Shown: piece by piece, positions 1 to 32,635 of the stretch | Layout of the letters: the number at the start of each line of letters is the position of its first letter | Position numbering within the stretch: the first letter of the stretch is position 1 | DNA from: a virus | Direction: 5' to 3' (one strand) | Virus record (IMG/VR): IMGVR_UViG_3300010410_000006 | Coordinates: 1-32,635 of that record | Length of the DNA stretch: 32,635 bases | Translations under genes and position numbers: made by a program | Notes under the pieces: generated by a model | Seen by the model: the letters and a program-made list of their open reading frames with translations, nothing else | Databases searched by the model: none | Told to the model about the DNA's origin: nothing

Positions 1-17
1 CATTATATATAATTTTT

Positions 18-71
18 AATTTTGTCATTCATGCTAATATTATTTTTATTTTTAGCACAAAAGACAAAATT
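18..71. other. imperfect hairpin after tail chaperone frame
   Basis: Positions 18-26 (AATTTTGTC) and 63-71 (GACAAAATT) are a perfect 9-bp inverted repeat. A second, inner 6-bp repeat (TGCTAA 32-37, TTAGCA 52-57) lies between them. The element sits downstream of the end of the frameshifted tail chaperone at 126. The stems are AT-rich and no clear U-run follows, so it is a weak terminator candidate at best. ATG codons on the minus strand at 28 and 32 have no ribosome binding site, so I do not call the start of the next tail gene here. Confidence 0.3.
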
Positions 72-125
72 TGAAACTGCCATTTTGTTCGTATATTCAA
101 TAGTTTTTACATACCAATATGACAA

Positions 126-724
126 CTAAATCCATTCAGGAATTACATCATCAATGAAATATTCCTTTCTCGGTTTTGAGATACCAATAAACTGCTTATG
201 ACATTCCCATAAATCCATAAGGTAACCAATAGGCATCAGCCACACCTCATCTTCTTTTCTGTTAAGGTGGGCTGTGCCATAATAAATCAGTCGGGTAAAA
301 AGTTCTTCATCACTTACCCGACCACCTCGTTTTTTGATGATTCACTCTCCACATTTCTTTTGGTTCCCTTCATCATGCTGGCCATAATGGCATTTTTATA
401 CTCAGCCAAATCAAAAGGCGTAGTAAGAAGCTCCACTTCTTCTGCTGTTAGAAGGTCCTTTTGATCCTTTTTGTTTCTAATGTTATGAATCAGTATGGAT
501 TGATTGGCTAAAAGTGTAATCAGCCACACAATTTCATCTAGAGCCATTTCAAAGTTCTCGGTTTTCATAAGCTTGGTTCCGAGATTCTCAAGGCCGCCAT
601 AACGCCCAGCAATTTCCTTCGTTGCTTTGGTGGTAAGAATAAGCTTAAAGTCACTTCCCCCAATATTAATGATCGTACTTCTTTCTTCTGATACTTCATC
701 TACTTTTATTTTTTCATCTGCCAT
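126..724 (-). CDS. tail assembly chaperone gpGT, made by -1 frameshift
   Basis: This is the long product of the tail chaperone pair that many siphoviruses make between the tail tube and tape measure genes. The zero frame (724 to 314) contains the slippery heptamer A AAA AAC at 335-329, in exactly the X XXY YYZ phase. A -1 slip there leads into an open frame ending with TAG at 128-126, which adds about 67 residues and gives about 199 aa. The extension has no usable start codon near its 5' end. It contains DEVWLMPIGYLMDLWE and looks like a genuine T domain. The ratio of G to GT normally matters for tail length assembly around the tape measure protein. Frameshifting is inferred from the heptamer phase, the gene position and the open frame. 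Confidence 0.8.
314..724 (-). CDS. tail assembly chaperone gpG (short product)
   Basis: A 136-residue protein in the position where siphophages encode the short tail chaperone, just after the major tail protein. The ATG at 724 is preceded by GGAGG with 8-9 nt spacing; a GTG one codon upstream is less likely. The body is mixed alpha/beta with no membrane segment. It ends four codons after the A AAA AAC heptamer that directs a fraction of ribosomes into the T frame. The protein is acidic near the N terminus (DEKIKVDEVSEE). The exact family name is not readable by eye; the assignment rests on synteny and the frameshift site. Confidence 0.75.
   Translation of the reverse strand: MADEKIKVDEVSEERSTIINIGGSDFKLILTTKATKEIAGRYGGLENLGTKLMKTENFEMALDEIVWLITLLANQSILIHNIRNKKDQKDLLTAEEVELLTTPFDLAEYKNAIMASMMKGTKRNVESESSKNEVVG
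329..335 (-). promoter_or_regulatory. programmed -1 frameshift site A AAA AAC
   Basis: The heptamer reads A AAA AAC on the minus strand in the zero frame of gpG (codons TCA AAA AAC). It is one of the most efficient bacterial -1 slippery sequences. The zero-frame stop is 13 nt further on, and the -1 frame stays open for another 67 codons. I did not identify a clear downstream pseudoknot. Confidence 0.8.
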
Positions 725-740
725 CACTTTCTACCTCCCA

Positions 741-1622
741 TTAAGATACAGTCACAGTAGCTACATCTGTTGTTACATCACTAGCACCTGATAAACTAAG
801 AACGCAGTAGTAGTAATAGCTATCCGCTGTAAGATCCGTCGGAATATCAAAACTAGCTGAGGTTTCTCCATTAATAATTGTTCCACCAACCGAGCTATCA
901 ATAGTGTTTTCATACCACTGATATGTTACAGGATCACTGGTATTGGACGCTGCTACTACAGACAGACTTTCGGTAATACTTCCAGCCGTCACTTCAGTTA
1001 AGGCATCAGGCTGGGTCGTAATAGTTATCGACGGTGTTACCGCTGTAAAATCCGGTTCATAAACAGTTGTAAACCAACCTGTAATAGTTTCAGCTGCTAC
1101 GCCATTATCACCTTCAGTGACTTCTGCCTTCCAAGGATGCTTGCTTTCTGCATCTAGTTTATTTCTTCTAAATACTGTTCCTTCTATGGTGGGGCTGCTA
1201 AATGTAATGGAATCCCCCTTGGTAGCAAGACTTGTCGCGGGGACACTGAAAATAGTTCTGTAAAGCCAAAAATATCTGTACTTTCCATTGGCCTTCTTAG
1301 CACGAAACCCTATAGCTACAGGGCTTCCTCCATCTTCACTTCTTGAAATAACAACATTATTACTATCGATCTTGCATCCGGTTAAATCCTGAGCAACTAA
1401 TGATCCGATATCATCAATACCAAGAGTCAAAGATCCACTCTTAAATTCCTTCACAACTTCACTGGCCCCATCATCTGCATATAAAATCGCTTCAATAAGC
1501 TCCACACTAAGCTCTGCTGTCATAGCTTTTGCCAGCACTTTGGGTGTCCCATAAGTTTCACTTCCACTTTCATCTTCCGTTATTTCCGAATAATATAGAC
1601 TGTCCAGTCCGATTGTTGCCAT
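741..1622 (-). CDS. major tail tube protein with C-terminal Ig-like domain
   Basis: A 293-aa tail tube subunit, resembling the phi13-type major tail proteins, which polymerises into the tail tube. The N-terminal ~195 residues (MATIGLDSLYYSEI..., through FWLYRTIFSVPATS) have the tube-protein look with many beta-forming stretches. From about residue 197 (TPSITITTQP) to the end the sequence is a separate Thr/Ser-rich domain with YQWYEN and SYYYYCVLSLSGA, the pattern of a bacterial Ig-like fold with its central Trp and late Tyr-x-Cys. Such domains are thought to decorate the outside of phage tails and may bind carbohydrates weakly. It sits between the tail terminator-like gene and the tail chaperones, as expected. 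A good ribosome binding site precedes the ATG. Confidence 0.8.
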   Translation of the reverse strand: MATIGLDSLYYSEITEDESGSETYGTPKVLAKAMTAELSVELIEAILYADDGASEVVKEFKSGSLTLGIDDIGSLVAQDLTGCKIDSNNVVISRSEDGGSPVAIGFRAKKANGKYRYFWLYRTIFSVPATSLATKGDSITFSSPTIEGTVFRRNKLDAESKHPWKAEVTEGDNGVAAETITGWFTTVYEPDFTAVTPSITITTQPDALTEVTAGSITESLSVVAASNTSDPVTYQWYENTIDSSVGGTIINGETSASFDIPTDLTADSYYYYCVLSLSGASDVTTDVATVTVS

Positions 1623-1660
1623 AATCTATTCCTCCTTCAAAATAGCTGAATATTTACCAG

Positions 1661-2008
1661 CTAAAATTTAACTTCATATTCTTTCGCCACGTCAATGGCA
1701 AAGTGGTGAAAACCAGTATCTTCTTCATAGCCAAGATACCTTCTATCTGTAATAATGAAATCTACACCAAGTAAACTCGATACAATTCCATTTTTTCTGG
1801 CCAGATAATTGCCTTTTGAAAATAAAGAAAGGCGGGCTTCTTGCATTTCACTTCTTGGCAGATCATCTGCATAATAATCAAAGATATCGCTCATGGGTGT
1901 TATCACAAGATATTCATCCGGCGCTTCGTCTGAAAATATTCCAGTTTCAATCTGAAGCCCTAAAGGCTCTAAAGTTTCACTTATATCCTTTAAAATACTG
2001 CCTTGCAT
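1661..2008 (-). CDS. tail terminator/completion-like protein
   Basis: A protein of about 115 residues between the HK97 gp10-like gene and the tail tube gene, where siphophages encode the tail terminator (gpU/gp17-like). GGAGG lies 7-8 nt before the ATG at 2008; a GTG at 2011 is the alternative. The sequence (LEPLGLQIETGIFSDEAPDEYLV, written here in part as ETGIFSDEAPDEYLV) has the amphipathic N-terminal helix and the short beta strands common in this family. The role, capping the growing tail tube and joining it to the head, is inferred from gene order and size rather than from a diagnostic motif. Confidence 0.6.
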   Translation of the reverse strand: MQGSILKDISETLEPLGLQIETGIFSDEAPDEYLVITPMSDIFDYYADDLPRSEMQEARLSLFSKGNYLARKNGIVSSLLGVDFIITDRRYLGYEEDTGFHHFAIDVAKEYEVKF

Positions 2009-2027
2009 CACTCCCGCCTCCTTTCTT

Positions 2028-2459
2028 TTAGAGTTTCTCTATTTCTTCATCCAGCTTTCGCTTCATCGCTTCGATACAGCTCTTCCTGCTTGATGATCTA
2101 GCAGGTTTTAAAAAAGGTTTTGCCATTTGATTTGACTTACCATACTCTAAAATATTGGCAAGTTTCGCATTAGACTCGCCATCACTTCTTGGTTCATCAA
2201 AACCAACCTTTACATTGTAATCACCTTTCCTATCAATGCCTGCCGGTGTGATACCAAGAGAATCAAGCAGTTGTCCTGTTGATTGGGAAGGCAATTTAGT
2301 ATCCTTGCCGATCACTTCCTGCAGGTTTGACTTTACCTTGGCTTTCACCACCTCGCCACCTTCTTTTAATACTTTAGGAATGATCTCATCTGTTTTATCC
2401 TTAAGCTTTGATACCTTAATCAGAAAATCTTCTGGCATCTTATAACTTGCTCTTGCCAT
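2028..2459 (-). CDS. HK97 gp10-like head-tail joining protein
   Basis: A 143-aa protein starting MARASYKMPEDFL at 2459, preceded by GGAGGAG at good spacing. The open frame extends 25 codons upstream into the previous gene, but without a ribosome binding site. It shows the features of the HK97 gp10/minor structural family: a lysine-rich N-terminal helix, the segment VGKDTKLPSQSTGQLLDSLG in a similar place, then a GxSNQMAKPFLKPA-type C-terminal motif. These proteins act at the neck between connector and tail. It is flanked by the head closure protein upstream and the tail terminator-like protein downstream. Confidence 0.7.
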   Translation of the reverse strand: MARASYKMPEDFLIKVSKLKDKTDEIIPKVLKEGGEVVKAKVKSNLQEVIGKDTKLPSQSTGQLLDSLGITPAGIDRKGDYNVKVGFDEPRSDGESNAKLANILEYGKSNQMAKPFLKPARSSSRKSCIEAMKRKLDEEIEKL

Positions 2460-2469
2460 AAAACTCCTC

Positions 2470-2799
2470 CTAAGCTTTTGCTTTTTCAATTTTTTCAGCT
2501 GCCAGTTCAAGATAAAGATTACCAATTGCTTCAACGCTTAATATTTTATAGGAGCCATCATCACAATAGATCATCATCCCAGGTGTCAGAGTAATATTTG
2601 GAACCTTCCTTATCTGAAAGGTAGCATTTGCTTTTGTGTAAGCTGCCATGTTGGCCCATTTCCTTGAACCATGTCTTTCCTCTTTATAAGCTCTGCTTCT
2701 TAAAATTAAGCTTTCTTCTTTATTTGAAAAGCCTTCACTATCCTTAACCAAAACACTGTCTTTTATCTCAATGATTGTATTCATCTTTCCAAAGCTCAT
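2470..2799 (-). CDS. head closure (head-tail adaptor) protein
   Basis: A 109-aa protein resembling the SPP1 gp16/HK97 head-tail adaptor family that closes the connector after DNA packaging. The family look is in the central part: AYKEERHGSRKWANMA followed by ATFQIRKVPNITLTPGM and a terminal beta-rich YKILSVEAIG. The start is MSFGKMNTIIEIKD, where adaptors usually begin with a short beta strand describing the DNA-channel knob. It is encoded 16 nt downstream of the gp6-like connector and 10 nt before the next start, so the neck genes are translationally clustered. Confidence 0.65.
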   Translation of the reverse strand: MSFGKMNTIIEIKDSVLVKDSEGFSNKEESLILRSRAYKEERHGSRKWANMAAYTKANATFQIRKVPNITLTPGMMIYCDDGSYKILSVEAIGNLYLELAAEKIEKAKA

Positions 2800-2815
2800 C
2801 TTCTCACCCCTAAAC

Positions 2816-3124
2816 TTAAACCTGCCACTCTTTTCCCATTCTTAGGAGAAGATGCACTACATTCCAAACCTGTTCAGACGCCTTTACATTGTCATTGAAA
2901 AAGCCACCAGTGGAACCATCTCTGCTTTCATAAAAATAAGATGTAAGCATGATGATCCCTTGTTCGGTGGCTGGTGACATGGCATTTAATTCATAATAAC
3001 CTTCTTCAAGATGCTGATAACTCTCACTGTAACTGATAGCAGCTGCGATGAGCCCTTCAATTAAAGCATCATCTTCTGAGTGGCTAAGGATTAGATTTAA
3101 TTTTACCTTATCAATCAATGCCAC
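2816..3124 (-). CDS. gp6-like head-tail connector protein
   Basis: A 102-aa, mostly helical protein with the hallmarks of the gp6-like connector: an N-terminal helix (MALIDKVKLNLILSHSEDD), then LIEGLIAAAISYSESYQ, then a helix carrying MLTSYFYESRDGS, and a final VVHLLLRM. The pattern of a helix ending LxLxHSEDDALI followed by AxxYxE is typical. It forms the ring just below the portal. It follows the head fibre-like gene by 6 nt and precedes the head closure gene, the normal order. Confidence 0.75.
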   Translation of the reverse strand: MALIDKVKLNLILSHSEDDALIEGLIAAAISYSESYQHLEEGYYELNAMSPATEQGIIMLTSYFYESRDGSTGGFFNDNVKASEQVWNVVHLLLRMGKEWQV

Positions 3125-3130
3125 TTATTA

Positions 3131-3355
3131 TCACTCACTTTCCATAAGACCAGCTGCTTTTAGTTTTGCAAGGAGCCCATTAAAATCAACTAGTAAAGTC
3201 GCCACATCCTCAGCAACGGAATCTACTTGAACAGCTGCAGGTTTTAGCTCGGCTCCATCAAAGGTCACTTTTCCGTCTGCCGCTATAGCAAGTTCGCCAC
3301 CAATCACTGTTTTTTCGCCGCCCTGCTCTGTATAATTCTTTGTGTTATATCCCAT
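3131..3355 (-). CDS. small head fibre-like protein
   Basis: A 74-aa protein between major capsid and connector genes. The sequence contains GGEKTVIGGELAIA and ends in a predicted coiled helix (VAEDVATLLVDFNGLLAKLKAAGLM). That combination is what I associate with short proteins annotated as phage head fibre protein in clostridial phages: a beta part that may attach to the capsid plus a trimerising helix. It is acidic and has no signal peptide or membrane segment. The assignment is by recollection of the family pattern and by position; a general head decoration role is the safer reading. Confidence 0.55.
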   Translation of the reverse strand: MGYNTKNYTEQGGEKTVIGGELAIAADGKVTFDGAELKPAAVQVDSVAEDVATLLVDFNGLLAKLKAAGLMESE

Positions 3356-3415
3356 GATTTTTCCTCCTTAAAATTGTAAGAGGCAGCCCTTAGACCGCCT
3401 CCCACTTAAAATTCA

Positions 3416-4609
3416 TTAAGCCTTCTGTTGAAGCACTTTGATTGCTTCAGGAAGAATTAGCTTTGCATCAAGTCTTTGTGATGCCAAGAAACCAACCTGA
3501 CCATTTGCTGCATAAAGCTCATTCAGACGCTTAAAGGTTCTGCCTTGACGATCAGCAATCCAGTAATAGTTGAAATCTCCAAAGAGAATGGTCTTAGCTC
3601 CTGCTTCTGCTGTTGGCATATACTGAGACGTAATCACTGGACGATTCAAAATCGTATCCGGTGTTCCAGCCTTAAGGGAAGGCTGCCACAAGTATTGTCC
3701 CTGTCCATCTTTTAACTTTCTAATTTTCTTAACTGTTGCATCGTTAACAAGGAAGCTGGCGTTCTTTCTATATGCCGTCTTCAAGCTATGATATAGATCT
3801 AGCACCTCATCAAGGGTAATAGCTGTAGTACTTGCTGCAGTAACGCCAAGGCTAGCACCACCTGTCGCATGAAGAAGTCCAGTCGGTTTGCTGCTTGCAT
3901 CTCCTGTAAGAAATGCTTCTTCTTCCGCTGCACCGATTCTTCTTGCAAACTCAGCTGCAATGTAGGCTTCAAGATCAAAATAACTGTCATTAAGAAGTTC
4001 CTCAGACACTTTTAGCATGGTCCCAAGTTTATATGCAGACAAGGTTACTTGAGTGAAAGCTTCATCACTTTCTGTAAAGGCGCTTTCTTCATCCATCCAT
4101 GCAGCGGAACCGTGACTTGCTACTACAGGAATCTTTCTATCTCCATAGCTGGTCGTAATCACATTACAAAGGTTCCTAAGCACATTTGCTTCTTCAAGAG
4201 CCTGAATCAGTTGGTTTTCATACTCATCTGGTACAAGATAACCACCTTCAGAATCAGTTCCCACTTCAAGGGCGTTTTGTACAGAAGGGTTCATCTTATT
4301 TCTCATGGCGCCCCAAAAGGCTGTGTGATAAGCATCCGATGCCCTACCCACTTTTTCTTTTTTCATTGTTTCCGGTCTACCAGAAAGAGGATTCGTGACA
4401 GCTGCAGAAAGTTCTCTGTCCATCATCTCTTGACGTTCAAGACGCTCAATTTCTTTTCCAAGACTGACAACCTCATCTTCCATCTTTTCATAAACTGCAT
4501 TGTCTTCCGGTTTGATCAGGCCATTTTCCTGACGATGCTCATCAAGGAATGTCTTCGCCTGCTCCCAAACCTTGGCTCTTTGTTCTCTAAGTTCTTGAAT
4601 TTTACTCAT
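3416..4609 (-). CDS. major capsid protein, HK97 fold
   Basis: A 397-aa major capsid protein. The ATG at 4609 has GGAGG 8 nt upstream; the longer frame to 4624 starts inside that ribosome binding site. The first ~95 residues are charged and coiled-coil (EQRAKVWEQAKTFLDEHRQE...), the delta/scaffolding domain that the prohead protease removes. The mature part begins around the KKEKVGRASDAYHTAFW segment and includes GTDSEGGYLVPDEYENQLI and the ELLNDSYFDLEAYIAAEFA helix, typical of HK97-family capsids. The gene directly follows the ClpP-like protease, so cleavage and assembly are coordinated. Confidence 0.92.
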   Translation of the reverse strand: MSKIQELREQRAKVWEQAKTFLDEHRQENGLIKPEDNAVYEKMEDEVVSLGKEIERLERQEMMDRELSAAVTNPLSGRPETMKKEKVGRASDAYHTAFWGAMRNKMNPSVQNALEVGTDSEGGYLVPDEYENQLIQALEEANVLRNLCNVITTSYGDRKIPVVASHGSAAWMDEESAFTESDEAFTQVTLSAYKLGTMLKVSEELLNDSYFDLEAYIAAEFARRIGAAEEEAFLTGDASSKPTGLLHATGGASLGVTAASTTAITLDEVLDLYHSLKTAYRKNASFLVNDATVKKIRKLKDGQGQYLWQPSLKAGTPDTILNRPVITSQYMPTAEAGAKTILFGDFNYYWIADRQGRTFKRLNELYAANGQVGFLASQRLDAKLILPEAIKVLQQKA

Positions 4610-4614
4610 ACTTA

Positions 4615-5442
4615 TTACCTCCAATTTTTTATCAGCCCTAATCGCTTTTCTAGCTGAGCAATAGGGATTTGATTTTCCAAAATATCTAAGTCCTTTACAT
4701 CTTCTGAAGCCTCTGCTTTAGAATCCACATTCTTTTCTGGCTCTAGTGGTTTACCGTCATCTTCATCTGCATTTGCCTTAAGGTACTTCATCCTCGCCTG
4801 AATCCCAGGAAGCTTGTTTCTTAGAGCATTTGTCACGGTCATCTGGTCAAAGATAAAGCCACCGCCACTGTCATCTGCCGGCTCTGATTCATAGAGAATC
4901 TTATCGGCAAACTTTAGCTCGATGGCTTTATGGGCACTCATCCAGGTTTCTCCGTCCATCATGTGTGAGATTTTCGCTCTGGAAAGTCCTGACTTTGTTT
5001 GATAGGCATTTATAATGCTCTCCTTCACTTCACTCAGTAGGTTAATCCCTACCTGCAGATCTGCCACCTCACCAGCAATCAGCATAGCTGGGTTATGAAT
5101 CATGATCACTGACAGCGGAGAAACACACACCTCATCCCCTGCCATAGCGATAACTGATGCCGCACTGGCTGCTAGGCCATCCACATGAACACTCACTTTT
5201 CCTGGATACTCCTTAAGCATGTTGTAAATCTGAGCTGCTGCAAAGGTGTCTCCGCCTGGTGAGTGTATCTTTACAACAACATCATCTGTTTCTGGACCGC
5301 TGTCATAGAGTTCCGTTTTAAACTGTTTAGGGGTGATATCATCATCAAACCAAGATGACTCTGCAATATAACCTTCAAGGTGCAAGGTTCTTGACTTCGT
5401 CTCCTCGGCTTCATTCACCACCCATCTCCAAAATTTATCCAT
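4615..5442 (-). CDS. ClpP-like prohead protease
   Basis: A 275-aa capsid maturation protease of the ClpP/S14 superfamily. Visible motifs: IHSPGGDTFAAAQIY around residues 59-73 (oxyanion region), GLAASAASVIAMAGD at 89-103 with the likely nucleophile Ser93, and MIHNP with the catalytic His116. The C-terminal ~70 residues are acidic and low in complexity (ANADEDDGKPLEPE), possibly a scaffold-like tail. It is encoded between portal and major capsid genes, and its stop lies 5 nt before the capsid ATG. GGAGG precedes the ATG at 5442. It should cut the delta domain of the capsid protein after prohead assembly. Confidence 0.9.
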   Translation of the reverse strand: MDKFWRWVVNEAEETKSRTLHLEGYIAESSWFDDDITPKQFKTELYDSGPETDDVVVKIHSPGGDTFAAAQIYNMLKEYPGKVSVHVDGLAASAASVIAMAGDEVCVSPLSVIMIHNPAMLIAGEVADLQVGINLLSEVKESIINAYQTKSGLSRAKISHMMDGETWMSAHKAIELKFADKILYESEPADDSGGGFIFDQMTVTNALRNKLPGIQARMKYLKANADEDDGKPLEPEKNVDSKAEASEDVKDLDILENQIPIAQLEKRLGLIKNWR

Positions 5443-5560
5443 TTAATCGACCTCCTTTCGGGCATAAAAAATGCACCTCCCAATCCTGAGAAATGCTGTT
5501 AATACTTCGAATTTAATTTTTAAGTTGTCCACAGAAATAACCCAAATTATACACTTATCC

Positions 5561-6796
5561 TCATGATGACTCTTCACCACCTTCATCCAGGGCTTTCTTT
5601 GCATAGGCCCCTGCCATTTTAAGCGGCAGCATATTACCATTTGTCAGATATAAATCTCCACCGTCTTCTTCAGAAATCAGATCCATGTTCTCCATCTTTC
5701 TCACATCATTGACTGAGAAAAAACCGTTCTGAATACCAATAGCATACCCATCCATTCTGGATTTGTAGTCCCCTCGCATCAGTGCTGATGCATTAAAGGA
5801 TACAAAACACTTTCCTTTTTCGCTTTCAAGAAACAGCTTCTTATTCATGGCCTGCTCTAATCGAACTAGCCAAGGCCTGATGGTATGAACCACAAAGCTG
5901 ATGGACTGATTCTCGATGTTACTGAATGAACTCTTGCTAAGGTCTGCTACCATATGCGGTGGCACTTGAAAGATTCTACAGATCTCTTCAATCTGAAACT
6001 TCCTTGTCTCTAAAAACTGAGCATCAGAGTTTGGCATACTGATAGCTTGATACTGAAGTCCATCTTCAAGTACCGCCACTTTATTGCTACTACTGCTACC
6101 TCCATAAGCGCTCTGCCAAGCATCTCTTACTTTCGTTGGGTCCTTAAGGGTTCCAGCAGTTGATAAAATTCCACTTGGCGTGGCGTTGTTGGCAAAGAAT
6201 CTACCACCGTATTCTTCAGCGGCAATATTAAGTCCGATAGCATTTTTCGCTAGGGCAACCGGTGAGTAACCCATCACGCCATCAAATCCAAGACCAGGAA
6301 CATGAAGTACATCCTCCGGACCTAGATAATATGTCACACCTTCTTTTCGGTAGGCGTAATAGAGATTTCCTTTACCATCTCTATCTACAGTCATCTTATC
6401 CGGAAGTAATGGATAGAGTGATACCACCTGACCTTTTCCGTTACGAATAATCTGGCAGTATGCGTTTCCCCAAAGAAGTATATGCGTCATCATCGTTTCA
6501 CGCAGGGTAAAGGATGTCATCTCAGGATTCGGCTCATCATGAAGCAGCCTGTAAAGAGGATGCGTGTACATCTTTTCTTTCCCATCATCTTTATATCTGT
6601 AAGTATGAAGAGGGAGAGATGCCACTGTTTCTGCAATGATTCTTACGCAAGCAAAAACTGCTGTGGTCTGCATAGAGCTTCTTTCATTCACTATTTTTCC
6701 TGATATGCTTTGGCCCATATAAAAAGCGGGAGCACTGCTGACACTATCTGTCGGCTGTCCTCTCGCCTTGAATAACTGTTTAAAAAAGTTCGCCAT
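5561..6796 (-). CDS. portal protein, HK97 family
   Basis: A 411-aa portal, the usual length of the HK97-type family. It forms the dodecameric ring at one capsid vertex through which terminase pumps DNA. Recognisable stretches include QTTAVFACVRIIAETVASLP near residue 45, the ILLWGNAYCQIIRNGKG segment, and EEICRIFQVPPHMVADLSKS, which is highly typical of the family. The C terminus is acidic. It lies 21 nt downstream of terL; the 118-nt gap to the protease holds no convincing gene, and the short open frame overlapping the portal 3' end is spurious. Confidence 0.92.
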   Translation of the reverse strand: MANFFKQLFKARGQPTDSVSSAPAFYMGQSISGKIVNERSSMQTTAVFACVRIIAETVASLPLHTYRYKDDGKEKMYTHPLYRLLHDEPNPEMTSFTLRETMMTHILLWGNAYCQIIRNGKGQVVSLYPLLPDKMTVDRDGKGNLYYAYRKEGVTYYLGPEDVLHVPGLGFDGVMGYSPVALAKNAIGLNIAAEEYGGRFFANNATPSGILSTAGTLKDPTKVRDAWQSAYGGSSSSNKVAVLEDGLQYQAISMPNSDAQFLETRKFQIEEICRIFQVPPHMVADLSKSSFSNIENQSISFVVHTIRPWLVRLEQAMNKKLFLESEKGKCFVSFNASALMRGDYKSRMDGYAIGIQNGFFSVNDVRKMENMDLISEEDGGDLYLTNGNMLPLKMAGAYAKKALDEGGEESS

Positions 6797-6817
6797 CTAT
6801 ATTTTCACTCCCTTCTA

Positions 6818-8371
6818 TCACAAAATAATCATGTCCCTTTCATCATAGATGGATCCATCACCACCTGTTGGGTTGACTGTTGCTCTGGCAAGACCCATAA
6901 TAAGGGCCACAAGGCCATCAATTTTTTCTGATGATTTTTCTTTATCTACTTTGATATTTCCAGCCGGATCTGTCCTAACCACAATATTATCTGCCATCCA
7001 CCTTAGGACCGGATGTCCACCATGAGAAATCTGCTTGCTTAATGTTAACCTCATAAGATCCTTTGTTGGCGGCGACATATCTTTAAATCCCTGACCAAAA
7101 GGAACAACGCTAAAGCCCATACCTTCTAGGTTTTGACTCATCTGCGTTGCACCCCAGCGGTCATAGATAATTTCTTTGATATTGTATTTTTCACCCAAGC
7201 GCTCGATGAACTTTTCAATAAATCCATAGTGAACTACATTTCCTTCTGTCAGATTAAGAAGCCCTTGATTATTCCAGATATCATAGGGTACTTTATCTTT
7301 TCTTACCCTCTGATGAAGGGTTTCTTCCGGTAACCAAAAGTAGGGAAGTACCTCAAACTTATCCCCTTCTTCTAGTGGTGGAAATACAAGAACAAAAGCA
7401 GTAATATCACAAGTAGATGATAAATCAAGGCCACCATAACATACCCGACCTTTTAATTCATCTGGGTCCACCGGATAATTACATAGGTCCCATTTATCCA
7501 TCGGCATCCACTTGATTTCTTGTTTTAGCCACATGTTTAATCGTAGTTGTTTAAAGAGAGCTAAGTCTGCAGGGTCTTCTTTGACGCTATTATAATGTTC
7601 CCTGACTCTTTCTATAGTAATGGTATGGTCAAGACTTGGGTTGGCCTTATACCAGTTCTTTTCATCTTCAATATCTACATCATCCTCTAATCCATAGATG
7701 ATGGATAAAAACGTTGGATCAATACGTCGTCCGCTTAAAATGTCTTTTGCCTTTTGATGCATCTCCCATCCATAACCGGAGAGTTTGTTTCCAGCAGTCG
7801 TTAAATATAAGAAAAGCGGCTGCGTTCTAGCATCTCCTGAACCGGTGGTTAGCATTTTAGCAAGGTCCGGATTGGGATAGGTCCAAATCTCATCAAGGAT
7901 AACGCAGGAAGCATTAATACCAGATTTCGATTTTACATCAGAACTCAGAACCTGATAAAAGCTCCCGGTCTTTGGATAGACTATTCGCTTCGTTGACCTT
8001 ACTAGATTAGTCACTTTTGAAAGGGTAGAATTCCCTTCCACAAAATTCATGCTAGTATTAAAAATGATGCTGGCTTGCTGCCTATCACATGCTGCCACAT
8101 ACACCTCAGCATTTGGCTCGCCATCAGCTAATAGCATGTAAAGAGCAATAGCTGCGCCGAGCTCACTTTTTCCATTTTTCTTACCAATCTCCACATAAGC
8201 GATTCGGTACTGACGGGTTCCATCTTCTCTTAAGGTTCCAAAGAGTTGTCTCACCAGATCCTTTTCCCAAGGCAGTAACTTAAAAGGCTGGCCGGCCCAT
8301 CTGCCTTTGGTCAGCTTTAATTCTTCAATAAAATTTATAGCATGATTCGCATGCGCTTCACTAAATGGCAT
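6818..8371 (-). CDS. terL: terminase large subunit
   Basis: A 517-aa packaging motor. The N-terminal ATPase contains the Walker A variant VEIGKKNGKSELGAA (around residues 60-74) and the Walker B CVILDEIW. The C-terminal RNase H-like nuclease shows GGLDLSSTCD and IIYDRWGA with the metal-binding Asp residues. It couples ATP hydrolysis to DNA translocation into the prohead through the portal and makes the headful or cos cut. GGAGG precedes the ATG at 8371. It lies 23 nt after terS. The segment FKLLPWEKDLVRQLFG is characteristic of the group paired with P27-type small subunits. Confidence 0.95.
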   Translation of the reverse strand: MPFSEAHANHAINFIEELKLTKGRWAGQPFKLLPWEKDLVRQLFGTLREDGTRQYRIAYVEIGKKNGKSELGAAIALYMLLADGEPNAEVYVAACDRQQASIIFNTSMNFVEGNSTLSKVTNLVRSTKRIVYPKTGSFYQVLSSDVKSKSGINASCVILDEIWTYPNPDLAKMLTTGSGDARTQPLFLYLTTAGNKLSGYGWEMHQKAKDILSGRRIDPTFLSIIYGLEDDVDIEDEKNWYKANPSLDHTITIERVREHYNSVKEDPADLALFKQLRLNMWLKQEIKWMPMDKWDLCNYPVDPDELKGRVCYGGLDLSSTCDITAFVLVFPPLEEGDKFEVLPYFWLPEETLHQRVRKDKVPYDIWNNQGLLNLTEGNVVHYGFIEKFIERLGEKYNIKEIIYDRWGATQMSQNLEGMGFSVVPFGQGFKDMSPPTKDLMRLTLSKQISHGGHPVLRWMADNIVVRTDPAGNIKVDKEKSSEKIDGLVALIMGLARATVNPTGGDGSIYDERDMIIL

Positions 8372-8394
8372 CCGGCCTCCCTCCTTTCATAAGC

Positions 8395-8907
8395 TTACTT
8401 TCCACTTTTATTTTTCATAATGTCATCTGCTTTTGGAACTCCAGCAAGCAGTTCTTCCATAGCATTTCCTTCAATAGTGCTCCCGGAATTATTGATATTG
8501 AGTCTGCTTCTAGCCGACGGACTCAGTCCAAGCTCTGAACAGAAGTTTCTCATCTGTTTCAAGTTCTGCTGGGCAATGGACACTTGAGGAATCTGCTGAA
8601 TATATCCGGAATTCGTTTTAAGAATGGATCCATGTTTTGAAATAAACTCTTCAGCTTCTTTCCATCTGGCATACGCCTGGCAGTAGCCTGCAAAAGCAGC
8701 CATATCAACTCTTGTTAAAAGTCCCATCGTTTCTAGATCCTTCGATAGCCTTCTCCATTCCTTCTTGGCATCCGGTTCCAGCCATGACGGGCATTTTGGT
8801 GCCTTCTTTTCTGGCTTTGGTTCATTTTTATTGAGCGGTCGTTTTCCTGGATTGCCTTCTAGCTCTTTAACCGCTGTTGGTTTTGGTGGTCTTCCTCTAC
8901 CAGCCAT
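8395..8907 (-). CDS. terS: terminase small subunit, P27 family
   Basis: A 170-aa DNA-recognition subunit of the terminase. The start MAGRGRPPKPTAVKELEGNP is the classic P27 beginning, and GGAGG lies 8 nt before this ATG at 8907, so the longer frame to 8925 is not used. Other family features are KCPSWLEPDAKKEWRRL, YCQAYARWKEAEEFI and the C-terminal GLSPSARSRLNI. It binds the packaging initiation site and recruits the large subunit. The 130 nt upstream hold no gene. Confidence 0.93.
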   Translation of the reverse strand: MAGRGRPPKPTAVKELEGNPGKRPLNKNEPKPEKKAPKCPSWLEPDAKKEWRRLSKDLETMGLLTRVDMAAFAGYCQAYARWKEAEEFISKHGSILKTNSGYIQQIPQVSIAQQNLKQMRNFCSELGLSPSARSRLNINNSGSTIEGNAMEELLAGVPKADDIMKNKSGK

Positions 8908-9034
8908 AACTTTCACCTCCTTCATTTTCTCAAAGAAAAAGGAACCTTCATCTGAAAGCCCCTATCACTCATTATTATTACTCCACACTATTTTTCTTAT
9001 CTGCATACATCAAGCCTGTTTTTATGCAGCAAGT

Positions 9035-9244
9035 TTACTTCCCACGAATCCCTTTATAGTTAAAGTTCCCTTTTCGAATTTCTTCATGGTCTACTTTAAC
9101 CGCTCTTTTATATTCTGGATCTTTAGTTTCTTTCTCTTTACAGGCCATGCATATACACTCATTATTAAACATAGACATGATGCGTCCACCTTCTAAAGAA
9201 CCACCGCAGCGGTCACAATATTTCTGACTTAAAAATTGATCCAT
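9035..9244 (-). CDS. small CxxC zinc-binding phage protein
   Basis: A 69-aa protein with two CxxC pairs, CDRC near residue 10 and CMAC near residue 32, spaced like a zinc ribbon. The start is the ATG at 9244 (MDQFLSQKYCDRCGG), because GGAGG lies 8 nt upstream; a GTG at 9253 overlaps that ribosome binding site. The C-terminal half is lysine-rich (PEYKRAVKVDHEEIRKGN). Similar small proteins are common before terS in clostridial phages, but I know no assigned function. Nucleic acid binding is only a guess. Confidence 0.7.
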   Translation of the reverse strand: MDQFLSQKYCDRCGGSLEGGRIMSMFNNECICMACKEKETKDPEYKRAVKVDHEEIRKGNFNYKGIRGK

Positions 9245-9256
9245 CCTTTGCACCTC

Positions 9257-9448
9257 CTACTCCACATCCACATATTCCATTAGAACACTCAAGGCTTCAT
9301 CATAACTTTTTGCTTCTTGAGTAATCCTACTAATCATTTCATTTGCTTTTTCAGGTTCCCCGGATTCTTTAAGGGTTCTCGATACAATCCCCATAAGATT
9401 AAAGATATTCCCATCTTCACCTGTCAGTCTACATTTTGCTTTCATCAA
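9257..9448 (-). CDS. small hypothetical phage protein
   Basis: A 63-aa, helix-rich acidic protein (KAKCRLTGEDGNIFNLMGIV at the N terminus) packed 9 nt before the next gene. GGAGG is 8 nt before a TTG at 9448 and 11 nt before the following ATG at 9445, so a TTG start is possible. It lies between the 261-aa amidoligase-tail protein and the CxxC protein. I recognise it as a frequent neighbour in phages of this type but know no function. Confidence 0.65.
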   Translation of the reverse strand: MMKAKCRLTGEDGNIFNLMGIVSRTLKESGEPEKANEMISRITQEAKSYDEALSVLMEYVDVE

Positions 9449-9453
9449 ATCGC

Positions 9454-10239
9454 CTACCTCCTAAAAGCACCACTGCCCTCTAAATGTTTAAGCAGTGTCT
9501 TTCTTGTTTCTTGGTAACTAGGTCCTTTCATCCCGATTCGAATTAGCCAGGTTCTTAGAGCATACTTTGGATTATCGTCTTGAGCCGGTTTAAAAGATGC
9601 GCGCTTTAAAGTCTTGGCATACTCGGAAATCAACCCACAAAGATCTTTAAAGGCTGATATTTTTTCAGGCGTTAACTCTGCACCCCCAAGATAAAAAGCA
9701 AAAGTTCCTTCTACAAAATCAATCCGAAATCCAGGACATCGGTCTGGCCCAAGTTGAATAAACGATTCTTCTAGTGTTTTTAAATCATGGCTTTCTTCAA
9801 GATGAAGGTCTTCAGCAAAGTCATCATCCATAAATGAAATATCTGTTTCAAAGGCCATCATAATCAATCCCTGCTTGCTGGCTATCATGTTAATAATGTT
9901 TTTAAGACTCTCACTTGTGTGTCCATCCATATCCATCTTTATCTCGGCTCCATCAAGAGTTGTCAAACCACTCTCTGGCCTTGATGCTATAGGTGCTTCT
10001 GCTGTTTCTGCAGCTTGTAAATTTTCAGGTTCTTCACTTGAAGCTTCTGCAATTTGATTACTAAGCAGCTCTTCCATCGTCACTGTTTCTCCATCAAGCC
10101 TTGTAATAATGCCAAATCGGTCAATGGTGTACACTTCATCTTCTGTTCGAATCTCATAGTTAAAGCTGGGGACACTTAAATATTTAGGCTTAACCCCAAA
10201 ATGCTCTCCTAGTTTTTTGATCATTGCTTTGCGGTCCAT
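9454..10239 (-). CDS. phage protein sharing C-terminal module with amidoligase
   Basis: A 261-aa protein whose start is the ATG at 10239 (MDRKAMIKKLGEHFGV); GGAGG lies 7 nt upstream, and the longer frame runs into a promoter. The N-terminal ~60 residues look like a small beta-rich domain (YEIRTEDEVYTIDRFGIIT), followed by an Ala/Glu-rich linker and a central alpha/beta domain. The last 38 residues (from NPKYALRTWLIRIG) match the last part of the amidoligase encoded at 11465-12388 at 21 of 38 positions. This suggests a shared docking or substrate-recognition module. A dedicated promoter precedes it. The biochemical role is unknown; it could be the target or a partner of the amidoligase. Confidence 0.75.
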   Translation of the reverse strand: MDRKAMIKKLGEHFGVKPKYLSVPSFNYEIRTEDEVYTIDRFGIITRLDGETVTMEELLSNQIAEASSEEPENLQAAETAEAPIASRPESGLTTLDGAEIKMDMDGHTSESLKNIINMIASKQGLIMMAFETDISFMDDDFAEDLHLEESHDLKTLEESFIQLGPDRCPGFRIDFVEGTFAFYLGGAELTPEKISAFKDLCGLISEYAKTLKRASFKPAQDDNPKYALRTWLIRIGMKGPSYQETRKTLLKHLEGSGAFRR

Positions 10240-10270
10240 TCTCTTACCTCCTTGTATTTTGCTACTAACA

Positions 10271-10299
10271 TACATCACTCTAGTCGCAAGATATTGCAA
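10271..10299 (-). promoter_or_regulatory. promoter P1 (TTGCAA-17-GATGTA)
   Basis: On the minus strand, -35 TTGCAA (10299-10294), a 17-bp spacer ending AGAGT, and -10 GATGTA (10276-10271). It matches two other promoters of this cluster (10770-10798 and 12437-12465) in spacing and in the GAGTGATRTAT core. It would drive the 261-aa gene, whose ATG lies about 30 nt downstream. Confidence 0.65.
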
Positions 10300-10328
10300 G
10301 AGATTTTTTGTTTTCGACATATTAATAA

Positions 10329-10377
10329 TGCACTTAATTATCCGCATTCACCATGTCAGTGCGGGTAATTAAGTGCA
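10329..10377. repeat. long near-perfect inverted repeat
   Basis: TGCACTTAATTATCCGCA at 10329-10346 and TGCGGGTAATTAAGTGCA at 10360-10377 are complementary at 17 of 18 positions, with a 13-nt loop. In minus-strand RNA all 18 positions can pair, one of them as G-U. No U-run follows on either strand, so it is not a classic terminator. It lies between the terminator after the 105-aa gene and promoter P1; a protein-binding or RNA-stability element is possible. Confidence 0.7.
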
Positions 10378-10383
10378 CAACTT

Positions 10384-10404
10384 AAAAAGGGCACTTGGCC
10401 CTTT
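10384..10404 (-). terminator. rho-independent terminator after 105-aa gene
   Basis: On the minus strand AAAGGGC-CAAGT-GCCCTTT is a perfect 7-bp hairpin followed by TT, starting five nt after the TAA of the 105-aa gene. It should end that transcription unit just before the separately promoted 261-aa gene. Confidence 0.65.
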
Positions 10405-10409
10405 AACTA

Positions 10410-10727
10410 TTACAAAAGTTCTATCCCTACATAGCGTGGATAGTCATATCCTTCTGTATTGATTAGTATCTTCTTTCCCGTATCGGAATTTCTTACCCGG
10501 ATACACTTAATTTCACCCTTGTCATTGATTCCACCATCTTCTAAAATAATCCAAGGTTGATCTCTTAAAAAATCCTCCGCAAAATCAATAAAGTCTTCAT
10601 CCTTTAGAATCACTTCTCTGGTAATAATGTAAGGCTGACCTTTCTTACCGTCCTTGATTGCCTCCTGGGTCAATTCATTTAATTCTTGTAGATTACAAAT
10701 TTTTCTTCCAAATATGGCTCTTTTCAT
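10410..10727 (-). CDS. conserved hypothetical protein of amidoligase cluster
   Basis: A 105-aa protein (starts MKRAIFGRKICNLQELNEL) with alternating helix and strand and no obvious catalytic residues; the C-terminal half has IRVRNSDTGKKILINTEGYD. GGAGG is well placed before the ATG at 10727, and a dedicated promoter lies 40-70 nt upstream. A hairpin terminator follows the stop. It sits between the GGCT-like gene and the 261-aa gene, so it may belong to the same modification system, but I do not recognise the family with certainty. Confidence 0.7.
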   Translation of the reverse strand: MKRAIFGRKICNLQELNELTQEAIKDGKKGQPYIITREVILKDEDFIDFAEDFLRDQPWIILEDGGINDKGEIKCIRVRNSDTGKKILINTEGYDYPRYVGIELL

Positions 10728-10769
10728 TGTTCAGACCTCCTTTAAGCTTTTGATAATACCTGTAGTCTA

Positions 10770-10798
10770 TATATCACTCAAAAGCTAACTAATTGCAA
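10770..10798 (-). promoter_or_regulatory. promoter P2 (TTGCAA-17-GATATA)
   Basis: Minus strand: -35 TTGCAA (10798-10793), 17-bp spacer ending TGAGT, -10 GATATA (10775-10770). It has the same architecture as P1 and P3 and lies directly upstream of the 105-aa gene. Confidence 0.68.
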
Positions 10799-10832
10799 GA
10801 GGTATCTGAATGCATAGCTGTATTTTAAGTCT

Positions 10833-11321
10833 TTATAAATACCTCGGTGGATCTTTCTTGATAGCTTTTTCACTGACTTTAAGAGCATCCTCAACAAATT
10901 TCTCATCAAATCCAGCCCTCCGGTATCCTTCTCTTACAGTATGCAGATAGCTCTTGCTGGGAAGATTGAGATGGATTCGATTAAGCACCTTATCCGTCAT
11001 GATATACACCATTGCCATAATAACCCTTCCATTCTCAAGTGTTACTTTCACATCTTCTTTTTCGTAAAACCTCGGGTATCCTTCGTAAAAATCAAGAGCC
11101 TTTTCATCTTCAGGCTCAAGCTCCCAAATAACTACTGGTACCTTTCCACCACGCTTTTTCTCAATAGTGCAATATGCACTGTCCTCTCTGCCTTTGAAAA
11201 GAAGCCTGTATCCTTTCAAGATTCCTTTGCCTTCAATTTTTGCAGTCGGACACCGCATCGCCATCTGCTCTAAATTCAAATTCGATCCATAGGCTACATT
11301 TAGTTGCTTTTTCATTTCCAC
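10833..11321 (-). CDS. gamma-glutamylcyclotransferase (GGCT/AIG2-like) protein
   Basis: A 162-aa protein of the GGCT/BtrG/AIG2-like fold. Residues 9-14 are the family hallmark AYGSNL, which binds the substrate carboxylate. The segment DFYEGYPRFY places the catalytic Glu at residue 80. These enzymes release gamma-glutamyl or similar amide groups as a cyclised product (5-oxoproline in the classic case). Next to an amidoligase, which forms such amides, it probably edits or completes a modification. The start is a GTG at 11321 with AAAGGA about 10 nt upstream, or the ATG at 11315. The 140-nt gap to the amidoligase stop folds strongly and may be a regulatory RNA. Confidence 0.82.
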   Translation of the reverse strand: MEMKKQLNVAYGSNLNLEQMAMRCPTAKIEGKGILKGYRLLFKGREDSAYCTIEKKRGGKVPVVIWELEPEDEKALDFYEGYPRFYEKEDVKVTLENGRVIMAMVYIMTDKVLNRIHLNLPSKSYLHTVREGYRRAGFDEKFVEDALKVSEKAIKKDPPRYL

Positions 11322-11334
11322 TTTTCATACATCC

Positions 11335-11464
11335 TTTCTTGTAAGGGTCGGTTTCTCCCCTTCAGCTTGGCCTGTGTGGGCTTAACTTTTAAAAGAGGAA
11401 CCCTTCTACCACCTCAAGAGCGGTTTCCCGCTCGATAGGTTGAAGGCGCCGCTTTTTAGTTTAT
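11335..11464 (-). other. structured intergenic RNA candidate in amidoligase-GGCT gap
   Basis: The transcript between the amidoligase stop and the GGCT start can form nested stems. The inner stem is GAGCGG-GAAA-CCGCTC with a GNRA tetraloop. Around it pair ACCT/AGGT, then CCTTC/GAAGG (between about 11446 and 11401). Downstream, AAGGG/CCCTT forms a second hairpin next to the GGCT ribosome binding site. It is more GC-rich than neighbouring intergenic DNA. I do not recognise a known RNA class; it could be a processing site, a translational regulator or a remnant cassette. Confidence 0.4.
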
Positions 11465-12388
11465 CTATGCGGCTGTGCGAAATCTCCAGGCTGCGCTTCC
11501 ATCTAAATGCTTGCAAAGATGCTCACGGCAGTTTTTGAATTCGTCTCCGATGAAGCCGATTCGATTGAGCCAGGTTCTCATTGCGAATTTTGGATTTTGA
11601 ACCTGTGGCTTCTTGCTGCTGGCGCTTTTTTGACTCAAGGCCTGCTGGTTCATGGCAAGGGCTAAAACAACATAGCTTCTAATCTTTCCGGCGTGAAGTG
11701 TTCCGTTAAATCCTCTAAGCTCTACAGTTCCGCATCCGTTGAAAAGGCTATGAAGATTTAGAAAATGGTAGCGGCTTTCGTGGTAATGCCTTTCTCTTCT
11801 ATCGCTGTAGCCTTGGTACCAGATGTCTTCAATCTGCTTGAATGTTTTCGGCTTTTTCTTATTCATTCTTTCCACAAGGCTTTGATCCATCTTCTTGCAA
11901 TAATTCATTCTTCTTCGCTCTATTTGAAGGGCATCGTACAAAAGGTCGTTCCTTGAATAAATGATATTCATGAAGTTTCTAACGGACCTTGGTGTATGGT
12001 CCCTGCCATCTAAGTGAATGTGAATGCCGGTGCAGTTTTGCTTTTCTGAAAAGGCCCCAGCCTTTTTTAGTTTTCTTACCATCTCCTGAAGACTTTCCAT
12101 GTCCTTTTCGTAGGTTAGAATCGGACTGACAAGCTCGACGCTATATTCTTTTGAAGCTGAAAATTTCTCTCCACCTGATTTCTTTTGGGTGTTGATGCTG
12201 CCGTCATACATGACCTTCCACTTTCGTCCGTCCCTTGCTGTCACTTTATAGGTTCCGTAGTAATCATGCATGGCTTCGATGGTTCCGTCTAAATGCTCTG
12301 CTACAATTTTTGCTGCTTTATTTCTTGTAATCCCAGTCATCTCAATCTCAATTCCAAAGTTGCTTTTAAAAAATTCTTTGTTTGCCAT
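11465..12388 (-). CDS. amidoligase-family enzyme
   Basis: A 307-aa protein of the putative amidoligase family (COOH-NH2 ligase fold, glutamine-synthetase-like). Visible motifs: FGIEIEMTG at residues 11-19 (acidic metal and ATP ligands), KVMYDGSI at 58-65, VELVSPIL at 84-91, TGIHIHLDG at 120-128 and VELRGFNGT at 222-230. The family is predicted to join amino groups to carboxylates with ATP, and comparative work has linked phage members with GGCT-like partners. Here the GGCT gene is next in the transcript. Residues 265-302 form a detachable C-terminal module also found in the 261-aa protein at 9454-10239. The substrate is unknown; cell wall peptides or a tagged protein are possibilities. Confidence 0.85.
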   Translation of the reverse strand: MANKEFFKSNFGIEIEMTGITRNKAAKIVAEHLDGTIEAMHDYYGTYKVTARDGRKWKVMYDGSINTQKKSGGEKFSASKEYSVELVSPILTYEKDMESLQEMVRKLKKAGAFSEKQNCTGIHIHLDGRDHTPRSVRNFMNIIYSRNDLLYDALQIERRRMNYCKKMDQSLVERMNKKKPKTFKQIEDIWYQGYSDRRERHYHESRYHFLNLHSLFNGCGTVELRGFNGTLHAGKIRSYVVLALAMNQQALSQKSASSKKPQVQNPKFAMRTWLNRIGFIGDEFKNCREHLCKHLDGSAAWRFRTAA

Positions 12389-12436
12389 CTCTTTTTTCCC
12401 CTTTCAAAGTTTAGTGTGTTTCTTTTGTCATGTACA

Positions 12437-12465
12437 TATATCACTCTAAAGGGTACTTATAGCAA
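12437..12465 (-). promoter_or_regulatory. promoter P3 (TTGCTA-17-GATATA)
   Basis: Minus strand: -35 TTGCTA (12465-12460), 17-bp spacer ending AGAGT, -10 GATATA (12442-12437). It is the third copy of the cluster-specific promoter and lies before the amidoligase gene. Confidence 0.65.
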
Positions 12466-12484
12466 GTACTATTTTTATAACTTT

Positions 12485-13747
12485 TTAAGCTTCTTCTACT
12501 TCTAAAGGTTTCTCTACATCATGAATATGAACCTTTTCTCCACCCCGAAGTACATATACATCTTCATCAGTTCCTACCTGTTTGATGAAGCGTTTCACAA
12601 TTACAGTGGCATACTTTGGATCAATCTCTAGGGTATGGCAAATTCTATCAATCTGCTCACAAGCAATGAGCGTTGACCCACTGCCACCAAAGAGGTCCAT
12701 GACAATTCCATTGACCTGAGATGAATTCTTTATTGGATAACAAAGAAGCGGAACTGGCTTCATGGTCGGATGATCTCCATTTTTCTTTGGTTTATCATAA
12801 TTCCATACTGTTGTTTCTGCCCTGCCGGTAAACCATTTATGTTTTCCTCCTCTTTTCCATCCAAATAGAATTGGTTCATGAATCCAATTATAAGGACTCC
12901 TTCCAAGAACCAAAGCATTCTTCTTCCAGATACAAACGCCACTTAAATGAAAGCCTGCTTCAATAAAGGCTTTTCTAAAATTAAGGCCTTCCGTATCTGC
13001 ATGGAACACATAGATGGAACCTCCAGGTGCTGTATGCTCAGCCATATTTTCAAATGAAGCAAACAGGAATTTATAAAAAGTATCATTGTCCTGCTTATCG
13101 TTTTGGATCTTAAGTCCACTGGCACTTTCAAAGTCCACATTATATGGCGGATCTGTCAGAACTAAATTCGCTTTCTTCCCATCCATGAGCTTTTCAACAT
13201 CTTCAGCACTTGTCGCGTCTCCACAGAGTAGTCTATGTCTCCCAAGGATCCAGATATCTCCCGGCTTAACAAAAGCTGCTTCTTCCAAAGCTTTATTCAC
13301 ATCATAATCATCATCTGTAGCGTCTTTATCATGGACCTGGCTAAAGAGATCCTCAATTTCAGCAGCATCAAATCCGGTAAGGGTCACATCAAAGTCCTGG
13401 GCTTCCAAATCTTTAATTAAATCGGCCAGCGCTTCAAACTCCCAATCTCCTGTCACTTTATTAAGAGCTACGTTGAGCGCCTTCTCTTTTTCAGAGGATA
13501 ACTTCACTACCACGCATTCAACTTCTGTATGGCCTTCTTCTATAAGCACCTTATATCTTTGATGGCCGCCAACAATGTTGCCAGTCTCTTCATTCCATAT
13601 AATTGGCTCAACATAACCAAACTCTGTCATGGAACGCTTAAGCTTTTCATAGGCCGCGTCCCCAGGTTTTAAGTCTTTTCTTGGATTATACTCAGCCGGG
13701 TTAATATCAGATACCGGCACTTTTCTTATAACCATTTCTTGTTTCAT
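12485..13747 (-). CDS. ParB-like domain fused to DNA methyltransferase
   Basis: A 420-aa fusion. The N-terminal ~110 residues are a ParB/Srx-like domain (VSDINPAEYNPRK, GNIVGGHQRYKVL with the GGHQR box). The C-terminal part is a DNA amino-methyltransferase of beta-class order: LTDPPYNVDF first (motif IV DPPY), the target-recognition region next, then MDLFGGSGSTLIACEQ (motif I, SAM binding) near the end. It probably methylates adenine N6 or cytosine N4 of phage DNA, for protection or packaging control. The start is the ATG at 13747 with GGAGG 7 nt upstream; the open frame to 13873 is not translated. No restriction enzyme is next to it, so it is an orphan methylase. The phage metK could feed it with SAM. 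Confidence 0.9.
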   Translation of the reverse strand: MKQEMVIRKVPVSDINPAEYNPRKDLKPGDAAYEKLKRSMTEFGYVEPIIWNEETGNIVGGHQRYKVLIEEGHTEVECVVVKLSSEKEKALNVALNKVTGDWEFEALADLIKDLEAQDFDVTLTGFDAAEIEDLFSQVHDKDATDDDYDVNKALEEAAFVKPGDIWILGRHRLLCGDATSAEDVEKLMDGKKANLVLTDPPYNVDFESASGLKIQNDKQDNDTFYKFLFASFENMAEHTAPGGSIYVFHADTEGLNFRKAFIEAGFHLSGVCIWKKNALVLGRSPYNWIHEPILFGWKRGGKHKWFTGRAETTVWNYDKPKKNGDHPTMKPVPLLCYPIKNSSQVNGIVMDLFGGSGSTLIACEQIDRICHTLEIDPKYATVIVKRFIKQVGTDEDVYVLRGGEKVHIHDVEKPLEVEEA

Positions 13748-13933
13748 CAGATTCCCTCCATTTCTCCAATTAAAAATGCCCACGACCACAGTCATTAGGC
13801 AATTGTTATTTATCGATTTATTTCTGTAAAATATCTGGGGTATACCCCCCTTGCGATTTTCGCGATTTTTCACACAAAACCCTAGCGCGTTGTCGCACCG
13901 CCGCTTCTGTAGAGATTCAGACCCCCTACCCCT
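13748..13933. other. gene-free region with possible cos site
   Basis: This gap between the HNH gene and the methyltransferase contains GC-rich DNA in an AT-rich genome (GCGGCGGTGCGACAACGCGC on the minus strand, around 13888-13910), an ATCGCGAAAATCGC repeat and the perfect palindrome GGGGTATACCCC (13837-13848). In many cos-type Firmicutes phages the cohesive-end site lies directly after the HNH gene, so cos may be here. This is inference; the ends cannot be read from the sequence. Confidence 0.35.
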
Positions 13934-14293
13934 CTATGGTTTAGAAGCATTTCCGAAGCCCCCATCTTCCTTTGCAGTCTTTTTAGAGTGACAGCTTTTA
14001 CAGAGCGGCTGCCAGTTCTTCTTGTTCCAGAAGAGTCTTCTATCACCACCGTGCGGCTTGATATGGTCCACCTCTGTTGCAGGAGTGAGTCGACCTTCTC
14101 TTTGACACTCAGCGCAGAGCGGATGTTTCTTTAAAAACTCTTTACTAGCCTTTCGCCACTTGTAGGTGTACATCTTAGAGCTTCTTTCATTTTGAATCCT
14201 CGTCATTTCTTTTTTATGTTTCTCACAGTATCTATCATGAGTAAGTGTTTGACACCCAGGATAGTTACAGATATGCTTTGGTTTCCAAGGCAT
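13934..14293 (-). CDS. HNH endonuclease (packaging-associated type)
   Basis: A 119-residue or shorter HNH nuclease starting MPWKPKHICNYPGC at 14293, with GGAGG 8-9 nt upstream. It has the zinc-binding CNYPGC and CAEC/CKSC cysteines and the HNH core ATEVDHIKPHGGDRRLFW followed by NWQPLCKSCHSKKT. Proteins of this type, HK97 gp74-like, help terminase cut cos DNA and usually lie next to terS. Here they are separated by the methyltransferase and amidoligase genes. The C-terminal TAKEDGGFGNA is common to the packaging subgroup. Confidence 0.88.
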   Translation of the reverse strand: MPWKPKHICNYPGCQTLTHDRYCEKHKKEMTRIQNERSSKMYTYKWRKASKEFLKKHPLCAECQREGRLTPATEVDHIKPHGGDRRLFWNKKNWQPLCKSCHSKKTAKEDGGFGNASKP

Positions 14294-14347
14294 CAAGTTC
14301 ACCTCCAGTAATCTATTAAAATAATTATGAGCATTAAAAAAGACCAA

Positions 14348-14563
14348 CTAATCTTTCAGCTGATCTAATTTACGATACTCTTTTTCTAATATTTTCAAAT
14401 TATAATCTCGAATTTCATGCACAAATATATTACTTCCACATCTATTACAATACGCTTCTTTGCCAATATATTTAATGATTTTACCTTTTATTGTTTTTAC
14501 TTTAGATTCTTCTTTAATAAAGTATTCTTCCCTATCACGACATTTCTCGCAAAACCCTAACAT
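14348..14563 (-). CDS. small zinc-ribbon protein, MqsA N-terminus-like
   Basis: A 71-aa protein with CEKC at residues 5-8 and CNRC at about 39-42, spaced by ~30 residues, and a lysine-rich stretch between (KVKTIKGKIIKYIG). The arrangement resembles the zinc-binding N-terminal domain of MqsA/YgiT-type antitoxins, without the helix-turn-helix. GAGGTGA precedes the ATG. It is the last gene of the AT-rich repressor-protease-PIN cassette, 112 nt after the PIN gene. An antitoxin role is only suggested by this context. Confidence 0.55.
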   Translation of the reverse strand: MLGFCEKCRDREEYFIKEESKVKTIKGKIIKYIGKEAYCNRCGSNIFVHEIRDYNLKILEKEYRKLDQLKD

Positions 14564-14675
14564 TTATATTCACCTCATTTGAATATATAACTTTTGATGT
14601 GAACTAAAAACCTCTAGTATCTCTTCTACTTTTGCAATAGATTCACTTACCTTTTCAATATCTTATCCTTAATAG

Positions 14676-15209
14676 TTACTTGATTTTTTTAAGGTACTCA
14701 GTAAAAGTAGCTGTTGGAAGCATTCTTCTTTTTCCAATCATGTTTTTCCATATTTGGTTCCCAGTTGATTCATCAATATAACCTTTATTTAATGCTTCTA
14801 CCAATATATCAGCTGTTGTTATATGATCAAGTTCATATTTTTTTACATACTTCGATATATCTTTTAAATTATTAGAAGCAATTACTCCATTATATGTTTT
14901 TGCTAGCGCTATAGCTGCCGCTTCACCTTTACCAATTATTCTTTCTCCTTTAGGTGGTGAGATTGCCAATTCATAATACAAATTATATTCTTCTGTATTC
15001 ATTAATATTTCTTTTGTAGAAACATCTCCACTTAAATACAATTCATTAACCTTACGTTTTATATGTGGAATACTAGGATTAGATAATTCATTAAATACAG
15101 GTTTCGGTAGTATTATTTTACCTGGATATAGCTTAAATAAAATGTTCTCTTCCTTCACCCACAAGAAGGCAGAGATACAATCGGTATCAAAAAAAAGTTT
15201 GTCAGTCAT
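14676..15209 (-). CDS. PIN-domain protein (putative ribonuclease toxin)
   Basis: A 177-aa protein starting at the ATG at 15209; its first 8 nt overlap the ImmA stop (ATGACTGA), so the two are translationally coupled. The start MTDKLFFDTDCISAFLW carries the first PIN acidic residues Asp8 and Asp10. GKGEAAAIALAKTYNGVIAS and NNLKDISKY supply the later acidic positions. PIN domains are Mg-dependent RNases, often the toxin of a toxin-antitoxin module. The protein has an extra C-terminal helical part. Together with an XRE protein and an ImmA protease it resembles described XRE-metalloprotease-PIN gene sets. Confidence 0.7.
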   Translation of the reverse strand: MTDKLFFDTDCISAFLWVKEENILFKLYPGKIILPKPVFNELSNPSIPHIKRKVNELYLSGDVSTKEILMNTEEYNLYYELAISPPKGERIIGKGEAAAIALAKTYNGVIASNNLKDISKYVKKYELDHITTADILVEALNKGYIDESTGNQIWKNMIGKRRMLPTATFTEYLKKIK

Positions 15210-15960
15210 ATAATTCTTCCTCGTCCAGATCAAAACCGTATACAATATCACTTCTAAACCCATTTAATAAAATTTCTTCATATTTACCCTGTGATATTGT
15301 GTCTTTTGTTTTAAGCTCCTCAGCTAACTTAATGTACTTCCCAAAAGTAGCATACTGCTTATCTTCTGGAGTGGGTGTATATAATTCATCATCATATCCA
15401 AGTCTTCTAGCTGAAGATATTATTCCGGTTTTCATAGTACTCGTTGTAGCTTTTGTTAAATACCCATCATTTATTAATCTCCATAGTGTAGCTTGCCTAC
15501 TGATACCAAAATTTTGTTCGATTTTTACAATATCTTCTATGTTAAGTTCTTGTTTTTCTTTTCCAAGCTTATTTTTTATAAAATAAGATAACGCTTCATA
15601 AGGAGCTAAAAAATACGATGCAAACATATCTGCTTCCTTCTCCTGAGGATCCTTGTTCGTTTCAAGATCTGTAAAGCAAACTATACTATTAAAATCTTCA
15701 TGATAAAATAGATGATAAAGCTCATGTGCTATTGTAAAACGCTGTCTACCATAAGTAGATTTTGAATTAACTCCGATGATTTTATTTTTTCCGTCTCTAA
15801 TACAAATACCGCTTAATCGACTACTCATGGGATAAAACACGATTGTTAAATCATCGTTATTATGGATTAGTGAGAATATATCTATTGGGGAATTAGAGTC
15901 TTCACCAAATTGTTTTCTTAAATTTATGGCTTCACTGTTTAGTTCAATTTTTTCTTTCAA
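15202..15960 (-). CDS. ImmA/IrrE-family metallopeptidase
   Basis: A 252-aa zinc protease. The signature FTIAHELYHLFYH gives HExxH with His79, Glu80 and His83, and the later EKEADMFASYFLAP supplies the third zinc ligand Glu109. Such proteins cleave XRE repressors (ImmA on ImmR in ICEBs1, IrrE on DdrO) and so induce downstream genes. It starts with TTG at 15960: GAGGGGG is 8 nt upstream and no better start exists. The XRE stop is only 3 nt before. C-terminal residues 150-250 are an extra domain, longer than minimal ImmA. The substrate is probably the XRE protein directly upstream. Confidence 0.85.
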   Translation of the reverse strand: MKEKIELNSEAINLRKQFGEDSNSPIDIFSLIHNNDDLTIVFYPMSSRLSGICIRDGKNKIIGVNSKSTYGRQRFTIAHELYHLFYHEDFNSIVCFTDLETNKDPQEKEADMFASYFLAPYEALSYFIKNKLGKEKQELNIEDIVKIEQNFGISRQATLWRLINDGYLTKATTSTMKTGIISSARRLGYDDELYTPTPEDKQYATFGKYIKLAEELKTKDTISQGKYEEILLNGFRSDIVYGFDLDEEELYD

Positions 15961-15963
15961 GAT

Positions 15964-16302
15964 TTATTCCCCCTCAAGTAAACCTTCCATAAATCTTAGG
16001 TTAAGCGCAATTTTATTCATGGCCGCTATAGTATACAAATCCTCTGTAGCAACACTCTTTGCTCTAAGAGCTATTGGCATTTGTTCGAATTCACTAGACT
16101 CGTTCACAAAATAATCCATAGTGCATCCAAAAAGCTCCGCAGCTTTATCCAATATCTCAACACTAAACTGCCTTTCTCCTTTTTCACATTTTGAAATATA
16201 GCTCTGATCAACATCTAAATATTCAGCCATAACACCTTGTTTGAAACCATTCATTTTCCGTAATTCTTTAAATCTTTTTGCAACTAATTCAAAATTTAAC
16301 AT
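15964..16302 (-). CDS. XRE-family repressor
   Basis: A 112-aa regulator with an N-terminal helix-turn-helix (RFKELRKMNGFKQGVMAEYL, then DVDQSYISKCEKGER) and a short C-terminal helical tail. It precedes the ImmA protease by 3 nt, the ImmR/ImmA arrangement. GGAGG lies before the ATG, and a near-consensus promoter with a long inverted repeat is directly upstream, so it probably represses its own operon. In a prophage it could be a lysogeny repressor, but its position inside the late region next to a PIN gene fits better with a self-regulated accessory module. Confidence 0.85.
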   Translation of the reverse strand: MLNFELVAKRFKELRKMNGFKQGVMAEYLDVDQSYISKCEKGERQFSVEILDKAAELFGCTMDYFVNESSEFEQMPIALRAKSVATEDLYTIAAMNKIALNLRFMEGLLEGE

Positions 16303-16324
16303 AGCTACACCTCCTCTTTACTAT

Positions 16325-16353
16325 ATTATATGTTAGTGTTGTCATAAATTCAA
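16325..16353 (-). promoter_or_regulatory. promoter of XRE-ImmA-PIN operon
   Basis: On the minus strand, -35 TTGAAT (16353-16348), 17-bp spacer and a perfect -10 TATAAT (16330-16325), about 20 nt before the XRE ribosome binding site. It is the best sigma-A-type promoter in the window. Confidence 0.8.
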
Positions 16354-16380
16354 CTAATTATTATAATAAATTTATGACAA
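16339..16380. promoter_or_regulatory. 12-bp inverted-repeat operator
   Basis: TTGTCATAAATT at 16339-16350 and AATTTATGACAA at 16369-16380 are perfect inverted repeats with 18 bp between. The proximal arm covers the promoter spacer and touches the -35, so binding of a dimeric repressor would block RNA polymerase. The XRE protein of the operon is the obvious candidate. Confidence 0.7.
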
Positions 16381-16413
16381 TTTTTTAATTTGAGATATTG
16401 CTATTTTTCTTTT

Positions 16414-16454
16414 AAAAAAAGATATAGAAAAAGCTCCAGTGCATTTACTAGAGC
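16414..16454 (-). terminator. rho-independent terminator of late leader RNA
   Basis: Minus strand: GCTCTAGT-AAATGC-ACTGGAGC (16454-16433) is an 8-bp stem with one G-U pair. The G-U shows that it is meant for RNA of this strand. TTTTT follows at once, and a second run of seven T lies at 16420-16414. It should stop transcripts from the late promoter or from the DUF1492 operon. Confidence 0.75.
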
Positions 16455-16554
16455 CTGCGTCCTATGGATACTGCGTTTCCTAAGAATCGTATCGATCTAG
16501 CTTAGGCGTATGCTACAGCATATGATGTTCTAGGATATTTTCTATATCTTTACA
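16421..16554 (-). ncRNA. candidate structured late leader/small RNA
   Basis: A transcript starting about 7 nt after the -10 at 16566-16561 and ending at the terminator would be roughly 130 nt and nearly fully folded. The 11-bp terminal arms (GATATAGAAAA 16421-16431 and its complement 16538-16548) enclose TCCTA/TAGGA (16531-16535 with 16460-16464). Inside are the hairpins TATGC/GCATA (16509-16522) and CCTAAG/CTTAGG with inner ATCG/CGAT (16479-16506). No open reading frame with a ribosome binding site fits. I do not recognise a known RNA class. An alternative reading is a miniature inverted-repeat element, but there is no clear target duplication. Confidence 0.45.
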
Positions 16555-16560
16555 CCATAT

Positions 16561-16605
16561 ACTATAACATGGGTACCTACTGACATTCACTGACATTTAC
16601 TGACA
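16561..16605 (-). promoter_or_regulatory. putative late promoter with three activator repeats
   Basis: Three tandem 10-bp repeats TGTCAGTNNN (16605-16576 on the minus strand) start inside the last codons of the DUF1492-like gene and end 9 bp before a -10-like TATAGT (16566-16561). They cover the -35 region, where no consensus -35 is seen. This is the layout of an activator-dependent promoter, and the regulator gene lies immediately upstream, as with ArpU/RinA-type late switches. Confidence 0.6.
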
Positions 16606-17016
16606 CGTTTTCATCCTTTCGAATTCTTTTAATGCTTTTCCGTGGATTCGATAAACAGTCCGAGGATCATATCCCATAGATGCAGCAATCTCGTCCCAGC
16701 TCTTGCCTCCTAAGTATCTGAGTTCTAACAAGAGCTGCTGATTCAAATCATCCATGCTATTAATTGTGTCTTGGATTTCTTTTTTCAAATCAATCAAATG
16801 CTCAATGTCCCCGCTGAGTTCATTCTCTAGATCAAGTATTTTCACAATCGTATTTTCCATTTTGCTTTTGGGAGTATTGCCACCACTCACTCTTTCTTCT
16901 GTAAAGCTTGATGTTACTTTCATTGATAAACTCATAAGGGCTTCGAGTTGCTCTCTTTTATTATTGATCATCTGATCAAGCCAGATAGCCTGATTCAAAT
17001 ATTCCTTTGCATTCAT
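16597..17016 (-). CDS. ArpU/DUF1492-like late transcription regulator
   Basis: A 139-aa protein: a coiled-coil N-terminal two thirds (MNAKEYLNQAIWLDQMINNK, then LENELSGDIEHLIDLKKEI) and a C-terminal sigma-region-4-like helix-turn-helix (LLLELRYLGGKSWDEIAASM, DPRTVYRIHGKALKEF). This is the build of DUF1492/ArpU/RinA-like proteins that switch on packaging and structural genes. It is the last gene of the early operon, and its own 3' end begins a set of TGTCAGT repeats that may be its binding site. GGAGG precedes the ATG. Confidence 0.8.
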   Translation of the reverse strand: MNAKEYLNQAIWLDQMINNKREQLEALMSLSMKVTSSFTEERVSGGNTPKSKMENTIVKILDLENELSGDIEHLIDLKKEIQDTINSMDDLNQQLLLELRYLGGKSWDEIAASMGYDPRTVYRIHGKALKEFERMKTCQ

Positions 17017-17018
17017 GT

Positions 17019-17246
17019 CTACACCTCCACATCATCTAACAGGCGCATCTTTCCGTTATAATACAGCTCCATGATATTTCTCTTTAAAGCCGGATCAAAA
17101 GAATTAATTCTTTTTAACACTTTCTTTCTATCTTCTTCAAGCTGCTCTCTTGTTTTAAAAAACGGACAACCTTCTCCCTGGCACTTCTTGACTTTAAGTA
17201 CATTACATTTTCCTTTGTTATATGCAAAACATTTCTCTTCCATCAT
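17019..17246 (-). CDS. small Cys-rich phage protein
   Basis: A 75-aa protein starting MMEEKCFAYNKGKCNVL at 17246, where the start overlaps the stop of the upstream gene (TAATG). GGAGG lies 9 nt upstream. Five cysteines in the first ~30 residues (CFAYNKGKC, KKCQGEGCPF) could bind a metal, followed by a helical region with REQLEEDRKKVLKRI. It is often found next to DUF1492-like regulators in clostridial phages; function unknown. Confidence 0.7.
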   Translation of the reverse strand: MMEEKCFAYNKGKCNVLKVKKCQGEGCPFFKTREQLEEDRKKVLKRINSFDPALKRNIMELYYNGKMRLLDDVEV

Positions 17247-17674
17247 TATCTTGCACCTCCTGTTTCTTCGCACTGGGTTGTGAAGTATCTAATGGGAATG
17301 TTCCATCTCTTAGCTCTTGCAATCTCAATACTCATGCCTGTTGAAATCCTATCCCCAAAGACCCATAGCTCATGGCATCTGCTTAAGAGTATTAGACCCA
17401 TATCAATTCCAAGCTGTCTTTCTTCTGGATCATCTTCTTCAAGAAACTGTGGGTACATCAAATGTGGAATTATCGGAACGACTTTCTGAACTACTGCATA
17501 CCGTCCATATCTTCTTGCTCGTCTGCTATTGGTTTCAATATCTCCGGCAAAGGGACTGCAGATAAATACAAGTTTCTTACGCTTTCTTTGCTTTTCTTCT
17601 TTCTCCATATTGGTTAAGGCCTCATAAACCGTTGGGTCATGATAGCCTTCAGAATTAAATTTATTGACGCTCAT
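17246..17674 (-). CDS. DUF4406/nucleoside deoxyribosyltransferase-like protein
   Basis: A 142-aa Rossmann-like protein. The motif KLVFICSPFAGDIETN after ~32 residues, the conserved HLMYPQFLEEDDPEERQLGI segment, then ELWVFGDRISTGMSIEI are typical of DUF4406-type proteins, relatives of nucleoside 2-deoxyribosyltransferases and the SLOG fold. A nucleotide or nucleotide-derived ligand is likely; the phage substrate is unknown. It starts 3 nt after the SNF2 gene stop and overlaps the next start. Confidence 0.75.
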   Translation of the reverse strand: MSVNKFNSEGYHDPTVYEALTNMEKEEKQRKRKKLVFICSPFAGDIETNSRRARRYGRYAVVQKVVPIIPHLMYPQFLEEDDPEERQLGIDMGLILLSRCHELWVFGDRISTGMSIEIARAKRWNIPIRYFTTQCEETGGAR

Positions 17675-17676
17675 TT

Positions 17677-19077
17677 TTATCCTCCATTTCTTAAGTTATC
17701 AATCCTGGCTCTAACTGCTTCAATCAAAGCGCTTTGGCCAGTGTCTTTATTATCAAGTGCCATCATCACTCTGCCATCGATGGTATCTTTGGCTAAGATA
17801 TGATGAATCACTACTGTTTGCTTTTGTCCTTGTCGCCAAAGTCTGGCATTGGCTTGCTGGTAAAGCTCAAGGCTCCAGGTCATTCCAAACCAAATGATAG
17901 TAGAGCCACCCTCTTGAAGGTTGAGTCCATGTCCAGCTGAAGCCGGATGACAAAGGGCAATTTTCATTTCTCCTCGGTTCCATCTATCAATATCTTCAGA
18001 AGTATTAATATCTCCTGTATCAAATTTCTCTTTGATTCGATCACGCTCATGTCTAAAGCCATAGTAGATGAGAACCGGTTTTCCATTGGCTGCTTCAATC
18101 AGATCCTCTAAGGCCTCCATTTTTCTATCATGTATCTGGTGTACATCTCCGTACTCGTCATAGACTGTTCCGCCTGACATCTGCAGAAGCTTATTTGAAA
18201 GCACCGCAGCATTGGCCGCATCCACATCACTATCCTCTAAAGGAAGAAGCAAATCTCTTTCAAGCTTTCTGTAAAGCTTCATTTCCTTTTCTGACAGGTC
18301 TACTTCAACTTTGTTGAAGATAATCTCCGGCATTTTTAAATACTCTAGTGCTTTCATACTGATACAGATATCTGAAATCTTGTTATAGATTTTCTCCTCG
18401 GCATCCTCATTAAGAGCATAGTCTGTAGGGATACCACCGTTCACATATTTCTGTGGGTGAAAGTATCTGCTGCGGTAACCAGTATAGGTCCTCCCAAGTC
18501 TCTCCCCACCATCTAAAAGATAAATCTGACTCCAAATATCCAAGAGGCCATTAGGAGCAGGCGTTCCGGTAAGGCCCACAATACGTTTGATTTTATGCCT
18601 GACCTTCTTCAGAGCCCTAAACCTTTTAGCAGAGGGTGATTTAAAACTTGAAATTTCATCGATGATCACCATATCAAAGGGCCAGTCGTTTTTATAAAAG
18701 TCCACAATCCAAGGTACATTTTCTCTGTTGATGGTGTAGATATCTGCTTTTTTATATAAAGCCATAGTCCGCTCTTTTTTACTACCTAGCACTTTGGAAA
18801 CACGAAGCCCCTTTAGATGCTTCCACTTAAGAACTTCATCAAGCCATGTGGTATTTGCTACCCTGAGTGGAGCAATCACCAAGACCTTGGATACTTCAAA
18901 ACGGTCATGCATGAGATCCACAAGAGCGGTTAAAGTAATGACACTCTTGCCTAATCCCATGTCTAAAAAAAGCCCTGCTGATGTGTTTTCTAAAATAAAA
19001 TCTGTACAGTGGGTCTGATATTCATGAGGGTGATACGGTAATCTCATTTTAGGTAATACTACAGCCGGCAATGCCAT
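17677..19077 (-). CDS. SNF2-family DEAD-like helicase
   Basis: A 466-aa SF2 ATPase of the compact phage SNF2 type. Motif I is FLDMGLGKSVITL, motif II IIDEISSFKSP (DEIS box), motif III GLTGTPAPNGL, and motif VI QANARLWRQGQ. GGAGG lies 8 nt before the ATG at 19077, giving MALPAVVLPKMRLPYHPHEY. It overlaps the VRR-NUC gene by about 29 nt, so the nuclease and helicase are translated together and may act on the same branched DNA during replication or recombination. Confidence 0.9.
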   Translation of the reverse strand: MALPAVVLPKMRLPYHPHEYQTHCTDFILENTSAGLFLDMGLGKSVITLTALVDLMHDRFEVSKVLVIAPLRVANTTWLDEVLKWKHLKGLRVSKVLGSKKERTMALYKKADIYTINRENVPWIVDFYKNDWPFDMVIIDEISSFKSPSAKRFRALKKVRHKIKRIVGLTGTPAPNGLLDIWSQIYLLDGGERLGRTYTGYRSRYFHPQKYVNGGIPTDYALNEDAEEKIYNKISDICISMKALEYLKMPEIIFNKVEVDLSEKEMKLYRKLERDLLLPLEDSDVDAANAAVLSNKLLQMSGGTVYDEYGDVHQIHDRKMEALEDLIEAANGKPVLIYYGFRHERDRIKEKFDTGDINTSEDIDRWNRGEMKIALCHPASAGHGLNLQEGGSTIIWFGMTWSLELYQQANARLWRQGQKQTVVIHHILAKDTIDGRVMMALDNKDTGQSALIEAVRARIDNLRNGG

Positions 19078-19339
19078 CAACCACACCTCCTATATCCTTA
19101 GGATCATCTAGGCAATAAACCAAAAACCCTAGCCCTTCCAGCTCACTTTTTCGCTTTATTTGATTCGGTCTCATCTTCTTTCCCGGTGCTTTAACTTCTA
19201 CAAAGCCTATCTTGCTACCAGGCAGAAGCACCAGCCGGTCAGGCACCCCATTTAATCCTGGGGATATGAATTTGTAGGCCCTGCCACCTCTTCTTTTTAC
19301 TTCTCTTACAAGCTTTTGCTCTAATTCTTTTTCCGTCAC
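19049..19339 (-). CDS. VRR-NUC domain nuclease
   Basis: A 96-aa PD-(D/E)xK-type nuclease: RGGRAYKFISPGLNGVPDRL followed by GKIGFVEVKAPGKKM, with catalytic Asp in VPDR and Glu-x-Lys in VEVK. Stand-alone VRR-NUC proteins of phages resolve Holliday-like structures. The likely start is GTG at 19339, 8 nt after TGAGG; a GTG at 19348 lies on that ribosome binding site. It is the first gene after the putative origin. Confidence 0.9.
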   Translation of the reverse strand: MTEKELEQKLVREVKRRGGRAYKFISPGLNGVPDRLVLLPGSKIGFVEVKAPGKKMRPNQIKRKSELEGLGFLVYCLDDPKDIGGVVDGIAGCSIT

Positions 19340-19507
19340 TTCTTTCACCTCAATTTATTTCATGTTCATTGCTGTCGTTGGTTCATCATTGTTGTTGGTT
19401 TTTTGCTGCCTAACTTTTCATTATTTTCTGCTCCGTTGTTTTCAGCTTTTCATCTTTAATTGACATATAGTTCACCTTAAAACCCACCCTACTTTTCATC
19501 TTTTTTA
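19340..19507. other. gene-poor spacer between VRR-NUC and origin
   Basis: No clear gene. On the minus strand, a short frame from an ATG at 19466 (AAGGTGA upstream) to TAG at 19410 would give an 18-aa peptide, or 29 aa from 19499. The coding signal is too weak to call. Confidence 0.5.
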
Positions 19508-19765
19508 CTGTAATTAAGTCTGTAATTATCTCTGTAATTAAGGGGTTAAAAACTCTTACGCGCGGATATGTACGTAATTATCTATATATTGCTATATATT
19601 AACTACTACTTCTCCATTAGTTTATTTTGATTACATAATTACAAATTACCTTTAACCCCTTATGATTACAGCGTTTTAGCTTGTAATTAAGTTTGTAATT
19701 ATCTTTTGGCTAATTACCTTAATTGCATTTGGGTGTAATCTTAATTACGGTTCTTGTAATTTAGA
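19508..19765. other. iteron cluster, likely replication origin
   Basis: Three perfectly phased 12-bp iterons CTGTAATTAAGT, CTGTAATTATCT and CTGTAATTAAGG lie at 19508-19543; two more, TTGTAATTAAGT and TTGTAATTATCT, lie at 19681-19704. Further ATTAC/GTAAT half-sites occur between and after (to about 19765, overlapping the primase-helicase stop). AAGGGGTTAAA (19540-19550) and TTTAACCCCTT (19651-19661) form an 11-bp inverted repeat around a very AT-rich centre (CTATATATTGCTATATATTA). This is how initiator-bound origins look. It lies directly downstream of the VapE-like primase-helicase gene. Confidence 0.65.
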
Positions 19766-22205
19766 TTTCTTCCTGATCCTGGTCATTTACCTGACTCTCA
19801 GCCCTGCAAAATGTCTTTTGATTTCCGTAAATCGGGAACCTCGTCTGGCCTTGTTTATTGCCTGAATAAGTTTCCCATCCACCAATGCGCATAAGCACTC
19901 CGATGATTTCAAAAGAATCTTGCCTTCTCAAATTTGCTTTGTCTTTACCTAAACACTCGCACCAGATTTCATGGACACATACTTTTTCTCTTTTCTTAGC
20001 ACCAATCGGTACTGTATCACCAAATTCACTTTCTCCCGCTAGAAAACTTCTTCTTTCATAAAGATCCATATTGTCCCATTTTTCTGGCAGTAAAGTTTCA
20101 ATGTAATCGCTGATAAGTCCTTCTCTATCATCTGCTTCCATCGCATCTCTTTGTTCTTCAAATGCAATTTTCTCTTCTTCGGCTGATAATATTAAGGTTT
20201 CACCATCTCGATACTGCTGAAGTGCTTCAGCCCATATCTGATCAACGTCTTCCATTTCCCACACACTTTTCTTTCCACGATTGACCCTCACCGGCCAGAA
20301 CCTTCTATTTCCTGTAATGTCTCTTAAAAAGCCACTAATGTTATTAGTGCTGCCCACGACAATGCATTGTCTAGGATGATTTTCAACATTAATACCGTAG
20401 CTTTGTCTAAATTTATCGTCTGTTCTTGTAATAAAGGATTTTACAGTCTCTACATCCATTTTTCGAAGGCCTGCAAGTTCTCCCAGTTCTAAAATCCAAT
20501 AACCTTGAAGCTTCTCTGCACCAGCCTTATCTCTCATATCTGAAACAGTTAAACTATCTGAAAACCACTGTCCACCTAGCTTGGCAAAGAAAGTTGACTT
20601 TCCAATTCCCTGCGGACCATTAAGAACTAAAATGTAATCAAATTTTGTTCCAGGTTCATAAATTCTTGCTACTGCTGCTACCATAGTCTTTCGCATTACT
20701 GCCTTGGTGTAGTTGTTATCTTCTGCTCCTAGATAATCGATAAGGAGCTTATCCACTCTCTTGGTTCCGTCCCAAACCGGCAGCCCCTCAAGGTAATCTT
20801 TAATGGGATGAAACATTCTCTCTGAAGCAGCTGTGATAAGAGCGTCTTTAACTTTAGCCGGTGACCAAATGCTGTAATGTCTATCAAGATACATCTTAAG
20901 ATTTGAATGATCTGAATCATTCCAACCACCTTTGACTTGTTCCCACGGAAGTGGCTCATTAACATCCATTAGCTGCTTCATCTGGTTATAGGCGATGCCC
21001 TTAAGTCTAGGATCATGCCTCATTATTATTAAGATGTTTGTTGGTGTATCCTTTACGGATCCGTTTTTATTAACTTCTAGCTGAAGTTGCCATGTAAGGT
21101 CATCGTCTTTTTCATCTTGTTCGCTTACATCTTCCTCAGATTCACCCTCATCTTCTGCTTCAAACTCCTCTTTCATCTCTTCAGCTCGCTCTTTGGCCAG
21201 TTGCTTTTTCACCTTTTCATCCTCTGTACAAAACTCAAGCATTGCCTTTACCGATGGAATCTGTTTTCTCTCGTCTGCATTTTCATCAAGGTCTCCAAAC
21301 CGGTGAATCCTCACAAGGTCAAATGCGTTACAAAGATGACCGCAAGCCGGATCCGTCGCATGGTGTGAATAAGCGTACTTGCTGCTATAAATGACAACCC
21401 CTGCAGTAGAGTCAGCTGGAATATAGTCATATCTCTCCGGCATTACACTTGGCTGATAGACATCTTTTAGATATTTTTCAATAGCGTCTTCAATGGTATA
21501 GCTCCTACAGAATGCTCCTATAAGGCCCTCTTTTCTGATTGGATCCGCCTGTTTTTTCATCAATCTATCCAAAAGCTTTTTCTGCCTCGATGACACTGGC
21601 CATGATGATGAGTCCTGCCATTTGTCGTACTGGTTTAAAACCGTATCCGGGATTAAGAATTCTCCCTTTATCTCTCTGAAAAAATACTCTCCATCGCTAG
21701 AAGTGCTAGGCCAGTACATAAGCCTGTTTGGTTCATAGGTCGTATCATCAAAAATCTCTATATCAATTTCCTTAGCGAGCATTCTGCTGATAGCCTGGTA
21801 CTCATCTGCTGTAACCGCCCTTGATAGTGGAATGATGAGTCTAAGTCTTGGCTTTTCCGGTGTATGTTTATGGGTAGAGTAAATGCAGGAAGCATATCCG
21901 TATAAAATCTCCATATTTTCAGCTATGGCTATAGCATCATCTGCATGATCTATATCCAGACTTAGCATGGAACGATTAATGACGCTGGCTTTCGTTCTTC
22001 TTCCATCTTTAAGCTGCCCGGCTACGAAGCCGCCCACATCTTTTACATTGTCTTGCTGGTATTTCTTCATTTTCAGGTACTCTTCCTGAGTTTCGCTGGT
22101 GACGGTAGTTTGGGAGAGCTTTTCTACAAACTCCTCCCAGGACACCGCCTGTTGTTTCCAAAATTTATCTTTACGGCTGTTGCCTGTTGAAATAATAAAT
22201 TTCAT
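19761..22205 (-). CDS. VapE-like primase-helicase
   Basis: An 814-aa replication protein of the virulence-associated E type. The N-terminal ~250 residues look like an archaeo-eukaryotic primase-like domain (MLSLDIDHADDAI with the acidic pair; PRLRLIIPLSRAV). A very acidic linker follows (EEFEAEDEGESEEDVSEQDE). The C-terminal SF3-like ATPase has Walker A LNGPQGIGKSTFFAKLGG, Walker B ILELGELAG, a sensor-like VVGSTNNISGFL and the arginine-rich ITGNRRFWPVRV. It probably opens and primes the origin whose repeats begin at its own stop codon. GGAGG precedes the ATG. Confidence 0.88.
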   Translation of the reverse strand: MKFIISTGNSRKDKFWKQQAVSWEEFVEKLSQTTVTSETQEEYLKMKKYQQDNVKDVGGFVAGQLKDGRRTKASVINRSMLSLDIDHADDAIAIAENMEILYGYASCIYSTHKHTPEKPRLRLIIPLSRAVTADEYQAISRMLAKEIDIEIFDDTTYEPNRLMYWPSTSSDGEYFFREIKGEFLIPDTVLNQYDKWQDSSSWPVSSRQKKLLDRLMKKQADPIRKEGLIGAFCRSYTIEDAIEKYLKDVYQPSVMPERYDYIPADSTAGVVIYSSKYAYSHHATDPACGHLCNAFDLVRIHRFGDLDENADERKQIPSVKAMLEFCTEDEKVKKQLAKERAEEMKEEFEAEDEGESEEDVSEQDEKDDDLTWQLQLEVNKNGSVKDTPTNILIIMRHDPRLKGIAYNQMKQLMDVNEPLPWEQVKGGWNDSDHSNLKMYLDRHYSIWSPAKVKDALITAASERMFHPIKDYLEGLPVWDGTKRVDKLLIDYLGAEDNNYTKAVMRKTMVAAVARIYEPGTKFDYILVLNGPQGIGKSTFFAKLGGQWFSDSLTVSDMRDKAGAEKLQGYWILELGELAGLRKMDVETVKSFITRTDDKFRQSYGINVENHPRQCIVVGSTNNISGFLRDITGNRRFWPVRVNRGKKSVWEMEDVDQIWAEALQQYRDGETLILSAEEEKIAFEEQRDAMEADDREGLISDYIETLLPEKWDNMDLYERRSFLAGESEFGDTVPIGAKKREKVCVHEIWCECLGKDKANLRRQDSFEIIGVLMRIGGWETYSGNKQGQTRFPIYGNQKTFCRAESQVNDQDQEEI

Positions 22206-22293
22206 GGTGTCCTCCTTCTTTCTTTATTGTTAGTGCGTCTTACTTGAATATCAAAATCTAATAATGAGATGCTTACCTCTCAAGCATTTGGCA

Positions 22294-25176
22294 TTAATCC
22301 TTCTGATAAAAATCGCATTCATAGCCATCTGCATTAAGTGGTAGTCCTTCGGACCATTTAGTACTCTCACTCATAATGCTGCATATTTCATCTACACTGG
22401 ATTCTCCCATTGGTACTTCGCAGACTACCTCGTCATGCACATGAGCAACGATAGAAAATCCTAATGAATCAATCCTTAACATGGCTTCAGCAAGTAAATC
22501 TCTTGATGCAGCTTGCACGATATTCTCTACAATTTTCGGTCCATAAGTCTCGATGCGTTCCCACTTCCTGTTGGTTCCAATACCTTCATAAGTCAGTCCT
22601 TCTCGCCCGAATTTATTTATCATGAGCTTTGGCTTTACATACACAAGATTTCTCCCTGAAGGTAGAGTAATAAACAACATCCCGCTTTTATAGGCGAAAA
22701 CAATCCCATGGGTTCTTGTTCTGGTTCTCTGCTTCACTGCTTTAATGGCCATCTTGTCTACATCCCACCAAAACTTCACGATATGCCGGTTGGCTCTGCG
22801 CCAATTATCAATAAGACCTTGCAGCTCATGTTCTTCAACTCCCATTTCCAGTGCGCCCATGGATTTCAAAGCTCCTACTCCTCCGCCATAACCACAGTTG
22901 TGCACTAGCTTCCCTGATACGGTAAAACGATGATGTCTTCCGGCATCTCGTATGTCATAAACTCGAGTCTTGCCTTGATTAACCGCCAGTTTTTTCTTTT
23001 GTATCTCACTGCATCTTCTGCCTCTTTGATGATTTGTTCTCGACTCATTCCGGCTCCTAATTTCTTTTTCACAACACTCCGTGTGTACGGCCAATAGATC
23101 TGCTCCCATCGTGTTAACAGTGTTCTTTCTCGATTGGCTTGATTTACACTCCTTTTGACAAATCGCAGATTGTCTTTTTCGTAATGCCCCATGTTGTTGA
23201 TTCGATCTAGTTCCAGCTCTTTTTTTACATTCTCCACATTGGATAAAATCCAAAGACCCGCTTCTAAAATAGAATTGAACCTGAATTCTATCCCTCGCGC
23301 TCCGTACCGGTGATATAGAGGATGATTGGCTTGCTGACATCGCCGCTTCGCCTCGGTCAAACGTCGATCGAGCCATTTGGGGATTTGCCTTGGTCTGGAA
23401 CATCGTTGACATCCCTTTGATTTCCCCGTTCTTAGATTGCCAAGATGGGTCCATTGAATTTTTTTGCAACTGTTGCATTGAGTCAGTACATAACAATGAT
23501 TCCATTTCTCGTTCCATCGTTTCTCCGGGCTTATAATTGTCACCCAGCCGTATCTCTTTCCAACCATCTCCGGTTTGTATGAGATGTGCGCCGCTGGCGG
23601 CGGCTTCTCCAAATTGTACCGGCCTCTGTTTCCCTTCAATCCATACGAGATGATCTTTTGTTGCTTTAAGTCCGTCATATTCAATCACTTCTTTCATTCC
23701 TTTATAAATCAGTCCGCTATGACCTACCCAGCTTTTTCCGTCCCACAATTTGTGGGCTTTAGTAACATGCTCTATGGGTACAAGTCCTTTATTCGTTAAA
23801 ACTAATTCGCCTTCTGCTATACAGGCGAGTTCCGAAATTTTACCTTTCTGTCTCAATGGACTACCCTTTTTAATCTCATCCATAGGAACATGAAACATTT
23901 GTGATGCAGAAGCTTCATAGATTTTCCCATGGGATGCAAACACATCAAGTCTCCATTTTTCGCCTGCAAGCCAGGATAGGACCCTCGCTTCAATAGCTGA
24001 AAAGTCAGCAACGATAAACCGATGACCTTCTTTTGGAATAAAGGCAGTTCTTATCAGTTCTGATAGAACACCCGGTGTGTTGCCAAATAGCATCTGCAGA
24101 TCATCAAACCGTCCTTCTTTCACTAAATCTCTTGCCAGTTTAAGATCTAGAAGATGGTTCTGTGGGAGGTTTTGGAATTGTACCAGCCTACCTGCCCACC
24201 TCCCTGAACGATTGGCTCCATAAAACTGGAACAGTCCATGAACCCTGCCATCTGAGCACACTGCTCGTTCGATGGCCTCATACTTTCTGACACTGGTCTT
24301 AGCCATAAGAAGCCTAAGTTTTAGTGCTTCTTTGACCTCACCATCTGTTTCGTCTACCAACTCTTTAACGTTTTTCTTAGATAAACTTTCAACTTCAACC
24401 CCTCGCTGTGATAACCAGTCCTTGAGCTGAGATACGGAATTGGGATTTTCAAGTCCAGTGAGTTCATAAGCCTTTTCTGTTGCTGCAACTGTAAATTGTC
24501 TATCACAGGATATAGCCTCATCAACTAAGGCCATGTCTGCCTTAATTCCTAAATCATTGATTCTCTGATCCAGCTCGTAAAGAAGTTGCTCAGACTCAGG
24601 CACCTGATAATCCTTAATCTTCTTTCTGATTCCTAGTTCCACTTCAACGTCTCTGATGTTGTACTCTTTAAAGAACTTCCATTTGTCCAGCGCATGCTCT
24701 GGCAGATTTCTAGTTCTTCCACCATTAGCTGCTGTCGCTTTACAAGGAAGGCAGAAATATCTAATGAGAGATTTCCCCTCAGACATCTTTTGTGAATCAA
24801 GTCTTAGCACTTTGCCTACCCCTTCAAGATGAAGAGGAAGTCCAAGTAGTGCTGCCTGAACCTCACTACAACGCCATGATGACGGGTCAAGGTAGATATC
24901 TTCTTCAAGTATTCTGCTTATATATCTCATGAGAGCTACTCTCTCAAAGTTAGCGTTAAAAGCAGTCTTTATAATATCTTCACTGAGAATTGCATCAATA
25001 ATTTCTTTTGAAAGCTCTTCGCCACTGGCTAAATCAATTAGCTCTACTGGTCCTTCATCGACGCTGTAAGCAAAGAGCAGAATGTCAAAGTTTGGGCTAT
25101 CCGTATAGCGGTATACTCCGCACTTTCTTAGGTCTATGTCAGAAAACGTCTCAATATCGATTGACAAAATCTTCAT
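22294..25176 (-). CDS. family A DNA polymerase with inserted intein
   Basis: A 960-aa precursor; about 651 aa after splicing, the normal size for phage Pol A. The start is MKILSIDIETFSD at 25176 with AAAGGAG 10 nt upstream. An N-terminal 3'-5' exonuclease is intact: Asp7 and Glu9 in SIDIETFSD, FNANFERVAL, and EYNIRDVEVE. The polymerase part has motif A (VADFSAIEARVLSWL), motif B split by the intein (LRQKGKISELA | CGYGGG, i.e. R-x3-K-x7-YG) and motif C (AHVHDEVVCE). The intein covers residues 452-760. Without splicing the enzyme should be inactive, because the O helix is broken. Confidence 0.92.
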   Translation of the reverse strand: MKILSIDIETFSDIDLRKCGVYRYTDSPNFDILLFAYSVDEGPVELIDLASGEELSKEIIDAILSEDIIKTAFNANFERVALMRYISRILEEDIYLDPSSWRCSEVQAALLGLPLHLEGVGKVLRLDSQKMSEGKSLIRYFCLPCKATAANGGRTRNLPEHALDKWKFFKEYNIRDVEVELGIRKKIKDYQVPESEQLLYELDQRINDLGIKADMALVDEAISCDRQFTVAATEKAYELTGLENPNSVSQLKDWLSQRGVEVESLSKKNVKELVDETDGEVKEALKLRLLMAKTSVRKYEAIERAVCSDGRVHGLFQFYGANRSGRWAGRLVQFQNLPQNHLLDLKLARDLVKEGRFDDLQMLFGNTPGVLSELIRTAFIPKEGHRFIVADFSAIEARVLSWLAGEKWRLDVFASHGKIYEASASQMFHVPMDEIKKGSPLRQKGKISELACIAEGELVLTNKGLVPIEHVTKAHKLWDGKSWVGHSGLIYKGMKEVIEYDGLKATKDHLVWIEGKQRPVQFGEAAASGAHLIQTGDGWKEIRLGDNYKPGETMEREMESLLCTDSMQQLQKNSMDPSWQSKNGEIKGMSTMFQTKANPQMARSTFDRGEAAMSASQSSSISPVRSARDRIQVQFYFRSGSLDFIQCGECKKRAGTRSNQQHGALRKRQSAICQKECKSSQSRKNTVNTMGADLLAVHTECCEKEIRSRNESRTNHQRGRRCSEIQKKKLAVNQGKTRVYDIRDAGRHHRFTVSGKLVHNCGYGGGVGALKSMGALEMGVEEHELQGLIDNWRRANRHIVKFWWDVDKMAIKAVKQRTRTRTHGIVFAYKSGMLFITLPSGRNLVYVKPKLMINKFGREGLTYEGIGTNRKWERIETYGPKIVENIVQAASRDLLAEAMLRIDSLGFSIVAHVHDEVVCEVPMGESSVDEICSIMSESTKWSEGLPLNADGYECDFYQKD
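22897..23823 (-). other. intein (309 aa) in DNA polymerase motif B
   Basis: The intein begins with Cys1 (codon 23823-23821) in CIAEGELVLTNKGLVPIEHV (block A) and has block B GLKATKDHLVW with the TxxH residues Thr55 and His58. It ends with block F VYDIRDAGRHHRFTV and block G GKLVHN, followed by Cys+1 of the extein. All splicing residues (Cys1, TxxH, terminal His-Asn, Cys+1) are present, so splicing should work. Between blocks B and F, the intein frame holds ~190 residues of Ser/Arg/Gln/Lys-rich sequence without recognisable endonuclease motifs; the real endonuclease is in another frame of the same DNA. Confidence 0.88.
22905..23567 (-). CDS. HNH homing endonuclease nested out of frame in intein
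   Basis: A 220-aa protein in the +1 frame relative to the polymerase, completely inside the intein DNA. The start MVGKRYGWVTIISPEKRW (ATG 23567) is typical of phage HNH homing enzymes. Residues 31-34 and 53-56 are CNSC and CQRC (zinc finger); RYGARGIEFRFNS at 87-99 and ELDRINNMGHYEKDNLRF at 119-136 are the hallmark of the HNH group with D-R-I...H-Y...N-L-R, followed by NQAN at 142-145. GGAG lies directly against the ATG, so initiation is unclear; alternatives are ATG 23678 or coupling to polymerase translation. It ends with TAG at 22907, eight bases before the splice junction codons. Both frames are open for 220 codons. Confidence 0.82.
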   Translation of the reverse strand: MVGKRYGWVTIISPEKRWNEKWNHCYVLTQCNSCKKIQWTHLGNLRTGKSKGCQRCSRPRQIPKWLDRRLTEAKRRCQQANHPLYHRYGARGIEFRFNSILEAGLWILSNVENVKKELELDRINNMGHYEKDNLRFVKRSVNQANRERTLLTRWEQIYWPYTRSVVKKKLGAGMSREQIIKEAEDAVRYKRKNWRLIKARLEFMTYEMPEDIIVLPYQGS

Positions 25177-25265
25177 GGGCTTACCGCTCCTTTCTTTGAA
25201 TACTATGGGTGAAGGTGACATGCTTTAACTCTGCCACCCACCCAGTACATACTCCTAGCATCAAC

Positions 25266-25799
25266 CTATGCCAAGAAGTCATCGTCTTCTTCAATCTCAA
25301 AGTCATCTTCGGCTCTACTTTTACCACCCAATGGTTCTCCATCTTTGAGCTTCTGGACATTTCCAAGGCCTGCGGCAATTCCTCTGTTTCCGTTAACATT
25401 GAAGGCATACATGTTGAGACTAACCTTCCCATAGCACCCTGAGTAAACTTCACTTCTATCCATTATCGTTTGAATCTTTCCATCTACGACTTGAGGTGCA
25501 TTCTTTGAATTGGAATTGATGAAATAGCACCCTTCATATGCCAGATCATCCGGTCTATCGATATCGCCATCACGAAGAGGGGTTTTAAGATTTGCAGGAA
25601 TCTTCCCACCAAACTTTGGTGCACCTTCCTGCTTTGCTGCCTCGATAGCTTTCATAACAGCATTGACAGTTTTCTTATCCGCCTTAGGGATAATGATGGA
25701 AACACTATACTTTGGATCACTTCCGTTTATGCTTTTAGGCTCAAATAAATTCGTGTAACTTAATCTTCCGGGTACAACTACTTTCGTTTCTTTACTCAT
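25266..25799 (-). CDS. DUF2815 protein, ssDNA-binding protein-like
   Basis: A 177-aa protein of the DUF2815 family. It starts MSKETKVVVPGRLSYTNLFE; KYSVSIIIPKADKKTV and the GCYFINSNSKNAPQVVD segment fit the OB-fold core. The C terminus is highly acidic (RAEDDFEIEEDDDFLA), as in single-stranded DNA-binding proteins that recruit partners through an acidic tail. It is encoded between DUF2800 and the DNA polymerase, so it probably coats ssDNA at the phage fork. GGAGG precedes the ATG. Confidence 0.85.
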   Translation of the reverse strand: MSKETKVVVPGRLSYTNLFEPKSINGSDPKYSVSIIIPKADKKTVNAVMKAIEAAKQEGAPKFGGKIPANLKTPLRDGDIDRPDDLAYEGCYFINSNSKNAPQVVDGKIQTIMDRSEVYSGCYGKVSLNMYAFNVNGNRGIAAGLGNVQKLKDGEPLGGKSRAEDDFEIEEDDDFLA

Positions 25800-25884
25800 A
25801 ATAAAATCCTCCTAGAATTTGATTTGTATTTGTCGTGCTCCTATTAGCACTGATTTCTTGTTTTAACTTATTTCTGTGCATTTG

Positions 25885-27021
25885 CTACGCTTCAACCTGA
25901 AACTCTGATTGAACCGGATCCACGGCTTGGCGCTTATCCATTTCAGATACAAGTGTCAGTTTCCCTTGTGGTTTTTCTACTAATCCACCAAGGACATCTC
26001 TAAATTTTTTCTTGCCCATCAATTTTTCCATCTCAATGATGGTAATAAGGCTCTGTTTGAAAATGTCGGTATAGCCCTGCTCCTTCGCTGCCTTAGCAAC
26101 TGCGATTTCATCTGTATACTTTCTTCTGGTTCTACCTTGCACCAGCTTAAATCCATCCCACTGCCTGCCTTCATTAATGGCTAGAGCAGTCGCATAGGTG
26201 TAAACATCGCTTGCCCATTTAGATAGTTCATTTGCTAGACCGATGATCTCAGCAATCTCCTCATCTGTTAAAAGAGACGGATCCTGAAATTCATATCTTA
26301 GCAATTCAAGGTTCTTCACCGCTCTGGCCCTACACTGATTCTTTGCTCTGCAGAATCTACAATGATCTCCTGCGCAGAACTCTCCACCTCCAGTGCTGGC
26401 TAGAAGTGCCTTAGGCTTAAGTTCTTCCTCCGCCCATTTCAGCAGTTCTTCCACCGTTATCTCCCAGGTAGAGAAGTTATCTACTCTTGGCTGAACAATT
26501 GCCATAGACACTTTTTTGATGTCATAGAGCATTTCAAACAGTGATAGGGCTCCAAGTGCATAAAGCATCATCTGTGGATTCTTCTCAGCGCCTACAATGA
26601 CGCCACGTCCGTACTTTAAATCCACGACATGGAGGGTTCCACTACCTACGACAACCAGGTCTCCTGTTCCAAAGCCTTCTGGAACATAGTCACTGAAATC
26701 AAGTCTCTGCTCGATAAGAACCTGAAGGTCCTGGCAATTCTCTTTTGATTTCTCAATCAGCCCTAAACAGTACTCCACATAGAGGTCTGTCATCTCATCC
26801 ATCTCATCTGATTGATATTTGCTGGTCGGTTTTTTTGACCGCATCTTCAAAGCTTTCTTTAATTTATGCTCGGCCAGGTCATGAGCTGCTGTTCCTTCTT
26901 CTGCATAGGTACTAGTCTCATTTGGAAACTGCTGCTCTAACTGCGCCGACGGTGGGCAACTCATCCAACGATGTGCTCCTGATGCCGAGTAGATGGAATG
27001 TGTGTTATATGATCCACTCAC
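25885..27021 (-). CDS. DUF2800 RecB/Cas4-like nuclease
   Basis: A 378-aa DUF2800 protein. WMSCPPSAQLEQQFP near residue 19 holds the first Cys of a likely iron-sulfur cluster; CAGDHCRFCRAKNQC at about 217-231 gives the remaining ones. VVDLKYGRGVIV supplies the D...xK nuclease core, in line with PD-(D/E)xK enzymes of the RecB/Cas4 type. It may process DNA ends during phage replication. It starts with GTG at 27021, overlapping the previous stop by 4 nt (GTGA). Confidence 0.85.
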   Translation of the reverse strand: MSGSYNTHSIYSASGAHRWMSCPPSAQLEQQFPNETSTYAEEGTAAHDLAEHKLKKALKMRSKKPTSKYQSDEMDEMTDLYVEYCLGLIEKSKENCQDLQVLIEQRLDFSDYVPEGFGTGDLVVVGSGTLHVVDLKYGRGVIVGAEKNPQMMLYALGALSLFEMLYDIKKVSMAIVQPRVDNFSTWEITVEELLKWAEEELKPKALLASTGGGEFCAGDHCRFCRAKNQCRARAVKNLELLRYEFQDPSLLTDEEIAEIIGLANELSKWASDVYTYATALAINEGRQWDGFKLVQGRTRRKYTDEIAVAKAAKEQGYTDIFKQSLITIIEMEKLMGKKKFRDVLGGLVEKPQGKLTLVSEMDKRQAVDPVQSEFQVEA

Positions 27022-27404
27022 TTCAGCTCACCTGCTTCCTTCAGGGCCGCTGCATAATGCTTAGGGTCTAGAGACGATAGGTTATTGGCACCATATTTTG
27101 TGATGATGGCTTTCACCGCCTCTCTATGTCCATCTCTGCTCTTATCTGCCATTACTGCCCTGACTTCTTCAAGGGTTGGCTGTTTTTCTTTTGGTGCTTC
27201 AATAGGTGCTTCTTTTGCTTTAGCCTTAGTTGCCCGTTTTGATTTTTTCTTTGCTTCCTTTGCTGCTTCATTTGTCTCTGCCGTTGGTTCATTTGTCTCT
27301 ATAGCTGGTTCATTATCTTCCATAGCATGAACCATGGTTTCTATGCTTCCAGCCAGCGACTTTAAATCGCTAACAACATCCAATGCGAGTTTGATTTTAC
27401 TCAT
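27018..27404 (-). CDS. Rrp5-like small phage protein
   Basis: A 128-aa protein with an N-terminal helix, a repetitive acidic-then-basic linker (three copies of an ETNEP/A-like unit at 35-50, then KKKSKRATKAKAKE) and a C-terminal helical domain (VRAVMADKSRDGHREAVKAI). Such proteins are commonly labelled rRNA biogenesis protein Rrp5 in phage annotations, without functional evidence. It overlaps metK by 8 nt and DUF2800 by 4 nt, so the three are translationally coupled. A DNA-binding or replication-accessory role is a guess. Confidence 0.7.
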   Translation of the reverse strand: MSKIKLALDVVSDLKSLAGSIETMVHAMEDNEPAIETNEPTAETNEAAKEAKKKSKRATKAKAKEAPIEAPKEKQPTLEEVRAVMADKSRDGHREAVKAIITKYGANNLSSLDPKHYAAALKEAGELK

Positions 27405-28611
27405 AGTTCGGTTCTCCTTTCTTTTCTAAATATTCGGTTGCTATTTTCTTAAGTGTTGGAGCCAGATCTGTCATCTCCCAGGGTGTGTTTCTCTCAACAC
27501 CATCAAGCTGCATCTTCTCTCTGCCAAAGTGACCATAGACTGCAAACTGTCTGTAGATAGGTCGTCTTAGTGCAAATGACTTGATAATAGTTCCGGGCCT
27601 CATGTCGATTAGAGCTCTAGTCATTTCAGTGAGTACTTCATCTGGCAGCTTTCCTGTTCCAAAGGTATCAATCTTAAAAGACACTGGATCAGCAATTCCA
27701 ATCGCGTAAGACACCTGCACTTCACATTCCTTAGCAAGTCCTGCTGCCACGATGTTCTTTGCGATGTATCTAGCAAGATATGCTCCTGATCTGTCTACCT
27801 TAGTTGGGTCTTTTCCAGAAAAAGCACCGCCGCCATGTCGCCCCTTACCTCCGTAGGTGTCTACGATGATTTTCCTACCAGTAAGCCCTGAATCTGCTGC
27901 TGGTCCACCAAGGACGAACCTACCAGTGGGATTGATCATCACTTTCGTGTTCTCAGTCAAAAGCTCATGTGGGATGACCTCCAAGATGATATGTTTCATA
28001 ACATCTTCCCTGAGCTTTTTGATGTCTATTTCTTCTGTGTGCTGAGTAGAAACCACAATTGCTTCAACTGAAATTGGTTTATGATCTTTTCCATATCCCA
28101 GGGATACTTGCGCTTTTCCATCCGGTTTAAGATAATTAAGCTCTCCTGTCTTTCTAGCTCTAGCCATTCTCTTGCAAAGCTTATGAGCTAAGATCATTGT
28201 CATAGGCATAAATTCTTCTGTTTCATCCGTTGCGTAGCCAAACATCATTCCTTGATCTCCTGCTCCAATTTCCTTCTTATCAACACCCATCGCAATATCA
28301 GGTGATTGCTTGTTAATGCTGATAAGCATTCGATAGAACTCACCATCAGTGGATAGCTCATCTGCTCGGTAACCAATATCGTAAATAATGTCTTTGATGA
28401 TTTTCTTGTAATCGATTCTCTTTTCTGTACTGGTTTCACCAAAGACATGAACAAAACCATCTGCTACCGTTACTTCAATTGCTGTTCTCGCCTTAGGATC
28501 TTCTCTTAGGATTGCATCCATAATTCCATCTGCAATTTGGTCGCACATCTTGTCTGGATGGCCCTCTGTCACAGATTCAGAGGTGAATACATACGCTGGT
28601 TTTTCTCTCAT
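27397..28611 (-). CDS. metK: S-adenosylmethionine synthetase (MetK)
   Basis: A 404-aa, full-length methionine adenosyltransferase that makes SAM from methionine and ATP. Signatures are FTSESVTEGHPDKMCDQIAD at the start, GAGDQGMMFGYA (ATP-binding loop), GGGAFSGKDPTKVDRSGAY and the terminal GHFGRE. It appears intact. The ATG directly follows the stop of the 72-aa gene. A phage-encoded copy could raise SAM for the ParB-methyltransferase encoded in the same prophage; metK genes are known from several clostridial phages. Confidence 0.95.
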   Translation of the reverse strand: MREKPAYVFTSESVTEGHPDKMCDQIADGIMDAILREDPKARTAIEVTVADGFVHVFGETSTEKRIDYKKIIKDIIYDIGYRADELSTDGEFYRMLISINKQSPDIAMGVDKKEIGAGDQGMMFGYATDETEEFMPMTMILAHKLCKRMARARKTGELNYLKPDGKAQVSLGYGKDHKPISVEAIVVSTQHTEEIDIKKLREDVMKHIILEVIPHELLTENTKVMINPTGRFVLGGPAADSGLTGRKIIVDTYGGKGRHGGGAFSGKDPTKVDRSGAYLARYIAKNIVAAGLAKECEVQVSYAIGIADPVSFKIDTFGTGKLPDEVLTEMTRALIDMRPGTIIKSFALRRPIYRQFAVYGHFGREKMQLDGVERNTPWEMTDLAPTLKKIATEYLEKKGEPNYE

Positions 28612-28830
28612 TTATTTGCTCCTTTCCTTTTCTTCTTTCATCTCATTTGCTTCCACCGCTTCATCCGATGCATCACTCTCCATCGATTCGCTTTCGTCTT
28701 CCTTATCAAGATTAAGTAATCGATTAGCCAGTCTTTTCGATACAATGCTTATGGCAGTTAAAACACCGACCATCTCATCTTGAATTTCTTTGCTTTCATT
28801 CATGCCCTCTGCTCCTTTCTCACTCTTCAT
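28612..28830 (-). CDS. small acidic hypothetical protein
   Basis: A 72-aa protein with a short hydrophobic helix (MVGVLTAISIVSKRLANRLL) and a strongly acidic Ser/Glu-rich tail (KEDESESMESDASDEAVEAN). Two starts have good ribosome binding sites: ATG 28830 (GGAGG, 10 nt) and ATG 28803 (AAAGGAG, 8 nt). It abuts metK. I do not recognise the family. Confidence 0.6.
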   Translation of the reverse strand: MKSEKGAEGMNESKEIQDEMVGVLTAISIVSKRLANRLLNLDKEDESESMESDASDEAVEANEMKEEKERSK

Positions 28831-28861
28831 CTTCTGGTCACCTCCTTCCGCTTATTAGTCC

Positions 28862-28906
28862 CTTCACTTACTAGCCAATGGGGAAGGTGTTTTGGTAACC
28901 AGAAAT
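28862..28906. repeat. 45-bp direct repeat, copy 1
   Basis: The sequence beginning CTTCACTTACTAGCCAATGG and ending TTTTGGTAACCAGAAAT is repeated at 29684-29728 with 41 of 45 bases identical; the four differences cluster in the middle. On the minus strand CCAA/TTGG can form a small stem around a C-rich loop. It sits just after the antirepressor gene. Confidence 0.85.
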
Positions 28907-28936
28907 ATTAATTTTTTCTGCAAATATTAATTTTCT

Positions 28937-29644
28937 TTACATTCCTTTTAAAAGAAGTCTGAAAGTCTCTCTGCCCTTCGGTGTAATAAGGGTTTGTATT
29001 CCAGCCCATCCGGTCTTTTCATTCTTCGATTCCTTGAGTTCAAACAGACCAGTATTCTTCTCTGCATAAGGTTTGAGCTGTCCTTTTCTGTCGCGATACA
29101 CATACTTTTTATCAAGTAGAAACTGGATGAATGTCTTTTGCTTAACCTTCAGCTCTTTTGCTGTATCCCGGAAATTGGTCAGCAGATTTCTGTCCACTAA
29201 CTCATCAAAATACTCAGCCTTAGGTAACATGCAGGTGTTGTCTGCAAGAAGTCTTGAATTTTCTACTTTCAGGCCTCGAATGCTTATATCAGCCATCTTC
29301 AATGCCCTGGACATAATCATCTCTGGCGTATTCCATGCTTTCTCAATGGCGATGAAATATTGACGTGCCTCCTTGCCTCTGTCCGTTCTTTGAATCATGC
29401 AGAGTTCTTTTGCCATTGGAATACTCAGCCCATGATCAAGGAAGTGGGTGTATGGATTCCTTGGATTTTTGGTTTCTCTTTTTTGAGTAGCCAATAAATA
29501 GTCCACACCTTCTGTAAATCCGTAATCTTTCATGCGGTTAAACCAATCCACATACTTTGTCTTCACCTCTAAAAATTCATGAAGCTCTCTGCCTGATACC
29601 GTAGGTTCATTTCTGCTGTAATTCACTTCCATTAGTTCTTTCAT
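28937..29644 (-). CDS. phage antirepressor, AntA/AntB-KilAC type
   Basis: A 235-aa protein starting MKELMEVNYSRNEPTVSGRE at 29644 (GAGG 10 nt upstream). The N-terminal half is an AntA/AntB-like domain (ELHEFLEVKTKYVDWFNRMK, DHGLSIPMAKELCMIQRT). The C-terminal half is a KilAC-like winged-helix domain (TNFRDTAKELKVKQKTFIQF, LITPKGRETFRLLL). Such proteins interfere with repressors and favour lytic development. The gene is flanked by the 45-bp direct repeats, so it could be a cassette gained or lost by recombination between them. Confidence 0.85.
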   Translation of the reverse strand: MKELMEVNYSRNEPTVSGRELHEFLEVKTKYVDWFNRMKDYGFTEGVDYLLATQKRETKNPRNPYTHFLDHGLSIPMAKELCMIQRTDRGKEARQYFIAIEKAWNTPEMIMSRALKMADISIRGLKVENSRLLADNTCMLPKAEYFDELVDRNLLTNFRDTAKELKVKQKTFIQFLLDKKYVYRDRKGQLKPYAEKNTGLFELKESKNEKTGWAGIQTLITPKGRETFRLLLKGM

Positions 29645-29683
29645 ATATAAATCACCTCGTAATATTTGATAGAGGAAAGACCT

Positions 29684-29728
29684 CTTCACTTACTAGCCAA
29701 TGGGGAGGCCCTTTTGGTAACCAGAAAT
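29684..29728. repeat. 45-bp direct repeat, copy 2
   Basis: Second copy of the repeat (41 of 45 bases identical to 28862-28906). It begins immediately after the TAA of the sigma-like gene and ends before the antirepressor ribosome binding site, so each copy occupies the same position, directly after a stop codon. Confidence 0.85.
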
Positions 29729-30163
29729 TTAAAAAAACTTTCTGAGCTTTGCTAAGACCTTGTCTCTTCGCTTCATAACAGCTACGTGCGAAACATTTCT
29801 TTTATCTGCCGCAGCCCTGACAGTCATCTCTTCATAGAAAAGATCATTGATTAGCTCTTGCTCTTGCCTGTTCAGTTCTTTCATGGCTTCTTGAAGAATC
29901 AAAAGCATAGCCTTATCAACAACGATGTCTTCAACTTGCTTCTCCCCTGCTACAAACACTTTACCGGCGTCATTTAATCGCTGGATGGAATCTTCTTTAT
30001 TTGGCACAAATGTTACTTTTTCTTTCTCCATATCTACATCAATGCGCCCTGCTTTAACATCTTGTTCTAGGTATCTCTCACGGCGCTTCATCTTGTAATA
30101 CTCTTTGTAAATCTCGTCTGATACGGGCACTGCTGTTTTTCCAATTCTTATCTCTTCACTCAT
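29729..30163 (-). CDS. sigma-region-4-like early regulator
   Basis: A 144-aa protein. The C-terminal ~60 residues carry a sigma-70 region-4-like helix-turn-helix (LNRQEQELINDLFYEEMTVR, AADKRNVSHVAVMKRRDKVL). The N-terminal part is lysine/glutamate-rich (YYKMKRRERYLEQDVKAGRI) without the region-2 core. It resembles small phage proteins annotated as sigma factors that regulate early operons. AAAGGAG precedes the ATG at 30163. A strong terminator lies just upstream, so its expression may depend on read-through. Confidence 0.75.
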   Translation of the reverse strand: MSEEIRIGKTAVPVSDEIYKEYYKMKRRERYLEQDVKAGRIDVDMEKEKVTFVPNKEDSIQRLNDAGKVFVAGEKQVEDIVVDKAMLLILQEAMKELNRQEQELINDLFYEEMTVRAAADKRNVSHVAVMKRRDKVLAKLRKFF

Positions 30164-30214
30164 AATCTTGGCTCCTTTGGAATTTGATTTTTAAATCCGC
30201 GGGAGCCGCTTATT

Positions 30215-30291
30215 ATCCGAGAGACAAAAAAAGACGGCAGTGGAACACCTTTTTAAGGTATTTCGCACTGCCGTCTAGCGGTCTCACGGAT
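30215..30291 (-). terminator. strong terminator with nested outer stem
   Basis: AGACGGCAGTG (30232-30242) and CACTGCCGTCT (30266-30276) form a perfect 11-bp stem, and on the minus strand seven T follow, so it is a strong rho-independent terminator. Outer arms ATCCGAGAGAC (30215-30225) and GTCTCACGGAT (30281-30291) match at 10 of 11 positions. It ends transcripts of the 51-aa gene before the sigma-like gene and could act as an attenuator if read-through is regulated. Confidence 0.75.
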
Positions 30292-30307
30292 TAAGTTTTA
30301 AGTTTAT

Positions 30308-30463
30308 CTATGCTGCTGATGCTTTACGGTTCACAACTTCTGTTGTTCCATCCGGCTTAACTTGAATTAGGGTGATGCAGTCTTTGATTTTAATTTCTAC
30401 GGCCCCTGTTACTTCATCAACACGACATACAAGTCGTCCATCAAGATTTCTTATTTCGCTCAT
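30308..30463 (-). CDS. conserved 51-aa phage leader protein
   Basis: A short gene starting MSEIRNLDGRLVCRVDE at 30463, with GGAGG 8 nt upstream, and ending NRKASAA. The pattern (a VCRVDE...VEIKIKDC segment, then LIQVKPDGTTEVVN) is a beta-rich small protein that I recall as conserved at the early end of clostridial phages; function unknown. It is the most upstream minus-strand gene and is followed by the strong terminator. Confidence 0.7.
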   Translation of the reverse strand: MSEIRNLDGRLVCRVDEVTGAVEIKIKDCITLIQVKPDGTTEVVNRKASAA

Positions 30464-30729
30464 TGGCTTGTCCTCCTTTCTTTATGCGTTCTTTAGTGGC
30501 AACGAATATATTATTTCGATTGAATAGATACTCTCTTTATACCGACATAATCTTCGCGTTCGTGAATATTTAATTCTAGTAAAGCGATAATTTTCATGAT
30601 ATAATTTAATTGGTTAAAATTTCAATATCGCTTAACTACTAATAAAATTGTACAAAAAAAATTCCTTCCACTCAGGAAGGACTCGGAAGGATTCGGAAAG
30701 ACTCGGAAAATAAACGGAGGTGGTAGACA
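30464..30729. promoter_or_regulatory. divergent regulatory region
   Basis: This gap separates the minus-strand phage genes from the plus-strand ABC-3C genes. An 8-bp inverted repeat AAGCGATA (30582-30589)/TATCGCTT (30626-30633) surrounds a possible plus-strand -10 TATAAT (30600-30605) that lacks a good -35. I found no clear minus-strand promoter. Before the first ABC-3C gene lie a CCTTCC/GGAAGG hairpin and three 10-bp tandem repeats (30675-30704). Confidence 0.5.
30675..30704 (+). repeat. three tandem 10-bp repeats before ABC-3C operon
   Basis: GGAAGGACTC, GGAAGGATTC and GGAAAGACTC follow one another, with a partial fourth copy. They lie about 25-55 nt before the ATG at 30730 and upstream of the GGAGG. 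CCTTCC at 30664-30669 can pair with the first GGAAGG. Confidence 0.75.
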
Positions 30730-31725
30730 ATGCTCTTTAGTGAATTTGCGAACATATTATTTAAACATAGTGATACTGAGGATAAACCCTATGAGTTTTT
30801 TCTATCACTTTTCGATAATATTATGAGAGATCCAATTACTCCTGAAGAAAACAAATTGTCTGAAGATGATAAATTCAATCCTTTTGGAGGCATGGCACCT
30901 GATTCCTTAGATAGACTATTTAAAGGATCAAATCCTCTAAACCCCAAAAGGGTGAAAAAAGTTATTAGCTATAAAAATACCGATAAATTTGCAAAATACA
31001 TAAACGAATTCAATGAGCATAACCAAATTGCCATTGAAAACGAAATTAAAACTATGATCCCGAATTTTAATAGTGATGAAAATATAGGATATGCCTGTGC
31101 TGATTTGTTCCTTCAGATTTTAGATGATATTTTTGAAGGGCGAGAGTCTTCCAACAATTTGAATTCTTCTGACAAAGCTTCAAAGCCAATTGCTTTTCCT
31201 ACTCAAACTATTTATTATGATGAATCTGATGGCAAATTACATATTGGAGATACCGAAATATCAATTCCTAAAGAAATAGAGCCTCCCCAAGACATAGCTC
31301 CAGAAGAGGAAGCATATGTCCGTGAACTACTCGCCGCATATGCAGAATCACTAAAATCCGGGAATATTACAAAATCTGATTTAGACTCTCTTCCAAAGAA
31401 ATATAAACGAAATTTCTCTGATCAGAGAATCAACTATTATGGTGCCGTACGTATTGATCGTTTTATTCGTGAGACCTTTGAAAAAGGAGATGCACATGCA
31501 GGTAAATGGAAATCTGAAACATTAGATTATATAAAGGATACTTTGTGGGATGACTATGACGATGGCTACAAAAGATTATTGGCTGTAATGAAAAAAGTGG
31601 TGGACTGCTCTACTACATCTGTAGTAAGCAATATCCAAAATCTTGTCGGTCCAAAAGAAAAGAAGGGAGCCTGTCACTTGTTGGCAAATGACGGTAGCTT
31701 TCGCTGGGTGAATGATGATGAATAA
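30730..31725 (+). CDS. ABC-3C system C-terminal-domain protein
   Basis: A 331-aa protein whose C-terminal ~110 residues match the conserved domain of ABC-three-component systems as I know it: INYYGAVRIDRFIRETFEKG, TLDYIKDTLWDDYDDGYKRL, VGPKEKKGACHLLANDGSFR and the final WV. The N-terminal two thirds are probably the variable effector or sensor part; no catalytic motif is visible there. GGAGG is 9 nt before the ATG. It overlaps the next gene by 14 nt. The three-gene module is linked with anti-phage defence in comparative studies. Confidence 0.7.
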   Translation: MLFSEFANILFKHSDTEDKPYEFFLSLFDNIMRDPITPEENKLSEDDKFNPFGGMAPDSLDRLFKGSNPLNPKRVKKVISYKNTDKFAKYINEFNEHNQIAIENEIKTMIPNFNSDENIGYACADLFLQILDDIFEGRESSNNLNSSDKASKPIAFPTQTIYYDESDGKLHIGDTEISIPKEIEPPQDIAPEEEAYVRELLAAYAESLKSGNITKSDLDSLPKKYKRNFSDQRINYYGAVRIDRFIRETFEKGDAHAGKWKSETLDYIKDTLWDDYDDGYKRLLAVMKKVVDCSTTSVVSNIQNLVGPKEKKGACHLLANDGSFRWVNDDE

Positions 31726-32173
31726 TTTAATCTTTAACACAACATTCGAAATTTCTATAAGATTACTATTGCTTTTATCTTTAGTGAAAAATAAGGGCCT
31801 TACATTGGATGGTATTATCACTGCGGATTTCATTGCAAATTACTCAAAAGACTTTGGATTGTCTAATAATAATCTCCATGGCGACAATGAATTTAGTTTC
31901 TCAGAGTTGTCTGCAAGAAGAGTATCTGTTCAAAATGCAATAAAAGACCTAGTTTTAGAAAATATGATACAGGTCTCTTATTCAAAATACGGTTTCCAAT
32001 ATTCTATATCTGATCGTGGTCAAACGTTTTGCAATAACCTAAATTCTGATTATGCATATGAATATAAAGATTATGCAGAAAAAGCTATCGCCTATATGAG
32101 TTCGATGGATGATATAGAAATTCTCAACTTAATTAGTAAAAAAGCATCTAAATCAATTAGAAGGGAGGAATAA
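31712..32173 (+). CDS. ABC-3C middle component
   Basis: A 153-aa protein starting MMMNNLIFNTTFEISIRLLL, with ADFIANYSKDFGLSNNNLHG and FSFSELSARRVSVQNAIKDL. This pattern (NTxFEISxRxLLLL..., DFIxxYxxxFGLS, NLHGDN) is what I recall for the middle component of ABC-3C systems. It looks like a winged-helix adaptor between the ATPase and the C-terminal-domain protein. It overlaps the upstream gene by 14 nt and is 2 nt before the ATPase start. Confidence 0.7.
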   Translation: MMMNNLIFNTTFEISIRLLLLLSLVKNKGLTLDGIITADFIANYSKDFGLSNNNLHGDNEFSFSELSARRVSVQNAIKDLVLENMIQVSYSKYGFQYSISDRGQTFCNNLNSDYAYEYKDYAEKAIAYMSSMDDIEILNLISKKASKSIRREE

Positions 32174-32175
32174 CA

Positions 32176-32635
32176 ATGTCTTTTTACATACAACAAATTA
32201 CTGCAACTGGCGTTGGAAAAACTCCTGCTATTGTAACCTTCAATGAAGGGTTAAATATCATCTGTGGTGTTTCAGATTCTGGAAAAACCAGTATATTGAA
32301 ATGTATTCAGTTTACAATGGGAGTAATCAAAAAACCATTTGAAAAAGAACAAACAGGATATGATGGTGTAAGCTTAGATATCATGACTCCAAATGGACCA
32401 ATACACATATCACGAGAAATAGGGAGAAACATAGTCAACGTGATATCTGATATAGATTCAATTTCTAGCGGAGATTATGATATTGATTATAAGAAGAATG
32501 GTAATAAACGCCCTGTCTTGAATGAACTTTGGCTTAATTTAATGGGCATTAAAAAGCTCCCAATGATTATAAAAAACCAAGACTTCGAAAGACTGCGTTT
32601 AAAATGGAATACAATTATGAAGTTCTTTTGGTTAA
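32176..32635 (+). CDS. ABC-3C ATPase, SMC/DUF3732-like (partial)
   Basis: The first 153 codons of an ATPase cut by the window end. GGGAGG precedes the ATG at 32176. The Walker A is GVSDSGKTS (residues 31-39) after NEGLNIIC, as in Rad50/SMC-like ATPases, and MGIKKLPMIIKNQDFERLRL is a family-like stretch. The frame is open to the last base. It would power the ABC-3C module. Confidence 0.72.
   Translation, partial: MSFYIQQITATGVGKTPAIVTFNEGLNIICGVSDSGKTSILKCIQFTMGVIKKPFEKEQTGYDGVSLDIMTPNGPIHISREIGRNIVNVISDIDSISSGDYDIDYKKNGNKRPVLNELWLNLMGIKKLPMIIKNQDFERLRLKWNTIMKFFWL

Follow-up and report, generated by a model that had tools for sequence, protein, structure and literature searches.

A structured, terminated leader RNA at the late promoter of Bacillota phages and its possible part in read-through control

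Introduction

The late switch of phages of Gram-positive bacteria has mostly been described as promoter activation only. In phage lambda, a late regulator gene is followed directly by the late promoter pR', a short terminated leader and, beyond it, the late genes. A comparable order was proposed in an earlier note on a 32,635-nt stretch of viral DNA, the whole of which is referred to here as the window: an activator-type late promoter at the end of a late regulator gene, leading into a folded RNA and a terminator, with a stand-alone regulatory RNA as the alternative. The question raised by this locus is whether late transcription has to read through a terminated leader in order to reach the packaging genes or whether the short RNA is itself the product. 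If the former is true, terminated leaders behind late promoters, that of phi11 included, would add a second, post-initiation gate to the switch, for whose opening this conserved RNA would be an obvious candidate factor, and would account for the presence, at no lethal cost to the phage, of accessory genes that bring terminators of their own to the head of the late operon. The leader RNA also constitutes a new family that can be searched for (model R1).

Results

The features of the locus are listed in Table 1. At the end of the regulator gene, where the earlier note had placed them, three repeats of TGTCAGT were confirmed and found to have a period of exactly 10 bp, with the first repeat overlapping the final codons and the stop of this DUF1492-type gene; the triple scored 21/21, as compared with a maximum of 17 for shuffled upstream sequences. 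The −10 box had been placed 9 bp further on, a distance that is correct for the TG of TGTTATAGT but not for the hexamer, TATAGT, which is located 12 bp after the last repeat. A scan of the 32,635-nt window detected no second triple of 10-bp repeats with an extended −10. A −10-like sequence, TATAGA, is present just past the predicted start. Other 10-bp-spaced repeats (TTCCGAG/TTCCGAA) were seen at 30680-30715, without an extended −10 and between divergent early genes, and are possibly early-region operators.

Table 1. Features of the late-promoter region and late operon in the window
Feature	Position	Strand	Basis or remark
Late regulator gene, DUF1492/ArpU-like, 139 aa, sigma-region-4-like helix-turn-helix	16597..17016	minus	Pfam, PHROG and NCBIfam profiles
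TGTCAGT, three direct repeats	16605-16599, 16595-16589, 16585-16579	minus	exact 10-bp period; probable (putative) activator sites
Extended −10 element TGTTATAGT	16569-16561	minus	sequence; position kept in relatives
Transcription start, predicted	~16556-16553	minus	placed from extended −10
Folded leader RNA of ~140 nt, a new family	16414..16556	minus	covariance model, covariation, fold; without Rfam match
P1 5' arm AAAGATATAGAAAA	16538..16551	minus	pairs with 16418-16431; A-U where most relatives have G-C
P1 3' arm TTTTCTATATCTTT	16418..16431	minus	overlaps terminator U-tract
RNA core P2-P5	16460..16535	minus	fold and covariation
P2, UCCUA/UAGGA	16535-16531/16464-16460	minus	
P3	16521-16515/16474-16468	minus	
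P4, CCUAAG/CUUAGG	16506-16501/16484-16479	minus	
P5, AUCG/CGAU	16496-16493/16489-16486	minus	
P6, intrinsic terminator hairpin and first U-run	16428..16456	minus	hairpin 16456-16431, U-run 16432-16428
Second U-run, after P1	16414..16420	minus	sequence; lost or broken in several relatives
Accessory genes between leader terminator and HNH	14348..16302	minus	
XRE	15964-16302	minus	
ImmA/IrrE	15202-15960	minus	
ORF, 195 aa	14676-15263	minus	
ORF, 71 aa	14348-14563	minus	
Second intrinsic terminator	14341..14366	minus	closes the inserted genes, immediately ahead of HNH
HNH endonuclease gene, first core gene of late operon	13934..14347	minus	Pfam HNH 1.9e-10, PHROG 144
Third terminator-like hairpin	8940..8963	minus	just upstream of terS
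terS	8395-8925	minus	PHROG 83

The regulator matched Pfam DUF1492 (PF07374; 9.5e-9, 35.8 bits) above the curated cut-off of 21.5, Pfam Sigma70_r4_2 (7.1e-6) and PHROG 36, "transcriptional regulator" (9e-30); its score against TIGR01637 phage_arpU (24.6 bits) was below the curated cut-off of 43.1 and, hence, below membership of the ArpU family. An AlphaFold model was helical (pLDDT 80); its only matches were short ones to sigma region-4 domains, consistent with the Pfam and NCBIfam results, and no PDB match to this model was found at E < 0.001. Three 10-bp-spaced repeats were present close upstream of the RNA in every intact copy among the relatives described below. The sequence of these putative activator sites upstream of the −10 varied along with the regulator's recognition helix in all the types seen: TGTCAGT repeats with DPRT(V/I)(Y/F)RIH, GGGCAGT with NNR(T/S)VFKVH or NSRSVFKVH, GAGACT with DRSSIFRIH, GCGACT with DRSWVFRVH, and GCCACT with DKRWIMRLH. 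This agreement, which is partly due to shared descent, is the best computational evidence on the point; as helix and repeats change in step, it supports a role of the DUF1492 protein as activator of the late promoter and, with it, the activator-type promoter originally proposed. A second sigma-region-4-like protein, of 144 aa, is encoded at the far end of the early region (29732-30163), and a strong terminator (hairpin of −27.8 kcal/mol) ends just upstream of it, near 30231.

From the predicted start to the end of the second U-run, the transcript would be 140 to 143 nt long. That it is folded into nested stems was upheld: the window RNA folded alone gave the structure obtained by comparison (minimum free energy, −41.7 kcal/mol; z, −4.0), and none of 200 shuffles was as good. 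In the fold from the predicted start, P1 closes the molecule, one arm consists of P2 to P5, and the other is the terminator hairpin P6. The closing arms, AAAGATATAGAAAA and TTTTCTATATCTTT, do pair (0/300 shuffles were as strong) but over 14 bp and not the 11 bp previously counted. The core loops UAGCAUACG and AAACG are unpaired and well conserved. Both of the U-runs that had been assigned to the terminator are present in the window, but only the first can be called the conserved one, because several relatives lack the second or have only a broken version of it. Placement of the folded RNA on the minus strand was supported by covariance model scores of 148 bits on that strand versus 20 bits on the plus strand.

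Several other interpretations of these bases were considered. A 19-bp hairpin of the first fold used promoter bases upstream of the start, outside the predicted transcript, and the start-based fold consisted of P1 to P6. An alternative 5' hairpin (GGUGU/ACACC), which would form a switch with P1, was 88.7% paired but did not exceed shuffles, of which 63 of 500 were as good. No tRNA-like identity was found. The reading frame over the core is broken between relatives by one-base insertions and deletions; as these lie inside the core, a coding role is unlikely, and the small CDS annotated over the core in PV036459 is probably spurious.

Relatives were gathered by scans with the core motif and the regulator protein. 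The leader RNA was found to recur in ~30 phages and prophages of Bacillota, including IMG/VR records, Youngiibacter, Clostridium tetanomorphum, Heliorestis, Litchfieldia, Anaerotalea, a Soehngenia MAG, a Limnochordia MAG, a MAG labelled Thermaerobacter and the annotated phage PV036459. As the first motif scan fixed CTTAGGAAACGC, the invariance of this stretch is partly selected; copies obtained by other routes (L005, L044, L208 and L211) vary within it. In every intact copy checked, the RNA started at the late promoter and lay on the strand of the late genes, preceded by a DUF1492 gene and followed by HNH or inserted genes. Covariance model R1 added more remote copies from Clostridia, where it matched 6 of 391 genomes, the centre genome included; in Bacilli, it matched 1 genome of 299, namely, the centre genome; by these few matches, the leader RNA is widespread but rare. 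One copy, L212 (38 bits), is a 3' remnant only, and the matches of an ATG-TGTAG pattern scan were mostly due to chance. Two copies beside galU (L059 and L216) are prophage remnants from which the surrounding phage genes are missing; L216 has kept the promoter, the RNA and an XRE gene, with the regulator gene absent.

Most helices were recovered unguided by RNAalifold on a 25-sequence alignment. In 30 sequences fitted to the model, an alignment that leans towards that model, 94.7% of pair cells were standard (37 to 46% when slid) and two-sided changes were present in 19 of 39 pairs, versus 8.2 in shuffles and 3 to 5 on sliding, with none of 500 shuffles reaching 19. P3 was paired in 30/30 sequences, with three positions doubly changed. 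A free MAFFT alignment gave the same picture (93.1% paired; two-sided changes in 12 pairs versus 5.5). Loss of stems without compensating changes, named in the earlier note as the observation that would speak against it, was not the pattern in homologues, whose helices keep 88 to 100% of their pairs and all contain doubly changed positions. The core was 76 to 100% identical in pairs of relatives whose adjacent regulator genes are 63 to 75% identical. For the window and six relatives, no match at gathering score was obtained in Rfam 15, 6S RNA included; the best weak match was RsaF (19.9 bits, with 60 needed), and this and a weak match to MIR6217 were attributed to chance. A literature search, conducted largely outside subscription journals and preprints and judging DUF1492 papers by title, found no report of the leader RNA. 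It is a new RNA family, present in no RNA catalogue (Rfam), and we are highly confident that it is a leader under selection that has a defined structure, is tied to a promoter and ends in a terminator.

The packaging genes of the window lie behind the leader terminator and two more terminator-like sites, at 16431, 14340 and 8939, and the accessory genes are inserted exactly behind the first of these. In two closely related phages with a shared backbone, the leader stands directly before HNH in one (L217), and only the other (L218) has an XRE-ImmA cassette at this spot, closed by a further terminator with the CTATGCC tail of the leader. Different inserts occupy the same spot in L056, L031, L038 and L043. 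One genome, G071, contains four promoter-leader-terminator units in series, alternating with inserted genes, and the last unit precedes HNH; the core is intact in one unit, degenerate in another and absent from the other two. This series looks like an accumulation of cassettes by recombination between leaders. The units correspond to L209/L214 (G071:C1, ~1151000-1154160), each before a different accessory gene. Because inserts and serial units bring terminators with them, late transcription must cross several terminators or restart. Elsewhere in the window, a DNA polymerase-like ORF of 975 aa (22294-25221) seems, by eye, to contain an intein-like insertion, and a 259-aa ORF located inside it in another frame (22905-23684) looks, likewise by eye, to be of the HNH type.

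A terminator, taken as a hairpin at or below −8 kcal/mol followed by a U-tract, was present within 250 nt downstream of 25 of 25 late promoters examined (9 chosen by repeats and −10 alone, all with a terminator; 8 DUF1492 loci selected visually, with knowledge of the terminator; and 8 belonging to the RNA family), as compared with 22 of 240 random same-strand positions (9%). Many of the terminated leaders lack the RNA core and are only ~45 to 100 nt long, and some of the hairpins are modest (−8 to −12 kcal/mol). The promoter-terminator order is kept in these coreless relatives, e.g., L010, L011, L203, L222 and phi11. P1-like pairing was rejected as a general trait of coreless leaders, with just 2 of 14 having it at about 3% or better. 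The rinA-terS interval of phi11/80alpha (L250, 2335-2530, equivalent to phi11 16334-16529) has the same promoter-leader-terminator order: 10-bp TGGCAGT repeats and a TATTAT −10 are followed by a leader of ~100 nt and by a terminator ahead of terS. At least partial matches to this type of interval were obtained in 94 phage records. A hairpin resembling a terminator is also found ahead of terS in TP901-1, much farther from the promoter. The phi11 leader contains CTGCGTTTCC, which corresponds to the core motif GGAAACGCAG in reverse complement; this is probably a coincidence. TATGCCC follows the U-tract in six otherwise unrelated leaders with the same promoter type (L010, L016, L199, L206, L222 and L234), mostly without a matching P1 5' arm.

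Discussion

The generality of terminated leaders and the location of the window packaging genes behind terminators, without a second late promoter, support the pR'-like layout of the earlier note. As in lambda, the late-regulator gene is followed at once by the late promoter, and an intrinsic terminator, identified from sequence, lies between this promoter and the late genes. Unlike in lambda, the regulator is of an unrelated family, three 10-bp-spaced repeats are present, and the RNA has a conserved structured core; the likeness is one of layout, and action of the window regulator as an antiterminator is hypothetical. The Ltr, RinA, Alt and ArpU promoters share with that of the window a small regulator gene just upstream, repeats at or near its 3' end and late genes downstream (PMC13123087). 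For phi13 Ltr, the need for repeats at the 3' end of the late-regulator gene in activation is established, and four repeats bound by Alt have been reported for TP901-1 (PMC13123087). These promoters differ from those of the leader RNA phages in that the sources consulted report no conserved leader RNA for them.

Structured RNAs at the start of transcripts are known from other systems. HK022 putL is a two-stem RNA just downstream of its promoter, and the leader RNA is like put in being located at the start of a phage transcript, with terminators beyond and an early −10-like element (PMC9378689). In contrast to put, which has ~70 nt with two stem-loops after the promoter and belongs to early operons of a lambdoid phage, the leader RNA is a ~140-nt, branched, P1-closed structure of late operons in Bacillota phages and is set apart by length and structure. 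RNA-directed read-through in Gram-positives is exemplified by EAR and conAn, in which an RNA stands at the start of a long terminator-containing operon (PMC8955417). The leader RNA likewise stands at an operon start with terminators downstream, whereas conAn and EAR are found in conjugation or exopolysaccharide operons and conAn needs a partner protein; the Rfam scan linked the leader RNA to neither.

We propose that the DUF1492 protein, produced together with the early gene products, would bind the three repeats and thereby activate the late promoter in which its own gene ends. RNA polymerase would first make the ~140-nt leader, whose P1 to P6 structure is shown by comparison, and by default the transcript would stop at the P6 terminator, as its hairpin and U-run suggest. 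The late genes would then be reached only by polymerase reading through P6 and the further terminators. The simplest reading of a conserved core with unpaired loops is that the core, being transcribed before the terminator, may act in cis on the elongating polymerase to allow passage, either alone, like HK022 put, or jointly with the regulator. That these phages must pass the leader stop to make new particles is probable; for the whole chain, a read-through-controlled late leader whose core acts on the elongating polymerase, we consider the chances to be evenly balanced. Against it stands the same promoter-terminator order in coreless phages, which share the layout and from which it follows that the core is not required for read-through in general. 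As the terminated leader is kept there without the core, other means of passage would be needed, probably the regulator, the leader sequence or leakage, and modest terminator hairpins may simply leak. A stricter version, in which the core would be an RNA-only, put-like processive antiterminator of Bacillota phage late operons and, once transcribed, would stay with polymerase past all terminators of the >15-kb late operon, those of the inserts included, is possible but somewhat unlikely.

A stand-alone small RNA, the alternative of the earlier note, would act in trans as a terminated ~140-nt molecule on host RNA polymerase, mRNAs or the packaging motor, with late genes expressed via leaky termination. 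The pairing of the 5' and 3' ends in P1, whose 3' arm overlaps the U-tract, suits such a stable RNA, as do the well-conserved unpaired loops and, in the window, a second U-run right after P1. However, intact copies are always tied to the late-promoter position and, because the 3' arm of P1 lies in and beyond the first U-run, the terminated RNA of relatives lacking the second U-run would have only part of P1. We judge this reading to be unlikely and favour the leader, on the basis of the coreless terminated leaders in other DUF1492-type phages with their same layout and of window packaging genes without another recognisable late promoter. Passage could instead be due to the protein, if the repeat-bound DUF1492 regulator both activated the promoter and modified polymerase to pass the terminator, leaving the core an accessory role in folding, timing or stability. 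In lambda, the Q gene and its sites stand immediately upstream of pR'; the gene and sites of the sigma-region-4-like regulator are similarly placed, and many DUF1492/RinA-type phages have terminated leaders without the core. We know of no link between DUF1492 and antitermination, and conservation of the core across hosts would be left unexplained by this proposal. The TATAGA past the start resembles the −10-like elements at sigma-dependent pauses, one of which has been discussed for putL (PMC9378689), but Ltr, RinA and Alt have been described as promoter activators (PMC13123087), and a Q-like regulator appears quite unlikely.

The read-through reading has, finally, to be set against a passive one, in which the terminator would insulate the late genes of a lysogen from early or host read-through, would be overwhelmed by the strong activated promoter and would leave the RNA as a mere folded leader. 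Some of the hairpins are weak, and a terminator has been described as an insulator of a mobile element for Tn916 (PMC11658703). This explanation is improbable: a terminator downstream of the late promoter would also hit the late transcript, and the core, for which a passive leader has no need, is more conserved than the adjacent coding DNA.

Follow-up and report, generated by a model that had tools for sequence, protein, structure and literature searches.

A putative HNH-family homing endonuclease gene overprinted out of frame on the intein of a family A DNA polymerase in a viral genome

The window analysed here, meaning the whole stretch of viral DNA of 32,635 nucleotides (IMG/VR record IMGVR_UViG_3300010410_000006), carries on its minus strand a DNA polymerase gene with a putative intein and, within the intein, a second gene in another reading frame. 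The features of the locus are listed below with their evidence in brackets; the splicing blocks are named A, B, F and G. Counts out of 51 refer to distinct window-type inteins of at least 300 aa, and only copies with both intein ends found by pattern entered this set.

22294..25221, minus strand, family A DNA polymerase precursor with intein, 975 aa, exteins plus intein (open reading frame; Pfam DNA_pol_A 8.2e-20; PHROG 17 DNA polymerase 2.5e-137)
22897..23823, minus strand, putative intein, 309 aa, from C1 to the terminal Asn, then Cys+1; insertion point SELA/CGYGGG of the polymerase (ends located; model matches solved inteins; empty sites in relatives)
23764..23823, minus strand, splicing block A, CIAEGELVLTNKGLVPIEHV (C1 in 51/51 distinct copies)
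23684..23694, minus strand, Shine-Dalgarno-like AAAGAAGTGAT preceding the ATG at 23678 (-6.7 kcal/mol, rank 12 of the gene's 76 ATGs)
22905..23678, minus strand, nested HNH-family endonuclease gene, +1 frame, 257 aa, ATG 23678-23676, stop 22907-22905 (open reading frame; PHROG 374; kept in relatives)
23632..23667, minus strand, splicing block B, KATKDHLVWIEG, TxxH (TxxH in 51/51 distinct copies)
23565..23567, minus strand, alternative downstream ATG, the start chosen in an earlier note on this DNA (ATG there or within one codon in 43/51)
23400..23477, minus strand, two CxxC pairs of the HNH protein, a probable zinc site by inference (four Cys invariant in alignment A3, 15 sequences)
23133..23207, minus strand, HNH core, D158 to N182 counted from ATG 23678, DRINNMGHYEKDNLRF...NQAN, with Arg replacing the classical His (alignment, pattern reading)
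22963..23565, approximate limits, minus strand, stretch read twice, as predicted-disordered filler in the intein frame and as nuclease in the +1 frame (pLDDT; two-frame substitution rates)
22918..22962, minus strand, splicing block F, VYDIRDAGRHHRFTV, overlapped by the HNH frame (sequence)
22897..22917, minus strand, splicing block G, SGKLVHN (HN end in 50/51 distinct copies)

The polymerase frame (25221..22294) is a single continuous, stop-free open reading frame; stops number 21 in the third forward frame and 12, 13 and 12 in the three reverse ones. The intein comprises residues 467-775 of the precursor, with C1 at 23823 and the last Asn ending at 22897. The class 1 intein criteria were met at position 1 (Cys), in block B (TxxH) and at the C-terminal end (HN, in the window followed by C) at the frequencies listed, with the caveats that the copies were partly found by a pattern starting with C and that the intein end was found by a pattern requiring N before C, S or T. 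A Hint fold was modelled from about 80 N-terminal and 30 C-terminal intein residues at pLDDT 84 to 91, and the best PDB matches of the intein model were inteins (4kl5: E 1.2e-3, probability 1.00); residues 86-117 and 125-277 had pLDDT values below 50. Judged from sequence and model, the insert is a class-1-type intein with a complete splicing domain, in line with the earlier note's claim that the polymerase frame keeps its splicing blocks on both sides; splicing itself is inferred.

The alternative frame (23684..22905) runs open for 259 codons if begun at a TTG, for 257 if begun at the ATG at 23678 and for 220 if begun at the ATG at 23567, and it lies +1 relative to the polymerase gene (offset 1537, 1 mod 3). 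The earlier note had described this stretch as open in both frames, the polymerase/intein frame without a net shift, and both were found so. Its reading of the +1 frame as an HNH-type protein was borne out by profile matches to PHROG 374 (HNH endonuclease, E 1.4e-19) and PHROG 3377 (E 1e-13). No match to this protein was found in Pfam at E up to 0.1, and only chance-level matches were obtained from NCBIfam (E 0.23) and from a phmmer search against PDB (one hit, E 0.31). Both the two CxxC pairs and the DRI..GHYE..NLR..NQAN stretch are present as had been noted; the core departs from the classical one in the His of the first motif (D-H), for which Arg was read by pattern in all 39 distinct contexts of the window group and, among non-nested relatives, in 36 of 39. 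Because of this Arg the protein is labelled HNH-family and not a proven HNH nuclease. Foldseek with the HNH model, which is of middling confidence, returned no match at E 0.001 or better; the VIA listing for this model contained PacI (3ldy; Z 4.6, rmsd 3.7, 82 aligned, residues 97-191) amid unrelated rows. The HNH gene overlaps block F, as had been proposed, and also block B if translation starts at 23678.

The polymerase frame contains no stop, whereas 2000 shuffles of synonymous codons in the HNH gene put the expectation at 13.9 and not once yielded zero. The host frame was open in all 76 nested copies tested (49/49 window-type, 13/13 and 14/14) versus 0 of 49 non-nested copies, where the mean was 13.6 stops; this test excluded copies whose HNH frame contained a stop or whose match was shorter than 140 codons. 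Of two inteins with in-frame endonucleases from the same data (one annotated as LAGLIDADG, one so by eye), the first had 17 and 31 stops in its other frames and the second 18 and 25. The HNH frame was open for at least 235 codons in 50 of the 51 distinct window-type inteins (window included), and the window's copy, itself open, is 92% identical to that at locus L016. As the copies are related, these counts are not independent. The comparison of substitutions in both frames, which the earlier note had put forward as a check, gave an N/S of 0.29 in the HNH frame (324 pairs) versus 1.13 for the window group's filler; the comparison drew on subsets of 26, 8, 12 and 16 loci picked by hand, and pairs more than 97% identical were skipped. 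Among the HNH codons of residues 41-240, position 3 was the most variable. On the evidence of these rates the HNH frame is under purifying selection, and the window group's filler is little constrained apart from the avoidance of stops.

The HNH relatives numbered 142 distinct sequences, not counting an empty allele (L042) and the window itself (L044); in 82 of them the gene is nested out of frame and the host frame is open, 5 are one-sided and 55 are not nested. None was classed as in frame on both sides, as the endonuclease of a canonical full-length intein is; to be so classed, at least 100 codons upstream and 80 codons downstream of the match had to lie in the HNH frame with no other frame open. 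Some non-nested copies have an HNH frame that is extended, but on one side only, so that 'not nested' does not mean single-domain. The earlier note had named two outcomes that would refute dual coding, a +1 frame broken in most homologues and a sequencing correction placing the endonuclease in frame; neither was seen, and dual coding is supported by comparison. At the level of sequence, these comparisons establish an intact class-1-type intein together with a conserved +1-frame HNH-family gene, both kept open by selection.

The nested arrangement was found in phage isolates, prophages and metagenome contigs. The copies fall into three groups in two regions of the polymerase and use both alternative frames (two groups the +1 frame and the third the remaining one), which implies at least two origins. 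Scans covered the best 80 of 112 matches for one of these groups, A2, and the best 80 of 142 for the exteins. Irregular copies, which speak against the reading given below, also occurred: a stop lies within the matched HNH stretch at 11 nested loci, although at six of these (L059, L066, L067, L068, L070 and L074) no more than 12 codons of the match remain after it; another gene lies upstream of the HNH gene at L078 and the HNH frame continues into it; and L001, L002, L019 and L022 have a polymerase frame that is interrupted before the intein is reached.

The earlier note had taken the nuclease to be a 220-aa protein starting at the ATG at 23567. That extent is indeed open, but the upstream ATG (23678) is about equally conserved: within one codon of the window's place, the upstream ATG occurs in 45 and the downstream in 43 of the 51 distinct copies, and they are missing in 6 and 8, respectively. 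The Shine-Dalgarno sequence is weak in the window and stronger in many relatives; its rank was used for the window only, since 12 of the 42 rows of the rank table were read at least one codon off the ATG. In a separate table of 71 relatives (identical copies not merged, window not included), the nuclease start was an ATG in 68 rows, one codon on either side being inspected. Given the intein residues, an ATG with an equally strong Shine-Dalgarno sequence has a mean chance probability of 0.094 per copy. In group A2 a GTG or ATG often stands at the point where homology begins, in some cases with a strong Shine-Dalgarno sequence. A Shine-Dalgarno sequence and an ATG inside the splicing motifs suggest that a free nuclease would be made, its translation being inferred.

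Signs of mobility were found in the exteins. Empty sites are represented by 57 matches that run uninterrupted across the window's extein junction. In the extein tree (58 empty and 46 intein-bearing sequences, near-identical rows merged, 4 of 81 extein-relative loci left out), the presence of the intein changes 15 times, 6 of the changes being forced by well-supported branches. Four intein-less alleles examined have Leu+1, and their intein-bearing kin have Cys+1. Between loci L058 and L096 the splicing parts are identical at 368 of 372 positions and the adjoining upstream bases at 30 of 30, versus 226 of the next 270 bases upstream and 268 of 300 downstream; in L096, 555 nt flanked by a repeated 9-nt sequence are missing. 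These two are related phages, and the intein they share may therefore also reflect recombination without homing. Taken together, the empty sites, the patchy distribution, the arrival of Cys+1 with the intein and the HNH-deleted mini-inteins would fit a homing cycle.

The reading that we consider probable is that the intein of this phage polymerase is mobile and carries its homing endonuclease as an overprinted gene rather than a fused domain, with splicing, nuclease translation and cutting all inferred. The whole gene would be translated in the polymerase frame, and the two Hint halves, separated by some 190 residues of disordered linker, would fold together and splice out the insert to give an intact polymerase. 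On the same mRNA, ribosomes would initiate at an ATG within the intein motif to produce a free HNH nuclease, which might cut or nick intein-less polymerase genes near the ELA/CGY site; repair would then copy the intein with short flanks, the Cys+1 codon included, into the cut gene. Once the intein is fixed, the nuclease part could be lost by stops or deletion and the splicing frame retained. Points that speak against this reading are the weak Shine-Dalgarno sequence in the window, the Arg in place of His and the lack of a confident PDB match to the HNH model.

It is unlikely that the window's HNH frame has been conserved merely by descent, as a relic or a silent passenger whose product is no longer made or active. 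The weak start signal and the replaced His would agree with such a state, as would the relatives that have a stop in the matched HNH stretch (L032, L105, L106, L109 and L110) or a deleted core (L014, L028 and L096); it is difficult to reconcile with an HNH frame that is kept open in all but one of the 51 window-type inteins, with the low N/S across the 324 pairs and with the window's own copy, which is open and so similar to that of L016. Quite improbable, too, is the production of the nuclease as an IntN-HNH fusion by +1 ribosomal frameshifting from the polymerase frame without internal initiation. Such a fusion would be favoured by an HNH frame that starts close to block B and, in two of the three groups, lies +1 of the polymerase, and also by the weak Shine-Dalgarno sequence of the window, but the third group has its nuclease in the other frame, window-group relatives have a Shine-Dalgarno sequence with an ATG more often than the intein residues require, and the start codons of group A2, some with strong Shine-Dalgarno sequences, also argue for initiation within the gene.

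A chance open reading frame, or paired sequencing errors displacing an in-frame endonuclease, can hardly be entertained: nothing in the window supports either, the deficit of stops and the many other-frame stops of in-frame inteins contradict them, and the same relation recurs in isolates, prophages and metagenome contigs. In SS3e (L043) the N part of the intein and the HNH gene are joined in one frame, yet the polymerase there is broken into pieces. Scarcely any weight was given to a self-splicing intron carrying an HNH gene, with the intein reading illusory; an HNH-bearing group I intron is known in a phage polymerase gene (PMC3428280), but in the window the intein splicing residues are kept, the frame is open throughout and the modelled ends match solved inteins. 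Rfam showed no intron in 22200-25300 at E up to 1; the single match, to an sRNA family, fell below threshold. Chance, sequencing correction and intron were all rejected on these grounds.

Returning to the overprinted intein, we lean, with some reserve, towards the wider proposal that overprinting represents a third intein architecture, alongside inteins with an in-frame endonuclease and split inteins whose endonuclease gene is free-standing. Mini-inteins of family A polymerases would have been entered by free-standing phage HNH genes on at least two occasions and probably on three, in one or the other alternative frame. The HNH genes would be locked in the intein because a stop or a net frameshift would kill the polymerase, and in at least the window group the splicing motifs would provide both the ribosome-binding site and the start codon of the nuclease, which would thus be made free of splicing.

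Canonical large inteins (PI-SceI type) have blocks A, B, F and G, an in-frame endonuclease between B and F, and a homing cycle. The window shares with them the splicing blocks, the placement of the endonuclease region and, putatively, the homing cycle, but its endonuclease lies outside the intein polypeptide, in another frame. In the fractured genes reportedly described by Dassa and colleagues in 2009, a free-standing endonuclease gene is said to lie between the halves of a split intein. There too the nuclease is uncoupled from the splicing polypeptide and located between intein halves; however, the gene is interrupted, with two separate extein-intein frames, whereas overprinting leaves the window with one continuous frame of 975 aa. 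Works by Gosselin and colleagues (2025, bioRxiv 10.1101/2025.01.02.630785) and Gorbalenya (1998, Non-canonical inteins) would, to judge by their titles, concern unusual intein architectures, and an earlier description of out-of-frame endonucleases in inteins may exist there. Both are cited for overlapping frames in actinobacteriophages in the paper on the ShiLan domain, the nearest precedent and a hidden out-of-frame HNH in mycobacteriophage methylases (Arsenault, Gosselin, Gogarten 2025, PMC11855218), which has also been reported in phage Applejack (PMC12613952). Like the nested gene in the window, ShiLan is a patchily distributed HNH gene with zinc-finger motifs, out of frame in a phage gene whose own frame stays open; unlike it, ShiLan has, according to its authors, no detectable splicing domain and no detectable ribosome-binding site, whereas a complete intein splicing domain surrounds the window's nuclease and many of its relatives have a Shine-Dalgarno sequence. 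The ShiLan example Pacc40 is 39.7% identical to the nested HNH of phage APSE-1 over 71% of the query. In APSE-1 (P45/P46, GenBank AF157835) an open reading frame nested in another frame of a DNA polymerase intein is listed as CDS P46 without a function; the record names neither intein nor nuclease, and the insert lies in the second region of the polymerase. The earlier note's statement that no such arrangement had been described thus needs qualification, an out-of-frame HNH in a phage gene without a splicing domain having been published in 2025 (PMC11855218) and P46 having been listed as a CDS, though without a function; the works of Gosselin and of Gorbalenya may also bear on it.

The mechanism is open to direct test in cultured phages of E. 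coli, Salmonella, Streptococcus and Gardnerella. Inteins labelled as having splicing domains only, such as that in the phage Ent1 polymerase, can hide a nuclease in another frame, and the long overlapping gene pair offers a natural control in the non-nested relatives of one partner. For the inteins themselves, overprinting would be a route to gain an endonuclease without evolving a fusion protein, by which cutting would be uncoupled from splicing while the DNA of the nuclease would remain tied to an essential gene.

The polymerase intein of the window is, as judged from sequence, a real and conserved dual-coding intein, for which splicing, translation of the nuclease and cleavage are inferred. 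This complete virus record of 32,635 bases holds the following features:

25221..22294, minus strand: family A DNA polymerase gene, 975 codons (open reading frame and profile matches)
23823..22897, minus strand: intein, polymerase residues 467-775 (splicing blocks A, B, F, and G present in order)
23684 to 22905 (open), minus strand: HNH-family open reading frame, +1 of the polymerase frame (PHROG 374, E-value 1.4e-19)

HN forms the end of the intein, with Cys+1 as the next residue. Its structural model (alignment of 39 sequences) reached a pLDDT of 84 to 91 for approximately the first 80 and last 30 residues and stayed under 50 across residues 86-117 and 125-277, and the top matches of this model in the PDB were inteins, led by NpuDnaE 4kl5 (E-value 1.2e-3, probability 1.00). 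C1 and TxxH were each present in all 51 distinct window-type inteins of at least 300 aa, and the HN end in 50 of them. Of 55 distinct inteins, 46 had a length of 309 aa, which would be expected were insertions and deletions ruled out by the two frames.

Relatives were obtained from scans of viral collections, genome collections, and phage records (best 80 of 112 in the A2 scan), giving 185 classified loci (L001-L187 without the empty allele L042 and the window itself, L044), of which 142 were distinct. Group A3, the window type, comprised 53 loci with the HNH gene nested out of frame in the open polymerase/intein frame and 3 nested on one side only; its record titles include Streptococcus and Gardnerella phages, Allofustis, Selenomonas, Anaerotalea, and MAGs labelled Clostridia. 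The HNH gene lies in the other frame (-1) in group A1 (13 nested, 1 one-sided; Salmonella Jerseyvirus, E. coli Dhillonvirus, Vibrio 97.13, Pseudomonas MR14), and in +1 in a second polymerase region in group A2 (16 nested, 1 one-sided, 55 not nested; APSE-1, Caulobacter RW, Shewanella SFCi1). None of the 142 distinct loci was classed as having it in frame on both sides, in agreement with the earlier note, which had placed the endonuclease out of frame. Three one-sided loci (L089, L091, L183) each stop at a contig end, and in Salmonella phage SS3e (L043) the intein-bearing polymerase is in several pieces and the HNH frame is joined to the N part of the intein. The remaining one, L078, is a rearranged locus, where upstream of position 3501 another gene, continuous with the HNH frame, replaces the upstream half of the polymerase/intein; this is either a rearrangement or an assembly chimera. 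Outside the classified set, EBPR siphovirus 2 carries an HNH gene nested in the A1 fashion, and Ruminococcus phages L268 and L269 have mini-inteins with a short linker and without HNH at the window's site (by eye). An apparent mini-intein was also seen by eye in a flavin-dependent thymidylate synthase-like protein of Moraxella phage Mcat20 (L271:2632-3564). One 214-kb IMG/VR contig has two polymerase genes with window-type inteins approximately 67 kb apart (L011, L012), their HNH copies being 96% identical.

At the junctions inspected, the insertion site was ELA|CGY in A3, ELA|CGY or four residues upstream (GKA|CELGLGY) in A1, and approximately TYGGK|CENI or a few residues further on in A2. 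A single insertion could not account for both alternative frames without extra indels, and two polymerase regions are occupied; we therefore infer at least two, and probably three, independent origin events. That the A2 family has non-nested members points to free-standing phage HNH genes as the source.

The polymerase frame of the window contained no stops across the HNH gene, versus a mean of 13.9 expected on synonymous shuffling of the HNH codons, which upholds the earlier reading of a stretch open in two frames; the third forward frame held 21 stops. By the same shuffling, the host frame was free of stops in 49/49 A3 copies (10.0 expected), 13/13 A1 copies (3.2 expected), and 14/14 nested A2 copies (4.0 expected), whereas in 49 non-nested A2 controls the corresponding frame averaged 13.6 stops and was never open. 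Substitutions were counted in both frames, with the HNH-frame N/S taken among changes altering the host frame. N/S in the HNH and host frames was 0.29 and 1.13 in A3 (26 sequences, 324 pairs), 0.41 and 0.80 in A1 (8 sequences, 26 pairs), 0.51 and 1.14 in nested A2 (12 sequences, 66 pairs), and 0.57 and 0.97 in non-nested A2 controls (16 copies). These values indicate that the nuclease is conserved as a protein and the A3 and A2 filler, i.e., the intein-frame reading of the doubly read stretch, mainly as an open frame, and thereby support the dual coding and the purifying selection on the +1 frame raised previously; the A1 filler may be under mild constraint. Over HNH residues 1-20 the third codon position of the polymerase frame varied most, and over residues 41-240 that of the HNH frame. 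Two in-frame inteins from the same loci had stops in their other frames, 17 and 31 in one intein and 18 and 25 in the second. The second of these is an additional intein of L024 (2566-3489; 308 aa), judged by eye to be LAGLIDADG-like, which occupies a different site of the polymerase; at this place L001 and L002 have a common single-nucleotide frame break upstream of the window-type intein.

The profile match supports the HNH-type assignment, and across 15 aligned HNH copies four Cys, forming the two CxxC pairs noticed before, and the D-R, Y, and N core were invariant. Arg replaces the classical D-H His in 39/39 distinct window-group contexts and 36/39 non-nested relatives matched by pattern. 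The HNH model reached a middling pLDDT of 65.6. Its poor stretches include the 18 N-terminal and the 15 C-terminal residues, where the gene overlaps blocks B and F, the latter overlap as previously proposed; fold searches with this model did not settle the nuclease fold.

Many A3 relatives carry a Shine-Dalgarno sequence such as AAGGAGGT approximately 8 bases 5' of the upstream ATG, within the intein motif K-E-V-I-x-Y. This ATG was found in 68 of 71 A3 rows. When synonymous codons were drawn at random while the intein residues were kept, the mean probability of an ATG with an equally strong Shine-Dalgarno was 0.094. The site is weak in the window and similarly weak in its near kin L001 and L016, for which 35% and 45% of shuffles, respectively, produce such a site by chance. 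A2 copies often have GTG or ATG where homology begins, some with a strong Shine-Dalgarno. In A1 copies an ATG lies further upstream, and the Shine-Dalgarno is weak to moderate. These signals make internal initiation of the nuclease likely in the family, without showing it for the window.

Inteins can go through a homing cycle in which they invade, become fixed, and then lose the nuclease. The window's extein junction was crossed without interruption by 57 matches (best: 84.7% identity over 600 nt), and the extein tree (104 rows; the best 80 of 142 were kept in the extein scan) required 15 changes in intein presence, 6 of them forced by well-supported branches. The +1 residue was Leu in 52 and Cys in 25 of 77 readable intein-less alleles, and Cys in all ten intein-bearing copies listed, four of which have intein-less kin with Leu; close intein-less kin of the window have Cys. 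The related phages L058 and L096 share 368/372 positions of the splicing parts and all 30 adjoining upstream bases, versus 226/270 of the next upstream and 268/300 of the downstream bases. In L096, 555 nt between two copies of ATCATCAGC are missing and a 124-aa mini-intein remains; further deleted forms occur in L014 (168 aa) and L028 (135 aa). Together these observations fit the homing cycle, in which cleavage by the nuclease is inferred.

The earlier note held the arrangement to be undescribed. No out-of-frame endonuclease inside an intein was found among the literature matches listed, whose coverage is incomplete and misses the two most relevant titles, so that novelty of the arrangement remains uncertain. 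The ShiLan paper (PMC11855218) already describes out-of-frame HNH genes in phage methylases, with leaderless translation supposed by its authors; according to them there is no detectable splicing domain, whereas the window's HNH is surrounded by intein blocks. Its Pacc40 case matched the A2 nuclease in our sequence comparison. The Ent1 record annotates a polymerase intein as encoding splicing domains, and the APSE-1 record AF157835 (L040) lists within its polymerase intein a CDS, P46 (3931-4353), without assigned function, whose full open frame (3685-4353) belongs to HNH group A2. The known theme of out-of-frame HNH genes is hereby widened to three groups in two frames.
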